DNA of 64,000 nucleotides from Prochlorococcus sp. AG-363-M21. GTDB lineage: Bacteria; Cyanobacteriota; Cyanobacteriia; PCC-6307; Cyanobiaceae. The DNA lies in NCBI GenBank assembly GCA_003278305.1, contig QCFU01000001.1, positions 62,001-126,000 on the forward strand, read 5' to 3'. The number at the start of each line of letters is the position of its first letter. The stretch's first letter is position 1. The notes beneath the pieces are model-generated. The model saw only the letters and a program-made list of their open reading frames with translations, did no database searches and was not told the origin of the DNA. Made by a program: the position numbers and the translations under genes. Positions 1-64,000 of the stretch are shown here, piece after piece.

Positions 1-373
1 CATCTTGTTGATCTAGGTTTTCTTCTTTCTTATTAATAGCTTGCGTCATTGCTTCCTTTGCCTTTTCTAGTAATTCATGCTGCTCATTTTCTATACTTTT
101 CGCCACTTCTAAGAGATTTTCGATAGTCAAAAGTGATATGTTATTAGAAATAATATTTGAAATATTTACTTGAAATGAATTTTGATGTTCTAAATCAGGC
201 AAGTCTGATAAATCTGTGGAAGTTATACTTATAAGTTTTAAAATTGAGTTTTGAACAGATGAAGCAAGAATTTCTCGCAAATTTTTTAAATATAATTCAT
301 AAGATGAATAGATTTTAGGTCGAAATGATTTGCCCTGTTCTCTTAAAAGTTCTAGCTGAGATTGAGAATCCAA
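1..373 (-). CDS. Unknown protein downstream of tsf (N-terminal part only)
   Basis: An open frame runs from position 373 off the left edge of the window, giving about 124 residues and no stop. It lies in the same frame as tsf and begins ten codons after the tsf stop; a TTG at 373-371 is the first usual start codon, with a weak GACAGG stretch before it. The product is polar and helical, with a Leu/Glu/Lys-rich stretch towards the visible end (LLEVAKSIENEQHELLEKAK) that suggests a coiled coil. No catalytic motif is visible. It follows rpsB and tsf in the same direction and is probably co-transcribed. I do not recognise the family; recG is sometimes near tsf in bacteria, but nothing here resembles a helicase. 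Confidence 0.5.
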   Translation of the reverse strand, partial: MDSQSQLELLREQGKSFRPKIYSSYELYLKNLREILASSVQNSILKLISITSTDLSDLPDLEHQNSFQVNISNIISNNISLLTIENLLEVAKSIENEQHELLEKAKEAMTQAINKKEENLDQQD

Positions 374-400
374 CTGCCTGTCACTAATAATAATATGATA

Positions 401-1057
401 TTAATTTTTTGAAATAGAGGCAACTTCTTCAGCGAAATCAACCTGATCTAATTCAATTCCCTCACCTAGGGTATATCTTGTAAATCTTCTTAGTCGTATA
501 TTCTCCCCAATTTGCCCTGCAACCTGCTTAACCAATTGTTCAACAGTTAACGCACTATCCTTTATAAATGGTTGCTCTAACAATGTAATCTCTTTGAGCC
601 TTTTACCTATTCTACCTTCTACAATCTTTTCTTTGATCTGATCTGGCTTACCTTCTAAATCGTCTCGTCCCATCTCAATCTTCTTTTCTCTCTCAACTAT
701 ATGTTCTGGTATTTCATCAATATTCACATATTCAACATTTGGGCAAGCTGCAATTTGCATCGCTAAATCTCTTAGAAGACCTTTAAATAAATCCCCTCTA
801 GCAACAAAATCCGTCTCACAGTTTAATTCTAATAAAACACCTACTCGTGCTCCAGTATGTATATACGTACCAATAGCTCCTTCTGCAGCTACCCTGCCAG
901 ATTTCTTTTCTGCGCTTGCTATACCTTTTTGCCTTAACCATTCGATTGCTCTAGTTAAGTCACCTGAACTTTCAGCAAGTGCTTTCTTACAGTCCATCAT
1001 TCCAGCCCCAGACTTATCTCTGAGGTCCTTAACGAGTTTTGCTGTTATTTCAGGCAT
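401..1057 (-). CDS. tsf: Elongation factor Ts
   Basis: EF-Ts is the guanine-nucleotide exchange factor that releases GDP from EF-Tu during translation. The 218-residue product has the N-terminal UBA-like domain ([24 protein letters not shown], residues 4-27) and the family signature TDFVA at residues 82-86, which contacts the EF-Tu G domain. The length fits the short cyanobacterial and plastid form, which lacks the longer dimerisation insert of the E. coli protein. It lies 77 nt downstream of rpsB on the same strand, the classic bacterial rpsB-tsf order, so expression probably follows the rpsB promoter and leader. The ATG start gives the expected [10 protein letters not shown] terminus. Confidence 0.98.
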
Positions 1058-1134
1058 TTTGATAATGAAATAAATTAATTAGAGTGGGTTAAATTAAGAT
1101 GAGAATTTAATCTAGAGAAAAAGAAAATTAATAT

Positions 1135-1851
1135 TTATCTATTCCTATTTCCTTGTCTTTGATCATTACCTCCATGCCTGCCTTCATTAATTGCATCTGC
1201 CAATCTACCTAATATCAACTGTACAGAACGTACAGCATCATCATTACAAGGAATTGGAACTTCGCACAAATCTGGGTCACAATTAGTATCAAGCATTGAA
1301 ATTAAAGGTATATCTAATTTTCTTGCTTCTAAAACAGCATTAGATTCTCTTCTTTGATCTACTAAAACAACAACATCAGGAAGTCTTTTCATTCCTTTTA
1401 AACCACCAAGATATTTCTGAAGTCTTTCTAATTCATGGCGCAATACTGATGCTTCCTTTTTAGGACGCATAGCTATGGCTCCACTTGATTCCATCCTTTC
1501 AAGATCCTTTAATCTGTCTATACGAGCCTTCATTGTTGTCCAGTTTGTCAACATGCCACCTAACCATCTTTGATTGACATAGGATGCTCCGCACCTTAAA
1601 GCTTCCTGAGCAACAACTTCTGAAGCTTGTTTTTTTGTACCTACAAATAAAAAACGTTTTCCACTTTTTGCAGCACTTCTAGTCCATTTATATGCATTAT
1701 TCATGCATACAGCAGTTTTTACAAGATCAATAATATGTACACCATTTCTCGCACAGTAAATGTAGCGAGACATTTTTGGGTTCCATCTACGAGTCTGGTG
1801 ACCAAAATGTGCACCAGCCTCCATCATCTCTGAAAGAGTTACTACAGCCAT
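1135..1851 (-). CDS. rpsB: 30S ribosomal protein S2
   Basis: S2 binds late to the 30S subunit near the head-body junction and helps recruit S1. The 238-residue product has the family hallmarks: the start [22 protein letters not shown], the block [12 protein letters not shown] and the [35 protein letters not shown] region. The C-terminal tail ([12 protein letters not shown]) is short, basic and polar. It is the first gene of the rpsB-tsf unit. Its 5' leader holds a long inverted repeat described separately. There is no clear Shine-Dalgarno sequence right at the ATG; the purine-rich GTGGAGG lies inside the leader structure, about 20 nt upstream. Confidence 0.98.
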
Positions 1852-1964
1852 GTTTAAGAGGTTTCGGGTTAGCCTCCACCTGACAGGGAAGCAAGATAAA
1901 TTTCTTTAAAAAAAGTCCTTTTGCTTGCTCACCCGAAACAGTCAAGTGTGTGGTTTTTGTTTAC
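1852..1964 (-). promoter_or_regulatory. Structured rpsB 5' leader (putative r-protein leader)
   Basis: Reading the minus strand towards rpsB, GTTTCGGGT (1939-1931) is the exact reverse complement of ACCCGAAAC (1869-1861), a 9-bp closing stem. Inside it AGCAAG (1929-1924) pairs with CTTGCT (1895-1890). The second stem begins one base inside the first on the 5' side but leaves about 20 unpaired bases (1870-1889) on the 3' side, including GTGGAGG. The structure ends about 10 nt before the rpsB ATG. A TG-N-TAGATT extended -10-like sequence lies at 1978-1971, so the leader would start near 1964. Long leaders before rpsB carry autogenous control in gammaproteobacteria; control here is inferred from the stems alone. 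Confidence 0.55.
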
Positions 1965-1990
1965 TTGTGTAATCTAACAAAAAATGTACA

Positions 1991-2935
1991 TCAACGTATT
2001 CCTAGCCTATGAGCTTCACGAAATATTTCTCGAACACCTATTAAATTGAGTGGAATCCTAAGAATCTCCATGGCAATGCCCGAATATCCCCTTTTAATTA
2101 AAATATTTAAAATAGGATATAATGTTCTTATATTAATCATTCCTCCTAATGTCAAAATCTCCCATATAAACCTATGAAGATAAGTGAATTGAGTTATAAA
2201 TCTAACTCGTAATGTAGGATGTTTTTGATAAAACACAAGAGCCATCTTTGCTCGTTCTTTCTCTATTCTAATTAGGTCTGATATTTGACTTAGTTTTAAT
2301 GCAGGATGCCAATGATATCCTTTGGCTTCTGGGCATTTAATTAGTCTTACGCCCATTGTTCTTAGGCGTTCACCTAATTCTAAATCTTCCCATCCATAGA
2401 GTTTAAAAGCAGGATCAAATAAACCAGATTGAAGAAGAACATCTTTATCTATGGCAACATTACCAGTTGCAAAATAAGCCCAAGACAAATCCGTGAGTTT
2501 ATATGATTCACTTTCTGGATTAGTAAAATTAGAAGTATTTATTACTGCTCCATAAGTAAAAAGCTTTTTAGTAGTATATTTATTCCAAGCTTTTAACAGG
2601 GAATTGGCATGAGAAGTAAGAAAATGTGGATTTACCACGAGATCACTATCTATAAATATAATTACATCGCCTTGTGAATTCTCAACACCCTTATTTCTTC
2701 CTTGGCCTGGACCAGCATGCTCTTGATGTATTAATTTCAAATGAGGATAGTTACTCTTTTCAACTTGAAGATATTCTATTGTATTATCTGTAGATCCATC
2801 ATCAACAACAACTACTTCATATCCATTGATATGACTAGATATGTGCTGTTTTTCAAGACTCAACAAACACTTCTTCAAAATAGGAAGTCGATTATAAGTA
2901 GGTATAACAACACTTATAAACATATGATTAATCAA
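1991..2935 (-). CDS. Family 2 glycosyltransferase
   Basis: A probable cytoplasmic glycosyltransferase moving a sugar from a nucleotide donor. The 314-residue product has a GT-A fold N terminus (ISVVIPTYNR, then VVVVDDGSTDNT near residue 46), a metal-binding DSD (FIDSDLV, near residue 96), and a later GWEDLELGERL block (near residue 183) typical of GT2 enzymes with a galactosyltransferase-like C-terminal segment. The last 90 residues are basic with hydrophobic stretches and may touch the membrane. Translation could begin at Met1 or Met5 (MFISVVIPTYNR). It stands alone between the pcyA-dev operon and rpsB, with no lipopolysaccharide genes beside it, so donor and acceptor cannot be told from context. 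Confidence 0.88.
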   Translation of the reverse strand: MINHMFISVVIPTYNRLPILKKCLLSLEKQHISSHINGYEVVVVDDGSTDNTIEYLQVEKSNYPHLKLIHQEHAGPGQGRNKGVENSQGDVIIFIDSDLVVNPHFLTSHANSLLKAWNKYTTKKLFTYGAVINTSNFTNPESESYKLTDLSWAYFATGNVAIDKDVLLQSGLFDPAFKLYGWEDLELGERLRTMGVRLIKCPEAKGYHWHPALKLSQISDLIRIEKERAKMALVFYQKHPTLRVRFITQFTYLHRFIWEILTLGGMINIRTLYPILNILIKRGYSGIAMEILRIPLNLIGVREIFREAHRLGIR

Positions 2936-2991
2936 TAAGTGATAAGAGTGTTTTTTTTAATAAGCTTAGAAAGTTAAATATAGATATAAAA

Positions 2992-3141
2992 TCAATCAGC
3001 GGCTCCTCCATTATTAGCAGTGCCTGTTACTCCATTACCTGCTCCTTCACCTGCTGACCTTAATTTACGTTTTTTAAACTTTCTTGCATAAGCCCTATTT
3101 CTCTCATGCTTCTCTTTTTTAAGATTTCTTCTCTTTGACAT
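2992..3141 (-). CDS. 49-aa basic protein downstream of devA
   Basis: A short complete frame with an ATG at 3141-3139 and a stop at 2994-2992. The first 28 residues are strongly basic (MSKRRNLKKEKHERNRAYAR, then KFKKRKLR); the rest is a Gly/Ala/Asn tail ending in GGAAD. A basic, disordered N terminus of this kind suggests nucleic-acid or ribosome contact, but no domain can be named. It starts 32 nt after the devA stop on the same strand and is probably the last gene of the pcyA-devBCA unit. I believe similar small basic proteins occur in other picocyanobacteria, but this is from memory and was not checked. Confidence 0.65.
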   Translation of the reverse strand: MSKRRNLKKEKHERNRAYARKFKKRKLRSAGEGAGNGVTGTANNGGAAD

Positions 3142-3173
3142 TTTTTAAATTAATAAAAGTAATTCTAATCTAC

Positions 3174-3881
3174 TCAATAAGAGGGCAATATTGTGCCATC
3201 CTCCATTTTTAAGAGACGATCTGCTACATCTAAAATCCTGGGATCATGAGTGACCATTAAGACAGAGCAACCTTGATCTGAAGCTAGTCTTTTGAGCAAT
3301 GAAACAATTTCACGTCCAGTAACACTGTCAAGTGCTGCTGTAGGTTCATCTGCTAATAGAAGTTTTGGTTGAGCAGCTAATGCTCTTGCGATTGCAACTC
3401 TTTGTTTTTGGCCTCCAGAAAGATCATGAGGTAATTTTTTCGAATGGTCAGAAAGGCCTACTTCTCGTAACCACTCCTTGGCCATATTTCGTCGAGCACG
3501 ATAAGAATAACCATTTAACAAATCTGAACCCATTTGTACATTTTGTTCAGCCGTCAAACATCTCAATAAATTATGGCCTTGAAAAATCATTCCTATATTT
3601 CTCCTTAAAATTTGACGTGTTTTCCTTGATGAATTACGTAACTCGTGACCAAAGACAAATAAATCACCCTTTTGAATATTTCTTAAAGCTCCAATTAAAG
3701 TTAATAAAGTTGTCTTACCACAGCCCGATGGGCCAGTAAGCAAAACAACTTCTCCGGGCCTAATTTGCATTGAAATAGAATTTAAAACTTTTTTGCGCAT
3801 ATCACCCTTGCCGTACCAATGACTAACACCTTTCACATCTACAGTAAATAAATTATTGATTAATTTATCGGCATTTGACAT
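3174..3881 (-). CDS. devA: DevA-type ABC transporter ATP-binding protein
   Basis: Cytoplasmic ATPase of an exporter of the DevBCA/MacB type. The 235-residue product has Walker A GPSGCGKT (residues 50-57), the signature LSGGQKQR, Walker B LLLADEPTAALD and the switch histidine in MVTHD. It lies 16 nt downstream of devC, and devB precedes that, the standard DevBCA order. In Anabaena DevBCA exports heterocyst glycolipids with a TolC-type outer membrane protein; this organism makes no heterocysts, so the substrate here is unknown. The subfamily assignment rests on gene order and the permease/adaptor types as well as on the ATPase itself. Confidence 0.9.
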   Translation of the reverse strand: MSNADKLINNLFTVDVKGVSHWYGKGDMRKKVLNSISMQIRPGEVVLLTGPSGCGKTTLLTLIGALRNIQKGDLFVFGHELRNSSRKTRQILRRNIGMIFQGHNLLRCLTAEQNVQMGSDLLNGYSYRARRNMAKEWLREVGLSDHSKKLPHDLSGGQKQRVAIARALAAQPKLLLADEPTAALDSVTGREIVSLLKRLASDQGCSVLMVTHDPRILDVADRLLKMEDGTILPSY

Positions 3882-3897
3882 TAAATATTAGTAATAA

Positions 3898-5064
3898 TTA
3901 AAAGATATCGGCTGGGTCTGCATCAACCAATCTTCGCATGGCTAATAAAGCTGAACCCATGCACATAGATAATATTAGTAAAAATACTAATAAGGCCCTC
4001 TCAGTGTCCATAGCAACTGGAAGCTTAGTAGAACTTCTTACTATCGCATATAGTGCATTACCGCTTAAATAGGCTGGTAAATAGCCTAAAACAGCAAGGA
4101 TAATTCCTTCTCTAGCCACTACTCCTGATAATGATTTTAATTTATACCCCATAGCCAATAAAGTAGCATATTCAGGCAAATGGTCACTAACATCACTATA
4201 TAAGATTTGATAGACGATTACACAGCCTACAATAAAGCCCATAGCTGCACCTAATGAAAATATAAATCCAATCGAAGTACTATTCTTCCAATAATCTTTT
4301 TCAAAGTTTATAAATTCCTTATGTGTTAGAACTTTCACATCATTAGGCAAGTTATATCTTAATGAAGCAGCTACATTCTCAGGGTTAGCATTATTTTTTA
4401 AACGTATCAAACCAATTTCAATACTTCCTGGAGGGTTTGTAGGTAATAATTTAAGGAAGGTTTCTCTACTAGTAATTAAGTTACCATCTGCTCCAAAAGA
4501 AGGGCCTAAGCTTACGAGTTCTGCAACTCTGACTCTTTTTCCAGCAACCTCACTTTCAACAATCCTTCCTTGATTGAACCAACTTTTTATAGGTCCGAAT
4601 TCCTCCCTTGAAAGCTCATCAAAAAGAACTCTTCCTTCATTTTTTAACAACTGAGCTTTTTTAGCAAAAGTGGGATTAGTCAGCAAAGGATCATTAGGTT
4701 CAAAACCTAATGCAAGAATAGATCTAGTTGAAAGAGTTTCAGGATTTCGCCAAAGAAGGAAGTTCCAATTCACAGGGCTAATACCAACAACATCTTTATG
4801 AGCCATTGCCTGCACAAGTCTCCTTCTTGGAAAGCCACTCATTGCTATTGAGCTCATAGAACGAGGGCTCATTAGAACTAGGTCGGCATCAAATAATCTA
4901 TGAACTGTGACACTTGCATCGAAGAGTCCATCCCTAAAACCTAATTGCATAAACATAAGAATTCCCGCAAAACAAATGCCACTCAGAGCAACCAAAAGTC
5001 TTAAAGGCTGACGGGACAACAAAAGCCATGACAAAGGTATTCTTCTTTGGTGTATATATTTCAC
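3898..5064 (-). CDS. devC: DevC-type ABC exporter permease
   Basis: Inner-membrane permease of the FtsX/MacB class. The 388-residue protein shows the class topology: one membrane helix near residues 22-42, a large periplasmic domain of about 220 residues, then three helices in the last 120 residues (FIFSLGAAMGFIVGCVIVYQ; GIILAVLGYLPAYLSGNALY; ALLVFLLILSMCMGSALLAM). The N terminus (RRIPLSWLLLSRQPLRLLVALSGICFAG) is typical of DevC. It begins 2 nt after the devB stop and is followed by devA. Such permeases work by mechanotransmission with a HlyD-type adaptor rather than by moving the substrate through the membrane. Confidence 0.9.
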   Translation of the reverse strand: MKYIHQRRIPLSWLLLSRQPLRLLVALSGICFAGILMFMQLGFRDGLFDASVTVHRLFDADLVLMSPRSMSSIAMSGFPRRRLVQAMAHKDVVGISPVNWNFLLWRNPETLSTRSILALGFEPNDPLLTNPTFAKKAQLLKNEGRVLFDELSREEFGPIKSWFNQGRIVESEVAGKRVRVAELVSLGPSFGADGNLITSRETFLKLLPTNPPGSIEIGLIRLKNNANPENVAASLRYNLPNDVKVLTHKEFINFEKDYWKNSTSIGFIFSLGAAMGFIVGCVIVYQILYSDVSDHLPEYATLLAMGYKLKSLSGVVAREGIILAVLGYLPAYLSGNALYAIVRSSTKLPVAMDTERALLVFLLILSMCMGSALLAMRRLVDADPADIF

Positions 5065-5066
5065 AT

Positions 5067-5960
5067 TCAGTTAGGTTGAAATCTAGCAATTACTTTCATG
5101 CCAGTAAAACGAGTAACTTTCTGGGAAGAGTTCTTGTCCAAATTAACTCTAACTTCAACAATTCTGGCATCAGCATCTCCAGTTGGATCAGTAGACAGAA
5201 CTTTTCGTTGTCTTACTTGCGGGCTTATTTGCTTAACACTTCCAATTAATTGTCCTTGAAAGCCTCCATTTTCACTTGTTAATATGACACTTTGACCCAA
5301 CTGAATTCTATTTATATCTGATTCATAAACTTCTATCAAAGCTTCCATCAGATTATTACTCCCAACTTGCAGAACACCATCTTCTGCTGGCCTTTCTCCA
5401 GTACGATAATTAACTTTAAGGACTATTCCATTTATGGGACTTTTTAGTTCTGTATAACTTAGATCAATATTAAGACCATTTATTTCAGAGATAATCTCAT
5501 CTCTTTTACCTTTTAATCTTATTAAATTATCCTTCATTTCTTCCAAAAGTGAAACAGGTGAGGCACCTTCCAATGTTGCCTGTTCATACCTAGAAATTTT
5601 ATCAATTTGAAAAATAATATTGCTCTCAATTGTATTGAGTCTAGTTCTTGAAAGTTCTAAATCTGCTTTCACTCTTTTTCTATTATCAAATATCGCTAAA
5701 ATCTGTCCGACTATGACCTGATCTCCTTCTCCTACAAGCAATTCTGATATCCTAGGCATTGAGCCATTCCTAAGTAAAGGAGCTGCCAATAATCTTGTCT
5801 CACCAGTTGGAGTTAATTGGCCTAAGGCAGCAACAGATTCTATAGTTTTGTCTATATTTAATAGTGTTTCGGCCTTAGACATATTTACTGTAACCCGAAG
5901 TCCAACCAGATTAACGAAAACAATAAAGAGGCTTGTTAAACAAAAGCCAAGGGGATTCAA
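5067..5960 (-). CDS. devB: DevB-type membrane fusion protein (HlyD family)
   Basis: Periplasmic adaptor linking the DevCA pump to an outer membrane channel. It has an N-terminal anchor helix (PLGFCLTSLFIVFVNLVGL), a first lipoyl half (VAALGQLTPTGE), a helical hairpin of about 90 residues and the second lipoyl half with the typical LKSPINGIVLKVNYRTGE. I place the start at TTG 5960-5958, which overlaps the pcyA stop as TTGA and puts the anchor helix at the very N terminus, giving 297 residues. The frame stays open to an ATG at 6086, but that form would run 126 nt into pcyA and add an unlikely basic leader. devC follows after 2 nt. Confidence 0.85.
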   Translation of the reverse strand: MNPLGFCLTSLFIVFVNLVGLRVTVNMSKAETLLNIDKTIESVAALGQLTPTGETRLLAAPLLRNGSMPRISELLVGEGDQVIVGQILAIFDNRKRVKADLELSRTRLNTIESNIIFQIDKISRYEQATLEGASPVSLLEEMKDNLIRLKGKRDEIISEINGLNIDLSYTELKSPINGIVLKVNYRTGERPAEDGVLQVGSNNLMEALIEVYESDINRIQLGQSVILTSENGGFQGQLIGSVKQISPQVRQRKVLSTDPTGDADARIVEVRVNLDKNSSQKVTRFTGMKVIARFQPN

Positions 5961-6706
5961 AATATTTGATTGATGTCTGACGGGCAATCGAAAAGAACAA
6001 GTTCTATATATTTGTCTGCCCAAGAGTCGCCAAATATTTTTGCTAATACATTTCGTGTTTTGTCGTTGCATTTTTGTTGCTGACAATAATAGTGCTGTCT
6101 TTTATATCTTTCTATAGTAATAGGTGATTCTAAAGAATTTGGATCTATTGAAAGTGAATGATTAATTATAACACCTAAATATTGCCTTATGACATCAAGG
6201 AATAAGGCTGATTCAAGCTGATTAGAAGGCTTAATAAATACAACATAAGGAGAAAATATATCTCCCCATTCAGGAAGCTTTCTTACAACTCTAAAATCTG
6301 GTATATAAATTTCCCTTAAACTATCCTCTAAAACCGTAGATAACTTCTCATCAACTGGAGATAAATCTACTATAGCGGCTGATACGACATCTAAAGAAGA
6401 GACTATATCAACACCAAAAATGGGCAAATCAAATCTAGGGTCAGGGAAAAAAACTGCATGTAATATATCTAAGGAGGAACCAAATTTTGCTATCTCAATA
6501 TGAATTTTTCGAAAACCCCTAGCCTTAAAGACTTCATTAATTATGAACAATTCGTCACCTTCTAATTTCCCATAAATATTCTTTAGCGTTGGATCCAAGT
6601 CCATCACAGCTATATCTTTCAGCTCTTTGATTTGTTGCCTTATGAGTCCTGCAACTGAGTCTAAAAGGGATTCCAGAAGAAAATAAAATAGACAAGTCCT
6701 AAACAA
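5957..6706 (-). CDS. pcyA: Phycocyanobilin:ferredoxin oxidoreductase
   Basis: PcyA reduces biliverdin IX-alpha by four electrons from ferredoxin to phycocyanobilin, the chromophore of phycocyanin and cyanobacterial phytochromes. The 249-residue product aligns along its length with Synechocystis PcyA. All three active-site acid/base residues are present: Glu71 (E76 in Synechocystis, in HIEIAK), His83 (H88, in LDILHAVFFP) and Asp100 (D105, in FGVDIV). The C-terminal block QQQKCNDKTRNVLAKIFGDSWADKYIELVLFD is also diagnostic. It opens the unit pcyA-devB-devC-devA and is divergent from the M16 peptidase genes, 47 nt away. In Prochlorococcus, which lacks phycobilisomes, the bilin may serve residual phycoerythrin or signalling; this is background, not seen here. 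Confidence 0.96.
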   Translation of the reverse strand: MFRTCLFYFLLESLLDSVAGLIRQQIKELKDIAVMDLDPTLKNIYGKLEGDELFIINEVFKARGFRKIHIEIAKFGSSLDILHAVFFPDPRFDLPIFGVDIVSSLDVVSAAIVDLSPVDEKLSTVLEDSLREIYIPDFRVVRKLPEWGDIFSPYVVFIKPSNQLESALFLDVIRQYLGVIINHSLSIDPNSLESPITIERYKRQHYYCQQQKCNDKTRNVLAKIFGDSWADKYIELVLFDCPSDINQIF

Positions 6707-6753
6707 TATGCGAAAAAGGAACAGAATGGAACATTATTTGGGAAAAAAAGAAA

Positions 6754-8004
6754 TTGATTGAAGAACCGTCTACTAAAAAATGGGTTCATGAGAGCGGGTT
6801 CAACTGCATAGCAGTAAATATGCCAGGCACAACAATGTCTGCCATAGATCTTTGGTGTAAAGCTGGTAGTTTCTTTGAAGGACCTGGCGAAGAAGGCCTT
6901 GCTCATTTTTTAGAACATATGGTTTTTAAAGGAAGTAGCGAACTCAAAGAAGGTGAATTTGATTTAAAGATTGAAAGCCTAGGTGGCATTAGCAATGCTG
7001 CAACAGGATATGATGAAGTTCATTATTATGTAGTAATACCCTGTGATCAATTACTTAAAGCGTTAAATCTATTAGGTAATTTAATATTCAACCCTTTATT
7101 AGAAAAACAATCATTTGACTTAGAAAAAAAAGTCGTTTTAGAGGAAATAGCTCAACATAATGACAATCCAGAAGAAATAATTTTTCAAAGACTCCTAGAA
7201 AATTGTTGGCAAAAACAACCTTATGGAAGACCGATTCTTGGTATTTCACATAGTATCAATCAGATTACTATTAAACAAATGAAAAGCTTTCACAATAGAT
7301 ATTACACAGCAGATAATATAACTCTTTCGATTGCTGGCAACTTACCCATCAATATTGAAGAACTAATAGATTCAAGTGATTTTACAAACAAAATAAATGG
7401 TCTTAAGAATAAACCTCTTTCTCAATTTACAAATGATCATAAATTTCATCCAGGAAGAGAAGAAATAAAAGTTTCTAGACTTCAACTGTCTCGAATAAAT
7501 ATAGCTTGGCCTTTGGTTCCTGCTTTAAATCAAAAAATGGTGATAGGTGCAGAATTGTTATGTGCCTTACTTGCGGAAGGTAGGCAAAGTAGATTAGTAA
7601 AAAAATTAAGAGAAGAGTTAAGATTAGTAGAATCAATAGAAGTAGACATAACAACACTAGAAAAAGGAGGATTAATAATACTAGAGGCCTCCTGCTCCGA
7701 AAAGGATATAGACAAAGTAGAACAAGAGATCAATAAAGTTATAATAGATTTAAGTCAAGGGCTGATTGATGACAGTGAATTAATAAAAGCAAAAAAGATA
7801 GTATCCAATTCTCTAAGATTTAATATAGAAAAACCAAGCCAAGTATCATCAATAAATGGCTATAATACTCTTTGGGAAAGGAGTCAAAAGCTTTTGTATC
7901 CATTAGAACTTATAAATGAATGGAATGCCACCGAACTACAAAAGACTTTATTAAAAGAATTAGTACAGAATAATAGGTTTACTTTAATTGCTAATCCAAA
8001 ATAG
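6754..8004 (+). CDS. M16 zinc peptidase, active subunit
   Basis: Peptidase of the pitrilysin/processing-peptidase family. The 416-residue protein carries the inverted zinc motif HFLEH (His51 and His55 bind zinc, Glu54 is the general base), with the third ligand near Glu131 in VVLEEI, the usual spacing of about 76 residues. The length suits a single-chain M16B subunit. Translation starts at a TTG (6754) in the listed frame. The next gene overlaps it slightly and encodes a homologue lacking the zinc motif, so the enzyme is probably a two-subunit clamp like mitochondrial processing peptidase. No signal peptide is visible; a cytoplasmic role in peptide degradation is likely but inferred. Confidence 0.93.
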   Translation: MIEEPSTKKWVHESGFNCIAVNMPGTTMSAIDLWCKAGSFFEGPGEEGLAHFLEHMVFKGSSELKEGEFDLKIESLGGISNAATGYDEVHYYVVIPCDQLLKALNLLGNLIFNPLLEKQSFDLEKKVVLEEIAQHNDNPEEIIFQRLLENCWQKQPYGRPILGISHSINQITIKQMKSFHNRYYTADNITLSIAGNLPINIEELIDSSDFTNKINGLKNKPLSQFTNDHKFHPGREEIKVSRLQLSRINIAWPLVPALNQKMVIGAELLCALLAEGRQSRLVKKLREELRLVESIEVDITTLEKGGLIILEASCSEKDIDKVEQEINKVIIDLSQGLIDDSELIKAKKIVSNSLRFNIEKPSQVSSINGYNTLWERSQKLLYPLELINEWNATELQKTLLKELVQNNRFTLIANPK

Positions 8005-9250
8005 AGCAGTGCAACTAAATAAACTTATTTTAGATTATAAATATAGTCCTGGGTTTATAGAAGCTAGGTTATGGATAAGAGAAGGTAGCAGAAAAGACCC
8101 TAAAACCAAGATTGGGATTCACAACTTTTATGCATCATTAATAACCAGAGGTTGTGGTGACTATAATACTTCTGATTTTGCAGATATGATTGAAAGTTGT
8201 GGAGCAGTATTAAGATCTGATGTAAATGAAGATGGCTTACTTATAAGTCTAAAATGTAATACAGAGGATAAAGAAAAACTCTTACCTTTGATAGTTGACA
8301 TGATACAAAGTCCACATCTAGACAGTGATCAAATTTCACTTGAAAGGCAATTAACCATGCAAACTATTAAACGTCAGAAAGAAAATCATTTTCAAGTTGC
8401 ATTTAACAACTGGAGAAAAATAGCATTTGCTGATACATTTTACAAATATGATCCTATAGGCCTAGATAAGGATATAAGTAATATAACTAGAAATGACCTA
8501 TATAATTTGTCAAATATAGTAAAGAATAGAGACAAGTATCTAGTAATATCTGGTTTTGACTCTAATTTATTATCACAAAGTTTTATAGAGAATAATTTTT
8601 CTATTTTAGCAGACAGAAAGCGATTCATAAAAAAAGAATCTCAGATAATGAATAACATAATAGAAACTACTTTACCTAGAATTGTCTTACATGAAACCCA
8701 AACATCTCAAGTAACAATAATGTACGGACATAAAACTGTTTCGCACAACCATCAAGACGATTTGATATTGAGATTACTTGCAAGTCATCTTGGCAATGGA
8801 ATGTCAAGTGTTTTATTTAAGGTATTAAGGGAAGATTTTGGTGTTACATATGATGCCGGTATATATAACCCCATTTTCGAATATCATACACCTTTCTTAA
8901 TTCACGCATCCACAACGACAGAGAAGGCTATTCTTACTTTTACTCTAATAAAATCAATCCTCAATAAGGTTTTAGAAAAACCTCTTACATCAAAGGAGTT
9001 ACATCTTGCGAAGGCCAAGTTAAAAGGAAACTATGCATTAAATTCCCAAACGATTGGTCAGAAGGCAGAAAGGAAAGCAATTCTTTTAGGATTTAAAATG
9101 CCCGACGATCATGATGATATCTGTCTAGCAAGAATGCAAGGAGTTACTAGCCTAGAGATATTAGATGTTGCACAAAAATATTTAAGGAACCCTTTTATAA
9201 GCCTAAGTGGGCCTAAAGCAGTTATTAATAGTATTAGAGAGAAAGCATAG
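7988..9250 (+). CDS. M16 peptidase homologue, non-catalytic subunit
   Basis: Second M16-family chain, up to 420 residues. Where its partner has HFLEH this one reads GIHNFYASLITRG, so the zinc ligands and catalytic Glu are missing. The C-terminal half keeps the family's substrate-binding region, including HLGNGMSSVLFKVLREDFGVTYDAGIY, where the Arg/Tyr pair contacts peptide in active M16 dimers. The frame opens at TTG 7988 inside the upstream gene; a GTG at 8009, just past the upstream stop at 8004, is an equally good start. Overlap and same-strand order point to one mRNA and a heterodimer: one chain gives zinc, the other substrate binding. Confidence 0.9.
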   Translation: MLIQNRAVQLNKLILDYKYSPGFIEARLWIREGSRKDPKTKIGIHNFYASLITRGCGDYNTSDFADMIESCGAVLRSDVNEDGLLISLKCNTEDKEKLLPLIVDMIQSPHLDSDQISLERQLTMQTIKRQKENHFQVAFNNWRKIAFADTFYKYDPIGLDKDISNITRNDLYNLSNIVKNRDKYLVISGFDSNLLSQSFIENNFSILADRKRFIKKESQIMNNIIETTLPRIVLHETQTSQVTIMYGHKTVSHNHQDDLILRLLASHLGNGMSSVLFKVLREDFGVTYDAGIYNPIFEYHTPFLIHASTTTEKAILTFTLIKSILNKVLEKPLTSKELHLAKAKLKGNYALNSQTIGQKAERKAILLGFKMPDDHDDICLARMQGVTSLEILDVAQKYLRNPFISLSGPKAVINSIREKA

Positions 9251-9258
9251 GAGTAAAG

Positions 9259-9480
9259 TCAATCATGATTATTTGCAATCGCAAGATGAGTTAAAGGAAT
9301 AAGAAAAGTTCCTCTACGAAATTTCACTTCTAAGATATCTGTTCCGCGTATTCCGATAATAATACCGTGTTCATCCATAGTCACTAAATCAGAGGGTCTA
9401 AGCATAGGCATAGGATCAGAAGTTTTCAAATAAGGCAAAGCCACTCTAAGAGAAACCTTATCGCCAATATTGTAGGACAT
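9259..9480 (-). CDS. sipA: SipA/CRR42-like small SH3-fold protein (DUF3148)
   Basis: A 73-residue protein with the pattern YNIGDKVSLRVALPYLKTSDPMPMLRPSDLV, then IIIGIRGTDILEVKFRRGTFLIPLTHL. I recognise this as the cyanobacterial DUF3148 family, which I believe includes SipA, a small protein that binds the sensor kinase NblS (Hik33) and modulates high-light and stress signalling, and the plastid protein CRR42. The beta-rich, SH3-like pattern fits. It lies convergent with the M16 genes (8 bp between stops) and divergent from bioY. The family call is firmer than the name sipA; no nblS gene lies in the window to support it. Confidence 0.65.
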   Translation of the reverse strand: MSYNIGDKVSLRVALPYLKTSDPMPMLRPSDLVTMDEHGIIIGIRGTDILEVKFRRGTFLIPLTHLAIANNHD

Positions 9481-9597
9481 TGATTTAGAAAGTTTTTCTA
9501 TATACTTAGGGATAATCTACAATCACAACTGATCTAAGAAATTAAAACCTTTTTTAATGTTAATTAGGTAATTAAAGTAGCGTAATATCTACAAATA

Positions 9598-10194
9598 TTG
9601 CAATATGGTACCAACAGATTTTTTTACTTGAAAGCTCTGCTGACCATAATTGCTTCAGTAACAGGCCTATTGACTATTCTTATAGGTGGCATGATTCAAT
9701 CTGCTATTTTAATCCCACGATCAGATTTAACGCTAAGAGTAGTTGATTTACCAAGCAGCTTACAAATAGCTGGTCTACTATTTACAGCATTAGTTTGTGG
9801 TTTTAGAAGTGCTCTAATAGCTTGCATTGCTTATTTGACTATAGGGATATTCTTTATGCCAGTTTTTCATGGAGGTGGAAGTACCGGATATTTAATGACA
9901 CCAGACTTTGGTTATTTATTAGGTTTTATTCCAGCCACTTGGATATGTAGTAATTTATCATCTCCCAAAAAGAAGAGTATATACAGCTTGACATTAATCG
10001 CATTCATAGGATTAGTTACTATTCATTTTACTGGTATTATTTATATACTAATTGGTACAATAACGACACTGTTTTCTTTAGACCTAGTTAAAACAGTTTA
10101 TCTATATTCACTTTCTCCTTTACCTTTTCAAATAATATTATGTCCAGCAATCGCTTTGTTGGCAAAGATTTTTAGAGCCTTACTAATAATCTAA
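9598..10194 (+). CDS. bioY: BioY-family biotin transporter S-component
   Basis: Membrane substrate-binding component for biotin uptake. The 198-residue protein has about six hydrophobic segments and the BioY patterns: LPSSLQIAGLLFTALVCGFRSALIA, then the Gly-rich FMPVFHGGGSTGYLMTPDFGYLLGF. BioY works alone or with an ECF AT module; no ECF ATPase lies nearby. Translation starts at TTG 9598; the nearest ATG is out of frame. The stop overlaps the lspA start by one base (TAATG), so lspA is coupled to it. Other genomes put bioY beside biotin genes under BirA control; I see no such operator in the 117-bp gap upstream. Confidence 0.88.
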   Translation: MQYGTNRFFYLKALLTIIASVTGLLTILIGGMIQSAILIPRSDLTLRVVDLPSSLQIAGLLFTALVCGFRSALIACIAYLTIGIFFMPVFHGGGSTGYLMTPDFGYLLGFIPATWICSNLSSPKKKSIYSLTLIAFIGLVTIHFTGIIYILIGTITTLFSLDLVKTVYLYSLSPLPFQIILCPAIALLAKIFRALLII

Positions 10195-10679
10195 TGTATT
10201 TTATAATCTTAAAAAGAAAGAATCTATTCCTTATAACATTAATGTTATTCTCATTTGATTTACTTAGCAAAGTATTAATAAGTAATTTCATGCAAAATGC
10301 CGAAGATCTTAAAATAATACCAAGTCTAATTCACTTTACCTTGGTAAAAAACTATGGGGCAGCATTTAGCCTTTTCGAAAGTTTTCCATTACTTCTAAAA
10401 TTTGTAAGTCTTATTATTTCTATCATTCTAATTCTAATTATATTCCTTAAAAATATCATTAGTCATCAACTAAAGATTGGCTTAGTTTTTCTTTTAGCTG
10501 GCAGTCTAGGAAATGGTCTAGACCGTTGGCTATATGGATATGTTATAGACTTTATAAATATAACGATATTAAACTTTCCAATATTTAACCTTGCTGATAT
10601 ATATATAAATATTGGCATTTTATTCATACTCTATGATAATTTAGTTAAATCTAATCATAGAAATATTATTAAACACTAA
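10194..10679 (+). CDS. lspA: Lipoprotein signal peptidase (signal peptidase II)
   Basis: Inner-membrane aspartyl protease that removes signal peptides from diacylglyceryl-modified prolipoproteins such as the metal-binding lipoprotein encoded at 40908-41855. The 161-residue protein has four membrane helices and the family motifs VKNYGAAFSL, GNGLDR (residues 106-111), YVIDF with catalytic Asp119 and FNLAD with catalytic Asp135. Its ATG overlaps the bioY stop by one base. The GTPase gene downstream begins after 3 nt, so bioY, lspA and the GTPase look like one unit. Confidence 0.96.
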   Translation: MYFIILKRKNLFLITLMLFSFDLLSKVLISNFMQNAEDLKIIPSLIHFTLVKNYGAAFSLFESFPLLLKFVSLIISIILILIIFLKNIISHQLKIGLVFLLAGSLGNGLDRWLYGYVIDFINITILNFPIFNLADIYINIGILFILYDNLVKSNHRNIIKH

Positions 10680-10682
10680 ATC

Positions 10683-12221
10683 ATGAAATCCTCTAGGAGA
10701 TGGCTTTTAATAAGTCTTTTGATCTTTCTACTACTTATACTATCTTCAATAATTTCAGCTCTAATTAATCTAATAAATTTACAGTCTATTTTAATATTGT
10801 TAGTCCTCATTACTTTAATTATAAATTTAAAAGGGTTAAAATGGTTTAGACAGTTAATTCGCAAATATTTATACAAACCTAATAAAAGAAGGTTTGTTAA
10901 CTATATACCAAAGAATAAAAGGTTGGCAGCAAAAAAAAGTCTTCATAGTATAGATAGATTAATAGAACAAATACAAAACAAAGTAGAACTAACTTCTATT
11001 TTAAAAGAAAAAGAAAGAATAGAAAAAGATTTGGCGAGAGGTGATATTATTATTGTAGTTTTTGGAACTGGATCAACCGGGAAAACATCAATTGTAAGAT
11101 CTCTTCTTAAAGAAATTGTCGGTGATGTGGGTCCAGATCATGGAACTACAGACAAAAGTTATACTTACAAGCTTAGCCTCAGAGGACTCGATAGATCTAT
11201 AAAAATAATAGATACACCAGGAATTTACGAGAGTGGGGAACTAGGCAAATCACGAAAGAAAGATTCCTTGTTAAGAGCTAGTAGAGCAGATTTAATAATT
11301 ATTGTGGTAGACAATGATTTACGATCAGTAGAAGCAGAATTAATAAATAGTCTTTCAAAAGCTGGGAAAAAGTTATTAATAGTATTAAACAAATCTGATT
11401 TAAGAGGTCAAAATGAAATTGATAGACTTTTAAGGTTAATAAGAAACAAAACTTACAACTTAGTTTTACCTGATAATATAGTTGCAACCTCAGCATCACC
11501 ACAGTCTATTCCTAGACCTGGCAATAATCCTATTCAGCCCCAACCAGAAATTGGCAGCCTAATTACAAGGATCGCCACAATTTTGCAAGAAGAGGGTGAA
11601 GATCTAATATCAGATAATATTTTATTGCAGTGCCAATCATTAGGATTATCTGGGAAAAGGTTATTGAATAATCAACGCAAGAATAATGCCTTAAGTTGCA
11701 TAGATAAATATGCTTGGATAAGTAGTGGAGTTGTTGCAATTACTCCTTTGCCCGGTATCGACCTTTTAGGAGCAGCGGCTGTCAATGGACAAATGGTTAT
11801 GGAAATTGCCAAGATATATGGATTATCACTCACAAAAAAACGAGCAAAAGAGTTGGCCTTATCTGTAGGCAAAACATTGGGAGGTCTAGGTATTATAAAA
11901 AGTGGTGTCTCTCTTATCAGTAATGCTTTAAGTGTAACTTTACCAACAATACTTCTTTCAAGAGTTATTCAAGGCATATCAGCTGCTTGGTTAACACGAA
12001 TAGCTGGGCAAAGCTTTATAACATATTTCAGCCAAGATCAAGATTGGGGTGATGGTGGCATTCAAGAAGTTGTTCAATATCATTTTGAACTAAATAGTCG
12101 TGAAAACAATCTAAGAAAATTTATGCAAATTGCATTTGAAAAGGTCATTGAGCCAATCAGAGAAAATAATAAAAAAGAATTGCCACCTCACCAAATGCTT
12201 CAGGAGGAGGAGGAAGTATAG
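10683..12221 (+). CDS. Membrane-anchored Era-like GTPase with DUF697 domain
   Basis: A 512-residue protein in three parts: two membrane helices (about residues 8-30 and 35-50); a GTPase domain with G1 GTGSTGKT (128-135), G3 DTPG (177-180) and G4 NKSD (236-239); and a C-terminal DUF697 domain with the hydrophobic run ISSGVVAITPLPGIDLLGAAAVNGQM and further membrane-like segments. The architecture resembles YcjX/YcjF-type and cyanobacterial Era/ThdF-like GTPases of unknown function. It follows lspA by 3 nt. Its 3' end overlaps, on the other strand, a 54-aa frame (12157-12321). A second DUF697 protein lies at 41922-43271. The role may involve membrane or envelope stress, but this is a guess. Confidence 0.85.
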   Translation: MKSSRRWLLISLLIFLLLILSSIISALINLINLQSILILLVLITLIINLKGLKWFRQLIRKYLYKPNKRRFVNYIPKNKRLAAKKSLHSIDRLIEQIQNKVELTSILKEKERIEKDLARGDIIIVVFGTGSTGKTSIVRSLLKEIVGDVGPDHGTTDKSYTYKLSLRGLDRSIKIIDTPGIYESGELGKSRKKDSLLRASRADLIIIVVDNDLRSVEAELINSLSKAGKKLLIVLNKSDLRGQNEIDRLLRLIRNKTYNLVLPDNIVATSASPQSIPRPGNNPIQPQPEIGSLITRIATILQEEGEDLISDNILLQCQSLGLSGKRLLNNQRKNNALSCIDKYAWISSGVVAITPLPGIDLLGAAAVNGQMVMEIAKIYGLSLTKKRAKELALSVGKTLGGLGIIKSGVSLISNALSVTLPTILLSRVIQGISAAWLTRIAGQSFITYFSQDQDWGDGGIQEVVQYHFELNSRENNLRKFMQIAFEKVIEPIRENNKKELPPHQMLQEEEEV

Positions 12222-12321
12222 GACCTCTTGAATCTAGTAAAACAGTTAATATCAGATAAGAAACACCAATCAAGATAGAAAATATACAAGTAACTATAGC
12301 GATAATTTTTTTATTATTCAT
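12157..12321 (-). CDS. 54-aa single-span membrane protein
   Basis: A short frame with ATG at 12321-12319 and a TGA ending at 12157. The start overlaps the end of the decarboxylase gene (AAATGAATAA), so translation would be coupled to it. The product has a basic start (MNNKKI), one hydrophobic helix (about residues 5-28, IIAIVTCIFSILIGVSYLIL), then LLDSRGPILPPPPEAFGEVA. The first 48 residues look like a genuine small membrane protein: Lys-rich start, clean helix and a proline motif on the far side. The last 65 bp of the frame lie antisense to the end of the GTPase gene. Small membrane proteins with this proline-rich shape occur in picocyanobacteria as far as I recall; not verified. Confidence 0.6.
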   Translation of the reverse strand: MNNKKIIAIVTCIFSILIGVSYLILTVLLDSRGPILPPPPEAFGEVAILFYYFL

Positions 12322-13735
12322 TTAAAAAACTATCTACCGATGAATTTAATATATTACTTAAGTGATCAAGGTGCTCAAAAGTAGTATATGGATTGCCCAA
12401 AACAGCCTTTAGATAATATTTGCCATTGTGAAATGGTCTTGAAAGCATAAATTTTTTTTTCAATAATTCTTGTTTAGTTTTTAATGACCATAATTCTGTC
12501 TGCTCTTCATTGAAATTTGCCGGTCGAAATGAAATTATGTGTAAAGGACCTCTTATAATTTTAAAAATATCATTCCTGAGTTTTTTCTCAAGATAGATTC
12601 TTCTAGTAATACAGTTTTCTAGAATAGACGAAATGCCTTCTTCGCCTAATTGCCTTAAACCCAACCAAAGCTTTAATATTTCCGCTGATCTTGAACCTTG
12701 TATAGTCATCTCCCCTCCATTAAAGGCACAGTTTGAAGACTCCGATAAATATGGGTAACCTGTTGAAAAGCAATTAGACAAATCTTGGCCTTTGGATACA
12801 AGAAGTATAGAAGAAGTCTTTGCTATACCGAGTATTTTTTGTGGGTTTATGGTTACTGAATTTGCATATTTTAATCCATCAACTAAGGATCTAGTACTAT
12901 CTGAAAGTCCAAAAACACCACCTATTGCAGCATCAATATGTAGCCATATCCCGTTTAGTGCACATATTTTAGATATTTCAACTAATGGATCAACAGACCC
13001 AGATACTGTAGTCCCTGCTGTTGCTACTATTGCCATGCATTTTAAACCTTTATATTTGACTCTATTAATTTGATGCTCAAGGTCACTAAGTGATAGCTCA
13101 CCCATACTATTAGTAGATACTTTGAAGAGTGATGTTGGAGGAAGTCCCATTATTTTTGTTGACTTTTCAATTGAAACATGTGCATCAGAACTAGAAATGA
13201 TTGCTACATCTTTCTCATATGACAAGTTTGCTTTGTTCCTAGCCAAAACCAAGCCCATAAGATTACTTATACTTCCACCACTTACTGCGACGCCTGTTGA
13301 TTCTGAGTTCATTCCTAATTTATTTGCAATCCACTTACACAATTGTTCTTCCAAAAGAGATAAAGAAGGAGAAAGCTCTTCTGCTAGCAAATTATTATTT
13401 AAACCAGCAGAAATCAAATCACCAACAATTGATGCTGTTAAAGGAGGAGGATCAAGATGAGCTATGGCTCCTGGACTGGATGGTTGATATGCATTGTCCA
13501 TAATCATGTGTATATCGTTCAAAATGCAATCTCTCGAAACACCTTTGTTGAGAGGTAAGGGTGCATGAAAATCAAAAAGCTCTGGCAAAGGACCATTTTT
13601 ATTTGCATTAGCAAGCCATTTGCATAGCATTGAAGAGGCTTCCTCAAGAAAAGTTCTTAGCTTTGGATCAACATCACCTTTAGATGAAAATAGTTCCATT
13701 GAGGGATCTTGATTAATATCTTTAATTTCAATCAA
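12314..13735 (-). CDS. Group II PLP-dependent decarboxylase
   Basis: PLP enzyme of the aromatic-amino-acid/glutamate/2,4-diaminobutyrate decarboxylase fold, 473 residues. Visible marks are the cofactor region GVAVSGGSISNLMGLVLARN, the PLP-phosphate and ring contacts ATAGTTVSGSVDP and HIDAAIGG, and the Schiff-base lysine in VTINPQKIL. The overall pattern is nearest to diaminobutyrate or aromatic decarboxylases, but the substrate cannot be fixed by eye. The frame starts at TTG 13735; Met13 (MELFSS) is an alternative. It is divergent from tadA and coupled to the 54-aa membrane protein downstream. No siderophore or polyamine partner gene is close. Confidence 0.85.
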   Translation of the reverse strand: MIEIKDINQDPSMELFSSKGDVDPKLRTFLEEASSMLCKWLANANKNGPLPELFDFHAPLPLNKGVSRDCILNDIHMIMDNAYQPSSPGAIAHLDPPPLTASIVGDLISAGLNNNLLAEELSPSLSLLEEQLCKWIANKLGMNSESTGVAVSGGSISNLMGLVLARNKANLSYEKDVAIISSSDAHVSIEKSTKIMGLPPTSLFKVSTNSMGELSLSDLEHQINRVKYKGLKCMAIVATAGTTVSGSVDPLVEISKICALNGIWLHIDAAIGGVFGLSDSTRSLVDGLKYANSVTINPQKILGIAKTSSILLVSKGQDLSNCFSTGYPYLSESSNCAFNGGEMTIQGSRSAEILKLWLGLRQLGEEGISSILENCITRRIYLEKKLRNDIFKIIRGPLHIISFRPANFNEEQTELWSLKTKQELLKKKFMLSRPFHNGKYYLKAVLGNPYTTFEHLDHLSNILNSSVDSFLNE

Positions 13736-13802
13736 AATTTAAAAGGTATGAAAATACATTTTCCATCCTGAAAGTTTTTTGATCAATACTTTTCTTTGAA
13801 TT

Positions 13803-14297
13803 ATGCAAGTAAGCAAACCCGTAGAACTTAATGATCATCAGATAAAGGGCTGGATGAGAAGGCTTATTAATAGAGCAGAAAGCATTGGGAATCAAGACGA
13901 GGTTCCTGTTGCTGCTGTTATTCTTAACGAATTTGGACAAACTATTGGTCACGGTTCAAATTGTAGAAATAGAACTTCTGATCCATTAGGCCACGCAGAA
14001 ATAATTGCATTAAGACAGGCTTCTTGGCTGAAAGGAGATTGGAGATTTAATGAGTGCACGCTTTTAGTAACTCTTGAGCCATGTCAAATGTGTGCAGCTG
14101 CATTAATTCAAGCGAGGATGGGCAAAGTTATATTTGCCGCAAAAGATCCAAAGAGAGGGGGCCTGGGAGGCAGCATTGATTTGTCCGTTCTTAGAAGTGC
14201 CCACCACAGAATGATTGTCCAAGGAGGAATACTAGAGAAAGAGGCGAGGATGCAACTAGAAGATTGGTTTAGAAAAAAACGAAAATATAGATGCTAA
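13803..14297 (+). CDS. tadA: tRNA-specific adenosine deaminase
   Basis: TadA converts the wobble adenosine of tRNA-Arg(ACG) to inosine. The 164-residue protein has the zinc-deaminase motifs HAE (His64, Glu66, in DPLGHAEIIAL) and PCQMC (Cys94 and Cys97, in LEPCQMCAAAL), followed by the TadA-specific AAKDPKRGGLGGSIDL. The ATG start fits, though the N terminus is about ten residues longer than the E. coli enzyme. It is divergent from the decarboxylase, 67 bp away, and overlaps the convergent aminotransferase gene by 4 bp at the 3' end. Confidence 0.95.
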   Translation: MQVSKPVELNDHQIKGWMRRLINRAESIGNQDEVPVAAVILNEFGQTIGHGSNCRNRTSDPLGHAEIIALRQASWLKGDWRFNECTLLVTLEPCQMCAAALIQARMGKVIFAAKDPKRGGLGGSIDLSVLRSAHHRMIVQGGILEKEARMQLEDWFRKKRKYRC

Positions 14298-15454
14298 AAC
14301 TTAGGTAACTCAGATTTAAAGATGTCTAGTAACAACTCAACATTTTCAATCTTTGAGTTATATCCCATAAGTCCAATTCTCCAAACCTTCCCCCCTAAGT
14401 CACCTAAACCGCCTCCAATTTCAATTCCATGGTTATTAAGTAAATGCGTAGCAAATGCCTTCCCATCTATACCATTAGGAATACGTACAGTTGTCAAAGT
14501 AGGTAATCTAAGTCTTCTTTCAACATGTAATTGCAGCCCTAGGTTTTCTAGGCCATCCCAAAGAGCTTCTGCATTGTCTTTATGTCGTTTCCAAGAATTC
14601 TCGAGACCTTCATCAAGTAAAAGACGAAGTGCTTCTCTCATACCAAAATTCATATTGACTGGTGCTGTGTGATGGTAGACGCGGTCACTTCCCCAGTATT
14701 TATTTAACAATGAAACATCTAAATACCAATTAGGAACTTGAGATGCTCTACTTTTAAGTTTATTTTCTGCACGTTCATTCATAGTAAAAGGTCCTAGTCC
14801 GGGTGGGCAGCTCAAACCTTTTTGACTACAACTATAAGCTAAATCAACTTTCCATTCATCTATAAATAGCGGTACTCCACCCAATGAAGTAACAGTATCA
14901 AGAATAAGCAAGCAATTATATTTTCTACATAATTCACCTATCCCTTCCATTGGCTGACAAACACCTGTTGAGGTTTCAGCATGAACCAAGGCAAAAACAG
15001 AGGGGTTATGTTCTTTTAAAGCTTTTTCAATCTGTTCTAATGAGAAAGCTTTTCCCCAATCAGTCTTAATCGTTTGAACATTTGCCTTATACCTTCCGGC
15101 CATGTCAAAAAGCCTATTACCGAAATAACCTTTAATCCCTACAAGGACCGTATCTCCTGGTTCAACAATATTTGCGAGGGTAGCTTCCATTGCCGCACTC
15201 CCCGTGCCGCTCATGGGAAGAGTTAATCGATTTGTCGTTTGCCATGAATATCTAAGTAAATCCTGAACCTCGGCCATCAAGTCGATGTAATAAGGGTCTA
15301 AATGTCCTACTGGCTGAAGTGCTAATGCTTCCAAAACAAGAGGGTTTGCATTAGAAGGACCAGGACCAAAAAGATGTCTCTTTGGTACTGAAATGGGTTT
15401 TACAGTTTTCCCAAAAGTATTATTTACAGAGGGGAGGGCTTGTGTACTCGTCAA
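14294..15454 (-). CDS. Serine-glyoxylate (alanine-glyoxylate) aminotransferase
   Basis: Class V PLP aminotransferase, 386 residues, matching the cyanobacterial photorespiratory enzyme that makes glycine from glyoxylate. Marks: HLFGPGPSNANPLVLEAL near the N terminus, MSGTGSAAMEA for cofactor phosphate binding, ILDTVTSLGG for the PLP ring, the Schiff-base lysine Lys212 in YSCSQKGLSCPPG, and the substrate-binding YHHTAPVNM. Orthologues have been annotated as a soluble hydrogenase small subunit; that is an old misnomer and no hydrogenase features are seen. It is divergent from glnA across a 230-bp gap holding the NtcA promoter. Confidence 0.93.
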   Translation of the reverse strand: MTSTQALPSVNNTFGKTVKPISVPKRHLFGPGPSNANPLVLEALALQPVGHLDPYYIDLMAEVQDLLRYSWQTTNRLTLPMSGTGSAAMEATLANIVEPGDTVLVGIKGYFGNRLFDMAGRYKANVQTIKTDWGKAFSLEQIEKALKEHNPSVFALVHAETSTGVCQPMEGIGELCRKYNCLLILDTVTSLGGVPLFIDEWKVDLAYSCSQKGLSCPPGLGPFTMNERAENKLKSRASQVPNWYLDVSLLNKYWGSDRVYHHTAPVNMNFGMREALRLLLDEGLENSWKRHKDNAEALWDGLENLGLQLHVERRLRLPTLTTVRIPNGIDGKAFATHLLNNHGIEIGGGLGDLGGKVWRIGLMGYNSKIENVELLLDIFKSELPKF

Positions 15455-15618
15455 GACCTAAAGATTTATCTAAGACTGAGCCTAAACACCTAAAGGCTAG
15501 CAAGTAAAATTTAAGTAAGGTATTGCAATGCGTAATTAATTTTTTGCAATTTTTTTTATTAGCAAAAAATCATAAAACTGCAGTCATGAGACAGATTTTG
15601 GGCAAAAGAGTCAAAAAA

Positions 15619-15660
15619 GTACTCTTTGATACAAAATAAGATTCAAACGCTAATTACTTT
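15619..15660 (+). promoter_or_regulatory. NtcA-activated glnA promoter
   Basis: The palindromic NtcA box GTA-N8-TAC is present as GTACTCTTTGATAC at 15619-15632. A -10 hexamer TACTTT lies at 15655-15660, with 22 nt between them, the canonical spacing of class II NtcA promoters. That predicts a transcript start near 15667 and a leader of about 18 nt before the ATG at 15685. NtcA activates nitrogen genes under nitrogen shortage through 2-oxoglutarate. Both elements and the spacing are seen directly; activity is inferred. The rest of the 15455-15684 gap is AT-rich with no other feature I can support. Confidence 0.85.
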
Positions 15661-15684
15661 GCAAATTACAAACCAAATAAATCC

Positions 15685-17106
15685 ATGAGTAAGACACCTA
15701 AGGAAATCCTCAATCAAATCAGAGACGAAGGGATAGAACTGATTGATCTTAAATTTACGGATATTCATGGCAAGTGGCAGCATTTGACTGTTACATCTGA
15801 CATGATTGATCAAGCTTCTTTTCAAGAAGGGCTTGCATTTGATGGTTCTTCAATTCGTGGCTGGAAGGCTATCAACGAATCAGACATGGCAATGGTACCC
15901 GACCCATCAACAGCTTGGGTAGATCCTTTTTATAAGCACAAAACATTGAGCATGATCTGTTCAATACAGGAGCCTAGAAGTGGAGAACCCTATTCAAGAT
16001 GCCCAAGAGCACTTGCCCAGAAAGCTCTAAAATATCTAGAAAGTACTGGGGTGGCAGATAGTGCTTTTTTTGGTCCAGAACCTGAATTCTTCATATTTGA
16101 TGATGTTCGTTATAATTCAAGCGAAGGAACTTCCTTTTACAGCGTTGACACCATAGAAGCGCCTTGGAATACAGGCAGAGTTGAAGAAGGAGGTAATCTG
16201 GCTTACAAAATTCAATATAAAGAAGGTTATTTCCCTGTAGCACCTAACGATACATCTCAGGATCTTCGTTCAGAAATGCTTCTTTTAATGGGCCAATTAG
16301 GAATACCAATTGAAAAACATCATCATGAAGTTGCTGGCCCAGGACAACATGAATTAGGAATGAAGTTTGCATCACTAATTGATGCTGCTGACAATGTGAT
16401 GACATACAAATATATTGTTAGAAATGTAGCTAAGAAATACGGTAAGACAGCAACATTTATGCCAAAACCTGTCTGGAATGACAATGGTACAGGTATGCAT
16501 GTTCATCAAAGTTTATGGAAATCTGGCAAACCATTGTTTTTTGGAGAAGGAAATTATGCAAACTTATCTCAAACTGCAAAATGGTATATAGGAGGAATAC
16601 TTAAGCATGCTCCATCCTTCCTTGCCTTTACAAATCCAACAACTAATAGTTATAAAAGACTAGTTCCAGGTTTTGAAGCACCAGTTAACCTTGTATATTC
16701 GCAAGGCAATCGCTCAGCAGCAGTAAGAATCCCTTTAACTGGGCCAAGTCCTAAAGCTAAAAGATTAGAATTCAGATCAGGAGATGCTTTAGCGAATCCA
16801 TATCTAGCATTTAGTGCAATGATGATGGCAGGAATTGATGGTGTTAAAAATCAAATAGATCCAGGGGATGGAGTAGACGTTGACCTTTTTGAACTTCCTA
16901 CAGACCAGTTAGAAAGAATAGCCACGGTCCCTTCCTCTCTTAACGATGCATTAGATGCACTAAGAAAAGACAATGATTACCTTACTGCTGGTGATGTTTT
17001 TGATAAAGATTTCATTGATAACTTCATCGAATTAAAATACGAAGAGGTTCAACAACTTAGACAAAGGCCACATCCTCATGAATTCTTTATGTACTATGAT
17101 GCTTGA
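15685..17106 (+). CDS. glnA: Glutamine synthetase type I
   Basis: Cytoplasmic enzyme making glutamine from glutamate, ammonium and ATP, the entry point of nitrogen. The 473-residue GSI protein has the latch DGSSIRGW (53-60), the metal-binding PEPEFFIFD (131-139), [13 protein letters not shown] (211-223), the ATP loop [12 protein letters not shown] (265-276) and the glutamate flap [19 protein letters not shown] (317-335). Where E. coli has the adenylylated Tyr (NLYDLP), this reads DLFELP, with Phe402, so adenylylation control is impossible. Cyanobacteria use NtcA and inactivating factors instead; no gif gene is seen in the window. A GTA-N8-TAC box upstream fits NtcA control. Confidence 0.98.
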
Positions 17107-17162
17107 TTTAAAATGTGTTACAACAAAGCCAGTCAAAATAACTCTCTCGGCCTTTAAAAAGT

Positions 17163-17513
17163 TTGAAAAATAATATCATAATTAACAAATGGATCAACTC
17201 TATAACTTCTGATCCATTTGTTAATTATTTAATTGTAATTCCTATTATAGTTAGTTTAATTATAATTAAAATGAATGGAATGCTGCCTTTAAGACAAGAC
17301 AAACTTGATAGTTTCAATAATTCATTAAAGAAAATAGAAATGTATATGGAAACTAAATCATACAAGAAGCTATGCAAAGAGGCTGTTTATGCAGAGCAAA
17401 TAATTAACAAAAACTATTTAAGATTAAAAAAGTTAGAACCAAACTACGATTGGAAAGAAATTAAAAAACTGATGCAAGCAATCCCTATTCAAATATGCCA
17501 ATACAAGGGATAA
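17163..17513 (+). CDS. Small membrane-anchored protein of unknown function
   Basis: A 116-residue frame from a TTG at 17163. It has a hydrophobic helix near residues 20-36 (FVNYLIVIPIIVSLIIIKM), then about 80 hydrophilic, helical residues rich in Lys, Glu and Tyr with a possible coiled coil (LDSFNNSLKKIEMYMETKSYKKLCKEAVYAEQ). It starts 57 nt after glnA on the same strand and 80 nt before the methyltransferase gene. I do not recognise the family. One membrane helix with a cytoplasmic helical tail would fit an accessory or assembly factor, but nothing more specific is justified. Confidence 0.6.
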   Translation: MKNNIIINKWINSITSDPFVNYLIVIPIIVSLIIIKMNGMLPLRQDKLDSFNNSLKKIEMYMETKSYKKLCKEAVYAEQIINKNYLRLKKLEPNYDWKEIKKLMQAIPIQICQYKG

Positions 17514-17593
17514 ACCCAGCTTATAGATTCGAAAAACCAGATATTTTTGTATTATCTAATTTTTTATTCCAAATACATGTAATATGACTGATC

Positions 17594-18658
17594 ATGAAAA
17601 ATACAGATCCAATACAAATTGCTTATAAAAGTCTTCAGCAAGGCAAAAGTCTTGCTGGACTTCTTCATAAAGGTGTAAGCACAAAATTAATGGAGCTACT
17701 TGCTCCTGATTCAATTCCAGAGACTAGTGAAATAGGCAAAGAGATGTTAATGGAACTAAAGCGTTCGATGGATGAACTTGAAAAAGAAGATTGGAAAGAC
17801 GCAGAAGAAGGTTTATATCCCAAAAGACATTTATTTAAAGCACCATGGATCGAATGGTTAAAAAAATACCCATTAATTTGGCTAGATATGCCTTCAACGT
17901 GGGAAAGAAGAAAATCGCAAAAGATAGATGACATCCCCAAAAAAATCAAAAAAGAAAATTATCCCCAATATTATTTACAAAATTTTCATCATCAAACTGA
18001 TGGCTATTTGAGCGATCATTCTGCGGAGATATACGACATACAAGTGGAAATACTTTTTAACGGAACAGCTGATTCGATGAGAAGAAGAATTTTATCTCCA
18101 TTAAAAAGAGGTTTAGATAAATTTGAAGGCAGGTGTTTGTCGAGCATGAAAATCCTGGATGTAGCAACAGGGACAGGGAGAACTCTTGAGCAAATCAGAA
18201 GTGCATTTCCTTCAATAGAATTATTTGGATTGGATTTGTCAAGCTCATATTTAAAGCAAGCTAATAAATATCTCAATACTTCAAGTGGAGAGCTTGTACA
18301 ATTTATAAAAGGAAATGCAGAATGCATGCCATTTAGCAGCAGATCATTCCAAGGATTAACCTGTGTATTTCTTTTTCATGAACTACCTAAAACAGCTAGA
18401 CAAAAAGTTATAAATGAGTGTTTTAGGCTTTTAGAACCCGGAGGAGTATTTGTTATAGCAGATTCAATTCAATTCAATGATTCCCCTCAATTTGCACCTG
18501 TAATGGATAATTTTAGAAAATTCTTTCACGAACCCTATTATCTTGATTATGTAAAGGACAACATCGACAAAAGATTAGAAGATGCTGGTTTTATTCATAT
18601 CAAAGCTAAAAGCCATTTTATGACAAGAGTATGGAGTGCATACAAACCAAAGTACTAA
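17594..18658 (+). CDS. SAM-dependent methyltransferase (class I)
   Basis: A 354-residue protein: an N-terminal helical region of about 175 residues with a Trp-rich stretch (APWIEWLKKYPLIWLDMPSTWERR), then a Rossmann methyltransferase domain with motif I ILDVATGTGRTLEQI near residue 185, motif II LFGLDLSSSYLKQA, FIKGNAECMPFSSRSF and GLTCVFLFHELPK, then LLEPGGVFVIADSIQF. It resembles UbiE/Coq5 small-molecule methyltransferases, but the N-terminal region is distinctive and the substrate is unknown. Three 20-bp repeats begin at its stop codon. It follows glnA and the 116-aa gene; co-expression with glnA is possible but unproven. Confidence 0.85.
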   Translation: MKNTDPIQIAYKSLQQGKSLAGLLHKGVSTKLMELLAPDSIPETSEIGKEMLMELKRSMDELEKEDWKDAEEGLYPKRHLFKAPWIEWLKKYPLIWLDMPSTWERRKSQKIDDIPKKIKKENYPQYYLQNFHHQTDGYLSDHSAEIYDIQVEILFNGTADSMRRRILSPLKRGLDKFEGRCLSSMKILDVATGTGRTLEQIRSAFPSIELFGLDLSSSYLKQANKYLNTSSGELVQFIKGNAECMPFSSRSFQGLTCVFLFHELPKTARQKVINECFRLLEPGGVFVIADSIQFNDSPQFAPVMDNFRKFFHEPYYLDYVKDNIDKRLEDAGFIHIKAKSHFMTRVWSAYKPKY

Positions 18659-18713
18659 CTAAAAGATTTATTCACTAACTAAAAGATTTATTCACTAACT
18701 AAAAGATTTATTC
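18654..18713 (+). repeat. Three perfect 20-bp tandem repeats after the methyltransferase gene
   Basis: The unit actaactaaaagatttattc occurs three times head to tail at 18654-18673, 18674-18693 and 18694-18713 with no mismatch. The first copy contains the methyltransferase stop codon (TAA at 18656-18658), so the array starts at the gene end and fills part of the 105-bp gap before the convergent acs gene. Units are AT-rich with no strong internal hairpin. Replication slippage is the simplest origin. Confidence 0.97.
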
Positions 18714-18763
18714 ATTATACCAACAAACAAATTATCTAAAGATTGCAACAACCAGTGATTGGG

Positions 18764-20740
18764 TCAATTTCTCAATTTATCTAAAACACTTACATCTTCT
18801 AAGGTGCTTGTGTCACCACTAACCTGATCACCAGCCGCAAGAGATCTAAGAAGTCTTCTCATGATTTTGCCGCTTCTAGTTTTTGGCAGGGCTTCAGTAA
18901 ACTTGATTTCGTCTGGCCTTGCTATTGGACCAATCTCAGAGGAAACATGGCCTTTTAATTCTTTAGTTAATTGGTCAGAAGAATTATGAGTTTTTTCTAA
19001 AGTAACAAAAGCAACTATAGCTTCCCCTTTGATCTCATCTGGTCTACCAACAACAGCTGCTTCAGAAATAGCTGGATGACTAACCAAAGCAGATTCTATT
19101 TCCATGGTTCCAAGCCTATGGCCAGAAACATTAATAACATCATCAACTCTACCCATCACCCAAAAATAGCCGTCCTTATCGCGGCGTGCTCCATCACCTG
19201 CAAAGTAAACGTAAGAGCCATCTTTAGGCTTGATATATTCCCAATAACTTTCCTTGAAACGCTTAGGGTTGCCATGAACAGTCCTCATCATTCCTGGCCA
19301 TGGTTGACGTATAACCAAATATCCACCTTCATTGATGGAAACTGAATCCCCATTTGCATCGACAATATCAGCTTGTATACCAGGCAACGGCAATGTTGCC
19401 GAACCAGGCTTCATTGGTGTTGCCCCTGGCAATGGACTAATCATTACACCACCTGTTTCAGTTTGCCACCAGGTATCTATAACAGGACATCTATCAGCAC
19501 CAATAACATTGCGATACCACATCCAAGCTTCGGGATTTATTGGCTCACCAACAGTTCCAAGTAATCTTAAACTTGACATATCGTATTGATCAGGTATTTC
19601 TCTGCCATTTTTCATAAAAGCTCTAATAGCTGTTGGTGCAGTGTAGAAAATAGATACTTTGTGCTTTTGTATGACTTCCCAAAATGCTCCAGGGTTTGAA
19701 GGTCTTGGAACACCTTCATACATTAAAGTAGTCGATCCATTTGAGAGAGGTCCATAAACTATATAACTATGTCCGGTAATCCAGCCTACATCCGCTGTGC
19801 ACCAGTAGATATCTTCGTCTTTTATATCGAATATCCATTTAAAAGTTAAATGAGACCATAAATTATAGCCAGCAGTTGTATGAACAACTCCTTTTGGTTT
19901 TCCAGTAGAGCCTGAAGTATAAAGAACAAAAAGTCGATCTTCACTATCCATATGCTCTGCTGGGCAATTTTCAGATTGACCGGAGACAATTTCATGCCAC
20001 CAATAATCTCGATTAGGCTCCATATTGATGGTCTCATTAGTACGCTGGACAACAATTATGGACTTAACAGTTGGGCAAGCATTATTCGCCAAAGCCGCGT
20101 CTACAGCGGGCTTTAAGGAAAGGGTCTTATCTTTTCTGTATCCTCCATCTGCTGTAATTACTGCCTTGGCATCTCCATCAATAAGTCGATCTCTCAAAGC
20201 TTCAGAAGAAAATCCTCCGAAAACGACAGAATGCGGCGCTCCAATCCTGGCACAGGCCAACATGGCAATAGCTGCTTCAGGAACCATAGGCATATAAAGA
20301 GCCACCAAATCCCCCTTACAAATACCAATTTCCTTTAAAGCATTGGCTGTCTTACATACTTCTGAATGCAATTCTTGATAGGTAAATCGTCTTATATCAC
20401 CTGGTTCGCCTTCCCATACAATAGCTAGTTTGTCACCATTGCCTTCAATCAAATGACGGTCCAAACAGTTAAAGGAAATATTCGTTTTTCCTCCACTAAA
20501 CCATTTTGCAAAAGGAGGGTCTGTCCAATCTAGTACCTTGTCAAAAGGTTTAAACCAATGCAATTCTTCACGTGCTGCCTTACCCCAAAATTCATCAGGA
20601 TTCGAATTAGCATATTCAACTAATTTCGAATATTCCGAAAGACCTTTTATCACTGAATTCTTAGAATCATTAGCAGAGGGATGAAAAATGCGATCTTCCT
20701 GCAAGATAGAGTCAATCTTTATATCGTTGTCTGTAGTCAT
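18764..20740 (-). CDS. acs: Acetyl-CoA synthetase
   Basis: Adenylate-forming enzyme making acetyl-CoA from acetate, ATP and CoA. The 658-residue protein has the P-loop [11 protein letters not shown], the acetate pocket TWWQTETGG, the hinge region and the catalytic C-terminal lysine Lys625 in [11 protein letters not shown], the residue acetylated in Gcn5/Pat-controlled Acs. Length and motifs match the full bacterial enzyme. It is divergent from a HAD-family gene with 96 bp between and stands alone otherwise. In a phototroph it would salvage acetate; its regulation cannot be read here. Confidence 0.97.
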
Positions 20741-20836
20741 GCGAATATGGGTAGTGAGATGTTTGTATTCAAGCTATAAAAAGACAATTGAAAGATTTGT
20801 GAAACACTTTTTTAAAGGAATTTTCTCGAAACCGAC

Positions 20837-21523
20837 ATGAACATCCCTAAAGCATGTTTTTTCGACCTTGATGGTGTCTTGCTTGATACAGAACCAATTC
20901 ATCAAGAAGCATGGTTCAGGTCAGCCAAAGCTTATGGGAAAGTTATAACAACAGAGGAGCTGAAAACTTTAAAAGGGAGAAGAAGAATTGATTGTGCTAA
21001 ACAAATAATAGATTCTTTAAATAAAAGCGTAGAAATTCAAGATTTCCTCGAATATTATCAGGGTATAATATTAAATATGTTAACAGATGTTCCTGCAATT
21101 CAAGGAGCTAAGAATTTAGTTAAAAAGATAATAGAGGCAGGGATATCAGTAGCTCTTGTATCTAGTAGTAGCAAAGAATCATTTATTAACAAGACTAAGA
21201 ATCACCCATGGATAAATGAAATTAATATTAAGGTATTAGGTGATGATCCTTTCTTAAATAGAGGGAAGCCTAATCCAGATCCTTATCTATTAGCAGCTCA
21301 AAAACTAAATGTAGAAACAATAGATTCTTGGGCTATTGAAGACTCAGAATCTGGTTCATATTCAGCATTAAGAGCTGGCTGTAAAGTTTGGTGTATTCAG
21401 ACTGATGTCGAAATAAGAAATAAAATTATAAAAGAAACAAATATTTCCAATACAAATCTAATAATTATAGATAATCTAATTGAAATCGAAAAAAAACTGG
21501 AGTTTTTAATACAATCTACTTAA
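20837..21523 (+). CDS. HAD-superfamily hydrolase (beta-phosphoglucomutase-like)
   Basis: A 228-residue phosphatase or phosphomutase of HAD subfamily IA. Motif I is FFDLDGVLLDTEP, with nucleophile Asp10 and acid/base Asp12; a four-helix cap follows; motif II is VALVSSSSKES; motif III Lys lies in NRGKPNPDPYLLAAQKL and motif IV acids in IEDSESGSYSA. The DGVLLDTEP start and the cap size fit the beta-phosphoglucomutase/CbbY-like branch; sugar phosphates are the likely substrates. The last 18 bp overlap the convergent polyprenyl synthase gene. Confidence 0.88.
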   Translation: MNIPKACFFDLDGVLLDTEPIHQEAWFRSAKAYGKVITTEELKTLKGRRRIDCAKQIIDSLNKSVEIQDFLEYYQGIILNMLTDVPAIQGAKNLVKKIIEAGISVALVSSSSKESFINKTKNHPWINEINIKVLGDDPFLNRGKPNPDPYLLAAQKLNVETIDSWAIEDSESGSYSALRAGCKVWCIQTDVEIRNKIIKETNISNTNLIIIDNLIEIEKKLEFLIQST

Positions 21524-22477
21524 AACAAAATCTGGCAATTTAGATAAAGCATTTTGACAAGGTGATTCTGGCAACCAGCTTATTGCTTCTAAAGACTCTT
21601 TAGCAAATTTTTCAGCTAATTTAATAGAACGAGAAAGTGCCTGAGAATCTTTAATTAGTTCTAAAGATTTTTCTAAATCTCCGGAGTTAGAAAATTCTCT
21701 ATTGATCATTACCTTTAGAGATTCATGTTCTTCTAATGCATACAAAGCTGGTGCAGTTAAATAGCCACTTGCAAGGTCGGAAGATGTTGGTTTACCTAAT
21801 TGTTTATCATTTCCTGTAAAGTCTAAGATGTCGTCTACTACTTGAAAAGCTAATCCAAGCTGTTTTCCAAATTGATGCAAACATTTCAGCTGGTCTTCTG
21901 GTATTGCACTTAATACACCAGCTGCCTGACAACTATTAGCCATTAATGATGCCGTTTTACAATAACTTTTCTGAAGGTAAGAACTAAAAGTTTGATTGGA
22001 ACTAAAGCGGTTTAAACCTTGTTTTATTTCTCCTTCTGCTAAATCCATAATAACTCTACTCAAAAGTTTTACTACTTCTAGATCATTTAAATTAGCCAAA
22101 TGCCAGCTAGCTTGAGCAAAAAGAAAATCACCCGAAAGCACAGCTACGCGATGATCAAAGCGACTATGAACGGTTTCCACCCCACGTCTTGTAGAAGCAT
22201 TATCAACAACATCATCATGGACTAATGATGCTGTATGAATCATTTCGGTGATTTGAGCAAGTCTCTTATGCCTATCAGAAAGATCATTGTTATTAGAAAG
22301 AGCCTTTGAGATTAATAAAACAATGCCTGGTCGTAACTTCTTTCCACCTGCACTGAATAAATGCTCTGCCGCAGCTTGCAGGATAGGATGACCAGCTCCA
22401 ATCAAGCTACGTAAATCACTAAGCAGGTGCTGAAGATCAATCTCAACAGGCTCAAGAAGCTCAGTTACTGAAGTCAT
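21506..22477 (-). CDS. sds: Solanesyl/polyprenyl diphosphate synthase
   Basis: Trans-prenyltransferase that builds the long side chain of plastoquinone from IPP and allylic diphosphates. The 323-residue protein has the first Asp-rich motif LVHDDVVDNASTRRG, the second DDILDFTG, and GGKKLRPGIVLL for substrate binding. I choose ATG 22477 because a good AAGGA lies 5 nt before it and the start MTSVTELLEPVE is family-like; an upstream start at 22510 would overlap murI. The solanesyl (C45) length is inferred from cyanobacterial practice. It ends the run comB-nitrilase-amidase-murI-sds. Confidence 0.93.
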   Translation of the reverse strand: MTSVTELLEPVEIDLQHLLSDLRSLIGAGHPILQAAAEHLFSAGGKKLRPGIVLLISKALSNNNDLSDRHKRLAQITEMIHTASLVHDDVVDNASTRRGVETVHSRFDHRVAVLSGDFLFAQASWHLANLNDLEVVKLLSRVIMDLAEGEIKQGLNRFSSNQTFSSYLQKSYCKTASLMANSCQAAGVLSAIPEDQLKCLHQFGKQLGLAFQVVDDILDFTGNDKQLGKPTSSDLASGYLTAPALYALEEHESLKVMINREFSNSGDLEKSLELIKDSQALSRSIKLAEKFAKESLEAISWLPESPCQNALSKLPDFVLSRLY

Positions 22478-22499
22478 AGCATTCCTTGCTTTTAAGATA

Positions 22500-23306
22500 T
22501 TAGAGGACACAGGCTTCAGATCGTAGAGAAACTAGCTTCACTTGAGGTCTAACACCTAACCAATACTTCGTTCGAGTTGCAAAACCATCTTGATCAGAAG
22601 ATACACAAAAACAAACGTTTGAATAGGTAGGACTAGAGTCTTTGCTCATTGTTTTTTGACCTAAGAAGGAATCTAACCTCTTTGATAATGATTCAGAAGG
22701 ATCTATCAACTTGATCTCTCCAGGAGTAAATTCCTTAAAAAGATTTTTAATGAGAGGGTAATGACTACATCCTAGAACAATCGATTCAACATTTTGATCA
22801 AGAAGAGGTTCTAAATATTTTTTGACTGAAAGCCTTAATTCATCACTGCTAAGTTGACCAGTCTCAATCAAAGGTACAAGAGATGGACAACCATTTTCAA
22901 TTACAACAGCATCTGGGTTATATTTTTGAATGGATTGCTTGTATGCAGAAGAAGATACTGTTGAGGGTGTCGCTAATACACCAATTCTAGATGATGTAAT
23001 AGTTTGACTAACAGAATCTATAAGGTCAAAAACGGGCACTGGAGATAACTTATGTAGAAGATCTAAGGCCAAAGAGTTTGTCGTATTACAAGCTACTACT
23101 AAAGCAGATATGTCTTGTTGCTGAAGCCAAAAATTAACTTCTTTAGCTATTCCACGAATTTGCTCTGTATTTTTTCGCCCATAAGGAACTCTTGCTGTAT
23201 CGCCAAAATAAATAGCATGTATTTCACCATGACGTTTGACAATACTTTTAAGGACAGTAAATCCTCCAATACCACTATCAAATAGACCCAAACGAATATT
23301 GCTCAA
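22500..23306 (-). CDS. murI: Glutamate racemase
   Basis: Makes D-glutamate for peptidoglycan. The 268-residue protein has the two catalytic cysteines, in VVACNTTNS and VLGCSHYPLI, and the N-terminal FDSGIGGFTV with the conserved acid. Translation begins with TTG at 23306, overlapping the amidase stop as TTGA, with a perfect AAGGAG 5 nt upstream, so the two genes are translationally coupled. It lies between the cell-wall amidase gene and sds. Confidence 0.96.
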   Translation of the reverse strand: MSNIRLGLFDSGIGGFTVLKSIVKRHGEIHAIYFGDTARVPYGRKNTEQIRGIAKEVNFWLQQQDISALVVACNTTNSLALDLLHKLSPVPVFDLIDSVSQTITSSRIGVLATPSTVSSSAYKQSIQKYNPDAVVIENGCPSLVPLIETGQLSSDELRLSVKKYLEPLLDQNVESIVLGCSHYPLIKNLFKEFTPGEIKLIDPSESLSKRLDSFLGQKTMSKDSSPTYSNVCFCVSSDQDGFATRTKYWLGVRPQVKLVSLRSEACVL

Positions 23307-24406
23307 TCTGTCTCCTTAAGATAATTCAGTATGCCTTTAGATATTGCAAAAGCAAGTTTCTTTCTATGGTCTGGTTGAACAAGATCCCTTGCATCATTTA
23401 GACCAGTAACAAAACCAACCTCCACCAAAGCCGCTGGCATATTTGTATGCCTTATTACAAAAAATCTTGCTTTACGAACTCCTCTGTCAGGGGTTTCAGG
23501 GGCTACCTTTAAAATCTCATTTTGAATACTTTTGGCTAAAGGTAGTCCACCACTATATTTTGAATAATAATAAGTTTCCATCCCATTTACATTTCTTTTA
23601 TAACCTCTTGAGGCATTTGCATGAATACTAACAAAGGCATTCGCTTTAAGTTTATTTGCAAAAACAACTCTAGGAGGTAGATCCAGATCTTTTTCTGTCG
23701 ATCTCGTAAGACGAACAATAACTCCTCTTTTACTTAAATAAGAAGAAACTTGTTTAGATATATCCAAAACAACTTCTGACTCTCGCAAACCATTTATACC
23801 TATCGCACCTGGATCAGGTCCCCCATGCCCTGGATCTATAACAACAAGGTATTTACCATTTTCTAAATAAGGAAGCTTAGATATATCGAAATATTCATTT
23901 GAAAAGGTTCTTTTAGTGTTTTGAGAATTTAAAAATCTTGTAACCACCTTATTAACATCGCCTTCGCCTATTTGCTTTAAACCTCTAAGTGGCAACCCTA
24001 CAAAAGAAAGCTCCCATTTGTCTGAAGCTGTAGCTACTAATTCAAGTTTCGAAGGATCTAGAGATATATATTGATCAAATTCAATTACAAATCTTGTAGT
24101 ACCGTCTGAAGGTTTACCAAGACGAATCTCTCTAATAGGGCCATTTGCTGGAAGTGTTCTAGGCCTTATTAGTTCTCCTTGAAAGTCTATCCATATTCTA
24201 TCTCCAACATCTTGATCAGCAGCCTTATAAAACGCTTTCAATTTAGCCCCTTCTGAAGTCCGAAACTGCAATACACCATCTGACCTAATTAACCAAGCAG
24301 CTAAAGAGCTTGCTGCTTTAATAGGCAATAGATTGCTTGATGAAAGCAAAACAAATAGGCCTAAATAAAAGCTTGTACAAAATTTTGCAAAATCTAATCT
24401 AATCAT
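23303..24406 (-). CDS. N-acetylmuramoyl-L-alanine amidase (AmiC-like)
   Basis: Zinc amidase cleaving the bond between muramic acid and the peptide stem, used in cell separation. The 367-residue protein has a hydrophobic export signal (FCTSFYLGLFVLLSSSNLLPIKAAS), an AMIN-like beta domain over residues 30-150, and a C-terminal Amidase_3 domain with VIDPGHGGPDPGAIG, the Glu in GLRESEVVLDI, SIHANAS and VEVGFVTG. The order AMIN then Amidase_3 is that of AmiC proteins recruited to the septum. Its ATG follows the nitrilase stop with no gap; murI overlaps its end. Confidence 0.93.
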   Translation of the reverse strand: MIRLDFAKFCTSFYLGLFVLLSSSNLLPIKAASSLAAWLIRSDGVLQFRTSEGAKLKAFYKAADQDVGDRIWIDFQGELIRPRTLPANGPIREIRLGKPSDGTTRFVIEFDQYISLDPSKLELVATASDKWELSFVGLPLRGLKQIGEGDVNKVVTRFLNSQNTKRTFSNEYFDISKLPYLENGKYLVVIDPGHGGPDPGAIGINGLRESEVVLDISKQVSSYLSKRGVIVRLTRSTEKDLDLPPRVVFANKLKANAFVSIHANASRGYKRNVNGMETYYYSKYSGGLPLAKSIQNEILKVAPETPDRGVRKARFFVIRHTNMPAALVEVGFVTGLNDARDLVQPDHRKKLAFAISKGILNYLKETD

Positions 24407-25228
24407 TTAGAAAAGATCTGGTTTTCTATGCTTAATACTTGGCATTTGACTCCTAACACCTTTAACCCTAGAAGGGTCGACTGGTGCAATGGCAGCTCCT
24501 TGATGTAATCCGGCATCAGCAAGAACAGTACCCCATGGATCAATTACCATCGCATGTCCATGACTTTGTCTTCGGTAATAATGAATGCCTGTTTGAGCTG
24601 GAGCAACGACATAAGCAGTATTTTCAATGGCTCTAGCTTGAAGTAAAACTTGCCAATGATCTTTACCAGTAAATGCTGTAAATGCAGCTGGAATCATGAA
24701 CAATTCAGCACCTTGATCTACAAGGTGTCTATAAAGTTCTGGAAATCTAACGTCATAGCAAATTGACAACCCTATTTTGCATAAGCCAGGAACATCGATT
24801 ACTGAAGGTGGTTTAGATCCTGAAACTATAGTTTCAGACTCCCTATATGTATTACCCTCGGGTAAATCAACATCAAAAAGATGAATCTTGTCGTATCTGC
24901 CTAAAAGTTCACCATCACGACCAACTAATTCTGCTCTAAGTAAAGTTCGTTGATTGTTATCTGCAGGGACAGGGAAGCCACCTCCTAAAAGTACTATTTG
25001 ATATCGCCTTGCCATCGTGACTAAAAAACGACTGCACTTTTCAGCAAGGCTGGATGCTTTTTCTATCCTTTCATTATCATCTCCTATAAAAGCAAAATTT
25101 TCTGGTAGCCCAACAAAATCAACCCCTCTTCTGGCGGCCAATTCAATTTGTTCTTCTGCAGCAGAAAAATTAGCTTCAACATCTGAGGTGCTAGTTAGTT
25201 GTAATGCAGCAGCTAAAAAATCTGTCAA
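24407..25228 (-). CDS. Carbon-nitrogen hydrolase (nitrilase superfamily)
   Basis: Likely omega-amidase-like enzyme of the Nit branch. The catalytic triad is visible: Glu in GLPENFAF, Lys in RYDKIHLFD and Cys in SICYDVRFPELY. TTG 25228 gives 273 residues starting TDFLAAALQLTSTSD, matching the usual N terminus of this family; the frame remains open to 25294, but that would overlap comB and add an odd hydrophobic leader. Nit1-type enzymes hydrolyse deaminated glutathione or alpha-ketoglutaramate; either would fit, and the substrate is unproven. It lies between comB and the amidase gene. Confidence 0.92.
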   Translation of the reverse strand: MTDFLAAALQLTSTSDVEANFSAAEEQIELAARRGVDFVGLPENFAFIGDDNERIEKASSLAEKCSRFLVTMARRYQIVLLGGGFPVPADNNQRTLLRAELVGRDGELLGRYDKIHLFDVDLPEGNTYRESETIVSGSKPPSVIDVPGLCKIGLSICYDVRFPELYRHLVDQGAELFMIPAAFTAFTGKDHWQVLLQARAIENTAYVVAPAQTGIHYYRRQSHGHAMVIDPWGTVLADAGLHQGAAIAPVDPSRVKGVRSQMPSIKHRKPDLF

Positions 25229-25257
25229 AATAAAAATCCAAAAATAAAGATCTAAAG

Positions 25258-25989
25258 TCAGTAAGAACGTAAAACGCCTTGTTCTGATTGACATGGAACA
25301 ATATTGATCTTATCGAGTTCTGAACAACAAGAAAAGTCATCATCATGATTTCCAATTGACTCAAGCCTCTTTCCATGAGTCGCCGTTCTTAAACATCCCT
25401 CAATATCTTCTTTCCAAAAGGACCAAAGTGCTAATGCAGCATTAATTTCATCATTCACAAGATTAATTGAGCCAGGGGAAGCCTCTAAAAGGAATGATGC
25501 AAGTGAACCTGCAGCCAAAGAATCCTCTAATGAATAGGATCCTTCCCAGCCACTCCCAAGTATCAAAACATCATCTGGATTTTCTTTAAGGAGTCTTTTT
25601 GCAACTGCTTTTCTATTGATCAATGCCATAACGTATAAATTCTTCACATCCTTAACGCGGTCTAAGGATTTTGTACCGTTAGTTGTACTCATAAAAAGCC
25701 TTTTACCATTAACGATATTTGGTTTCAAAGCAACAGGTGAATTTCCTAAGTCAAAACCTTCTAATCGTTTTCCGCCTCTCTCTCCTAAAAGAAGACGAGA
25801 AGAAGATGGCCAATTGGATGATTGTTTCTTAAGTTCATTGAGATCAGAAAAAGTTTGTACAGCTTCAGCGCCATTATTAAAAGCAGTAGCAATGGTTGTT
25901 GTAGCCCTCAAAACATCAATAACAACAGCAACTTGTGGCAATGCATCTATAGGAACATCATCTGCTACATGAAAATAAGAAAGTCTCAT
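25258..25989 (-). CDS. comB: ComB-family 2-phosphosulfolactate phosphatase
   Basis: Family enzyme that removes phosphate from 2-phosphosulfolactate, a step of coenzyme M synthesis in methanogens. The 243-residue protein shows the family pattern: [51 protein letters not shown] and [19 protein letters not shown]. It opens the comB-nitrilase-amidase-murI-sds run and is divergent from ubiD by 62 bp. Neither comA nor comC is in the window. Cyanobacteria are not known to use coenzyme M, so the real substrate or product is open; sulfolactate as a solute is one possibility. Confidence 0.9.
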
Positions 25990-26051
25990 GGCACAATTTA
26001 ATAAACCTGTTTAAGGGTAACCAATAGAATTAAAAGAATGAGGAAATACGT

Positions 26052-27617
26052 ATGAATCTACTGTCAAAATCTCCAGGGTCACAAGATTTAAGGGATTTTA
26101 TTGCTCTCTTAGAAAGCAGAAACCAGTTAAAAAGAATAACTCAGCCAGTAAATCCTGACCTTGAATTAGCAGCAATAAGCAATCGAGTTATTGGCATGGG
26201 AGGTCCAGGACTAATATTTGAAAATGTTATTGGTTCTTCAATACCAGTAGCAATTAATCTTTTAGGAACAATAGAACGAGTTGCTTGGAGTATGGGCTTT
26301 GAGTCACAAGAGCAACTTGAAGGCCTAGGTAAAAAATTATCATTATTACAACAACCAAAACCTCCAAAAAACCTAAAACAAACTCTTCAGTTCGGAGGGT
26401 TGTTATGGGATCTGTTAAGAGCAAAGCCAGATCATGACCTAACACCACCTTGCCACCAAGAAACCCTAAAAGGAGATCAAATAAATTTAGATGCATTGCC
26501 ATTGATAAGACCATGGCCTGGTGACTCAGGGAAAATAATCACCTTAGGATTAGTCATAACTAAAGACCCTGAAACTAAAACCCCAAACATAGGCGTATAT
26601 CGATTGCAAAAACAATCAAGAACTAGCATGACAGTTCATTGGCTAAGTGTACGAGGAGGGGCAAGGCATTTGCGTAAAGCTGCTGCAATGGGAGAAAAGT
26701 TGGAAGTAGCAATTGCGATAGGGGTTCATCCACTAATACTTATGGCAGCTGCAACTCCTATACCGCTGGAATTAAGTGAATGGTTATTTGCGGGATTATA
26801 TGCAGGTGAAGGTGTAAGACTTACCAAGTGCAAAACATTAGATCTTGAAATACCAAGTCAAAGTGAAATTGTTTTAGAAGGAACAATTACCCCAGGAGAA
26901 ACAAAGCCTGACGGACCATTTGGAGATCATATGGGCTTTTATGGAGGAGTGGAAGATTCGCCACTGATCAACTTTCATTGCATAACAAAAAGAAAAAACC
27001 CAATTTATCTAACAACTTTTAGCGGAAGGCCACCGAAAGAAGAAGCGATACTAGCAATAGCATTAAATAGAATCTATACGCCTATCCTACGTAGACAAGT
27101 CGATGAAATTGTAGATTTCTTCCTTCCAATGGAAGCATTAAGTTATAAGCTTGCCATCATATCAATAGACAAAGCATACCCAGGACAAGCCAGAAAAGCT
27201 GCATTAGCATTCTGGAGTGCTCTTCCACAATTTACATATACTAAATTTATAATAGTTGTAGACAAAACAATTAATGTTCGAGATCCTCGCCAAGTAGTGT
27301 GGGCAATATCAAGCCTGGTAGACCCACAAAGAGATTTATTAACTATAGACAATTCACCGTTTGATACTCTTGACTTTGCAAGCAAATATATAGGACTAGG
27401 AGGAAGACTTGCTATTGATGCCACAACAAAGATAGGGCCAGAAAAAAATCATGATTGGGGAGAATCTCTTGATTATCCAGAAGAATTGTTAATGAGAATA
27501 GATTCAAGGTGGAAAGAATTTGGACTTGAAGAAATAAACAATCCAGATCCAAGACCAGAATTATTTGGCTATGTTATTGAAGCTCTGATCAAGCAAAAAG
27601 AAGTCACAAAATCATAA
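26052..27617 (+). CDS. ubiD: UbiD-family decarboxylase
   Basis: Prenylated-FMN decarboxylase of the 4-hydroxybenzoate type, probably acting in plastoquinone head-group synthesis. The 521-residue protein has the start LRDFIALLESRNQLKRI, the prFMN/metal region NIGVYRLQKQSRTSMTVHW and the motif KPDGPFGDHMGFYGG around catalytic glutamates. A UbiX partner to make the cofactor is needed but not in the window. The ATG at 26052 is divergent from comB; aroA follows after 70 bp, so a ubiD-aroA-mnmC-glmU run is possible. Confidence 0.95.
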   Translation: MNLLSKSPGSQDLRDFIALLESRNQLKRITQPVNPDLELAAISNRVIGMGGPGLIFENVIGSSIPVAINLLGTIERVAWSMGFESQEQLEGLGKKLSLLQQPKPPKNLKQTLQFGGLLWDLLRAKPDHDLTPPCHQETLKGDQINLDALPLIRPWPGDSGKIITLGLVITKDPETKTPNIGVYRLQKQSRTSMTVHWLSVRGGARHLRKAAAMGEKLEVAIAIGVHPLILMAAATPIPLELSEWLFAGLYAGEGVRLTKCKTLDLEIPSQSEIVLEGTITPGETKPDGPFGDHMGFYGGVEDSPLINFHCITKRKNPIYLTTFSGRPPKEEAILAIALNRIYTPILRRQVDEIVDFFLPMEALSYKLAIISIDKAYPGQARKAALAFWSALPQFTYTKFIIVVDKTINVRDPRQVVWAISSLVDPQRDLLTIDNSPFDTLDFASKYIGLGGRLAIDATTKIGPEKNHDWGESLDYPEELLMRIDSRWKEFGLEEINNPDPRPELFGYVIEALIKQKEVTKS

Positions 27618-27687
27618 CTTGAAATAACATTATCGTTTAAATTTTACTCATACTAATAAGATATTAAAATTAGAATTAAAAGGGAAA

Positions 27688-29016
27688 TTGATTGATAGCA
27701 CACAAAAACCACTATTAAGGAAAATAAAATCAGGAGGGAAATTAATTGGGAGAGTAAAAGTCCCAGGTGATAAATCAATTTCTCATAGAGCACTGATCTT
27801 TGGCGCAATTGCAGAAGGTCAAACAACAATTAATGGTTTGTTACCAGCAGAAGATCCAATAAGCACAGCAAATTGTCTAAGAGCAATGGGAGTCGATATC
27901 ACTCCAATAGAAAATAATAAGCTTGTCACTATAAAAGGTGTTGGTTTAGACGGACTTAAAGAACCAACCGAAATACTAGAATGTGGCAATTCAGGGACCA
28001 CAATGAGACTATTGTTGGGTTTATTAGTGGGCAGACATGATCGACACTTTGTTCTGACAGGAGATAAGTCCCTCAACAAACGACCAATGCAAAGAGTTGG
28101 CTCACCTCTTAGAATGATGGGAGGAAGAGTCAATGGAAGATCGAATGGTAACTTCGCACCGTTATCAGTAACTGGACAGCAACTTCACGGTGCTGTAATA
28201 GGAACTCCAGTAGCAAGTGCTCAAGTCAAATCTGCAATATTGCTTGCTGCACTTACAGCAAATGGCTCAACAAAAGTAATAGAACCATCCTTATCCAGGG
28301 ATCATAGTGAAAGAATGTTGAAAGCATTTGGTGCAGATATAACTGTTAGTGGAGAGATGGGGCGCCATATTACTGTAATTCCAGGTTCAAAATTACTTGG
28401 CCAAAATATAGTCGTTCCTGGCGATATAAGCTCAGCAGCTTTTTGGCTTGTAGCAGCCTCTATAACCCCAGGCTCAGATATAACCATTGAAAATGTTGGA
28501 TTAAACCCAACAAGAACTGGAATACTTGATGTAATGAATCAAATGGAAGCAAATATTGAATTTATAAAAACCAATAAAATTGCTGGCGAGCCAGTGGGAG
28601 ACATAAGAGTCACTTATAGCTCCAAACTCAGGCCATTTGAAATCAACGGAGAAATCATGCCCAAGTTAATAGATGAGGTTCCAATCCTTGCAGTTGCAGC
28701 ATGTTTTTGCAATGGAAAAAGTAAAATACGTGATGCCAATGAACTAAGGGTTAAAGAAACCGATCGTTTAAAGGTTATAACAAAACAACTCAAAAAGATG
28801 GGAGCTAATATTGTCGAACAGGAAGATGGATTAACGATAGATGGTACTAAGAAATTATCTGGTAATGACCTAGATAGTGAAACAGATCACCGTATAGCTA
28901 TGAGTTTAGCAATTGCCACTATTGCGGCGAATAGTGATTCCACAATGATTAGAAGTGAAGCCGCATCAGTCTCATACCCTACATTCTGGACAGAACTTGA
29001 AAGACTTAGACAATAA
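27688..29016 (+). CDS. aroA: 3-phosphoshikimate 1-carboxyvinyltransferase (EPSP synthase)
   Basis: Sixth step of the shikimate pathway. The 442-residue protein has [30 protein letters not shown], the Lys/Arg motif in [15 protein letters not shown], and SRDHSERML plus RVKETDRL near the C-terminal domain. TTG 27688 is the start, with AGGG 2-5 nt before it; no better ATG exists. Gly at the GNSGT and GDKS positions is as in glyphosate-sensitive class I enzymes; I make no claim about resistance. The end overlaps the methyltransferase frame. Confidence 0.97.
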
Positions 29017-29929
29017 AACTAATTTTCAAGATCCTCTAGGTAAATTAACTATTAAGTTTACAGACGATGGAAGTCCTACACTAGAGAGTGATTCTTACAA
29101 TGAATGTTTTCATAATAGAAGCAGTGCACTAAACGAAACCAAAGAAAAGTTTACAACTCCATCAGAGCTCTATAGGTATAAGGAAGGCAAGACAATTTAT
29201 GTATTAGACATATGTATAGGAATGGGCTACAACACAGCTTGTCTTATTGAAGAAATTATAAAAAATGGTCAACAACTTGATTGGTATGGATTAGAAATTG
29301 ACAAAAGACCACTAGTCCATGCACTTACAATAGGTTTATACAAGTCATACTGGTCAAAGAATGTATGTAATATACTAAAATCAATTAGCCAAAATAATAG
29401 ATGGAGTACAGATATAGGCAAAGGAGAAATCTTCTGGGGTGATGCAAGAAAAATGATTGATAACATTCCAAAGACAAAGAAGTTTGATGTAATAATGCTT
29501 GACCCGTTTTCTCCTCAAAAATGTCCACAATTATGGTCAAAAGAATTTCTACAAAAAGTTGTGCAGCTTCTTTCTAAAAGTGGACGCCTTATAACCTACT
29601 CAAGTTCAGCTGCATTAAGAAAAAGTTTAAGAGAAACAGGTTTAGAAATAATTTCTAGAGCACCATTGAAGTCAGAAAGGTCCAAGTGGAGTTCTGGGAC
29701 AGTAGCTTTACATACCAATGAAAATAATATTAATGAAATAAATAAAGAATTTCTAAAACAACTTAGTCAAATGGAAGAAGAACATTTATTGACAAAAGCA
29801 TCAATTCCTTACAGGGATCCAACAGGTTCTTTAACTGCTAAAGAAATAAAAAAGCAAAGAAAAATCGAACAAAGTGAAAGTGTCTTGGAAAGCACTACAA
29901 GATGGAAAGCAAGATGGGGGATAAGATAA
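28997..29929 (+). CDS. MnmC-type tRNA methyltransferase domain protein (DUF752)
   Basis: Class I methyltransferase of the MnmC2 type, expected to methylate nm5(s2)U34 of tRNA to mnm5(s2)U. Marks: [18 protein letters not shown] (SAM-binding loop), [22 protein letters not shown] and the catalytic-side [15 protein letters not shown], corresponding to DGFAPAKNPDMW in E. coli MnmC. The FAD oxidase half of E. coli MnmC is absent. The frame is open from 28955; TTG 28997 overlaps aroA by 20 nt and is my choice, giving about 310 residues. Its stop overlaps the glmU ATG (TAATG). Confidence 0.85.
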
Positions 29930-31353
29930 TGTCAAACAAGGGGAATAATCTTATTAAATTTCCTGAGTTAGATAAATCAATCAAACATCAATCAATGCTT
30001 GCTATTGCAATATTAGCTGCTGGGAAAGGCACCAGAATGAAAAGCTCTATCCCTAAAGTGCTTCAACCGCTAGGAGGAAAGACTCTGCTTCAAAGGGTTT
30101 TAGAGACTTGCTTAATTCTAAAACCAGAAAAATGCTTCCTAATAGTCGGTCATAAGTCAGATAAAGTAATGCAGTCCTTGCCAAATGAAAATGATCTACT
30201 AAGTTTCGTAATTCAAAAACCGCAAAATGGAACAGGACATGCTGTTCAACAGTTGATTCCATACTTAGCAGACTTTAAAGGAGATCTATTAGTACTCAAC
30301 GGAGATGTTCCTTTATTAAAAAGCGAAACTATACAAAAGCTCATAAAAAAGCATAAAGACTCCAATTGTGACGTAACATTCTTGACTTCATTATTAACTA
30401 ACCCCAAAGGATATGGTCGTGTTTTCTCAGAATCAAATGGGAAAGTAAATGAAATAATAGAAGACAAAGACTGCAATGAAACTCAATTAAAAAACAAACT
30501 TACAAATGCAGGTATTTATTGTTTCAAATGGAATAAACTTGTAAAAGTATTAGAAAAGTTATCAAGTAATAATAAGCAGAATGAAATTTATTTAACTGAT
30601 TCTATTTCACAACTTGAATCTGCTTGCCATCTCGAGGCAGAACAAGAAGAAGTGATGGGTATAAATGATAAAATTCAACTAGCTCAATGTGAAAAGGCTC
30701 TTCAAGCACGTATCTGCAATTATTGGATGAGTGAAGGCGTGACCATTACAAATCCTGAAAGCTGTTCTATTAGTGAAGATGCCAACTTTGGCCAAGATGT
30801 AATTATCGAACCTCAAACACATATAAGAGGAAAGTGTGATATTGGCAATGGTTGTGTTCTTGGCCCAGGAAGTTTAATAAAAGATTCAATTATTGGGAAA
30901 AACTCTTCAGTCACACTTTCTGTTCTTAACAATTGTGAAATTAAAGATTTTGTTAGCATTGGCCCTTTTGCAAATATTCGACCTCATTCAAAAATATCTG
31001 AAAATTGCCGTATTGGTAACTTTGTAGAAGTCAAACAAAGTACAATAAATAAAAATACTAAAATAAATCATCTAAGTTATATAGGTGATTCTTCCTTAGG
31101 TAAAAATGTAAATATAGGGGCCGGCACAATAACTGCTAATTTTGATGGGTTTAACAAACATAAGACTGTTATTGGAGATCATACAAAAACTGGAGCCAAC
31201 TCAGTTCTTGTTGCACCGATAGACATTGGTTCTAAGGTTACTATTGCTGGAGGTTCAACAATCACAAAGGATGTACCTAGTGGATCATTGGCCTTAGAAC
31301 GATCAAAACAACATATCAAACTGGGTTGGACAAATTCAAAAGAAGCTAATTAG
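29929..31353 (+). CDS. glmU: Bifunctional UDP-GlcNAc pyrophosphorylase/acetyltransferase
   Basis: Makes UDP-N-acetylglucosamine for peptidoglycan and envelope sugars. The N-terminal uridyltransferase domain has [29 protein letters not shown] and LNGDVPLL; the C-terminal half is a left-handed beta-helix of hexapeptide repeats with [23 protein letters not shown] and [14 protein letters not shown] start at ATG 29929, overlapping the previous stop by one base with GGGGGAT upstream; this adds about 22 residues before the usual family start [10 protein letters not shown] (29995), which is the alternative. It converges with murF, overlapping by 8 bp. Confidence 0.97.
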
Positions 31354-32746
31354 TTGGTTTTAATAAGGGTAATAATCTCTCTAGGCCAAGTGATCTGCTG
31401 GCCTTCAAAAGAAGATTGTCACCTGGCTTAAGTATAGAATTCAAGTCATCAGCAATACTGTGAATATCTTTTTTTATCGAACAATAAGGCAATGTAGATC
31501 CTATCTTATACATTTCATCTCCCTCTGGACCAGAAGAAAAAATCACAAGTCCATCAAGGTTCAATTCAACAGCATTTTTTACTACATGACAATGTAATTC
31601 AATACTTGTTGCTCCTAGTTCCATCATAGTTCCAATTACGGCGAAATGTCTTCCGGGCTTAGTCACTAATAGTTCTAATGAAGATATAACAGACTCTGGG
31701 GATGCATTGTACGTCTCATCTAAAATAGTTATTTGACCCATTTTCACGCATTTATTTCTACCCATACGTTGTCTAATAGATAAATTTTTTAAAGTGTCTA
31801 AAGGGACACCAAGTTCGTTGGATACAGCAATAGCATTAATAAAGTTTCTTGCATTATGTATTCCTATAAAAGGTAGTTTAAACAATTGTTGATTAAAATA
31901 AAGAACAGATTGGTCTGAATTAACGGTTGCAGAGTAATCAGCTTTTGGCATTTCATGCCAAAGATTAATTCCTTTTGGATGCTGATTTATAGATGTTTCA
32001 GGTAAGACCTCTACTCTAATAACTCTACCCTTCCATTTAGACGACAGAATCTCTTCTAACAAAGGCTCTTTAGCAGGAATAATAAGAGCACCATTTGGAT
32101 TTAAAGACGATGCAATTTCTAATTTTGCCTTTGCGATATTCCTTCTACTACCTAAACGACCAAGATGTGCAGTTCCAATATTGGTAATCACAGCAATATC
32201 TGGTCTGGCACATGAAGAAAGTCGCTGTATTTCTCCTAAACCTCTCATGCCCATTTCAACAACTACAGCCATATGAACTGATCTTGTCTGTAACAACGTA
32301 AACGGGACACCGATGTCGTTATTATTATTATTTTCTGTTGCAAGTATCGGGCCCAAAGATAATAATGAAGCCTCAATCAAGTCCCGAGTTGTTGTTTTCC
32401 CAACCGAGCCTGTTATGGCGATATGTGGAATTTTAAATTGACTACGATATAACAATGCCAGTTGCTGGTAAGCCCTCAAAGTATCTGGAACTGTCCAAAA
32501 AGTTAAACCACTTGGTACAGAGATATTAGATTCACTAGAAATAAGGGAAGCTTGAGCACCTTTCAAAAATACTTCTTCTAGAAAATTGTGGCCATCAAAT
32601 ATTTCTCCAGTTAAAGGTATAAAAAATGAACCTTCTATAATTGAACGGCTGTCAGTAGAAACTGGACCCAATACTTCGTTAAGATTAGAAGACGAGAAAG
32701 TGGGTTCTCCCCAAATCTGATTTAGATCCTTTAGACGTAAAGACAT
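31346..32746 (-). CDS. murF: UDP-MurNAc-tripeptide-D-Ala-D-Ala ligase
   Basis: Last cytoplasmic step of peptidoglycan precursor synthesis, adding D-Ala-D-Ala. The 466-residue Mur ligase has the substrate domain with [26 protein letters not shown], the ATP loop [15 protein letters not shown], the [14 protein letters not shown] motif typical of MurF, and the C-terminal [18 protein letters not shown]. It is the last gene of the menD-menB-glgA-murF series and lies 37 nt after glgA. Confidence 0.96.
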
Positions 32747-32783
32747 AGTTACCTATAGAAGTCAGATAAGTCAGTCGATTTCT

Positions 32784-34247
32784 TTAGCTTGATTTACGAT
32801 TGTTTTTCAAAGAAGGATCAGCATCTTGTCCTACAGAAAATTTCTCTATCTCCTCGACATCTGGAGAAGGTTCCTTAATACCACAAACTTCTTTATACAT
32901 AAGCTCATATTCAAGCGCTGATCGATCCCAACTGTAAGTCTGTTTCATTGCACGTAATTGTAATTTCTTCCAAGTCTGTTTATGACGAAAGGCCTCCCAA
33001 GACCTAACCAAGGCTGTATAAAAATCTAGGGGTTCAAAACGATCAAAACAAAAACCTGTGCCGGTATTTGCAACCGGGTCATGAGGCTTAACTGTATCAA
33101 CCAAACCTCCTACATTTCTTACAATAGGAATCGAACCATATCTCATTGCTAGCATTTGACTGATTCCACATGGCTCAAATTTACTAGGCATAAGGAATGC
33201 ATCAGTTCCTGCATATATCAATCGTGAGAGTTCATCGTTATAGGTAAGAAATACAGCGAATCTACCTGGATTTTCTGTTGCCAACTGCCAAAGAGCTGAT
33301 TCATATCCATTATCACCTGTCCCCAATACAACAATTTGAGAATCAGTATATGCCAGAAGGCGTGTGGCAACCTGAAGTAGCAAATCAACTCCTTTTTGAT
33401 CAACGAGCCTACTTACCATTCCCATTAAATACTTATCTGGATTAACCTCAAGCCCCATTTGGTCTTGAAGTGCTTTTTTATTTGTCAATCGCTTTGAGAC
33501 ATTCTTAACACTGAAGTTTGCAGGCAAAGAGCTATCAGTAGAAGGATCCCAACTTTCCAGGTCAATTCCATTTAGAATGCCTCGAAGTTTCCCGGAAATA
33601 TAATTGAGCAATCCTTCTAGCTTCTCTCCATACTCTGTAGTCCTAATCTCTTCTGAGTAAGTAGGAGATACAGCATTAACTCGGTCTGCATATAACATAG
33701 CTGCAGCCATGGTGTGATCCCCATGCATATACCAAGGACACCAAGTCATCATTTCTAATTTCCAACGCCAGGGGCCTTGGTATTTAAGATTATGTATTGT
33801 AAAAACAGTACTTATATCAGGATCTTGATGCATCCATACAGGAATCATTCCTGTATGCCAGTCATGACAATGAAGCACTTGCGGTTTCCATGAATTCCAA
33901 GCAAACTCAGCTGTAGCACTAGCAAAGAATGTAAACCTCCAATCCTCATCATCACCGCCATATACTCTTTCAGGATCAAAGACAGGGTGCCCAACAAGAT
34001 ATAAAGGCAAGCCATTTAATGGATGAATTGACTTGTAAATAGAAAACTCACACCCCATTGCAGAAGCTTGAAATATCGGTTCCTCTGAAATATCAAGCTG
34101 ATCCCAAAGTTTGCTGTATCCAGGAATTATCAACCGAACATCATGACCTAACTTTACTAAAGATGGAGGCAAGGAACCCACAACATCACCCATACCACCG
34201 ACCTTTATCATCGGCGCGCATTCGGCTGCTGCAAAAAGAACGCGCAT
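32784..34247 (-). CDS. glgA: Glycogen synthase
   Basis: GT5 glucosyltransferase that extends glycogen from ADP-glucose. The 487-residue protein has the ADP-glucose binding [16 protein letters not shown] (K-V-G-G), the HDWHTGMIP loop, [15 protein letters not shown] and the C-terminal catalytic [30 protein letters not shown]. Length fits the cyanobacterial enzyme. A hydrophilic C-terminal tail of about 30 residues ([24 protein letters not shown]) is not needed for the fold. The branching enzyme gene glgB is at the right edge of the window and a glucokinase gene lies at 46962, but the three are not linked. Confidence 0.97.
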
Positions 34248-34293
34248 ATTATTTGAACAAAAGTATTATTAAATATCTAGTAATCCTAAACGT

Positions 34294-35178
34294 TTACGGT
34301 AACCATTCAAATTCTGAGAAATCTGGTTTTCTTTTATTTAAAAAAGCATTCTTACCCTCTATTGATTCTTCAGTTTTATAAAAAAGATGGGTAGCTTGAC
34401 CGGCAAGCTCCTGTATCCCAGTCATTCCATCAGTTTCTGCATTAAAAGCTGCTTTTAGACATCTTATTGCTGTGGGACTATTTTGAAGAATTTCCTGTGC
34501 CCACCTAACTCCTTCTTCTTGCAATTGATCCAGAGGTACTATTTTATTTATCAGTCCCATTTTCAAAGCATCGGGAGCTGAATATTGTCTACACAAAAAC
34601 CAAATCTCTCTTGCTTTTCTTTGACCAACTACACGAGCTAAATAACCTGCACCGAAGCCAGCATCAAAACTTCCAACCTTGGGACCAGTTTGTCCAAAGA
34701 CAGCATTATCAGCTGCCAAACTCAAATCACATAAAAGATGCAAGACCTGACCACCACCAATTGCATATCCAGCCACTAAAGCAATAACAACTTTAGGAAT
34801 ACTTCTAATTATTCGCTGGAGATCAAGCACATTTAACCTTGGCATGCCCAAATCATCTTGATATCCACCTTGAACTCTTACACTCTGATCTCCTCCGGCA
34901 CAGAATGCATATTTTCCATCTTCAGAAGGACCTGCACCTGTAAATAAAACAACGCCTATATTTTTATCATCTCTTATCTTTGTAAATGCATCGCAAAGTT
35001 CAAAAACAGTTAAAGGTGTAAAAGCATTTCTTTTGTTTGGACGATTAATTGCTACTCGAGCTATTCCATCGGGACTTTTATCAAGAAGAATATCCTGGTA
35101 ATCGCTCCATTTCTCCCATGAAACTATTGACTTACCAGGCAAAACAGTCCTGTTGCTTAGATTCTTACTCATTTGCAA
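34294..35178 (-). CDS. menB: 1,4-dihydroxy-2-naphthoyl-CoA synthase
   Basis: Crotonase-fold enzyme closing the naphthoquinone ring of phylloquinone, the photosystem I A1 electron carrier. The 294-residue protein has [12 protein letters not shown], the oxyanion-hole region [21 protein letters not shown] and [22 protein letters not shown], all MenB-specific. It follows menD by 31 nt, an expected pairing, and precedes glgA by 46 nt. Confidence 0.97.
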
Positions 35179-35209
35179 TTAACAGCCAAAGGTAGAATGT
35201 TATATATAG

Positions 35210-37033
35210 TTAAATATATCTTCGTAATTGATCATTAATATTGTTTCTTAATGAGGCATCATTTGCAGAGTCAGTAGCAACTCTTACAAAGACTGGCCCT
35301 GAAAATTCCAAGCACCATTCTATAACATCTCTTAATTCATCTAAAGATTTAATATCTCTAGTAGGAATTCTGTGTAACTTAGCAAGCTCTAGTAGTTCAA
35401 GAGCCTGAGGCATAGTGAATACTTGTTTAAAATCTCCTTTAGAAAGTTTGCTAATTCCTAATTGTTCAAATATGCCTCCACCGCAATTATCTATAAGAAA
35501 GATAATTAATGGAGGGGATTTATGAGTTAAGAAAAGCCAACCATTAGTATCATGCAATAGTGATAAATCACCACATACAAGTATCAATCTACCAACTACA
35601 TTTGACAATCCTATTGCAAGGGACAAATTACCATCGATCCCAGATGCACCTCTAAAGCCAAAACATCGATTAACCAATGATTCAGGGCCAGCAAAAGTCA
35701 ACCAGTCTCTAACTGGACTACTTGCAGAAAGCATTATTGATATATCTTTAGGAAGATACTTAGGCAACCAATAAGCGATTGAAGGTTCCGTTAGTTTAGT
35801 GTTATTAGTCATAAACGATTCAAACCATACTTTAATCTTTTGGTCTTTCAAAAAGAGATCATTATAAAATTTATTATTCTTATGTAGATTTATAGTTTGT
35901 TTATTGAACTGGTAATTGTTAATAAATTCCATGTACCAATTATAGAAGCCATGAGAATATTGTTTTGAAAGGCGTAGTGGATCAATTGGACGCTTTTCAC
36001 CCTCTGTTATCAAGACTTGATTACCTTTAACTTTTCCCAACCATTCCTGAAGTGCTCGACTTGATGAAGTAGGACCCAACCTTAATACTTGTAATCCCTG
36101 AGATATTTCTACAAATTCATTAATTAGTAGAAGTTCCCAATAACTAACAATTCCATTCTGAGTAGAGCGGATTCCAGATAATGGATCAGCAAATATTGGC
36201 CAATTTGTATATGACTGCCATTTTTCTAAAGTTTGCCTAAACAAATCTAATGATTGTTGCGATCCTCTCCATGGTCCAATAACAATAATCCCTGGTTTTG
36301 AAGGATCTAAGAAAGGAATATTAATGCTTGTTTGAGTTGTCTTTGTAATTGTTTCCTTCGTATGTTTGATTATTATTTTGTCCTCAAATAAAGATGGTTC
36401 CCACCCATTCCAAACTTCATCCTGTTCAGCTAATGAAGGATGCAAGGGCTCTTCAATTGGCAAGTTAATATGAACAGGGCCAGGTAAAAGATGAGCAGCC
36501 TCCCAAGTATTATCAACTAATTCTTGAATTTTTTCTTTTGTAAGAAGATGTATACCTTGAGGATCACCTTGTTCAAATAATCTACATGCTGGCAACAAGA
36601 ATTCCTCCTGATTTACCGTTTGATTGGATCCACAATTCTTTAATCTAAGAGGCCTATCTGCTGTAAGAAATATCAAAGGTTGGCATGATCTATCAGCCTC
36701 TATAGCCGCTGGAAACAAATTTGCAACTGCTGTACCAGATGTTGTTATTACTAAGGTTGCTTTACCACTGGCTGTACTAAGTCCCAATGCCATAAAAGCT
36801 GCGGATCTTTCATCTATTGAAGTAAATACTTGTAAATCAGAACTCACACCCAATCCACTAGCCGCAATAGCCAAAGGGCCCGATCGACTGCCAGAGCATA
36901 AGACCAATTTGTCCATGCCCTTTTGTTGAAAAGCCTTTAAAAGATTAAGGCAAATAAAAAAATTGGTTCTTGATAAAGACAGAGAAGACAAAATAGCTAA
37001 TACAATTCTCTGATAAAAACTAAAAATTGACAC
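35210..37033 (-). CDS. menD: SEPHCHC synthase (menaquinone/phylloquinone pathway)
   Basis: ThDP enzyme joining isochorismate and 2-oxoglutarate. Marks are LVLCSGSRSGPLAIAASG, the conserved Glu in FTSIDERSAAFMALGLS, TTSGTAVANLFPAAIEADRSCQPLIFLTADRP, and the ThDP-binding LVCGDLSLLHDTNGW plus DNCGGGIFEQL. The 607-residue frame begins at a GTG (37033) only 18 bp from the divergent lepB ATG, which leaves little room for promoters; TTG 36991 (SSLSLSRTNFF) is a plausible later start. The order menD-menB supports phylloquinone synthesis for photosystem I. Confidence 0.95.
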   Translation of the reverse strand: MSIFSFYQRIVLAILSSLSLSRTNFFICLNLLKAFQQKGMDKLVLCSGSRSGPLAIAASGLGVSSDLQVFTSIDERSAAFMALGLSTASGKATLVITTSGTAVANLFPAAIEADRSCQPLIFLTADRPLRLKNCGSNQTVNQEEFLLPACRLFEQGDPQGIHLLTKEKIQELVDNTWEAAHLLPGPVHINLPIEEPLHPSLAEQDEVWNGWEPSLFEDKIIIKHTKETITKTTQTSINIPFLDPSKPGIIVIGPWRGSQQSLDLFRQTLEKWQSYTNWPIFADPLSGIRSTQNGIVSYWELLLINEFVEISQGLQVLRLGPTSSSRALQEWLGKVKGNQVLITEGEKRPIDPLRLSKQYSHGFYNWYMEFINNYQFNKQTINLHKNNKFYNDLFLKDQKIKVWFESFMTNNTKLTEPSIAYWLPKYLPKDISIMLSASSPVRDWLTFAGPESLVNRCFGFRGASGIDGNLSLAIGLSNVVGRLILVCGDLSLLHDTNGWLFLTHKSPPLIIFLIDNCGGGIFEQLGISKLSKGDFKQVFTMPQALELLELAKLHRIPTRDIKSLDELRDVIEWCLEFSGPVFVRVATDSANDASLRNNINDQLRRYI

Positions 37034-37051
37034 CTATTAGGAATAAATTAA

Positions 37052-37666
37052 ATGTCATCTTCTAATTTTTCTGACTCAAAAAAGAATAAATCTCAGTGGA
37101 AGAATCTAATCATATGGCTCTTGTTAGCAATGTTGCTTAGATGGCAAGTGATAGAGCCAAGATGGATTCCATCAGGATCAATGTTGCCAACATTGCAAAT
37201 TAAAGAAAGAATTTTAGTAGAAAAAATTAGTCCTAAAATAAATAAACTCTTTAAGACGCATCAACAAAGGGAATCGATAGTTGTTTTCAAACCAACGAAA
37301 CCACTTATCAATTCAGGTTTTGAAGCTAATGACGCACTGATAAAAAGAATTATTGGTATACCAGGAGATGAAATAGAAGTTCGTGATGGAAGAATTCTCA
37401 GAAACGGAATTGAGTTAGATGAGTCATGGCTATCTGCTCCTATAAAATATGAAATGGCATTATTTAAAGTTCCACCTGATAGTTATTGGGTGTTAGGTGA
37501 CAATAGAAATAACAGTTTAGATTCACATGTATGGGGACCTTTGCCTGAAGAAAACATTATTGGTACTGCATTCTTACGATATTGGCCATTGCAAAAGATT
37601 GGTCCTATTCGGTTCTCTCCATCTAGTAATATGCAAAAACAAGCCCTTAATAAGCTAAGGTCTTAA
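37052..37666 (+). CDS. lepB: Signal peptidase I
   Basis: Membrane serine protease that removes Sec/Tat signal peptides. The 204-residue protein has one N-terminal membrane helix (LIIWLLLAMLLRWQVI, about residues 19-34), the nucleophile Ser43 in IPSGSMLPTL, the general base Lys98 in ALIKRIIGIPGDE and the box YWVLGDNRNNSLDSHVWG. Size fits the short bacterial form. It starts at ATG 37052 after TTAGGAATAAATTAA and lies 22 nt before the DUF760 gene. Confidence 0.96.
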   Translation: MSSSNFSDSKKNKSQWKNLIIWLLLAMLLRWQVIEPRWIPSGSMLPTLQIKERILVEKISPKINKLFKTHQQRESIVVFKPTKPLINSGFEANDALIKRIIGIPGDEIEVRDGRILRNGIELDESWLSAPIKYEMALFKVPPDSYWVLGDNRNNSLDSHVWGPLPEENIIGTAFLRYWPLQKIGPIRFSPSSNMQKQALNKLRS

Positions 37667-37688
37667 ATGTAATGGAGAGCACACTGGG

Positions 37689-38039
37689 ATGTTTAACCCG
37701 GAGTTTCTTACTACAGACAATAATGATGGAAGTGAAGGCAATGCTCTTATTGAGTATCTTCAGGACCAATCACCTGATGTTCTGCAACGAGTAGCAAAAT
37801 CAGCCAGTAGTGATATCCAGGACATTATTAGACATAATGTTCAAGGTCTTCTAGGAATGTTGCCTGCCGATCAATTTGAAGTCAAAGTAACATCTTCCAG
37901 AGATCAATTCGGCAATTTACTTGCTTCAGCAATGATGACAGGATATTTCTTAAGACAAATGGAACAAAGGAAGGAACTCGAAGAATCATTACTTGCCGAG
38001 CAAGAGATGTCAGTAAATCCAGAGGATATTAATCTTTAA
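37689..38039 (+). CDS. DUF760 family protein
   Basis: A 116-residue conserved protein of cyanobacteria and plastids, with the pattern LIEYLQDQSPDVLQRVAKSASSDIQDIIRHNVQGLLGMLPADQFEVKVTSSRDQFGNLLASAMMTGYFLRQMEQRKEL. It is helical and acidic with no membrane segment. The function of the family in cyanobacteria is unknown to me; plant members have been linked with chloroplast proteins. It follows lepB by 22 nt and converges with the DUF4336 gene, overlapping by 11 bp. Confidence 0.85.
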   Translation: MFNPEFLTTDNNDGSEGNALIEYLQDQSPDVLQRVAKSASSDIQDIIRHNVQGLLGMLPADQFEVKVTSSRDQFGNLLASAMMTGYFLRQMEQRKELEESLLAEQEMSVNPEDINL

Positions 38040-39237
38040 ACTTTTTTAGAGGGTCTTTAGGTACAACCTTAAGATTTAGAAGGTTATTGTCTAAAACAGA
38101 TAAAAAATTATAATTACCTTCAGAATTGTCCCAATCAGTTGACTTAATTGATCTAATTAACTTCATGCACTCATAATTATTAAACTCAACAGAAGAGCAA
38201 AAATGAGCAGAAATCACTCTTTCCATTCCCTTTAAACAAGATAATTTATCTAGCCAATTTAGGAATTCATTCTTAGCTCTAGGGAAAACCAGTCTTCTTA
38301 TTACAGGAGCAACTTGTAAAAGAGGTTTTTGCTTCCCAATTATTTGCAAGGCTGATTTCTCCCAACCTTCTTCCCAGCAAAAAGGATAAATCCCTAAATG
38401 AGATCTAAGGTTTCTTAACCCAGGCCTTAAAGAATTTCCGATAATTTCTTCAATAGGAGGAATAGATAATAAATGTGGCTTTAAAAAAGAAGCAAATAAA
38501 ACTAATCTTAACCAACCTTTCTTTCTCTGATCTAAAGTATCAATCAACTTCTCAGAGCCTTTGTCTCGTGCATGGAATAAAAGTGGTGTTGGATCATATT
38601 CAAACAATTCAGGAGGCTTAGAGTTAATTCCTACAAGTGCATCTGTAATTATTAAAGACTTTGATATTTTATGAAAGCATGCAATCTCTTGAAAACGGCC
38701 TAGCCCTATATCAATAGGTCCTAAAGATATCCAATCAAAAATTTCAGGATATGGGAATCCATCTTTTAATAGGAATTTTGTCCTATCAGATGGCAACCCA
38801 AGAAATCTTAGGGGGAGATTTAAAGGAAAACTCCATTGACCAGGGCATAGCCATAATTCCGCATTTTTGAAATATCTTGCCATAGCTGGCATAGCGATTT
38901 TATGCTCTAATCCAGACGAGGTTGGAAGGACAACTTTTAGGACAGGGCCATGCTCATCCTCAAGCAATTTGATATAACTAATTAATTCTTTTGTAGGAGG
39001 CAAAGGATTTATTAACATTAAGCCATTGGGCACCTTAACTACAGTTAAACGAATAGGCACAGCTACATAATATAAACCTTGTAATTGTTCAATTCCCCAT
39101 ATCATTTTAGGAACTATTTCCTTAATAATTGTTTTTTTTGTTCCATATGGATATAAAGGGAAAAGAGGCCACCAATTCCATCTTTTATAACTATTAGCAA
39201 CTTCAAAGTTGAGATTTTCGTTTAAATCATTATTCAT
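38029..39237 (-). CDS. DUF4336 family protein
   Basis: A 402-residue cytoplasmic protein. The region from residue 25 to about 260 (WGIEQLQGLYYVAVPIRLTVVKVPNGLMLINPLPPT, then LKVVLPTSSGLEHKIAMPAMARYFKNAELWLCPGQWSFP) fits DUF4336, a beta-lactamase-like fold found in cyanobacteria and plants. Only some metal-ligand positions are visible (GLEH; DALVG), so a metallohydrolase role is uncertain. It lies 7 nt after the metal ABC permease gene on the same strand and may belong to that operon. Confidence 0.78.
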   Translation of the reverse strand: MNNDLNENLNFEVANSYKRWNWWPLFPLYPYGTKKTIIKEIVPKMIWGIEQLQGLYYVAVPIRLTVVKVPNGLMLINPLPPTKELISYIKLLEDEHGPVLKVVLPTSSGLEHKIAMPAMARYFKNAELWLCPGQWSFPLNLPLRFLGLPSDRTKFLLKDGFPYPEIFDWISLGPIDIGLGRFQEIACFHKISKSLIITDALVGINSKPPELFEYDPTPLLFHARDKGSEKLIDTLDQRKKGWLRLVLFASFLKPHLLSIPPIEEIIGNSLRPGLRNLRSHLGIYPFCWEEGWEKSALQIIGKQKPLLQVAPVIRRLVFPRAKNEFLNWLDKLSCLKGMERVISAHFCSSVEFNNYECMKLIRSIKSTDWDNSEGNYNFLSVLDNNLLNLKVVPKDPLKKFKD

Positions 39238-39244
39238 AATTATT

Positions 39245-40123
39245 TTATGGAGTTCTAGAGTTGGGGAATCTTAAAATTCCATATTTAGGCGCAAATAAAA
39301 AGGCTAATAAAAATATAAGAGTTTGAACCAAAACAATAGATCCACCCGTTTCTATATCACTCCAATAACTTACATAAACACCTATCAAACTTGATAAAAC
39401 ACTGCTTGTAACTGCTAAGATTGTCATTCTATCAAATCTATCTGTTAATAGATAAGCTGTGGCTCCAGGTGTGATCAACATTGCTACAACTAATATTATT
39501 CCAACTGTCTGCAGACCTGCTACAGCAGCTAGAGACAAAACTGATAATAAAGTATAATGTAATAAGCCGGTATTTATTCCTATAGAACGAGCATGAGTTG
39601 CATCAAAACAATACAACATAAGATCTCTTCTAAATATTAATAATATTGCTACAACTATAAAAGATATTAATAAAGTTTGGCTTACATCAGAGTCAGATAT
39701 ACCTAATGGACTCCCAAAAAGTATATGCATTAGATCTATGTTACTTCTTATCTTAGATACCAAAACGAGTCCTAAAGCAAAGAAACCAGTAAAGACAAGT
39801 CCTATAACGGTATCTTCTTTTATCCTTGACTTTTGTTTAACAAAGCCAATTAAAGCAACTGAACCAACTCCAAAAACAAATGCACCTAAAGAGAATGGCA
39901 AGCCTAAAGCATATGCGACTACAACTCCAGGCATAACCGCATGAGAAACAGCATCTCCCATTAAGGCCCAACCCTTCAGGGTCATATAACAAGAAAGAAG
40001 GCCACAAACTGCTCCCACTAATGCGCTAACCATCAATGCTTTACGCATAAATTCATGACTTAAAGGAGAAATTAAAATAGAGAAAGGGTCTATAGTTAAA
40101 AGAAAATTTTCCATATATATCAT
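39245..40123 (-). CDS. mntB: Mn/Zn ABC transporter permease
   Basis: Integral membrane component of an ABC-3 type metal importer, 292 residues with about eight hydrophobic segments. Family marks are GAVCGLLSCYMTLKGWALMGDAVSHAVMPGVV and YCFDATHARSIGI. Its start overlaps the ATPase stop by one base. Mn and Zn importers of this class cannot be told apart by eye; the mnt name follows the cyanobacterial MntCAB pattern and the metal is not proven. Confidence 0.88.
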   Translation of the reverse strand: MIYMENFLLTIDPFSILISPLSHEFMRKALMVSALVGAVCGLLSCYMTLKGWALMGDAVSHAVMPGVVVAYALGLPFSLGAFVFGVGSVALIGFVKQKSRIKEDTVIGLVFTGFFALGLVLVSKIRSNIDLMHILFGSPLGISDSDVSQTLLISFIVVAILLIFRRDLMLYCFDATHARSIGINTGLLHYTLLSVLSLAAVAGLQTVGIILVVAMLITPGATAYLLTDRFDRMTILAVTSSVLSSLIGVYVSYWSDIETGGSIVLVQTLIFLLAFLFAPKYGILRFPNSRTP

Positions 40124-40908
40124 TATTCGTCAGAGGAAGCTGAACCGGAAATAGGATCTGGCTGCATCCCTCCGAATGTTCTTGTCAAGTTTTCAGTAGT
40201 AAACACTTTTGAAGTTTCACCATAGGCAAGAACTGTTTTATTAATAAGGACTACCAAGTCACAAAAGTCTCTAACATGATTCAAATCATGGGTTGATATT
40301 AAAATTGTTCTCCCTTCTTGACGAAATTGCATAAATAAATCTGCCATTAATTTTTCTGTTCTGACATCTACTCCAGAAAAGGGTTCGTCCAGCAGTAAAA
40401 CAGAAGAACGTTGAGCAATAGCTCTTGCAAGAAAAGTTCTTTTTCTTTGTCCACCAGATAAAGATCCTATTGGTCTCTTTCTGTATTCAATCAATTCAAC
40501 TCTTTCAAGGGCATGCCATACAGCAGTTCGATCAGATTCTCTAGGTATACGCAAAAAATTCATGGAACCATATCTACCCATCATCACAACATCCCAGACA
40601 CTAACTGGGAAAGAACAGTCAATGCCTTCATTTTGAGGCACATAAGCCACAGCCTGATCTCTCTGAGCCATGGAGACTGGCACTCCATTTATGCGAATTT
40701 TGCCTCTCGAAGGGGAAACAAAACCCATAAGAGCCTTGAAAAATGTTGATTTACCAGCTCCATTCATTCCAACCAAACCACATATAGATCCACTTTTTAG
40801 TTTCAAACTGGCTTCATAAAGAGCTAAATTGCCATTGTAATCAACACAAACTTGTTCAGCTTCAATTCGATATATTGGTGATTGACCTTGATTACTAAAT
40901 GATTTCAT
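40123..40908 (-). CDS. mntA: Mn/Zn ABC transporter ATP-binding protein
   Basis: ATPase of the metal importer, 261 residues. Walker A is GMNGAGKSTFF, the signature LSGGQRKRTFLARAIA, Walker B VLLLDEPFSGVD and the switch His in STHDL. YVPQNEGIDCSFPVSVWDVVMMGRYG is typical of metal-type ABC ATPases. It overlaps both neighbours by one base (TAATG junctions), so all three components are made in coupled fashion. Confidence 0.92.
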   Translation of the reverse strand: MKSFSNQGQSPIYRIEAEQVCVDYNGNLALYEASLKLKSGSICGLVGMNGAGKSTFFKALMGFVSPSRGKIRINGVPVSMAQRDQAVAYVPQNEGIDCSFPVSVWDVVMMGRYGSMNFLRIPRESDRTAVWHALERVELIEYRKRPIGSLSGGQRKRTFLARAIAQRSSVLLLDEPFSGVDVRTEKLMADLFMQFRQEGRTILISTHDLNHVRDFCDLVVLINKTVLAYGETSKVFTTENLTRTFGGMQPDPISGSASSDE

Positions 40909-41855
40909 TACTTTGATTGCGATGGCATGAGGCCTTCAAGAATCAATCGTACGTTGTGCCGTTGAAGCTCTATAAAAGTTGGAGCTGGTCCTTCAGGATT
41001 TGATAAAGAATCAACATAAAAAGTACCTCCAAAAGATGCACCACTTGCTCTAGCCACTTCTAATTGAGCCTTTGAGCTCACAGTACTTTCACAAAAGATA
41101 GTGGGTATATTGTTCTCTTTAACCAATTTAATTAGTCTAAGCATTCGCCTAGGGGTAACTTGACTTTCTGCATTAACTGGCCATAAATACGCCTCTTCTA
41201 AACCATAATCCTTCGCTAAATAAGAAAATGCTCCCTCACATGTAACCAAAAATCTACGGTTTAGGGGTATTTGAGACAAAGATTTTCTTAATTCCTTGTC
41301 TAATTGTTTGAGCTTTTCTTTATAGTTTTTAGCATTATTTAAATAGTAATCTGATCCATCGGGATCAAGGTTAATAAAAGCTTCTAACAATTTATCTACA
41401 TAAAAGATTGCCTTTTTAGGTGACATCCATGCATGAGGATTTGGTTTACCTTGATAAATATCGCCCTCTATCAATAAAGGATCTATGCCTTCTGATAGAA
41501 CAACCCTAGGAACTTTAGTGTTTGAATTAGTAAATCTTCTTGACCATAATTCTAAACCTAGACCATTTTCAACAATAAGATCAGCTGACGAGGCAAAAAC
41601 AAGATCTTGAGGAGTTGGTTTGTAGCCATGTATTTCTACTCCTTTTTTTGTGATTGACTTGACTGTTAGACGATCTCCAGCAATATTCTCTGAAATATCA
41701 GCAAGTACAGTAAAAGTTGTTAAGACAAGGGGTTTATCTTTATTTAAGTTTGATTTAATGGTTCTTTGTTCTACATTACAAGATATACAAAAAAGTACAG
41801 AAAACGCTGCTAAGATTATTTTAGTTAATTGCTTGATTTTCTTACCAAGTATCAT
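40908..41855 (-). CDS. mntC: Metal-binding lipoprotein of Mn/Zn ABC transporter
   Basis: Periplasmic solute-binding protein of cluster A-I. The 315-residue precursor has a lipoprotein signal with Cys26 (VLFCISCN) as lipidation site, which would need LspA. Metal ligands are as in the family: His in KGVEIHGYKPTP, His in KPNPHAWMSP, Glu in IFCESTVSSKA and Asp in TFYVDSLS; His-His-Glu-Asp suits Mn or Zn. The His-rich loop of many zinc-specific ZnuA proteins is absent, which slightly favours Mn. Three 10-bp repeats sit directly before the ATG. Confidence 0.92.
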   Translation of the reverse strand: MILGKKIKQLTKIILAAFSVLFCISCNVEQRTIKSNLNKDKPLVLTTFTVLADISENIAGDRLTVKSITKKGVEIHGYKPTPQDLVFASSADLIVENGLGLELWSRRFTNSNTKVPRVVLSEGIDPLLIEGDIYQGKPNPHAWMSPKKAIFYVDKLLEAFINLDPDGSDYYLNNAKNYKEKLKQLDKELRKSLSQIPLNRRFLVTCEGAFSYLAKDYGLEEAYLWPVNAESQVTPRRMLRLIKLVKENNIPTIFCESTVSSKAQLEVARASGASFGGTFYVDSLSNPEGPAPTFIELQRHNVRLILEGLMPSQSK

Positions 41856-41860
41856 ATATT

Positions 41861-41888
41861 TAGATAGATTTAGATAGACCTAGATAGA
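41861..41888. repeat. Three TAGATAGA repeats with 10-bp phase before mntC
   Basis: TAGATAGA occurs at 41861, 41871 and 41881, exactly 10 bp apart, so all fall on one face of the helix. In the mntC direction they read TCTATCTA and end 5 nt before the ATG (41855). A -10-like TATAAC lies at 41914-41909, which would place the repeats in the early transcribed leader. Phased direct repeats suit a response-regulator operator, and cyanobacterial mntCAB is controlled by an OmpR-type regulator (ManR); binding here is only inferred. Confidence 0.7.
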
Positions 41889-41921
41889 AAAAAGAATTTA
41901 GTAGTTTAGTTATAGTGAATT

Positions 41922-43271
41922 TTAGTTAAAACCTGGGCTTAATTTTTGCTCTTTAAGCCAATTACTTGATTGCTTGATAAAAGAAGTCCAATCTACTTTT
42001 TCTAATCGAATTGCAGAGGCAACCAATTCAGGAGCTTGTTTCTTTAAAAGATTAAGATCAGGCTCAGAAACACCATTGTTTAAAGCCATCCAATCTGCCA
42101 TTGATCTGCCCACAACCCTTGTCATATATGCTGCGTTTAAAGACTGAATAGTGCCAGCGGCCAACCATGTGCCTCCATGCAATTTAGAAAAACTCAATAA
42201 TGCTTGTCCACTCCATTCAACAACTCCTTGAGCAAGTGCCGCCATACACAATTGCTTTGCGACTTCCTTTAAGAGTTCGGGCTTCAATTTGCAAGACCAA
42301 ATATTAGCCATTTCTTTAATCATGAGTCCATTTACTACTGCTACTGACAAGAGGTCAGTTGTTGGAACTGGAGAAGCAAATACAGCTCCAGCAACCAACC
42401 ATTGGGAACGGTTTTGCAAACTCTTAAACTTAATTCTTCTTAAGTCTTCTAACTCTGATTGCCAAGAACGATGTAATCCAGATAATAACCTTTGCTTTGT
42501 AATGTCTTTATTACGTTCTGATTGCTTAAGTATATTTTTAACAGGGTTTAGAATTTCTTTAAGATGCTCAGAAGATCCATTAAAACAAAGAATTCTATCT
42601 TTCCAATTTTCTGGTAATTGTGTATGAAGCATCTTTATTTGGTCTGACAATGTACTGCAATCAGCCCAAGAAATTAAAATCCAGCTTTGTTTTATTTCAG
42701 GGATATTTTTTAACCAGATTAAATCTACTGCCCTTAAAGGAAGGGGAAGCAAATACACAAGCTGATCTTTATTAAATAAAGAACTTGGGAAAGACCAAGA
42801 CTCATCATCCAGAGGCAAAAGATTAGAAGATGAGATATCTAGGGGTTTAATTTCTGAGAATACATCTCTTAAGAATTCATTTGTGGGCATCTCATTACCG
42901 TCAGTACCCGTAAAAGCAATAGACTGATCCTTTTCATTAGAAACAATCTCAAGAAGTTCATTCGATCTTTTTAAACTATTTGCCGAAAAAGAAGAATGGT
43001 CTTCTAATGACTCAAATTGACCCAGCACATCCTTACATCTATCTATCCAACCTTTAACTGTCGTAGGACTATCAAAAGAAGGTTTTGAGGACTTTGAAAA
43101 ATACCAAAGTCCTATAGCAGTTGCAAATATTCCTAAACCAGTAAAAGGCAAATGAACTAGATCTGTTGTGATCCACTGAGTTAATAAAAGAGCAAAAAAA
43201 GTAATCCCAATCCTGTTTAAAGGAATTAATTGTTTGTCTTGACTATCCTTCATGGTCTTATCAACTAACAT
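41922..43271 (-). CDS. DUF697 membrane protein with degenerate GTPase domain
   Basis: A 449-residue protein laid out like the GTPase at 10683: two N-terminal membrane helices (about 20-37 and 42-58), a middle domain and a C-terminal DUF697 domain (QWLVAGAVFASPVPTTDLLSVAVVNGLMIKEMANIW). The middle lacks working G motifs: near the P-loop site it reads FTGTDGNEMPT (residues 120-130), with no GKS/T, and no NKxD is visible. It is probably a non-hydrolysing paralogue. It lies upstream of mntC with 66 bp between. An alternative is a distinct membrane protein with DUF697 only. Confidence 0.8.
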   Translation of the reverse strand: MLVDKTMKDSQDKQLIPLNRIGITFFALLLTQWITTDLVHLPFTGLGIFATAIGLWYFSKSSKPSFDSPTTVKGWIDRCKDVLGQFESLEDHSSFSANSLKRSNELLEIVSNEKDQSIAFTGTDGNEMPTNEFLRDVFSEIKPLDISSSNLLPLDDESWSFPSSLFNKDQLVYLLPLPLRAVDLIWLKNIPEIKQSWILISWADCSTLSDQIKMLHTQLPENWKDRILCFNGSSEHLKEILNPVKNILKQSERNKDITKQRLLSGLHRSWQSELEDLRRIKFKSLQNRSQWLVAGAVFASPVPTTDLLSVAVVNGLMIKEMANIWSCKLKPELLKEVAKQLCMAALAQGVVEWSGQALLSFSKLHGGTWLAAGTIQSLNAAYMTRVVGRSMADWMALNNGVSEPDLNLLKKQAPELVASAIRLEKVDWTSFIKQSSNWLKEQKLSPGFN

Positions 43272-43456
43272 TGTTATTGACTCCTTGATAACTCATTTAA
43301 ATCTTAAAGCAAATCGAATTCTTAAAAAAGCAAGTCTAGTCAATACTTTACAAAGAAAACACGTGACCATGAATTGAGATATCAAAAAAAATATTTAAGA
43401 AAATCAAAAGTAAAAAGTGTGAATCTGCTAAAGGAATTACTTAAAAGCTTCTAATG

Positions 43457-43495
43457 CTACCTTCAATGAGGCACACTTGTTTTTAAATAAGGTAG
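43457..43495 (+). promoter_or_regulatory. Inverted repeat covering the ribosome-binding site of the 43502 gene
   Basis: CTACCTT (43457-43463) and AAGGTAG (43489-43495) are exact reverse complements. The 3' arm contains the AAGG that serves as Shine-Dalgarno sequence, 9 nt before the ATG at 43502. Pairing would hide the ribosome-binding site. The loop is 25 nt and the stem only 7 bp, so stability is modest. The rest of the gap from 43272 is AT-rich with no gene. Confidence 0.4.
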
Positions 43496-43501
43496 AAGTT
43501 T

Positions 43502-44005
43502 ATGGGAGACTCTTACAGAGATTCTAAAAGAGGGCAAAACTTCAATGGCATGAGAGAAAATGCCAGAAGTGATTTCAGAGGGCAGCGAGGGCCTAACAAT
43601 AGGGATAAAGGAGGGTTTCGAATTAGGCTTAGCGATAATGAAATGAACGCAGCCAAAAGAATTCAAGATGCATTTAATTTGCGTTCTACGGTTGCTGTAC
43701 TTGGATTTGCACTTAGGACACTTGGCCAAATGCTAGAGGATGGAAAACTGGATGCTTTAAAAGATGAATTCAGTTCTCAAGGACATGGAAATATAAGAGA
43801 CCATCGAGAGATAGAAAGTACAAAGAGACTTGCCAATACAAAACCAAATCCATTTGCAAGGCCAGCCAAACCTCAATCAAATGAATCAATCGCAACTAAT
43901 GAAGAAGAAATATTGAAATCTGAAAAATTAGAAATAGAAAATGGTTCAGAGGATCAAGATCAAGGTACTAAGACAGCTACAGAAAATAATTCTAATGAAA
44001 ACTAA
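43502..44005 (+). CDS. Unknown protein with a ribbon-helix-helix-like core
   Basis: A 167-residue protein in three parts: a basic, Gly/Arg/Asn-rich N terminus (residues 1-38), a compact core (FRIRLSDNEMNAAKRIQDAFNLRSTVAVLGFALRTLGQML, about 39-78), and an acidic disordered tail rich in Glu, Asn and Ser. The core pattern, a short strand then two helices joined by a turn (LRST), resembles the ribbon-helix-helix fold of Arc/CopG DNA-binding proteins; this is my reading. It lies 3 nt before trpS on the same strand, and its ribosome-binding site sits in an inverted repeat. A DNA-binding or nucleoid role is possible. Confidence 0.6.
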   Translation: MGDSYRDSKRGQNFNGMRENARSDFRGQRGPNNRDKGGFRIRLSDNEMNAAKRIQDAFNLRSTVAVLGFALRTLGQMLEDGKLDALKDEFSSQGHGNIRDHREIESTKRLANTKPNPFARPAKPQSNESIATNEEEILKSEKLEIENGSEDQDQGTKTATENNSNEN

Positions 44006-44008
44006 TCA

Positions 44009-45022
44009 GTGAATCGCAAAAGAGTTTTATCAGGAGTTCAGCCAACTGGCTCACTTCACATAGGCAATTGGCTGGGGGCTATCAAGAACTGGGTAAGCCT
44101 TCAAAACGAATATGAGACATTTGTATGTGTTGTGGATTTACATGCAATAACAGTTCCTCATAATCCCAAAGAACTAGCAGAAAACACTTTGAAAACTGCA
44201 GCTATTTATTTGGCATGTGGAATGGATCCAAAATCATGTTCAATATTCATACAAAGTCAAGTTACATCTCATGCAGAACTGTGTTGGCTCCTAAATTGTG
44301 TAACACCATTAAATTGGATGGAAAGAATGATTCAATTTAAAGAGAAAGCAATAAAGCAAGGTGATAATGTTTCAATAGGTCTATTAGATTACCCGGTATT
44401 AATGGCAGCAGATATTCTTCTTTACGAGTCTGATTTAGTACCTGTAGGTGAAGATCAAAAACAACATCTTGAATTAGCAAGAAACATAGCTCAGCAAAGA
44501 ATAAATTCAAAGTTTGGAACTAACGGCAAAGACATTCTAAAGGTACCAGAAGCTTTAATCATTAGAGAAGGTGCAAAAATAATGAGTCTGATAGATGGAA
44601 CAAAAAAAATGAGTAAAAGTGATCCTAACGATACGAGTAGAATTGGTATACTTGATTCTCCCGATTTAGTAATGAAAAAGATTAAGAAGGCCAAAACAGA
44701 TTCACAAATTGGTCTTGAATTTGGAAATAAAGATCGTCCTGAAGCTAATAATTTACTTACTATTTATTCGTTAGTTACTAATATTGGCACTGATAGAGCC
44801 CTTGAAGAATGCTCAGATATGGGTTGGGGTAAATTCAAACCTCTACTTGGTGAAGCTATTATTAATGCATTAGAACCTATTCAAAATAAATATTATGAAT
44901 TAAGAAAAGACAATATCGCTCTAAAAAACATCCTCAAACAAGGCAATATAAAGGCACAAGAAGTATCTGAATTAACGTTGGCTAAAGTCAAAAAAGCACT
45001 TGGTTTTATAGAAAATATTTAA
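44009..45022 (+). CDS. trpS: Tryptophanyl-tRNA synthetase
   Basis: Class I synthetase charging tRNA-Trp. The 337-residue protein has the HIGH-type motif as GSLHIGN (residues 14-20) and KMSKS at 200-204, with the substrate regions [13 protein letters not shown] and [13 protein letters not shown]. The start is GTG 44009, 3 nt after the previous gene, giving [14 protein letters not shown] as in bacterial orthologues. thrS follows after 5 nt. Confidence 0.98.
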
Positions 45023-45027
45023 TTGTT

Positions 45028-46953
45028 ATGCCAACAATAACTCTACCAGATGGATCAAAGAAAGTTTATGCTAATGCTATTACCTGTTTGGAAATAGCAG
45101 AGGAGATTGGTGCGGGACTTGCAAAAGCAGCAATAGCAGCAAAAGTTAATGATGAATTGATAGATCTAACCTTACCAATAAATCACGATGCTAATGTAAG
45201 TATAATAACCTCAAAAGACAAAGAAGGTATTGGGATAATTAGACATTCATTTGCTCATCTAATAGGACATGCAGTTAAACAAATATATCCAAAAGCAAAA
45301 ATGGCAATTGGTCCAATAATTGAAGATGGTTTTTATTATGATATTGACTATGAAAAACCCTTAACTCCTGATGACTTAAAAATAATAGAAGAAAGAATGA
45401 AAGAATTAATAAAACAAAACTATAATGTAGTCATAGAAGTTGTTAATAAAGAAGAAGCTCGTAAGACATTTGAAAAAAGAAATGAGCCCTACAAAGTAGA
45501 AATAGTAGATGGCATAGCCGAACACGAAACAATAAAGATATACAAGCATCAAGAATATACAGATATGTGTAGAGGGCCTCATGTTCCAAATACGAGACAT
45601 CTAAGATCTTTTAAACTAATGAAGATTTCAGGTGCTTATTGGAGAGGTGACTCTAATAAGCAAATGCTGCAAAGAATCTATGGAACCGCATGGGCAACAA
45701 AGAAAGAACTTAATGAATATTTGGAGAAATTAGAAGAAGCAGAAAAAAGAGATCATAGGAAATTAGGGAAAAGATTATCACTTTTCCACACTCAAGAAGA
45801 ATCACCTGGAATGATTTTCTGGCATCCTAAAGGTTGGACTATTTATAAAACTTTGGAAACATATCTGACAAATATTTTAAATCAGAATGGATACCAGGAA
45901 GTTAAAACACCACAAGTTGTAGATAGATCCTTATGGGAAAATTCTGGACATTGGGAGAAATTTAAGGATGATATGTTTACTACAACGTCAGAAAATAGAG
46001 AATATGCAATCAAACCAATGAATTGCCCATGTCATATACAAATATTCAATCAAGGTTTAAAGAGCTATAGAGAATTACCAATTAGGCTGGCAGAATTTGG
46101 GTCATGTCATAGAAATGAACCATCTGGCGCACTGCATGGGTTAATGAGGGTTAGAAATTTTACCCAAGATGATGCACATATATTTTGTACGGAGGAACAA
46201 ATACAACAAGAAGTAAGTAATTTTATAGATTTAGTTTTTGCTGTTTATAAAGACTTTGGCTTTAACGATATAATTATAAAGTTATCCACAAGACCAGAAC
46301 AAAGAGTGGGTAGTGATCAAATATGGGATAAGTCAGAGCAATCCTTAGCAGATGCTTTGGATTCCAAGAAGTTGAACTGGTCATACCTACCAGGAGAAGG
46401 GGCTTTTTATGGCCCTAAAATTGAGTTTTCTCTTAAAGATTGTATTAATAGAGTCTGGCAATGCGGGACAATTCAAGTTGATTTCTCTATGCCTAATAGA
46501 CTGAAGGCAACTTATATAGATGAAAATAATGATAAGAAAACACCCGTAATGCTTCATAGAGCAATATTAGGTTCCTTTGAAAGATTTATTGGAATTCTTA
46601 TTGAACATTATGCTGGAAATTTCCCAACATGGCTTGCGCCGATTCAGTTGGCTGTAATCAGCTTAACTGATAGGAACTCAAAAGCATGTATTGAGATATA
46701 TAAATTTTTAAGTGCAAATGGTTTCAGAGTACAGTTAGATTTAAGGAATGAAAAAATGGGTTATAAGATAAGAGAACATACACTGGACAAGATTCCATTT
46801 ATACTAATAATTGGTGACAAAGAAGAGGCTACTAATACTTATTCAATAAGAACCAGAAACGGCAAAGATCTTGGACCAAAAAGCAAAGAGGATCTCATTG
46901 ACTTATTAAATACATCTATATTGTTAAAGGGTGTTATTACTGACGATACCTGA
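45028..46953 (+). CDS. thrS: Threonyl-tRNA synthetase
   Basis: Class II synthetase charging tRNA-Thr. The 641-residue protein has the N-terminal TGS domain (residues 1-60), the editing domain with [16 protein letters not shown] and the metal-binding [13 protein letters not shown], the catalytic core with [57 protein letters not shown] and [13 protein letters not shown], and the anticodon-binding domain. Full bacterial length, so proofreading is retained. It lies between trpS (5 nt) and glk (8 nt). Confidence 0.98.
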
Positions 46954-46961
46954 TAACATAA

Positions 46962-47996
46962 ATGAATCTTTTAGCTTGTGACTTAGGAGGCACCAAAACA
47001 TTACTTGGTATTTATAAGGACGAAGGCTATCTAAAGCAGTTATATAAAAAATCCTATATATCTAAAGAATGGCAGAGCTTTGAAAAGTTACTAAATGATT
47101 TCTTAGTAGATTTACCAATATCTATAAATAAACCTGAATATGCTTGCATAGCCTGTGCAGGCCAAGTAATTAATAAGAGCGTAAAAATTACCAATCTTTT
47201 ATGGTCTCTCAATGAACAGGAACTGTGTCATGAATTTTCTTTTAAAGAATTGAATTTAATAAACGACTTTGCAGTAATTGTATTTGGAATACCATACTTT
47301 CAAAAGAAACAATATTCATTTATCCAATCACCCATACAGAAGTGTTATAAAAATCAGACTAAAATTATTTCCATAGTAGGAGCAGGGACAGGCTTAGGTT
47401 CTTCAAAAGGTTTAATCTCTGATAATAATATTATTTCCTTACCCAGTGAATCTGGACATGCTGAATTTTCTCCAAGGAATAAGCAGGAGTGGGATTTCTG
47501 TAATTGGATAAAGGATGACTTAAATTTAAAAAGAGTTTCAATTGAAAGAGTAGTTAGCGGAAAAGGCTTGAGTGACATTGCTAGATGGAAAATAGAAGTA
47601 AAAAACCTCCAAAACCATCCTCTTTGTAAACTTGCACAGGAATTCAAAATCAATCGATCTAATGACTTTTCATCACAAGTAACCAAGTATGCTTCAACAG
47701 GTGATTCAGACATGAAAGAAGTATTAGAAATTTGGCTAAGCGCCTATGGCTCAATGGCTGGAGATATAGCTCTGAAAGATCTTTGCACTGAAGGGCTTTG
47801 GATTGCAGGAGGAATCGCGGCGAAGAACTTAGAATTAATTAAATCTATGACATTTATAAATTCTTTAAGGAACAAAGGTCGCTTCTCTAGTTTCATTGAA
47901 AAAATTCCAATCATGGTATTAACCGATCCTGAGGCTGGCCTGTTTTCAGCTGCATGCAAGGCTAATTTAATTTCAAAATCTTCGCTATCTACTTAA
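46962..47996 (+). CDS. glk: Glucokinase
   Basis: Cytoplasmic ATP-dependent glucose kinase of the bacterial Glk family. The 344-residue protein has the phosphate loop LACDLGGTKTLLGIY, the sugar region LINDFAVIVFGIPYF with catalytic Asp, GAGTGLGSSKG and SESGHAEFSPRN, and the second ATP site LWIAGGIAAKN. The length fits. It would feed free glucose into glycolysis or the pentose phosphate pathway. It is 8 nt after thrS and 13 nt before thrB. Confidence 0.95.
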   Translation: MNLLACDLGGTKTLLGIYKDEGYLKQLYKKSYISKEWQSFEKLLNDFLVDLPISINKPEYACIACAGQVINKSVKITNLLWSLNEQELCHEFSFKELNLINDFAVIVFGIPYFQKKQYSFIQSPIQKCYKNQTKIISIVGAGTGLGSSKGLISDNNIISLPSESGHAEFSPRNKQEWDFCNWIKDDLNLKRVSIERVVSGKGLSDIARWKIEVKNLQNHPLCKLAQEFKINRSNDFSSQVTKYASTGDSDMKEVLEIWLSAYGSMAGDIALKDLCTEGLWIAGGIAAKNLELIKSMTFINSLRNKGRFSSFIEKIPIMVLTDPEAGLFSAACKANLISKSSLST

Positions 47997-48009
47997 TTAA
48001 ATAAAAGAA

Positions 48010-48951
48010 ATGCTTCAGCCACCTATTGGTAAAAAAGTTTTTGTTGAAGTCCCTTCAACTACAGCAAACCTAGGCCCAGGTTTTGATTGTCTTGGAGCAG
48101 CTTTAGACCTGAAAAATATATTTTCGATCAAAAGGATAAATGGAAATGGAGAAAGATTTGAATTAATTATGGAGAGTACGGAAGGCAATCACTTAAGGGG
48201 TGGCCCTGAAAATTTATTTTATAGAGCGGCTCAAAGGGTCTGGAAAGAGGCACAAATAGAACCTTTTGCTTTAGAGGCAAGAGTAAAACTAGCCGTTCCT
48301 CCTGCTAGAGGCCTTGGCAGCAGTGCAACAGCTATAGTTGCAGGCCTAGTTGGTGCAAATGCATTAATAGGAAATCCATTAAGCAAAGAGAAATTGCTTG
48401 AATTTGCAATAGATATAGAGGGCCATCCTGACAATGTTGTTCCATCATTAATAGGTGGACTATGTTTTACCGCAAAAGCAGCTTCAGAACGTTGGAGAAT
48501 AATTAGATGTGACTGGGATGATTCAATAAAAGCTGTTGTTGCAATCCCCTCGCTAAGGCTTAGCACAAGCGAAGCAAGAAGAGTAATGCCTAAGAATGTT
48601 CCGATAAGTGACGCAGTAATAAATTTAGGATCTCTAACACTTTTACTTAATGGATTAAGAACAGGCAAAGAAGATTTAATTGCAGAAGGCATGCATGATC
48701 GATTGCATGAACCTTATAGATGGAAATTAATAAAAGGAGGCTTAACAGTAAAAGAAGCTGCCATCAATGCAGGAGCCTTTGGATGCGCAATAAGTGGAGC
48801 TGGACCAAGCATATTAGCTTTATGCAAGAAAGACTTAGGGAAACGAGTCAGTCAGGCAATGGTTAGAGCCTGGGAATCGCAAGGGGTAGCTAGCAGAGCT
48901 CCCTTACTAAACCTTCAGACAACTGGGAGTTATTGGTATCCAGAAAAATAA
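48010..48951 (+). CDS. thrB: Homoserine kinase
   Basis: GHMP-family kinase phosphorylating L-homoserine in threonine synthesis. The 313-residue protein has the start VEVPSTTANLGPGFDCLGAALDL, the ATP loop PPARGLGSSATAIVAGLVGAN, IDIEGHPDNVVPSLIGGLC and the C-terminal GCAISGAGPSILAL, all ThrB-specific. It follows glk by 13 nt. thrC and hom are not in the window. Confidence 0.97.
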   Translation: MLQPPIGKKVFVEVPSTTANLGPGFDCLGAALDLKNIFSIKRINGNGERFELIMESTEGNHLRGGPENLFYRAAQRVWKEAQIEPFALEARVKLAVPPARGLGSSATAIVAGLVGANALIGNPLSKEKLLEFAIDIEGHPDNVVPSLIGGLCFTAKAASERWRIIRCDWDDSIKAVVAIPSLRLSTSEARRVMPKNVPISDAVINLGSLTLLLNGLRTGKEDLIAEGMHDRLHEPYRWKLIKGGLTVKEAAINAGAFGCAISGAGPSILALCKKDLGKRVSQAMVRAWESQGVASRAPLLNLQTTGSYWYPEK

Positions 48952-48995
48952 TAGGTAGTTCTACTTAGGCTTATTTCCCAAAAGCTGTTAGGTTC

Positions 48996-50588
48996 ATGTT
49001 CATACTCCATGCAACCATGGAAGACAATTTGGCAATAGCAACAGCATCACAAGCCAGTTTCCCTTGGCTCTCATTGATAATCCTGCTCCCAATTGCAGGC
49101 GCAATGGTCATGCAGTTTTTTAAAGTAGATGAAAAAAACAATAAAAATATTCATAGAAACATAGCTATAAGCTTTTTGCTTGCTGACTTCTTATTAATAA
49201 TATTTGTTTTCGTCAGACTCTTTAATAATCAATCTAGTCAACTCCAATTAATAGAAAGAATAAGCTGGCTTCCATTTATAGGACTTGAATGGTCACTTGG
49301 TGCTGATGGGCTTTCTGCACCGCTTGTTGTTTTAAGTGGTCTCATTACCCTCCTTGCAGCAATGACAAGCTGGAAGATACACAACAAGCCAAGGTTATAC
49401 TTTTCTCTTTTATTAATACAAGCTGCTGCACAAGCTCTAGTATTTTTATCTCAAGACTTCTTGCTTTTCTTTTTGGCCTGGGAACTAGAACTAGTACCCG
49501 TTTATCTTTTAATTGCAATATGGGGTGGGAAAAGAAGGCTTTATGCAGCAACGAAATTCATACTTTACACAGCTCTAGCTTCATTATTAATACTTATAAG
49601 TGGCCTGGCTTTAGCGTTATCTGGTCCTGAATTCACCTTAAATTTAACTGAATTAACAACAAGATCTCCTTCAGGAACATTTGCTCTTCTCTGTTACTTG
49701 GGCTTTTTAGTTGGTTTTGGGGTAAAACTTCCTATTTTTCCACTTCACACTTGGCTTCCAGATGCACACGGTGAAGCTAATGCACCTGTTTCAATGTTGT
49801 TAGCTGGAATTCTTTTAAAAATGGGCGGATACGCCTTACTAAGATTTAATGTTCAAATGTTTCCTGAGACACATGTAAAACTTGCTCCAGCACTGATAAT
49901 AATAGGAATAGTAAATATAATATATGGTGCTTTAAATGCGTTTGCTCAAGATAATGTAAAGCGTCGAATTGCATGTAGCTCCGTAAGTCATATGGGATTT
50001 GTTCTTTTGGGAATTGGAGCAATAAATGCCCTTGGGTTTAGTGGGGCAATGCTTCAAATGATTAGTCATGGACTAATAGCTGCAGCAATGTTTTTTATTA
50101 CTGGATCTTTTTACGAAAGAACCAATACACTCTCCATACCAAATATGGGCGGGTTAGCAAAAGTCCTACCTATCACTTTTGCTCTTTTTCTAATTAGTTC
50201 TTTAGCTTCTCTAGCTCTTCCTGGCATGAGTGGTTTTATTAGTGAGATAACTATTTTCCTAGGTATAACAAGTCAAGATGGTTTTACATCTATTTTTAGA
50301 TCAATAACTATTCTGATAGCAGCAATAGGACTTGTACTTACTCCTATTTATCTACTATCCATGTGTAGAAGAGTATTCTTTGGTCCACGAATTCCGGCTT
50401 TAGCTCTTGTAAAGGAAATGAATCCAAGAGAATTGACAATTGGCCTATCCCTTTTGGTGCCAACATTAATAATTGGTTTCTGGCCTAAAATTGCTACAAA
50501 TTTATTTGAAACATCTACTAATGCACTTGCTAGTGTTATTCAAACTCATACAACTTTAGCCTTATTAAATTCTACTTATATCGGATAG
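48996..50588 (+). CDS. ndhD: NAD(P)H-quinone oxidoreductase subunit 4 (NDH-1)
   Basis: Proton-pumping membrane subunit of thylakoid NDH-1, used in cyclic electron flow and respiration. The 530-residue protein has about 14 hydrophobic helices, the conserved [17 protein letters not shown] with the key Glu, and the antiporter-type Lys and His sites in [36 protein letters not shown] and [17 protein letters not shown]. It looks like NdhD1 (NDH-1L); NdhD2 is similar, while NdhD3/4 (CO2 uptake) are more distant. ATG 48996 or Met8 ([10 protein letters not shown]) could be the start. The next gene starts directly after the stop. Confidence 0.95.
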
Positions 50589-52718
50589 ATGGAAAATTCA
50601 AAAACTACACCTGCCATATTAAAAGGCCATGGCCTACCAAATTACTCTGAAATTACACCAAAACAGATAAATCAATCAATTCCCATTCTTTTAAAGAGAT
50701 TAACAATTGAGTTTAACTTATTAGAGAGTGAACTAGAAAAAATAATTGATCAAAATCAATGCCTTGACTGGGATAGGTCAATGAATCCTCTCTACAGAAT
50801 AACGGAAGCACTTCGATGGAGTTGGGGTACTATTTCACACTTGAATGGTGTATCAAATTCATCTGAACTTCGAGATGCCTACAGCTCACAACAACCAGAT
50901 ATTATTAGATTTAGTAATCGCATCGGTCAAAGCAAAATACTTTTTAAAGCATTATCAAAATTAAAGACATCATCAATAAACTCATTAGATAGTGCACAAT
51001 TACGCATCATAGAAACAGAACTTTTAGCTATGAAGCACAAAGGGATAGGACTTAATGATAAGGACCAAAAAGAATTCAATAAATATAGTGAAAGACTTGG
51101 AGAATTATCTACAGGGTTTAGCAATAATGTTTTAGATGCCACCAAAGAGTGGTCATTATTAATTTCAGATCCAGACGAATTACATGGTATTCCAGCAAGT
51201 ACACTTGAATCGTTGGCGGAATCTGCGAAGAATTTAGACTTAAAGGAATACACAAATACTGATAAAACAACCTCAACTAATGGCCCTTGGCTACTAGGAT
51301 TAGACATGCCAACTTATATATCTGTTCTCACTTTTGCTAATAATAGAAATCTCAGAGAAAAAATATATAAAGCCTATATGAGTAGAGCAAGCTCAGGAAA
51401 AACAAATAATCAAGAAGTAATAGAAGAAATTCTGGACATAAGGGAAAAGCAAGCAGAAATTCTTGGTTATAACAATTGGGCTGAACTAAGCATTTCGAGT
51501 AAAATGGCAGATGATGTAACAGCAGTAGATTCATTATTAGAAGAGTTGCGAATACCTGCTATGGCAGCAGCAAAAAAAGAAATAAAAGAACTTACAAAAC
51601 TAGCATTTAAAGAAACTAATGGTGAAATCAATCATCTTGCTCCCTGGGATATTAACTACTGGTCTGAGAGGTTAAAGAAAGAAAAGTTTAACTTAAATCA
51701 AGAATCACTTAGAGCATGGTTCCCATTACCTCAAGTTCTTGAAGGTCTATTTAAACTTTGCAAAAGACTATTTCAAATAAGCTTTATAGAAGAAGAAGAA
51801 GAATATCCAAAATGGCATGATGATGTAAAACTATTCAACGTTTTAGATTCTAATAACAAAAAAATAGCTTCTTTTTATCTTGACCCATACTCAAGACCTA
51901 CAAGCAAAAGAGGTGGTGCATGGATGGATGAATGCTTAACAAAAGAGGTTCGTGAAGCTGAAGAAGATGTTCTACCTGTAGCCTATCTGGTTTGCAATCA
52001 AACCCCACCAGTAGGTGATAAGCCAAGTTTAATGAGTTTCGAAGAAGTCAAAACACTATTTCATGAGTTCGGCCATGGGCTTCAACACATGCTAACAACA
52101 GTCAAATACCCGCAAGCAGCAGGCATTAATAATGTCGAATGGGATGCTGTTGAATTACCAAGCCAATTTATGGAAAATTGGTGTTTGGACGAAATAACAT
52201 TAAATGGAATAGCACAACATTGGGAAACAAAAGAACCACTCCCTAAACAAGAGCTTGAAAAACTTAAGTCTTCTCAAAATTTTAATTCTGGTTTAAATAC
52301 ACTTCGCCAAATTCATTTTGCAATTACAGATCTCAAATTACACAGTGAATGGGATAAAAAGTCAGGCATAACTCCTGACCAATTCCGGAGACATATTGCT
52401 AAAAACACTACTGTAATTTCACCAATTCCAGAGGACCAGTTCCTTTGTTCATTCAGCCACATTTTCGCAGGTGGTTATTCTGCAGGATATTATTCATATA
52501 AATGGGCAGAGGTGTTAAGTGCAGATGCATTCTCTGCATTTGAAGAGATTGGATTAAACAATGAGAAAGAGGTAAGAGCTAAAGGGAAGTTATTCAGAGA
52601 GACAATTCTTGGACTTGGTGGCAGTATTTCACCCTCAGAAATATTTAAATTATTTCGTGGAAGAAATGTCAGCACTAAAGCCCTGATCAAGCATTCTGGT
52701 TTTCAATCAAGTAAATAA
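50589..52718 (+). CDS. M3-family oligopeptidase (oligopeptidase A-like)
   Basis: Zinc peptidase that degrades short peptides, including cleaved signal peptides in E. coli (PrlC/OpdA). The 709-residue protein has HEFGH at residues 492-496 and the third ligand Glu522 (in DAVELPSQFMENW), 25 residues later, as in M3. The helical N-terminal lid and GGYSAGYYSYKWAEVLSADAF near the C terminus match. No signal peptide, so it is cytoplasmic. It starts next to the ndhD stop and converges with the lipase-like gene, overlapping by 12 bp. Confidence 0.95.
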   Translation: MENSKTTPAILKGHGLPNYSEITPKQINQSIPILLKRLTIEFNLLESELEKIIDQNQCLDWDRSMNPLYRITEALRWSWGTISHLNGVSNSSELRDAYSSQQPDIIRFSNRIGQSKILFKALSKLKTSSINSLDSAQLRIIETELLAMKHKGIGLNDKDQKEFNKYSERLGELSTGFSNNVLDATKEWSLLISDPDELHGIPASTLESLAESAKNLDLKEYTNTDKTTSTNGPWLLGLDMPTYISVLTFANNRNLREKIYKAYMSRASSGKTNNQEVIEEILDIREKQAEILGYNNWAELSISSKMADDVTAVDSLLEELRIPAMAAAKKEIKELTKLAFKETNGEINHLAPWDINYWSERLKKEKFNLNQESLRAWFPLPQVLEGLFKLCKRLFQISFIEEEEEYPKWHDDVKLFNVLDSNNKKIASFYLDPYSRPTSKRGGAWMDECLTKEVREAEEDVLPVAYLVCNQTPPVGDKPSLMSFEEVKTLFHEFGHGLQHMLTTVKYPQAAGINNVEWDAVELPSQFMENWCLDEITLNGIAQHWETKEPLPKQELEKLKSSQNFNSGLNTLRQIHFAITDLKLHSEWDKKSGITPDQFRRHIAKNTTVISPIPEDQFLCSFSHIFAGGYSAGYYSYKWAEVLSADAFSAFEEIGLNNEKEVRAKGKLFRETILGLGGSISPSEIFKLFRGRNVSTKALIKHSGFQSSK

Positions 52719-53306
52719 TATTGCCTTTTTTAAACATCTAATAGCTTTAGAACTTTTGATCAATCCTTTGTGAGTAAGTACAGGTAATGGCTGAGAATGA
52801 CCATATGGAAGAACAGCTCGCCAACCAGGAAAGACCATTAGATCCCAATTAGAATAAAAACTAACGCAATCAACTCCTTTCAGTTGAGCTTTACTTTTAT
52901 TTAAATCACATAAAAACTTACTTCCTAATTTCATTTCAGCTATTCCATTAAACATAAAAGAAGCTATTAATTGCGCTGTCAATGTACCTTGTTGTGGGGA
53001 TCCGACACTGAAAAAACGCTTTGTTCTTTTACAACCCTCTAATTCTTGCAACCAAAAACGACCAATTAAGCCTCCCATAGAAAACCCTAATAGATCAATA
53101 GAGGTAACATCGTCGAATCTGTTAATTATTCGATGATTTAGCTCTATTGCCAATTTACTGATAGAAGTTCTCCCAAAATCATGTGGAAGATGAGGGGTAT
53201 AAATAAAGTCATCTGATTGGTTGAAACTAGAAATCAGCCCATTAAAAAGTCTGGGGTTATCCCATAGACCATGTATTAGAACAAGTGGTCTTCGTAAATG
53301 ACTCAC
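52707..53306 (-). CDS. Alpha/beta hydrolase, lipase-like
   Basis: A 199-residue cytoplasmic protein with VLIHGLWDNPRLFNGLI (oxyanion region) and the nucleophile elbow LLGFSMGGLIGRFWLQ, Ser in GFSMGG. The remainder fits a short triacylglycerol-lipase or esterase type; the catalytic His is likely in LTHKGL near the C terminus. The size is small but complete for this class in picocyanobacteria. It follows folB by 2 nt. Substrate unknown. Confidence 0.85.
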   Translation of the reverse strand: MSHLRRPLVLIHGLWDNPRLFNGLISSFNQSDDFIYTPHLPHDFGRTSISKLAIELNHRIINRFDDVTSIDLLGFSMGGLIGRFWLQELEGCKRTKRFFSVGSPQQGTLTAQLIASFMFNGIAEMKLGSKFLCDLNKSKAQLKGVDCVSFYSNWDLMVFPGWRAVLPYGHSQPLPVLTHKGLIKSSKAIRCLKKAILFT

Positions 53307-53308
53307 CT

Positions 53309-53695
53309 TTAATTAAGCAATTCCTGATTACGTACCCTTTGTATAGAAACTGTTCCTGTAAAACCAGCAATAGGTGGTTTAGTTTTCGTTAAAGATATTT
53401 GCATTGGGATAGATCCATAAACAGTTTCTAAATAATCAAGAACCTTTTCACTAAATAATTCAATGGTTAAACAATTAAGCGCAAAGGAAAGTCTTTGCAA
53501 TCCTTTGATTGCAATAGAATAATCTGCAGTTGCTAAAAGGTCATCACCTTGTATAGCCTTGCTAAAATCTAGCCATAATGTGATATCTAAAATAAATTCC
53601 TGTCCAAATAGACGTTCATCTTCTAGGACGCCTACATGAGCCCACAAATTAATATTATTAACATGTAGTGCATCAAAGCTCTGGTCATGATTCAT
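53309..53695 (-). CDS. folB: Dihydroneopterin aldolase
   Basis: Folate-pathway enzyme that splits dihydroneopterin into 6-hydroxymethyl-dihydropterin and glycolaldehyde. The 128-residue protein shows the family pattern [38 protein letters not shown] and [18 protein letters not shown]; the catalytic Lys is likely in SLTKTKPP. It overlaps proA by 4 bp (ATGA), so the genes are coupled, an ordering more likely due to compaction than shared pathway. Confidence 0.93.
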
Positions 53696-55008
53696 GGTTT
53701 CAAAGACTTATGAGAAAAGACTCGTTTACCAGAAACATAATCAGCCGCAATATGCCCATTACCTCTTAAGAAATAACGATAAGTTACCAAGCCTTCTAAG
53801 CCAACAGGTCCTCTGGGAGGTAAGGTCTGAGTGCTAATACCAACTTCTGCACCAAATCCATAACGAAAACCATCAGCAAATCTTGTAGAACAGTTATGAT
53901 ATACACCTGAACTATCAATCGATGATAGAAATCTATTTGCTATAGATGAATCTTCTGTAACGATACCATCTGTATGACGTGATCCATATTGCCTAATATG
54001 ATCTAACGCTTCATCAATGTCAGAAACAACCTTTAATGAGAGTGACAAGTCTAGGTATTCTGTAGACCAATCTTCGTCTTTAGCAATTCCCTTGACTCCT
54101 AGTTGTTGACATACTTCATCTCCCAAAAGATCAACTCCTATGGTTTCCAAGGGTTGAATAGCATTCATTAAAAACTTAGAGGCAATAGATTCATGCAGAA
54201 GAAGAGTCTCTATAGCATTGCAAGCAGCTGGGTATTGACATTTGCTATCAATAACAATAGCCAATGCCATCTCTAAATCGGCTTGACTATCAATATATAA
54301 ATGACAAATGCCATCAGCATGTCCAAGTACAGGGATTCTTGTGTTGTCTTGAATAAAGCGAACCAATTCATTGCTTCCTCTAGGAATAATCAAATCAACG
54401 TACTTTTCAAGTTTAAGCAAAGCCAAGCTTTCTGCACGTGTAGTTAGAAGGCAAAGAGAACTCTTTGGGAAGCCTGAATTAGACAACCCTTCTTCAAGGG
54501 CATTAATAATAGCCATGTTGGTTTTATTCGCTTCACTCCCACCTTTAAGAATTGCAGCATTGCCAGATCTAATAGCAAGTGATGCTATCTGCATCACGGC
54601 ATCCGGTCTGGATTCAAAAATCACACCTATAACACCTAGTGGAACTGTAATTCTTTCAAGAAAGAGCCCCTCATCCAATTCTTTATACATTTGTCTTAAG
54701 CCAATCGGATCCGACAATTCGGCAACTTGCTTGACTCCTTTAATAGCCATCGCTAATTTTTCTTGGTCCAACTTAAGTCTCGACAGCAGTGCTTGAGCAA
54801 GACCTGAGGTAGATGCTTCTTTTAAATCATGAGAATTTGCCAATAGAATATCTTCAGAATGATTCTCCAATGAATCTGCCATTGAAAATAAAGCTCTTTT
54901 ACGCTGCGAATCTGATGTTTGCGCCAAATCTATTGCTGAGCGTTTAACGTCGCCTGCTCGTTGTAATAGAACCTCAGATGGTTCTGGAACACTGGTTGAA
55001 TTACTCAT
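53692..55008 (-). CDS. proA: Gamma-glutamyl phosphate reductase
   Basis: Second step of proline synthesis, reducing glutamyl-5-phosphate with NADPH. The 438-residue aldehyde-dehydrogenase-fold protein has the nucleotide region [37 protein letters not shown], the catalytic Cys in [14 protein letters not shown] and [24 protein letters not shown] prefer ATG 55008 ([12 protein letters not shown]), which has AGGA upstream; the frame extends to ATG 55032. An AT-rich palindrome lies at 55044-55071. folB overlaps its end. Confidence 0.96.
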
Positions 55009-55043
55009 GAATTCATTGATTCCTGCAGTCATTTATTACTATC

Positions 55044-55071
55044 ATGCATAAAAACAAATTTTTATATGCAT
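55044..55071. repeat. AT-rich palindrome upstream of proA
   Basis: ATGCATA (55044-55050) pairs with TATGCAT (55065-55071), with further A/T pairing inside after one mismatch. It lies 12 bp upstream of the longer proA frame and 36 bp upstream of the preferred start. It could be a weak hairpin between tamB and proA or an operator. No T-run follows it, so it is not a standard terminator. The gap 55033-55185 holds no gene. Confidence 0.5.
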
Positions 55072-55185
55072 TGAAATGTTCTAATGCAAAAAAAGGAAAT
55101 AAAAAGCAACCAAAAGCCTCTAGATCTGGATAAATATAGATGACTTAACCAAGTTGTCAATCATGAGATTTATCCTCATAGAACT

Positions 55186-58100
55186 TTAATATCTAAAATA
55201 GATTTGAAATTCACTTTGCCAATTTCCATCTTTATCATATGAGCCAAGTATTCCTAAGTTCGAATTAAATTGATATGTCATTGTTCCTTGAGGCGGAATG
55301 TCTTCTCTATCTGGCGTTGCTTTTAAGGAGAAATTAATTTTATCTGTCAAATCAAAACCCATTTCTGTAACCCAAGCCTGCTGAAAAGGTAAATCACCTG
55401 GATTAGAGTCAGAGTTTGCAGAATTATTATCTGAACGTGTATTCACACCCTCCTGACTTCTTACAAAGGTTGGGTAAACAGAAAATTGTATTCTATCGCT
55501 AAAAGAACCTGCAATATTTCCCAAGTAAGGGGAAACAAAAGACTGACCGACAAAGTTTACAAGGACTTCACCTCTTCCACCATCTCTGCCCTCTAATAGT
55601 TTAGTCAATGAATTACCACCTATTAAATCAAGTAATTGGCTTTCAGGCAGATCAGGTGTACTTCTTATTGAATAATTCTTTGTCAGGCGATCTGCTGGTC
55701 CAGTGGTAGTGAGTTCAACTTTAATCAATCTAGATCCTCCAATTCCACCTGCGCTAGAACCATTTAAAGCAAAATCTGTTGAGGAAGAAATATTAATAGG
55801 ATCTGAAACTGTATCTGGAACTCTTGCTACCATTTTAAGATCAATAAATGGTATAATTCCTGTAGAGGGTGCAAAAATAGCTACATTAGGAGACTTTTTA
55901 TCAAGAACGAAAGTAGTTGTAAACAAATTAACACGACCATTATTTAGTTGAATCAATCCTTTAAGCTCCAAATCTTCAGTGAATGGCCCATCGAGGGAAA
56001 CTGAACCTTGAGCATTAAAACTAGTTATGGGTAAAGACACTACCTTAAACTTTTCACCTAAAACTAATTTCAAATTATTAAATGAAAGAGAGGAAATACT
56101 CTTGGGCATAATGGATTTAATAAATCTTGAGGCCGACTCATTCTTCGACTGAATAAAGAAATCAAGAGGTTGGTTGCCATCCCAACTCTGCTCAGGCAAG
56201 CGTCTAAGATAATTAGTGTTATTAATAGAACTAGTCTCACGAGATTTAGACGTTGGGCCTACACCAAATCCCTGCAAGGAAAGTAATCCTTCATCAATAA
56301 AAACCTCTCCTCCAATAACTGGTTCTATTAAAGAACCTCGGAGATCAAGTTTAGATGATATTGTGAAATTTGAGTTTACTCTAACCAAATCAAAGTTATC
56401 TATATTTATAGTCAAGGGTATGTCTTCTGGCTCTTGCCTTCTAAATAATGATATCACACCCTTACTTTGTAACTTTCCTTTATCACCTACATCAGCTATT
56501 AAATTGAGAATCTCTAGTCGATTAAAATCAAAAACCATTTCCGAATCTAAATTCTTAAGTTCCTGCTGAAAGACATTTATTGCACTATCTCTTAGAACCA
56601 AAAAGCCGTTGGCCATGGGATTTAGAAGAGTACCCCTTAAAAACAAGCGGAACTCTGCATTGCCACTCTTAAATTCAACAAGACCATCTGACAATCCATC
56701 AAGGAAGGTCAATCCGTCTCCATGACTTTCAACTCGCAAGTTGAATAATGAAGTCTCAGAAAAGGGTATTTGACCTCTAATAGTTATTGGTTCATTGGAA
56801 GCCGAAGATCTAATGGCAACGTCTACATTAATAAGTGAATCTAAAAGAGATAGCTTTCCAATTTCTAGTTCAAACGGATCTTTATCAATAGTAGCATCAG
56901 AAAGAATTAGATCTGCAGTAATTTCAGGGAATTGATTCTTTAGTCGATATTTGCCATTGACACCAACCATGCCGTTCAATGAAGAAGGCAATTGAACTAA
57001 TAATGAGAAGAGTGAAATAGGTACATTGATAAACGAGAATTCACCACCACCATCATCATGCCAAGAACCGTTATATGTTGCATTAAACGGTTTAATTGTT
57101 GCCACATCAACAACTTGGCCTTTTATCCAAAGTTTTCCGGAGGCTTTTAAAGCTAAATGCAATTTTAAAAAATCAGTTCCTGTAATTTCGACATCTGCAT
57201 TGATATAGCCTTGAAGTTCTTCTGGGTTTATTATCTTATTTTTATATGTTTCATTTTTATTTTTTTCTAATAAGACTACTGAACGAACCCAATTCTTTAA
57301 TTGATTATCAATAGTCTCAGACATTGCTATAGAAAGTCTTTGGATATCCTCCGCATTGCCCATTGGCAACTTAGTGTCCTGGTTTATCTCTGATAGTTCT
57401 AACAAGCTGTTAGCCAACCAGGTGGGGCTAATCTCCTTTGCTATAGCCTTAGCCCATATAGCACCTCCAAGCGAGCCGTTTGCAGACAAAGATATTTGCC
57501 CACTATCAAGTGGAAGCAACTGACCTGTCAGAGAATATTTATTTTTAAAATAACTGCCAGTAAAACTTGCTTCTTTTAATCCAAGCCCTGCATATCTTGG
57601 GCCACTATAGGTCACTTCACCATCTATATAAAGGGGGTTTACATCAAATGTTCCATTTCCAGACAATAAACCGAAAATCCGCTGAAAGTCCTTATCTAAA
57701 AAAGTAGATAATTCTATTCTATCCAATCTAAAATTATTTATATTCCATTTATAACTATCTAAAAAACTAGTTATAGATATTTGCCCATCACGCCTTTCAA
57801 AAACAAGCTTATCTAGTGACCAGTTGGATTTCATGTCAGCTATAAGTTTCCCAGGCACTGAAGCACCTATAGGCGACAGATTCAATTGGGCACTGTCACC
57901 ATATGTGCCGATAAAAGTTCCAAGCCACTTTTCTTGGAGACGTACTGAACCTATTCTTGGATTTTCTATACCTATATTAATATTGCTAGACAAAGAGTTT
58001 AGCTTCCCTTTTATGATTCCATTTGCATAAATATTACCATCCAAGGGATAGCCTAAAAGTTCTTCTAATTGACCTACATTAAAGGTCTCTAAATCGAGAT

Positions 58101-59163
58101 TTGCATAAATTTCTCCTGTGTCTAAACCTTTATCATTTAATTGAAGTGGCAATTGTGCATTAACGGTTAAAGAGGAGGAATCATCATCCTGAAGACTAAC
58201 GGTGGTATTCAAGTCGAGTATCGAAGATCGCGTATTTTTCAATGGTAATTTGGCATTTAAAGTTGCAAGCCAAGGACCATATTGCCATTCAGCATTAGAT
58301 ATTGATATAGCATTTTGTCTACAATCAATAGACGTATTTCGTGAAGACAATATATTAACTTGTTTAAAATGGTTTAACTTGAAATCATCTAAACTCAAGC
58401 GACCACTGCAATCTAGTTTCTTTGAATCTAAACCCAAGTTAAATTTACCATTTACTATTCCCTGTGATTTATAGGCATATTGATTGAAAAATATTTTATT
58501 GACAGTTTCAAGATCTAAATTCTTAAACTTTGCACGACCCTTAAAATGATTTTTTTTATTCAAGTACATTTTTCCTTTCAAAACAAAAGAACCTTTTTTA
58601 CCTAAATCAAAGAAAAATTTTCCCTTAACATTTTTCTCAGGAAGAACAAAAGAAGAAAATGAATTAACTTTCATTTCAAGCTGAGAAGGCTCCAAAAATA
58701 TTTTTGAAGAATCATCTAAACGAACTCTGACTTCCAAATTGGGTAATTTTTCATAACTAGATTCCCCAAAAACCCATAAAGGCCTATCTTTATTTTCTCT
58801 AAGATGAAGTTTTGCTCCGGTTGGAGTGAATATAGTTACAGGCCTTCGATTCAAAACTGTCGCGACAGGAGCCAATTGAACAGTTAATTCAGACAAACTT
58901 ACAGTTGAATTATCATTAGCTCCTTTCAAAACCTTTGAAGGGCCTATAGAAAAGCCCCAAGGCCTTAGCCCTTTATATTCCCCAATTGACAGAGGATGAC
59001 CTAAAAATCCTACTAATCTATCTTCAATTTGAGACCTTTGGCCATAAAAAACTTCTTCAACAACTCTATCTACTAGCACATACCCTGAAACCCCAACAAA
59101 AGCCATCAGCCCACAAGTGAGCCATAATTGTTTAGCGTTCAATAATTTAGTTTTCACTCCCAT
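55186..59163 (-). CDS. tamB: TamB-like translocation/assembly protein (DUF490)
   Basis: A 1325-residue envelope protein with one N-terminal membrane helix (LWLTCGLMAFVGVSGYVLV, about residues 13-31), then over a thousand residues of repetitive beta structure, and a C-terminal TamB/DUF490 domain (PITSFNAQGSVSLDGPFTEDLELKGLIQLNNGRVNLF, then VEVTTTGPA-type strands, ending in FQIYFRY). Such proteins form a long hydrophobic groove across the periplasm and help lipid or outer-membrane protein transport. Cyanobacterial and plastid (Tic236) homologues work with Omp85. No Omp85 gene is in the window. It is divergent from the ycf51-like gene. Confidence 0.92.
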   Translation of the reverse strand: MGVKTKLLNAKQLWLTCGLMAFVGVSGYVLVDRVVEEVFYGQRSQIEDRLVGFLGHPLSIGEYKGLRPWGFSIGPSKVLKGANDNSTVSLSELTVQLAPVATVLNRRPVTIFTPTGAKLHLRENKDRPLWVFGESSYEKLPNLEVRVRLDDSSKIFLEPSQLEMKVNSFSSFVLPEKNVKGKFFFDLGKKGSFVLKGKMYLNKKNHFKGRAKFKNLDLETVNKIFFNQYAYKSQGIVNGKFNLGLDSKKLDCSGRLSLDDFKLNHFKQVNILSSRNTSIDCRQNAISISNAEWQYGPWLATLNAKLPLKNTRSSILDLNTTVSLQDDDSSSLTVNAQLPLQLNDKGLDTGEIYANLDLETFNVGQLEELLGYPLDGNIYANGIIKGKLNSLSSNINIGIENPRIGSVRLQEKWLGTFIGTYGDSAQLNLSPIGASVPGKLIADMKSNWSLDKLVFERRDGQISITSFLDSYKWNINNFRLDRIELSTFLDKDFQRIFGLLSGNGTFDVNPLYIDGEVTYSGPRYAGLGLKEASFTGSYFKNKYSLTGQLLPLDSGQISLSANGSLGGAIWAKAIAKEISPTWLANSLLELSEINQDTKLPMGNAEDIQRLSIAMSETIDNQLKNWVRSVVLLEKNKNETYKNKIINPEELQGYINADVEITGTDFLKLHLALKASGKLWIKGQVVDVATIKPFNATYNGSWHDDGGGEFSFINVPISLFSLLVQLPSSLNGMVGVNGKYRLKNQFPEITADLILSDATIDKDPFELEIGKLSLLDSLINVDVAIRSSASNEPITIRGQIPFSETSLFNLRVESHGDGLTFLDGLSDGLVEFKSGNAEFRLFLRGTLLNPMANGFLVLRDSAINVFQQELKNLDSEMVFDFNRLEILNLIADVGDKGKLQSKGVISLFRRQEPEDIPLTINIDNFDLVRVNSNFTISSKLDLRGSLIEPVIGGEVFIDEGLLSLQGFGVGPTSKSRETSSINNTNYLRRLPEQSWDGNQPLDFFIQSKNESASRFIKSIMPKSISSLSFNNLKLVLGEKFKVVSLPITSFNAQGSVSLDGPFTEDLELKGLIQLNNGRVNLFTTTFVLDKKSPNVAIFAPSTGIIPFIDLKMVARVPDTVSDPINISSSTDFALNGSSAGGIGGSRLIKVELTTTGPADRLTKNYSIRSTPDLPESQLLDLIGGNSLTKLLEGRDGGRGEVLVNFVGQSFVSPYLGNIAGSFSDRIQFSVYPTFVRSQEGVNTRSDNNSANSDSNPGDLPFQQAWVTEMGFDLTDKINFSLKATPDREDIPPQGTMTYQFNSNLGILGSYDKDGNWQSEFQIYFRY

Positions 59164-59228
59164 AGAGTGTTATTCGCCTTTGGGGAGCAGACAAACTATA
59201 AGTAGTGAATCAATTGTTAACCAGCCCC

Positions 59229-59876
59229 ATGTCAATTACAGAGCTTCTAGAAAAAGGAACAATCTGGTTAGGGTGGTCTGCTCTCGGTTTGTTTGCAATA
59301 ACAGTAATTTGTTTTCTTTTTGGATGGGGCTTGAAGTTTCGTCTTGTTGGAGCAACAATATTTACTTTTTTACTATCTGGAAGTTGCTGGGCTTTTGCTA
59401 AAAGCTATACCCCTCCTTTTGTTGTTGAGAATGCACTTTACGCTCCTGTGGTCTATGACAACGGGTATGACCTTGTTGTTGCACAAGCAAGTGATGACTT
59501 TCCTGGCGAATCCATTCAGCCAACGCTTGAACAGATTGCAGGTAATTTAAAAGGAGGCGGAAGGAATGGAGCCAATGTACACGTCAGAATTAGAAGACTA
59601 ATTACCAATGAGGAAGGGATAAGTGAGCCAATAATTCTTGGAGAAGTTATACGAGATATTAAACAAAGTAAAACAATTCCTGTCAAAACTTATATAAAAG
59701 CTAATGACACAAGCATTAATTCAGATCAAATTGAAATTGTCGAAGAAAAAGACTCTATCCCTGTACTAGATGACCAAATTGATGCCCTATACCAAGATGA
59801 AACTTCTCCTTCAATAAATGACCAAATCACAATCGACCCACCCACTGCTGAAATTACCTCACAACTTCAGGAATGA
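59229..59876 (+). CDS. Ycf51-like membrane protein (DUF2518)
   Basis: A protein of about 215 residues from ATG 59229 (MSITELLEKG); the frame is open from 59205 but the eight extra residues look non-coding. Two membrane helices (WLGWSALGLFAITVICFLFGW and LVGATIFTFLLSGSCWAFAKS, about residues 14-55) lead to a soluble beta-rich domain with LYAPVVYDNGYDLVVAQA and HVRIRRLITNEEGI, then an acidic tail. I read it as the cyanobacterial/plastid DUF2518 (Ycf51) family, function unknown. It is divergent from tamB. The next gene overlaps its end by 59 nt. Confidence 0.7.
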   Translation: MSITELLEKGTIWLGWSALGLFAITVICFLFGWGLKFRLVGATIFTFLLSGSCWAFAKSYTPPFVVENALYAPVVYDNGYDLVVAQASDDFPGESIQPTLEQIAGNLKGGGRNGANVHVRIRRLITNEEGISEPIILGEVIRDIKQSKTIPVKTYIKANDTSINSDQIEIVEEKDSIPVLDDQIDALYQDETSPSINDQITIDPPTAEITSQLQE

Positions 59877-60225
59877 AGAAAAAGAGTTCGCTCGTCTGGG
59901 TTTAAATACATGGGAAGAAGTAGTTAGATTAACCTCTAATGAAATAAATGATTTAACGCAAACATCGCAATGCTCATATCTTAATTTAAGACGTCTTATC
60001 TGTCTTGGATTATTAATATGTAAAATGAATATTAGCCAAAAGGAATCTTCATTATTGATACATTCTGGTTTAGCTTCGGTTAAAGCAATAGCAACTTCAA
60101 CGCCTCAAGAAATAATTAAAAGGACTGGTCGATTAGAAAGAATGTTAAGTATTCGGAGGACTCCAATAATTAGTTTAGGCAAAGCAAGTTCACTCATAAA
60201 AAAGGCAATAGCAATAGAAAAGTAA
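59818..60225 (+). CDS. DUF4332-type helix-hairpin-helix-like protein
   Basis: A 135-residue helical protein with the start HPLLKLPHNFRNEEKEFARLGLNTWEEVV, followed by repeats of about 55 residues that resemble helix-hairpin-helix units (GLASVKAIATSTPQEIIKRTGR). I read it as DUF4332, a family of unknown function that may bind nucleic acid. The ATG at 59818 overlaps the preceding gene by 59 nt in another frame, an unusually long overlap, but no better start lies downstream before the conserved part. Confidence 0.6.
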   Translation: MTKSQSTHPLLKLPHNFRNEEKEFARLGLNTWEEVVRLTSNEINDLTQTSQCSYLNLRRLICLGLLICKMNISQKESSLLIHSGLASVKAIATSTPQEIIKRTGRLERMLSIRRTPIISLGKASSLIKKAIAIEK

Positions 60226-60296
60226 ACTATCCCAAATAAAACAATATCCCAATTAAAATGATCTTTCAAACACCAGTCAGTAGTAAAATAGAAACA

Positions 60297-60563
60297 ATGA
60301 ATAAATTACTTCTTTTCTTAATAGTAGCTATTGCATTTGAACCTGCCATAAAAGCGCAGTCAACTCTGCTGGAAAGCGTAAAGAGAAATCCAGCCGAAGC
60401 TAGGGCTTTATGCAACAAATTCAAATCACTAAATTCCAGAGGGATATCTTCAAGTTCGAAAGAAGTTATACAAGAAATAAGTATACAAAAAAACCTTTCA
60501 GAGCTAGACGCAGAGATTTTGACTATATATGTAATTGGAATGCATTGTCCTGAAGTTAAGTAA
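60297..60563 (+). CDS. Small secreted protein
   Basis: An 88-residue precursor from ATG 60297. It begins MNKLLLFLIVAIAFEPAIKAQS, a clear signal peptide with a likely cut after KAQS or AQS. The mature part of about 65 residues is helical with two Cys (ALCNKFKS and GMHCPEVK), which could form a disulfide in the periplasm. The frame is open from 60258, but that start would put 13 polar residues before the signal. Similar small secreted proteins are common in picocyanobacteria; I do not recognise a family. Confidence 0.6.
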   Translation: MNKLLLFLIVAIAFEPAIKAQSTLLESVKRNPAEARALCNKFKSLNSRGISSSSKEVIQEISIQKNLSELDAEILTIYVIGMHCPEVK

Positions 60564-60577
60564 AAACTAATTTTCTA

Positions 60578-62158
60578 GTGAGCTTGATAAGAAAAAATGA
60601 AAGAAAGTTATTTCTTCAAGATGGGACAGAACTTTTTTCAGATCTCTGGTTCCCAGAAGGTGTTGGCCCTTGGCCAGCATTATTAATGCGTCAACCTTAC
60701 GGAAAAGAAATAGCTTCTACGATTACTTATGCACATCCAACATGGTGGGCAGCCAAAGGGTATTTAGTAGTTATTCAAGATGTTCGAGGGCAAGGAAAAT
60801 CAACTGGGAAATTTTTAGGTTTCAAACAAGAACTTTCAGATACAAGTCAAACTCATTCTTGGGTAAGGAACCTTCCTGAATGCAATGGTTTACTTGGTAC
60901 TTATGGATTTTCATATCAAGGTATAACTCAATTATTAGCAAACGAAGGTACAAAACCACCTGACTGCCTTGCTCCAGCAATGACTGGCCTTAAAGAATAT
61001 GAGCATTGGAGTTGTGATGGTGGAGCTTTTTGGTGGGAGATAGGTCTAGCTTGGGGCTTACAATTAGCAGCTCAAAAAGTAAAACGTGAAAAAAATTGGA
61101 CTGCTTGGCACGAGATCAGGAAAAGCCTTGAGACAAATTCATATTTAACAGACGGAGTAGATCTAATAAAGGCTTTTGATCCGAAAGGGATGGCTAATAA
61201 TTGGTTAACTCAGTCGAATCAATCAGAAAAATCTTGGACCACACATCAACCATTAAATGAGTGGCTTAAAAAACCAATGCTTTTAATAGGAGGCTGGTGG
61301 GACCCTCATCTAAAAGGAATCATTGATATTTATCAAAAATCTATTGCTTCAGGAGGGGATCCAGAGCTTTATATAGGCCCTGCAAATCATCTTGATTGGT
61401 GGGAAGGCATTCAAGAACTCCATTTAAATTTCTTCAATAAACATCTAAAAGAAGCTGATTGCACAAAAGTCCAACACACAAATAAGAAGATTTGGAATAT
61501 AACCAATAAAGAATGGGTAGATATAAACACTTTTTCAGTGACAGCTAATTATTGGAATCTTATAAGTCATAAAGGTCTTGCATGTATAGAAAACAGAGAT
61601 GGACTATTAACTAAATCTTCTAATGGATATGGTCAAGTCATGCTTGTTCATGATCCTTGGAGACCCTGTCCATCAAAAGGAGGACATTTGAGTAAAATGG
61701 CAGGTCTAGTCGATAGAGAACAGATTGACAACAGATCGGATGTAGCAACATTTACCAGCGTCCCATTCAGTAAGGGTTTTCAATTAGAAGGGTTACCAAC
61801 TCTTGAAATTGAAGCTGTTTCAGATACTAATTCTTTTGATTTATTTGTCGCACTTTCATACCTTCAAAAGGGCAATAGTTCGGTGTATCAATTATCTACT
61901 GGAGTCCTAAGATTACTGAATGAGGAGGGGAATATAAATACGCATAGAAAAATATCTCTCCAACCAATTTTCGCCTATATACCAAACGGTGCACAACTCA
62001 GAGTCTCAATATCGGCGGCGGCTTGGCCAGCGATAGCGATCAATTCAGGGAAATCAAATATTCCTCCAGGAGCTCCAAACCCAGCATTTCTGGTTACCAC
62101 AATTTGTTTAAACCTAAAACAAGCAAAATTAATTATTTGTCCGCTTCTAAAAAAATAA
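60578..62158 (+). CDS. CocE/NonD-type hydrolase (S15-like)
   Basis: A 526-residue alpha/beta hydrolase of the Xaa-Pro dipeptidyl-peptidase S15/CocE class. Ser112 lies in GTYGFSYQG, the Asp in IGGWWDPHLKG and the His in GPANHLDWW, in order. The last 180 residues match the C-terminal jelly-roll domain of the class (LEIEAVSDTNSFDLFVALSYL, then GAQLRVSISAAAWPAI). Members hydrolyse esters, amides or peptides. Translation starts at GTG 60578, 14 nt after the small secreted protein gene. No signal peptide, so it is cytoplasmic. Confidence 0.88.
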   Translation: MSLIRKNERKLFLQDGTELFSDLWFPEGVGPWPALLMRQPYGKEIASTITYAHPTWWAAKGYLVVIQDVRGQGKSTGKFLGFKQELSDTSQTHSWVRNLPECNGLLGTYGFSYQGITQLLANEGTKPPDCLAPAMTGLKEYEHWSCDGGAFWWEIGLAWGLQLAAQKVKREKNWTAWHEIRKSLETNSYLTDGVDLIKAFDPKGMANNWLTQSNQSEKSWTTHQPLNEWLKKPMLLIGGWWDPHLKGIIDIYQKSIASGGDPELYIGPANHLDWWEGIQELHLNFFNKHLKEADCTKVQHTNKKIWNITNKEWVDINTFSVTANYWNLISHKGLACIENRDGLLTKSSNGYGQVMLVHDPWRPCPSKGGHLSKMAGLVDREQIDNRSDVATFTSVPFSKGFQLEGLPTLEIEAVSDTNSFDLFVALSYLQKGNSSVYQLSTGVLRLLNEEGNINTHRKISLQPIFAYIPNGAQLRVSISAAAWPAIAINSGKSNIPPGAPNPAFLVTTICLNLKQAKLIICPLLKK

Positions 62159-62211
62159 ACTAACAATATGGCACTTAATCATATAAGCTCCTTTTCCCTA
62201 TTCATTTAATT

Positions 62212-64000
62212 ATGCCTACCAGTGTTGTCGTTGACTGGATGGTTAATGAAGGGCAGAAACTAGCTGCATGCAAGCATGACAATCCATTTGGGATATTAGG
62301 TCCACAGCCTTTTGAGGGGAAATGGGTAATAAGAATATGGATGCCAGAAGCAGATCAAGTTGAATTAATTCATAAGAAAAAAGTTATAAAATTAACCAAC
62401 CCAAACCACCCTTGGGTATTTGAAACATTGGTTGATAAGAATCCAGGCAATAATTACCAGGTCAAAGTGAAAAGAGGTGGAATAGAGCATCAACAATATG
62501 ACCCTTGGTCTTTTCGGGATGAATGGATGGGTGAACTTGATAGACATTTATATTCGCAAGGCAATCATCATCATATTTGGCGCAAAATGGGCGCACACCT
62601 TACAAAAAAAGAAGGTATTAAAGGGGTGATGTTCTGTTTATGGGCACCTAATGCACAAAGTGTTTCTGTTTTAGGAAATGTCAATTCATGGGATGGAAGA
62701 CATCATCCTATGCAAAAGAGATTAGGAGGCATATGGGAGTTGTTTATACCAGAAGCCAAAGAAGGGATGTTATATAAATATGAAATCAGATCTGAAGAAG
62801 GCCATTGTTATGAAAAGGCTGACCCTTATGGTTTCCAACATGAAGTCAGACCAAAGCAAAGTTCAATAGTTTCAAAATTAGATAATTTCAACTGGCATGA
62901 TGAAAAATGGTTAAAGAAGAGAGCAAATAAAGATCCTTTAAATCAGCCAATTTCTGTTTATGAGATGCATCTAGGTAGTTGGATGCATGATTCGTCAGAC
63001 AATCCTTATATCGAAAAAGATGGTAGTAAAAGAGATCCTGTTCCAGCAGCTGATCTCAAGCCAAACTCAAGGCTTTTAACTTATAAAGAATTGTCCGAAA
63101 AGTTGATTCCTTATGTCAAACAAAGAGGGTTTACTCATATCGAATTGATGCCTATTTCCGAACATCCTTTTGATGGTTCATGGGGTTACCAAGTCACTGG
63201 ATGGTATGCACCAACAAGTAGATATGGCAGTCCAGATGAATTTAGGAACTTTGTAGATAAATGCCACTCAGCAGGAATAGGAGTGATACTTGACTGGGTT
63301 CCTGGTCATTTCCCTAAAGATAGCCATGGTCTGGCCTATTTTGATGGATCTCACCTTTATGAACATTCAGATCCAAGGATAGGAGAGCATAAAGAATGGG
63401 GAACCCTAATTTTTAATTACAGCAGAAATGAAGTAAGAAATTTTCTTGTTGCTAACTTAATCTTCTGGTTTGATCAATTTCATATAGACGGAATACGAGT
63501 TGATGCAGTTGCTTCAATGCTCTACAAAGATTATTTAAGACCAGAAGGAGAATGGATTCCAAACGAGGATGGTGGAAATGAAAATACAGAAGCTGTTAAA
63601 TTCCTACAACAAGCAAATCATGTGCTATTTGAAAATTATCCAGGTGTACTTTCGATAGCAGAAGAATCGACAACATGGTCAGGGGTTACAAGACCAACAG
63701 ATTCTGGAGGCCTGGGTTTTAACTTAAAATGGAATATGGGTTGGATGCATGACATGCTCGATTACTTTGCAATCGACCCATGGTTTAGACAGTTCCATCA
63801 AAATAACGTCACATTTTCAATTTGTTATAACTTCACAGAAAACTTCATGCTGGCATTAAGCCATGATGAAGTTGTTCACGGGAAAAGCCATCTCCTTCAC
63901 AAAATGCCAGGAGATGATTGGAGAAAATATGCAAACACAAGAGCTTTACTGGCCTATATGTGGACTCATCCTGGCAAAAAGACGATCTTCATGGGAATGG
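62212..64000 (+). CDS. glgB: 1,4-alpha-glucan branching enzyme (C terminus missing)
   Basis: GH13 enzyme creating alpha-1,6 branches in glycogen. The frame runs from ATG 62212 off the right edge, giving 596 residues; family members have about 730-760, so about 150 residues are missing. Seen: CBM48-like domains ([45 protein letters not shown]), then the catalytic domain with nucleophile Asp431 (DGIRVDAV), acid/base Glu484 (SIAEEST) and transition-state Asp552 (LSHDEVVHG), spaced 53 and 121 residues as in E. coli GlgB. The 53-bp gap upstream holds no gene. Confidence 0.97.

Follow-up and report, generated by a model that had tools for sequence, protein, structure and literature searches.

A DUF697 protein conserved in picocyanobacteria lacks the GTPase motifs and appears to be related to the slr1306 family

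Background

The closest described counterpart of the protein analysed here is slr1306 of Synechocystis, which is reportedly involved in the acquisition of inorganic carbon. The family to which slr1306 gives its name (NF049994) resembles our protein in length, in its middle domain, in its DUF697 domain and in a profile match along the full length, and stands nearest to it in trees. Outside the cyanobacteria, a further point of comparison is TIGR01620, which we take to comprise the DUF697 membrane proteins without GTPase motifs that resemble Escherichia coli YcjF, whose gene is presumably a neighbour of ycjX. Neither of the two proteins considered below belongs to that group: the intact GTPase scores 29.4 bits with the TIGR01620 model, as opposed to a cut-off of 160, and the motif-less protein is not listed by it at E values up to 1. 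To our knowledge, few pseudo-GTPases are conserved across a whole bacterial order. No cyanobacterial title appeared among the matches listed for the pseudo-GTPase literature, and our literature searches, largely of titles, gave no description of the pseudo-GTPase reported here. For slr1306 itself, Zhang et al. 2008, as cited in PMC5472144, indicate a putative CO2-concentrating role in their title. In the literature searched, slr1306 occurred in that citing paper alone, among its references, and DUF697 in six papers titled for other topics.

Here we examine two DUF697 proteins encoded in a window of 64,000 nucleotides (the whole stretch of Prochlorococcus sp. AG-363-M21 DNA that was analysed). 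The initial annotation had read them as a pair of paralogues, one of which had lost nucleotide binding and might act as a partner or regulator of the other.

Results

The first of these proteins (P0001; 10683-12221, plus strand) is a GTPase of 512 aa with a hydrophobic N-terminal hairpin. As annotated initially, it possesses the G motifs, namely a G1 motif or P-loop GTGSTGKT at residues 128-135 (11064-11087, plus strand), a G3 motif DTPG at residues 177-180 (11211-11222, plus strand) and a G4 motif NKSD at residues 236-239 (11388-11399, plus strand). Pfam recognizes both MMR_HSR1 (4.8e-17) and a DUF697 domain (PF05128) at 11625-12098 on the plus strand (4.2e-54, 183.1 bits). The genes for BioY and LspA (9598-10679, plus strand) lie immediately 5' of P0001, and an LspA match was found near P0001-type genes at 6 of 18 loci, most of them with short flanks.

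The second protein (P0002), of 449 aa, shares with P0001 the order of hairpin helices, middle domain and DUF697 domain, and occupies 41922-43271 on the minus strand; the plus-strand frame translated over the same interval contains many stops. Its N-terminal hairpin (residues 18-59; 43095-43220, minus strand) consists of two helices, predicted in a region where the structural model has low confidence, and is moderately hydrophobic, with a 19-residue hydropathy of 1.54 from residues 21 and 38 that falls below the threshold of 1.6 used; on the strength of this moderate value, the protein is probably anchored in the membrane. A pseudo-G domain (residues 113-250; 42522-42935, minus strand), supported by predicted fold, profile homology and purifying selection, follows the hairpin. 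At the position of the lost P-loop it reads GTDGNEMPT (residues 122-130; 42882-42908, minus strand), which a multiple alignment sets against GTGSTGKT of P0001, in agreement with the original reading, and other P0002-type proteins have different letters at this place. Further on, the stretch LPLPLRAVDLIWL (42711-42749, minus strand) is conserved in 47 sequences, where P178 and A181 are invariant and L175, L179, D183, L185 and L187 reach at least 90%, and is a candidate binding surface. The DUF697 domain (residues 266-418; 42018-42476, minus strand; PF05128, 7.6e-33, 114 bits) is the sole Pfam match of P0002, no GTPase family being returned at E values up to 1; both proteins exceed the gathering score of this domain (27.7 bits). 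A pairwise BLAST comparison of P0001 and P0002 is significant in the DUF697 part only (32% over 111 aa, 3e-14). The homology of the P0002 middle domain is argued from intermediate sequences and profiles, through the multiple alignment and hhalign; hhalign matches the 47 P0002-type sequences to a P-loop-bearing slr1306-type protein with a probability of 99.3 and an E value of 1.1e-20 over P0002 residues 25-411.

The state of the three motifs was scored at the aligned columns of 145 rows (143 distinct sequences, P0001 and a third DUF697 protein of the same genome having been entered twice), using the patterns GxxxxGK[ST] for G1, DxxG for G3 and [NT][KQ]xD for G4. Left out of these rows were identical sequences, sequences below 380 or above 620 aa, the P0002-type proteins of L164-L243 and part of those of L004-L053. 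None of the 33 P0002-type proteins carries G1, G3 or G4. The P0001-type GTPases of Cyanobacteriia, which have the architecture and DUF697 domain of P0002, retain all three in every one of their 19 rows (18 distinct), and so do the GLV-type GTPases (15/15 for each motif). The T3-type GTPases, which are the third DUF697 protein of our genome and its relatives in the order, preserve G1 and G3 (17/17), with NRxD in place of NKxD in all 17 rows (16 distinct) as against none of the 15 GLV-type. GLV- and T3-type proteins share the DUF697 domain with P0002 but differ from it in keeping G1 and G3 (15/15 and 17/17, respectively), and the two that were checked have no N-terminal peak among their six best hydropathy peaks. 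The slr1306-type proteins are intermediate in this respect: the P-loop is present in all 54 and G4 in 53, and P0002-type proteins have neither (0/33), whereas G3 survives in a single slr1306-type protein (1/54). Three families, named here by the labels that the software assigned, extend this picture. Both f10 proteins, of slr1306 type, keep G1 (2/2) and lack G3 and G4 (0/2 each). The five slr1306-type proteins of f13 (L058, L158-L161) have lost G1 and G3 (0/5 each) and nearly always G4 (1/5), and nest among P-loop-bearing relatives in the tree. The f26 DUF697 GTPases (L270-L275) share DUF697 and the middle domain with P0002 but retain G1, DxxG and NKTD at 6 of 6 loci, and belong to the P0001/GLV side of the tree.

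Proteins of the P0002 type are found throughout the order. A specific relative (E < 1e-69) was detected in 148 of 150 genomes, our own included, so the absence from relatives that the initial annotation had named as a refutation was not observed. The two exceptions (G032 and G115) yield only weak matches, although both are rated 99% complete, and have two DUF697 matches each. Exactly three DUF697 matches occur in 143 of the 150 genomes, two in G032, G084, G115 and G147, and four in G063, G136 and G143. Our genome, which is rated 70% complete, likewise encodes three such proteins, one more than the two initially reported. The third is a GTPase of 439 aa with the P-loop GRVGVGKS (L003:769-2085, contig C3 of the same genome, a different contig from that of P0002), and its specific relative was listed for each of the 101 order genomes searched. 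With three kinds of DUF697 protein, each with relatives of its own, P0001 and P0002 do not form a simple pair. Named relatives of P0002 (80 loci) come from Prochlorococcus, Synechococcus and a few uncultured organisms, and the P-loop pattern is absent from all 80 of their P0002-type open reading frames. It is also absent from 69 of 71 further P0002-type frames (L002, L004-L053 and L074-L093, with our own gene and that of G009 counted twice); in L075 and L076 a P-loop-like string occurs solely in upstream read-through, well away from the aligned site. At some P0002-type loci the open frame runs to about 950 aa, which suggested a fusion, an idea that was discarded on finding that the extra part (L074-L076) resembles low-complexity upstream read-through. 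Outside the order, P0002 matches DUF697 proteins in open frames mostly of 470-600 aa. The cut-off of the slr1306 model (NF049994) is exceeded in 119 of 242 genomes of the class, with one representative reaching 712.8 bits, and in none of the 29 order genomes tested. Taken together with the three DUF697 proteins seen in 143 of 150 genomes, this suggests that P0002 fills the slot of slr1306 in the order.

When the P-loop columns were removed from 90 of the 145 aligned rows, the resulting tree unites the P0002-type proteins in a single clade (SH-aLRT 100) that joins the two slr1306-type f10 proteins (98), and both fall outside the group made up of P0001-, GLV- and T3-type proteins (98), in which the P0001-type (99), GLV-type (98) and T3-type (100) clades are distinct, T3 joins GLV at 100 and the third protein of our genome groups with the GLV-type (100). 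Smaller trees of 43 rows and of 53 rows (the latter with six f26 proteins) place P0002-type proteins with f10 again, at 97.4 and 96. The rows are uneven in composition and the branches long, and AU tests do not reject a forced clade of P0001 and P0002 (p 0.204 and 0.141). By HMM score, 33 of 33 P0002-type proteins fit slr1306-type better than P0001-type profiles (means of 129.1 v 63.6 bits; 109.5 v 64.2 bits with eight sequences per HMM), and in a control all 11 rows of P0001 type from the order (10 distinct) prefer a P0001-type HMM built without them. This profile test can mislead, because slr1306-type HMMs outscore P0001-type HMMs for the full-motif f26 GTPases as well (6/6), even though the tree places them on the P0001/GLV side (98). 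With the curated slr1306 model itself, P0002 obtains 110.8 bits, below the cut-off of 490. Since the AU test leaves a P0001-P0002 clade standing and the profiles favour slr1306-type also for f26, descent of P0002 from the slr1306 lineage is favoured, not proved, by these comparisons.

The initial annotation had allowed for the possibility that structure prediction would reveal an unrelated middle domain in P0002; the predicted domain instead looks G-like. Folding was based on an alignment of 47 sequences, for which 46 of the 80 relatives were used (L214 and L218 were dropped by length, the others as near-identical rows). The resulting full model (pLDDT 78.7, pTM 0.70), of low confidence over residues 1-20 and some of the hairpin, shows a middle domain of alternating strands and helices at residues 116-250. 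Presented with this model, a structural aligner matches the domain to Era over 136 residues (Z 10.9, 3.4 A) and to numerous further G proteins, while Foldseek finds nothing at E <= 0.001. Folded alone, the domain reaches a pTM of 0.78. Foldseek then gives four hits at E <= 0.001, none of them titled GTPase, with other Rossmann-like folds, of flavodoxin, TIR and receiver kinds, at the top, and 47 of 50 entries listed by the structural aligner read as G proteins (Z 9.6-11.7), including four ribosome-assembly complexes in which the matching chain is presumably the G protein; two TIR domains (Z 10.0) and one receiver domain tie with them. The predicted fold is thus consistent with a G domain reduced in size, and it is the hhalign profile alignment that carries the case for homology; YcjF-like and dynamin-like relatives may also exist. 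Between close relatives, pooled omega for the pseudo-G part is 0.165 (22 disjoint pairs) or 0.183 (13 pairs), compared to 0.052 and 0.073 for the DUF697 part. The pseudo-G domain is under purifying selection, looser than that on DUF697. These values, together with frames that are open at nearly all loci, led us to dismiss the notion of a decaying pseudogene.

Downstream of P0002 and on the same strand lie genes for a ZnuA-type binding protein (40908-41855, minus strand; PF01297, 5e-79), which begins after 66 bp, for ABC and ABC-3 proteins, and for a DUF4336 protein. Divergent from P0002 is a gene for a 167-aa protein (43502-44005, plus strand) with no Pfam match at 1e-5, beyond which lies trpS, named from its sequence. 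A survey of 102 loci (100 of P0002 type and two of f10, many with short flanks) recovered the 167-aa gene at 95, trpS at 90 and the ZnuA-type gene at 74. No known carbon gene was seen among the P0002 neighbours examined.

Discussion

Computation yields four properties of P0002: loss of its G motifs, conservation in the order, a predicted fold and purifying selection. The explanation that we favour, with a chance that we put at about even, is that P0002 is a pseudo-GTPase of slr1306 descent which serves as a nucleotide-independent membrane scaffold and has a role in inorganic carbon. According to this scheme, loss would have begun with DxxG, early in the slr1306 lineage; NKxD would have followed before f10, the sister family, branched off, and the P-loop would have disappeared in the common ancestor of the picocyanobacterial order. 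The remaining domain would keep its G-like fold and, independently of nucleotide, serve as a fixed module for binding proteins; the hairpin and the DUF697 helices would hold it at the membrane, with LPLPLRAVDLIWL as a candidate contact. P0002 would not be expected to bind nucleotide in vitro, and would act as a membrane scaffold. Support of inorganic-carbon acquisition by P0002 would be a role borrowed, by analogy, from the one reported for slr1306 in Synechocystis.

Several other readings of the same data deserve consideration. If P0002 were the degenerate paralogue of P0001, acting as its partner, the layout common to both (hairpin, middle domain, DUF697), the near-constant presence of P0002 alongside a stable complement of three DUF697 matches, and the tolerance of the AU test towards a P0001-P0002 clade would all find an explanation. 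The best trees nonetheless join P0002 to f10 and every P0002-type protein fits slr1306-type profiles better, while the two genes lie some 30 kb apart. Of the proposal made at the outset, then, the loss of G1, G3 and G4 in a protein of shared architecture holds, and the degenerate form is conserved in the order; its origin from P0001 finds less favour, with trees and profiles pointing to slr1306-type proteins, though the AU test does not reject a P0001-P0002 clade. Nothing was seen that links P0002 to P0001 as a partner, and the DUF697 GTPase that does occur in tandem in some relatives is another one. We regard this reading as very unlikely.

That other GTPase suggests that P0002 might be an inactive partner or regulator that positions or activates the third, GLV/T3-type protein. 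A GLV-type gene stands directly downstream of the slr1306-type gene, on the same strand, at 16 of 76 loci (3 of 79 having been excluded for offering less than 1 kb downstream), with gaps of -34 to 453 bp; tight tandems, overlapping or separated by 39 bp at most, occur at L057, L059, L110-L112, L137, L139, L143-L145 and L147. The presence of the third protein in all order genomes searched for it and its grouping with the GLV-type speak in the same sense. However, no such tandem is found within the available flank at the other 60 loci, including all five of f13, and in our genome the two genes sit on different contigs. The third protein is retained in G032, which is devoid of P0002, so any dependence is not strict. 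Family f26 also has GLV-type matches, mostly with a best E of about 1e-90, and the top slr1306-like match there is a full-motif GTPase at 6 of 6 loci retrieved. The persistence in G032 and the f26 pattern weaken the idea of an obligate partnership, and we consider a partner role of this kind unlikely.

The proximity of the ZnuA-type gene, 66 bp away on the same strand and preserved at 74 of 102 loci, could alternatively mark P0002 as a membrane accessory of the adjacent zinc-type ABC transporter. Yet Synechococcus loci with 6 kb of downstream flank, L210 and L212 for instance, keep P0002 with no match to a transporter gene, and neither f10 locus has any of the window's P0002 neighbours within the DNA compared. 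This is the least probable of the readings weighed here. Finally, the preserved predicted fold and the purifying selection would also be expected if the middle domain had kept an unconventional mode of binding a nucleotide or some other ligand. Against this stand the absence of G1, G3 and G4 from all 33 P0002-type proteins and the variable letters at the P-loop place, and such binding seems to us quite unlikely.

Returning to the nucleotide-independent scaffold of slr1306 descent, the motif states suggest that erosion in the P0002 lineage was stepwise. The order of the losses would follow from the states seen in living proteins and depends on the tree, its middle step being represented by two f10 genomes. 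Since the presence of the P-loop requires two changes on the 90-row tree, the data suggest that f13 and the picocyanobacterial order lost it independently. More generally, it is a tentative possibility, and one that we rate clearly below even, that a carbon-concentrating membrane protein turned twice from a nucleotide-binding form into a nucleotide-free scaffold, in the picocyanobacterial order and in f13, with living lineages displaying the successive steps of no DxxG, no NKxD and no P-loop.

Conclusions

The role of slr1306 in carbon acquisition is reported but little studied, and P0002 is now linked to its family as a likely counterpart. With living relatives of P0002 in graded states of motif loss, the contribution of each motif becomes accessible to experiment in laboratory cyanobacteria. 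Our analysis thus offers a hypothesis for the function of a protein that is present in nearly every genome of the order and has relatives in both Prochlorococcus and Synechococcus, where it may support the acquisition of inorganic carbon.
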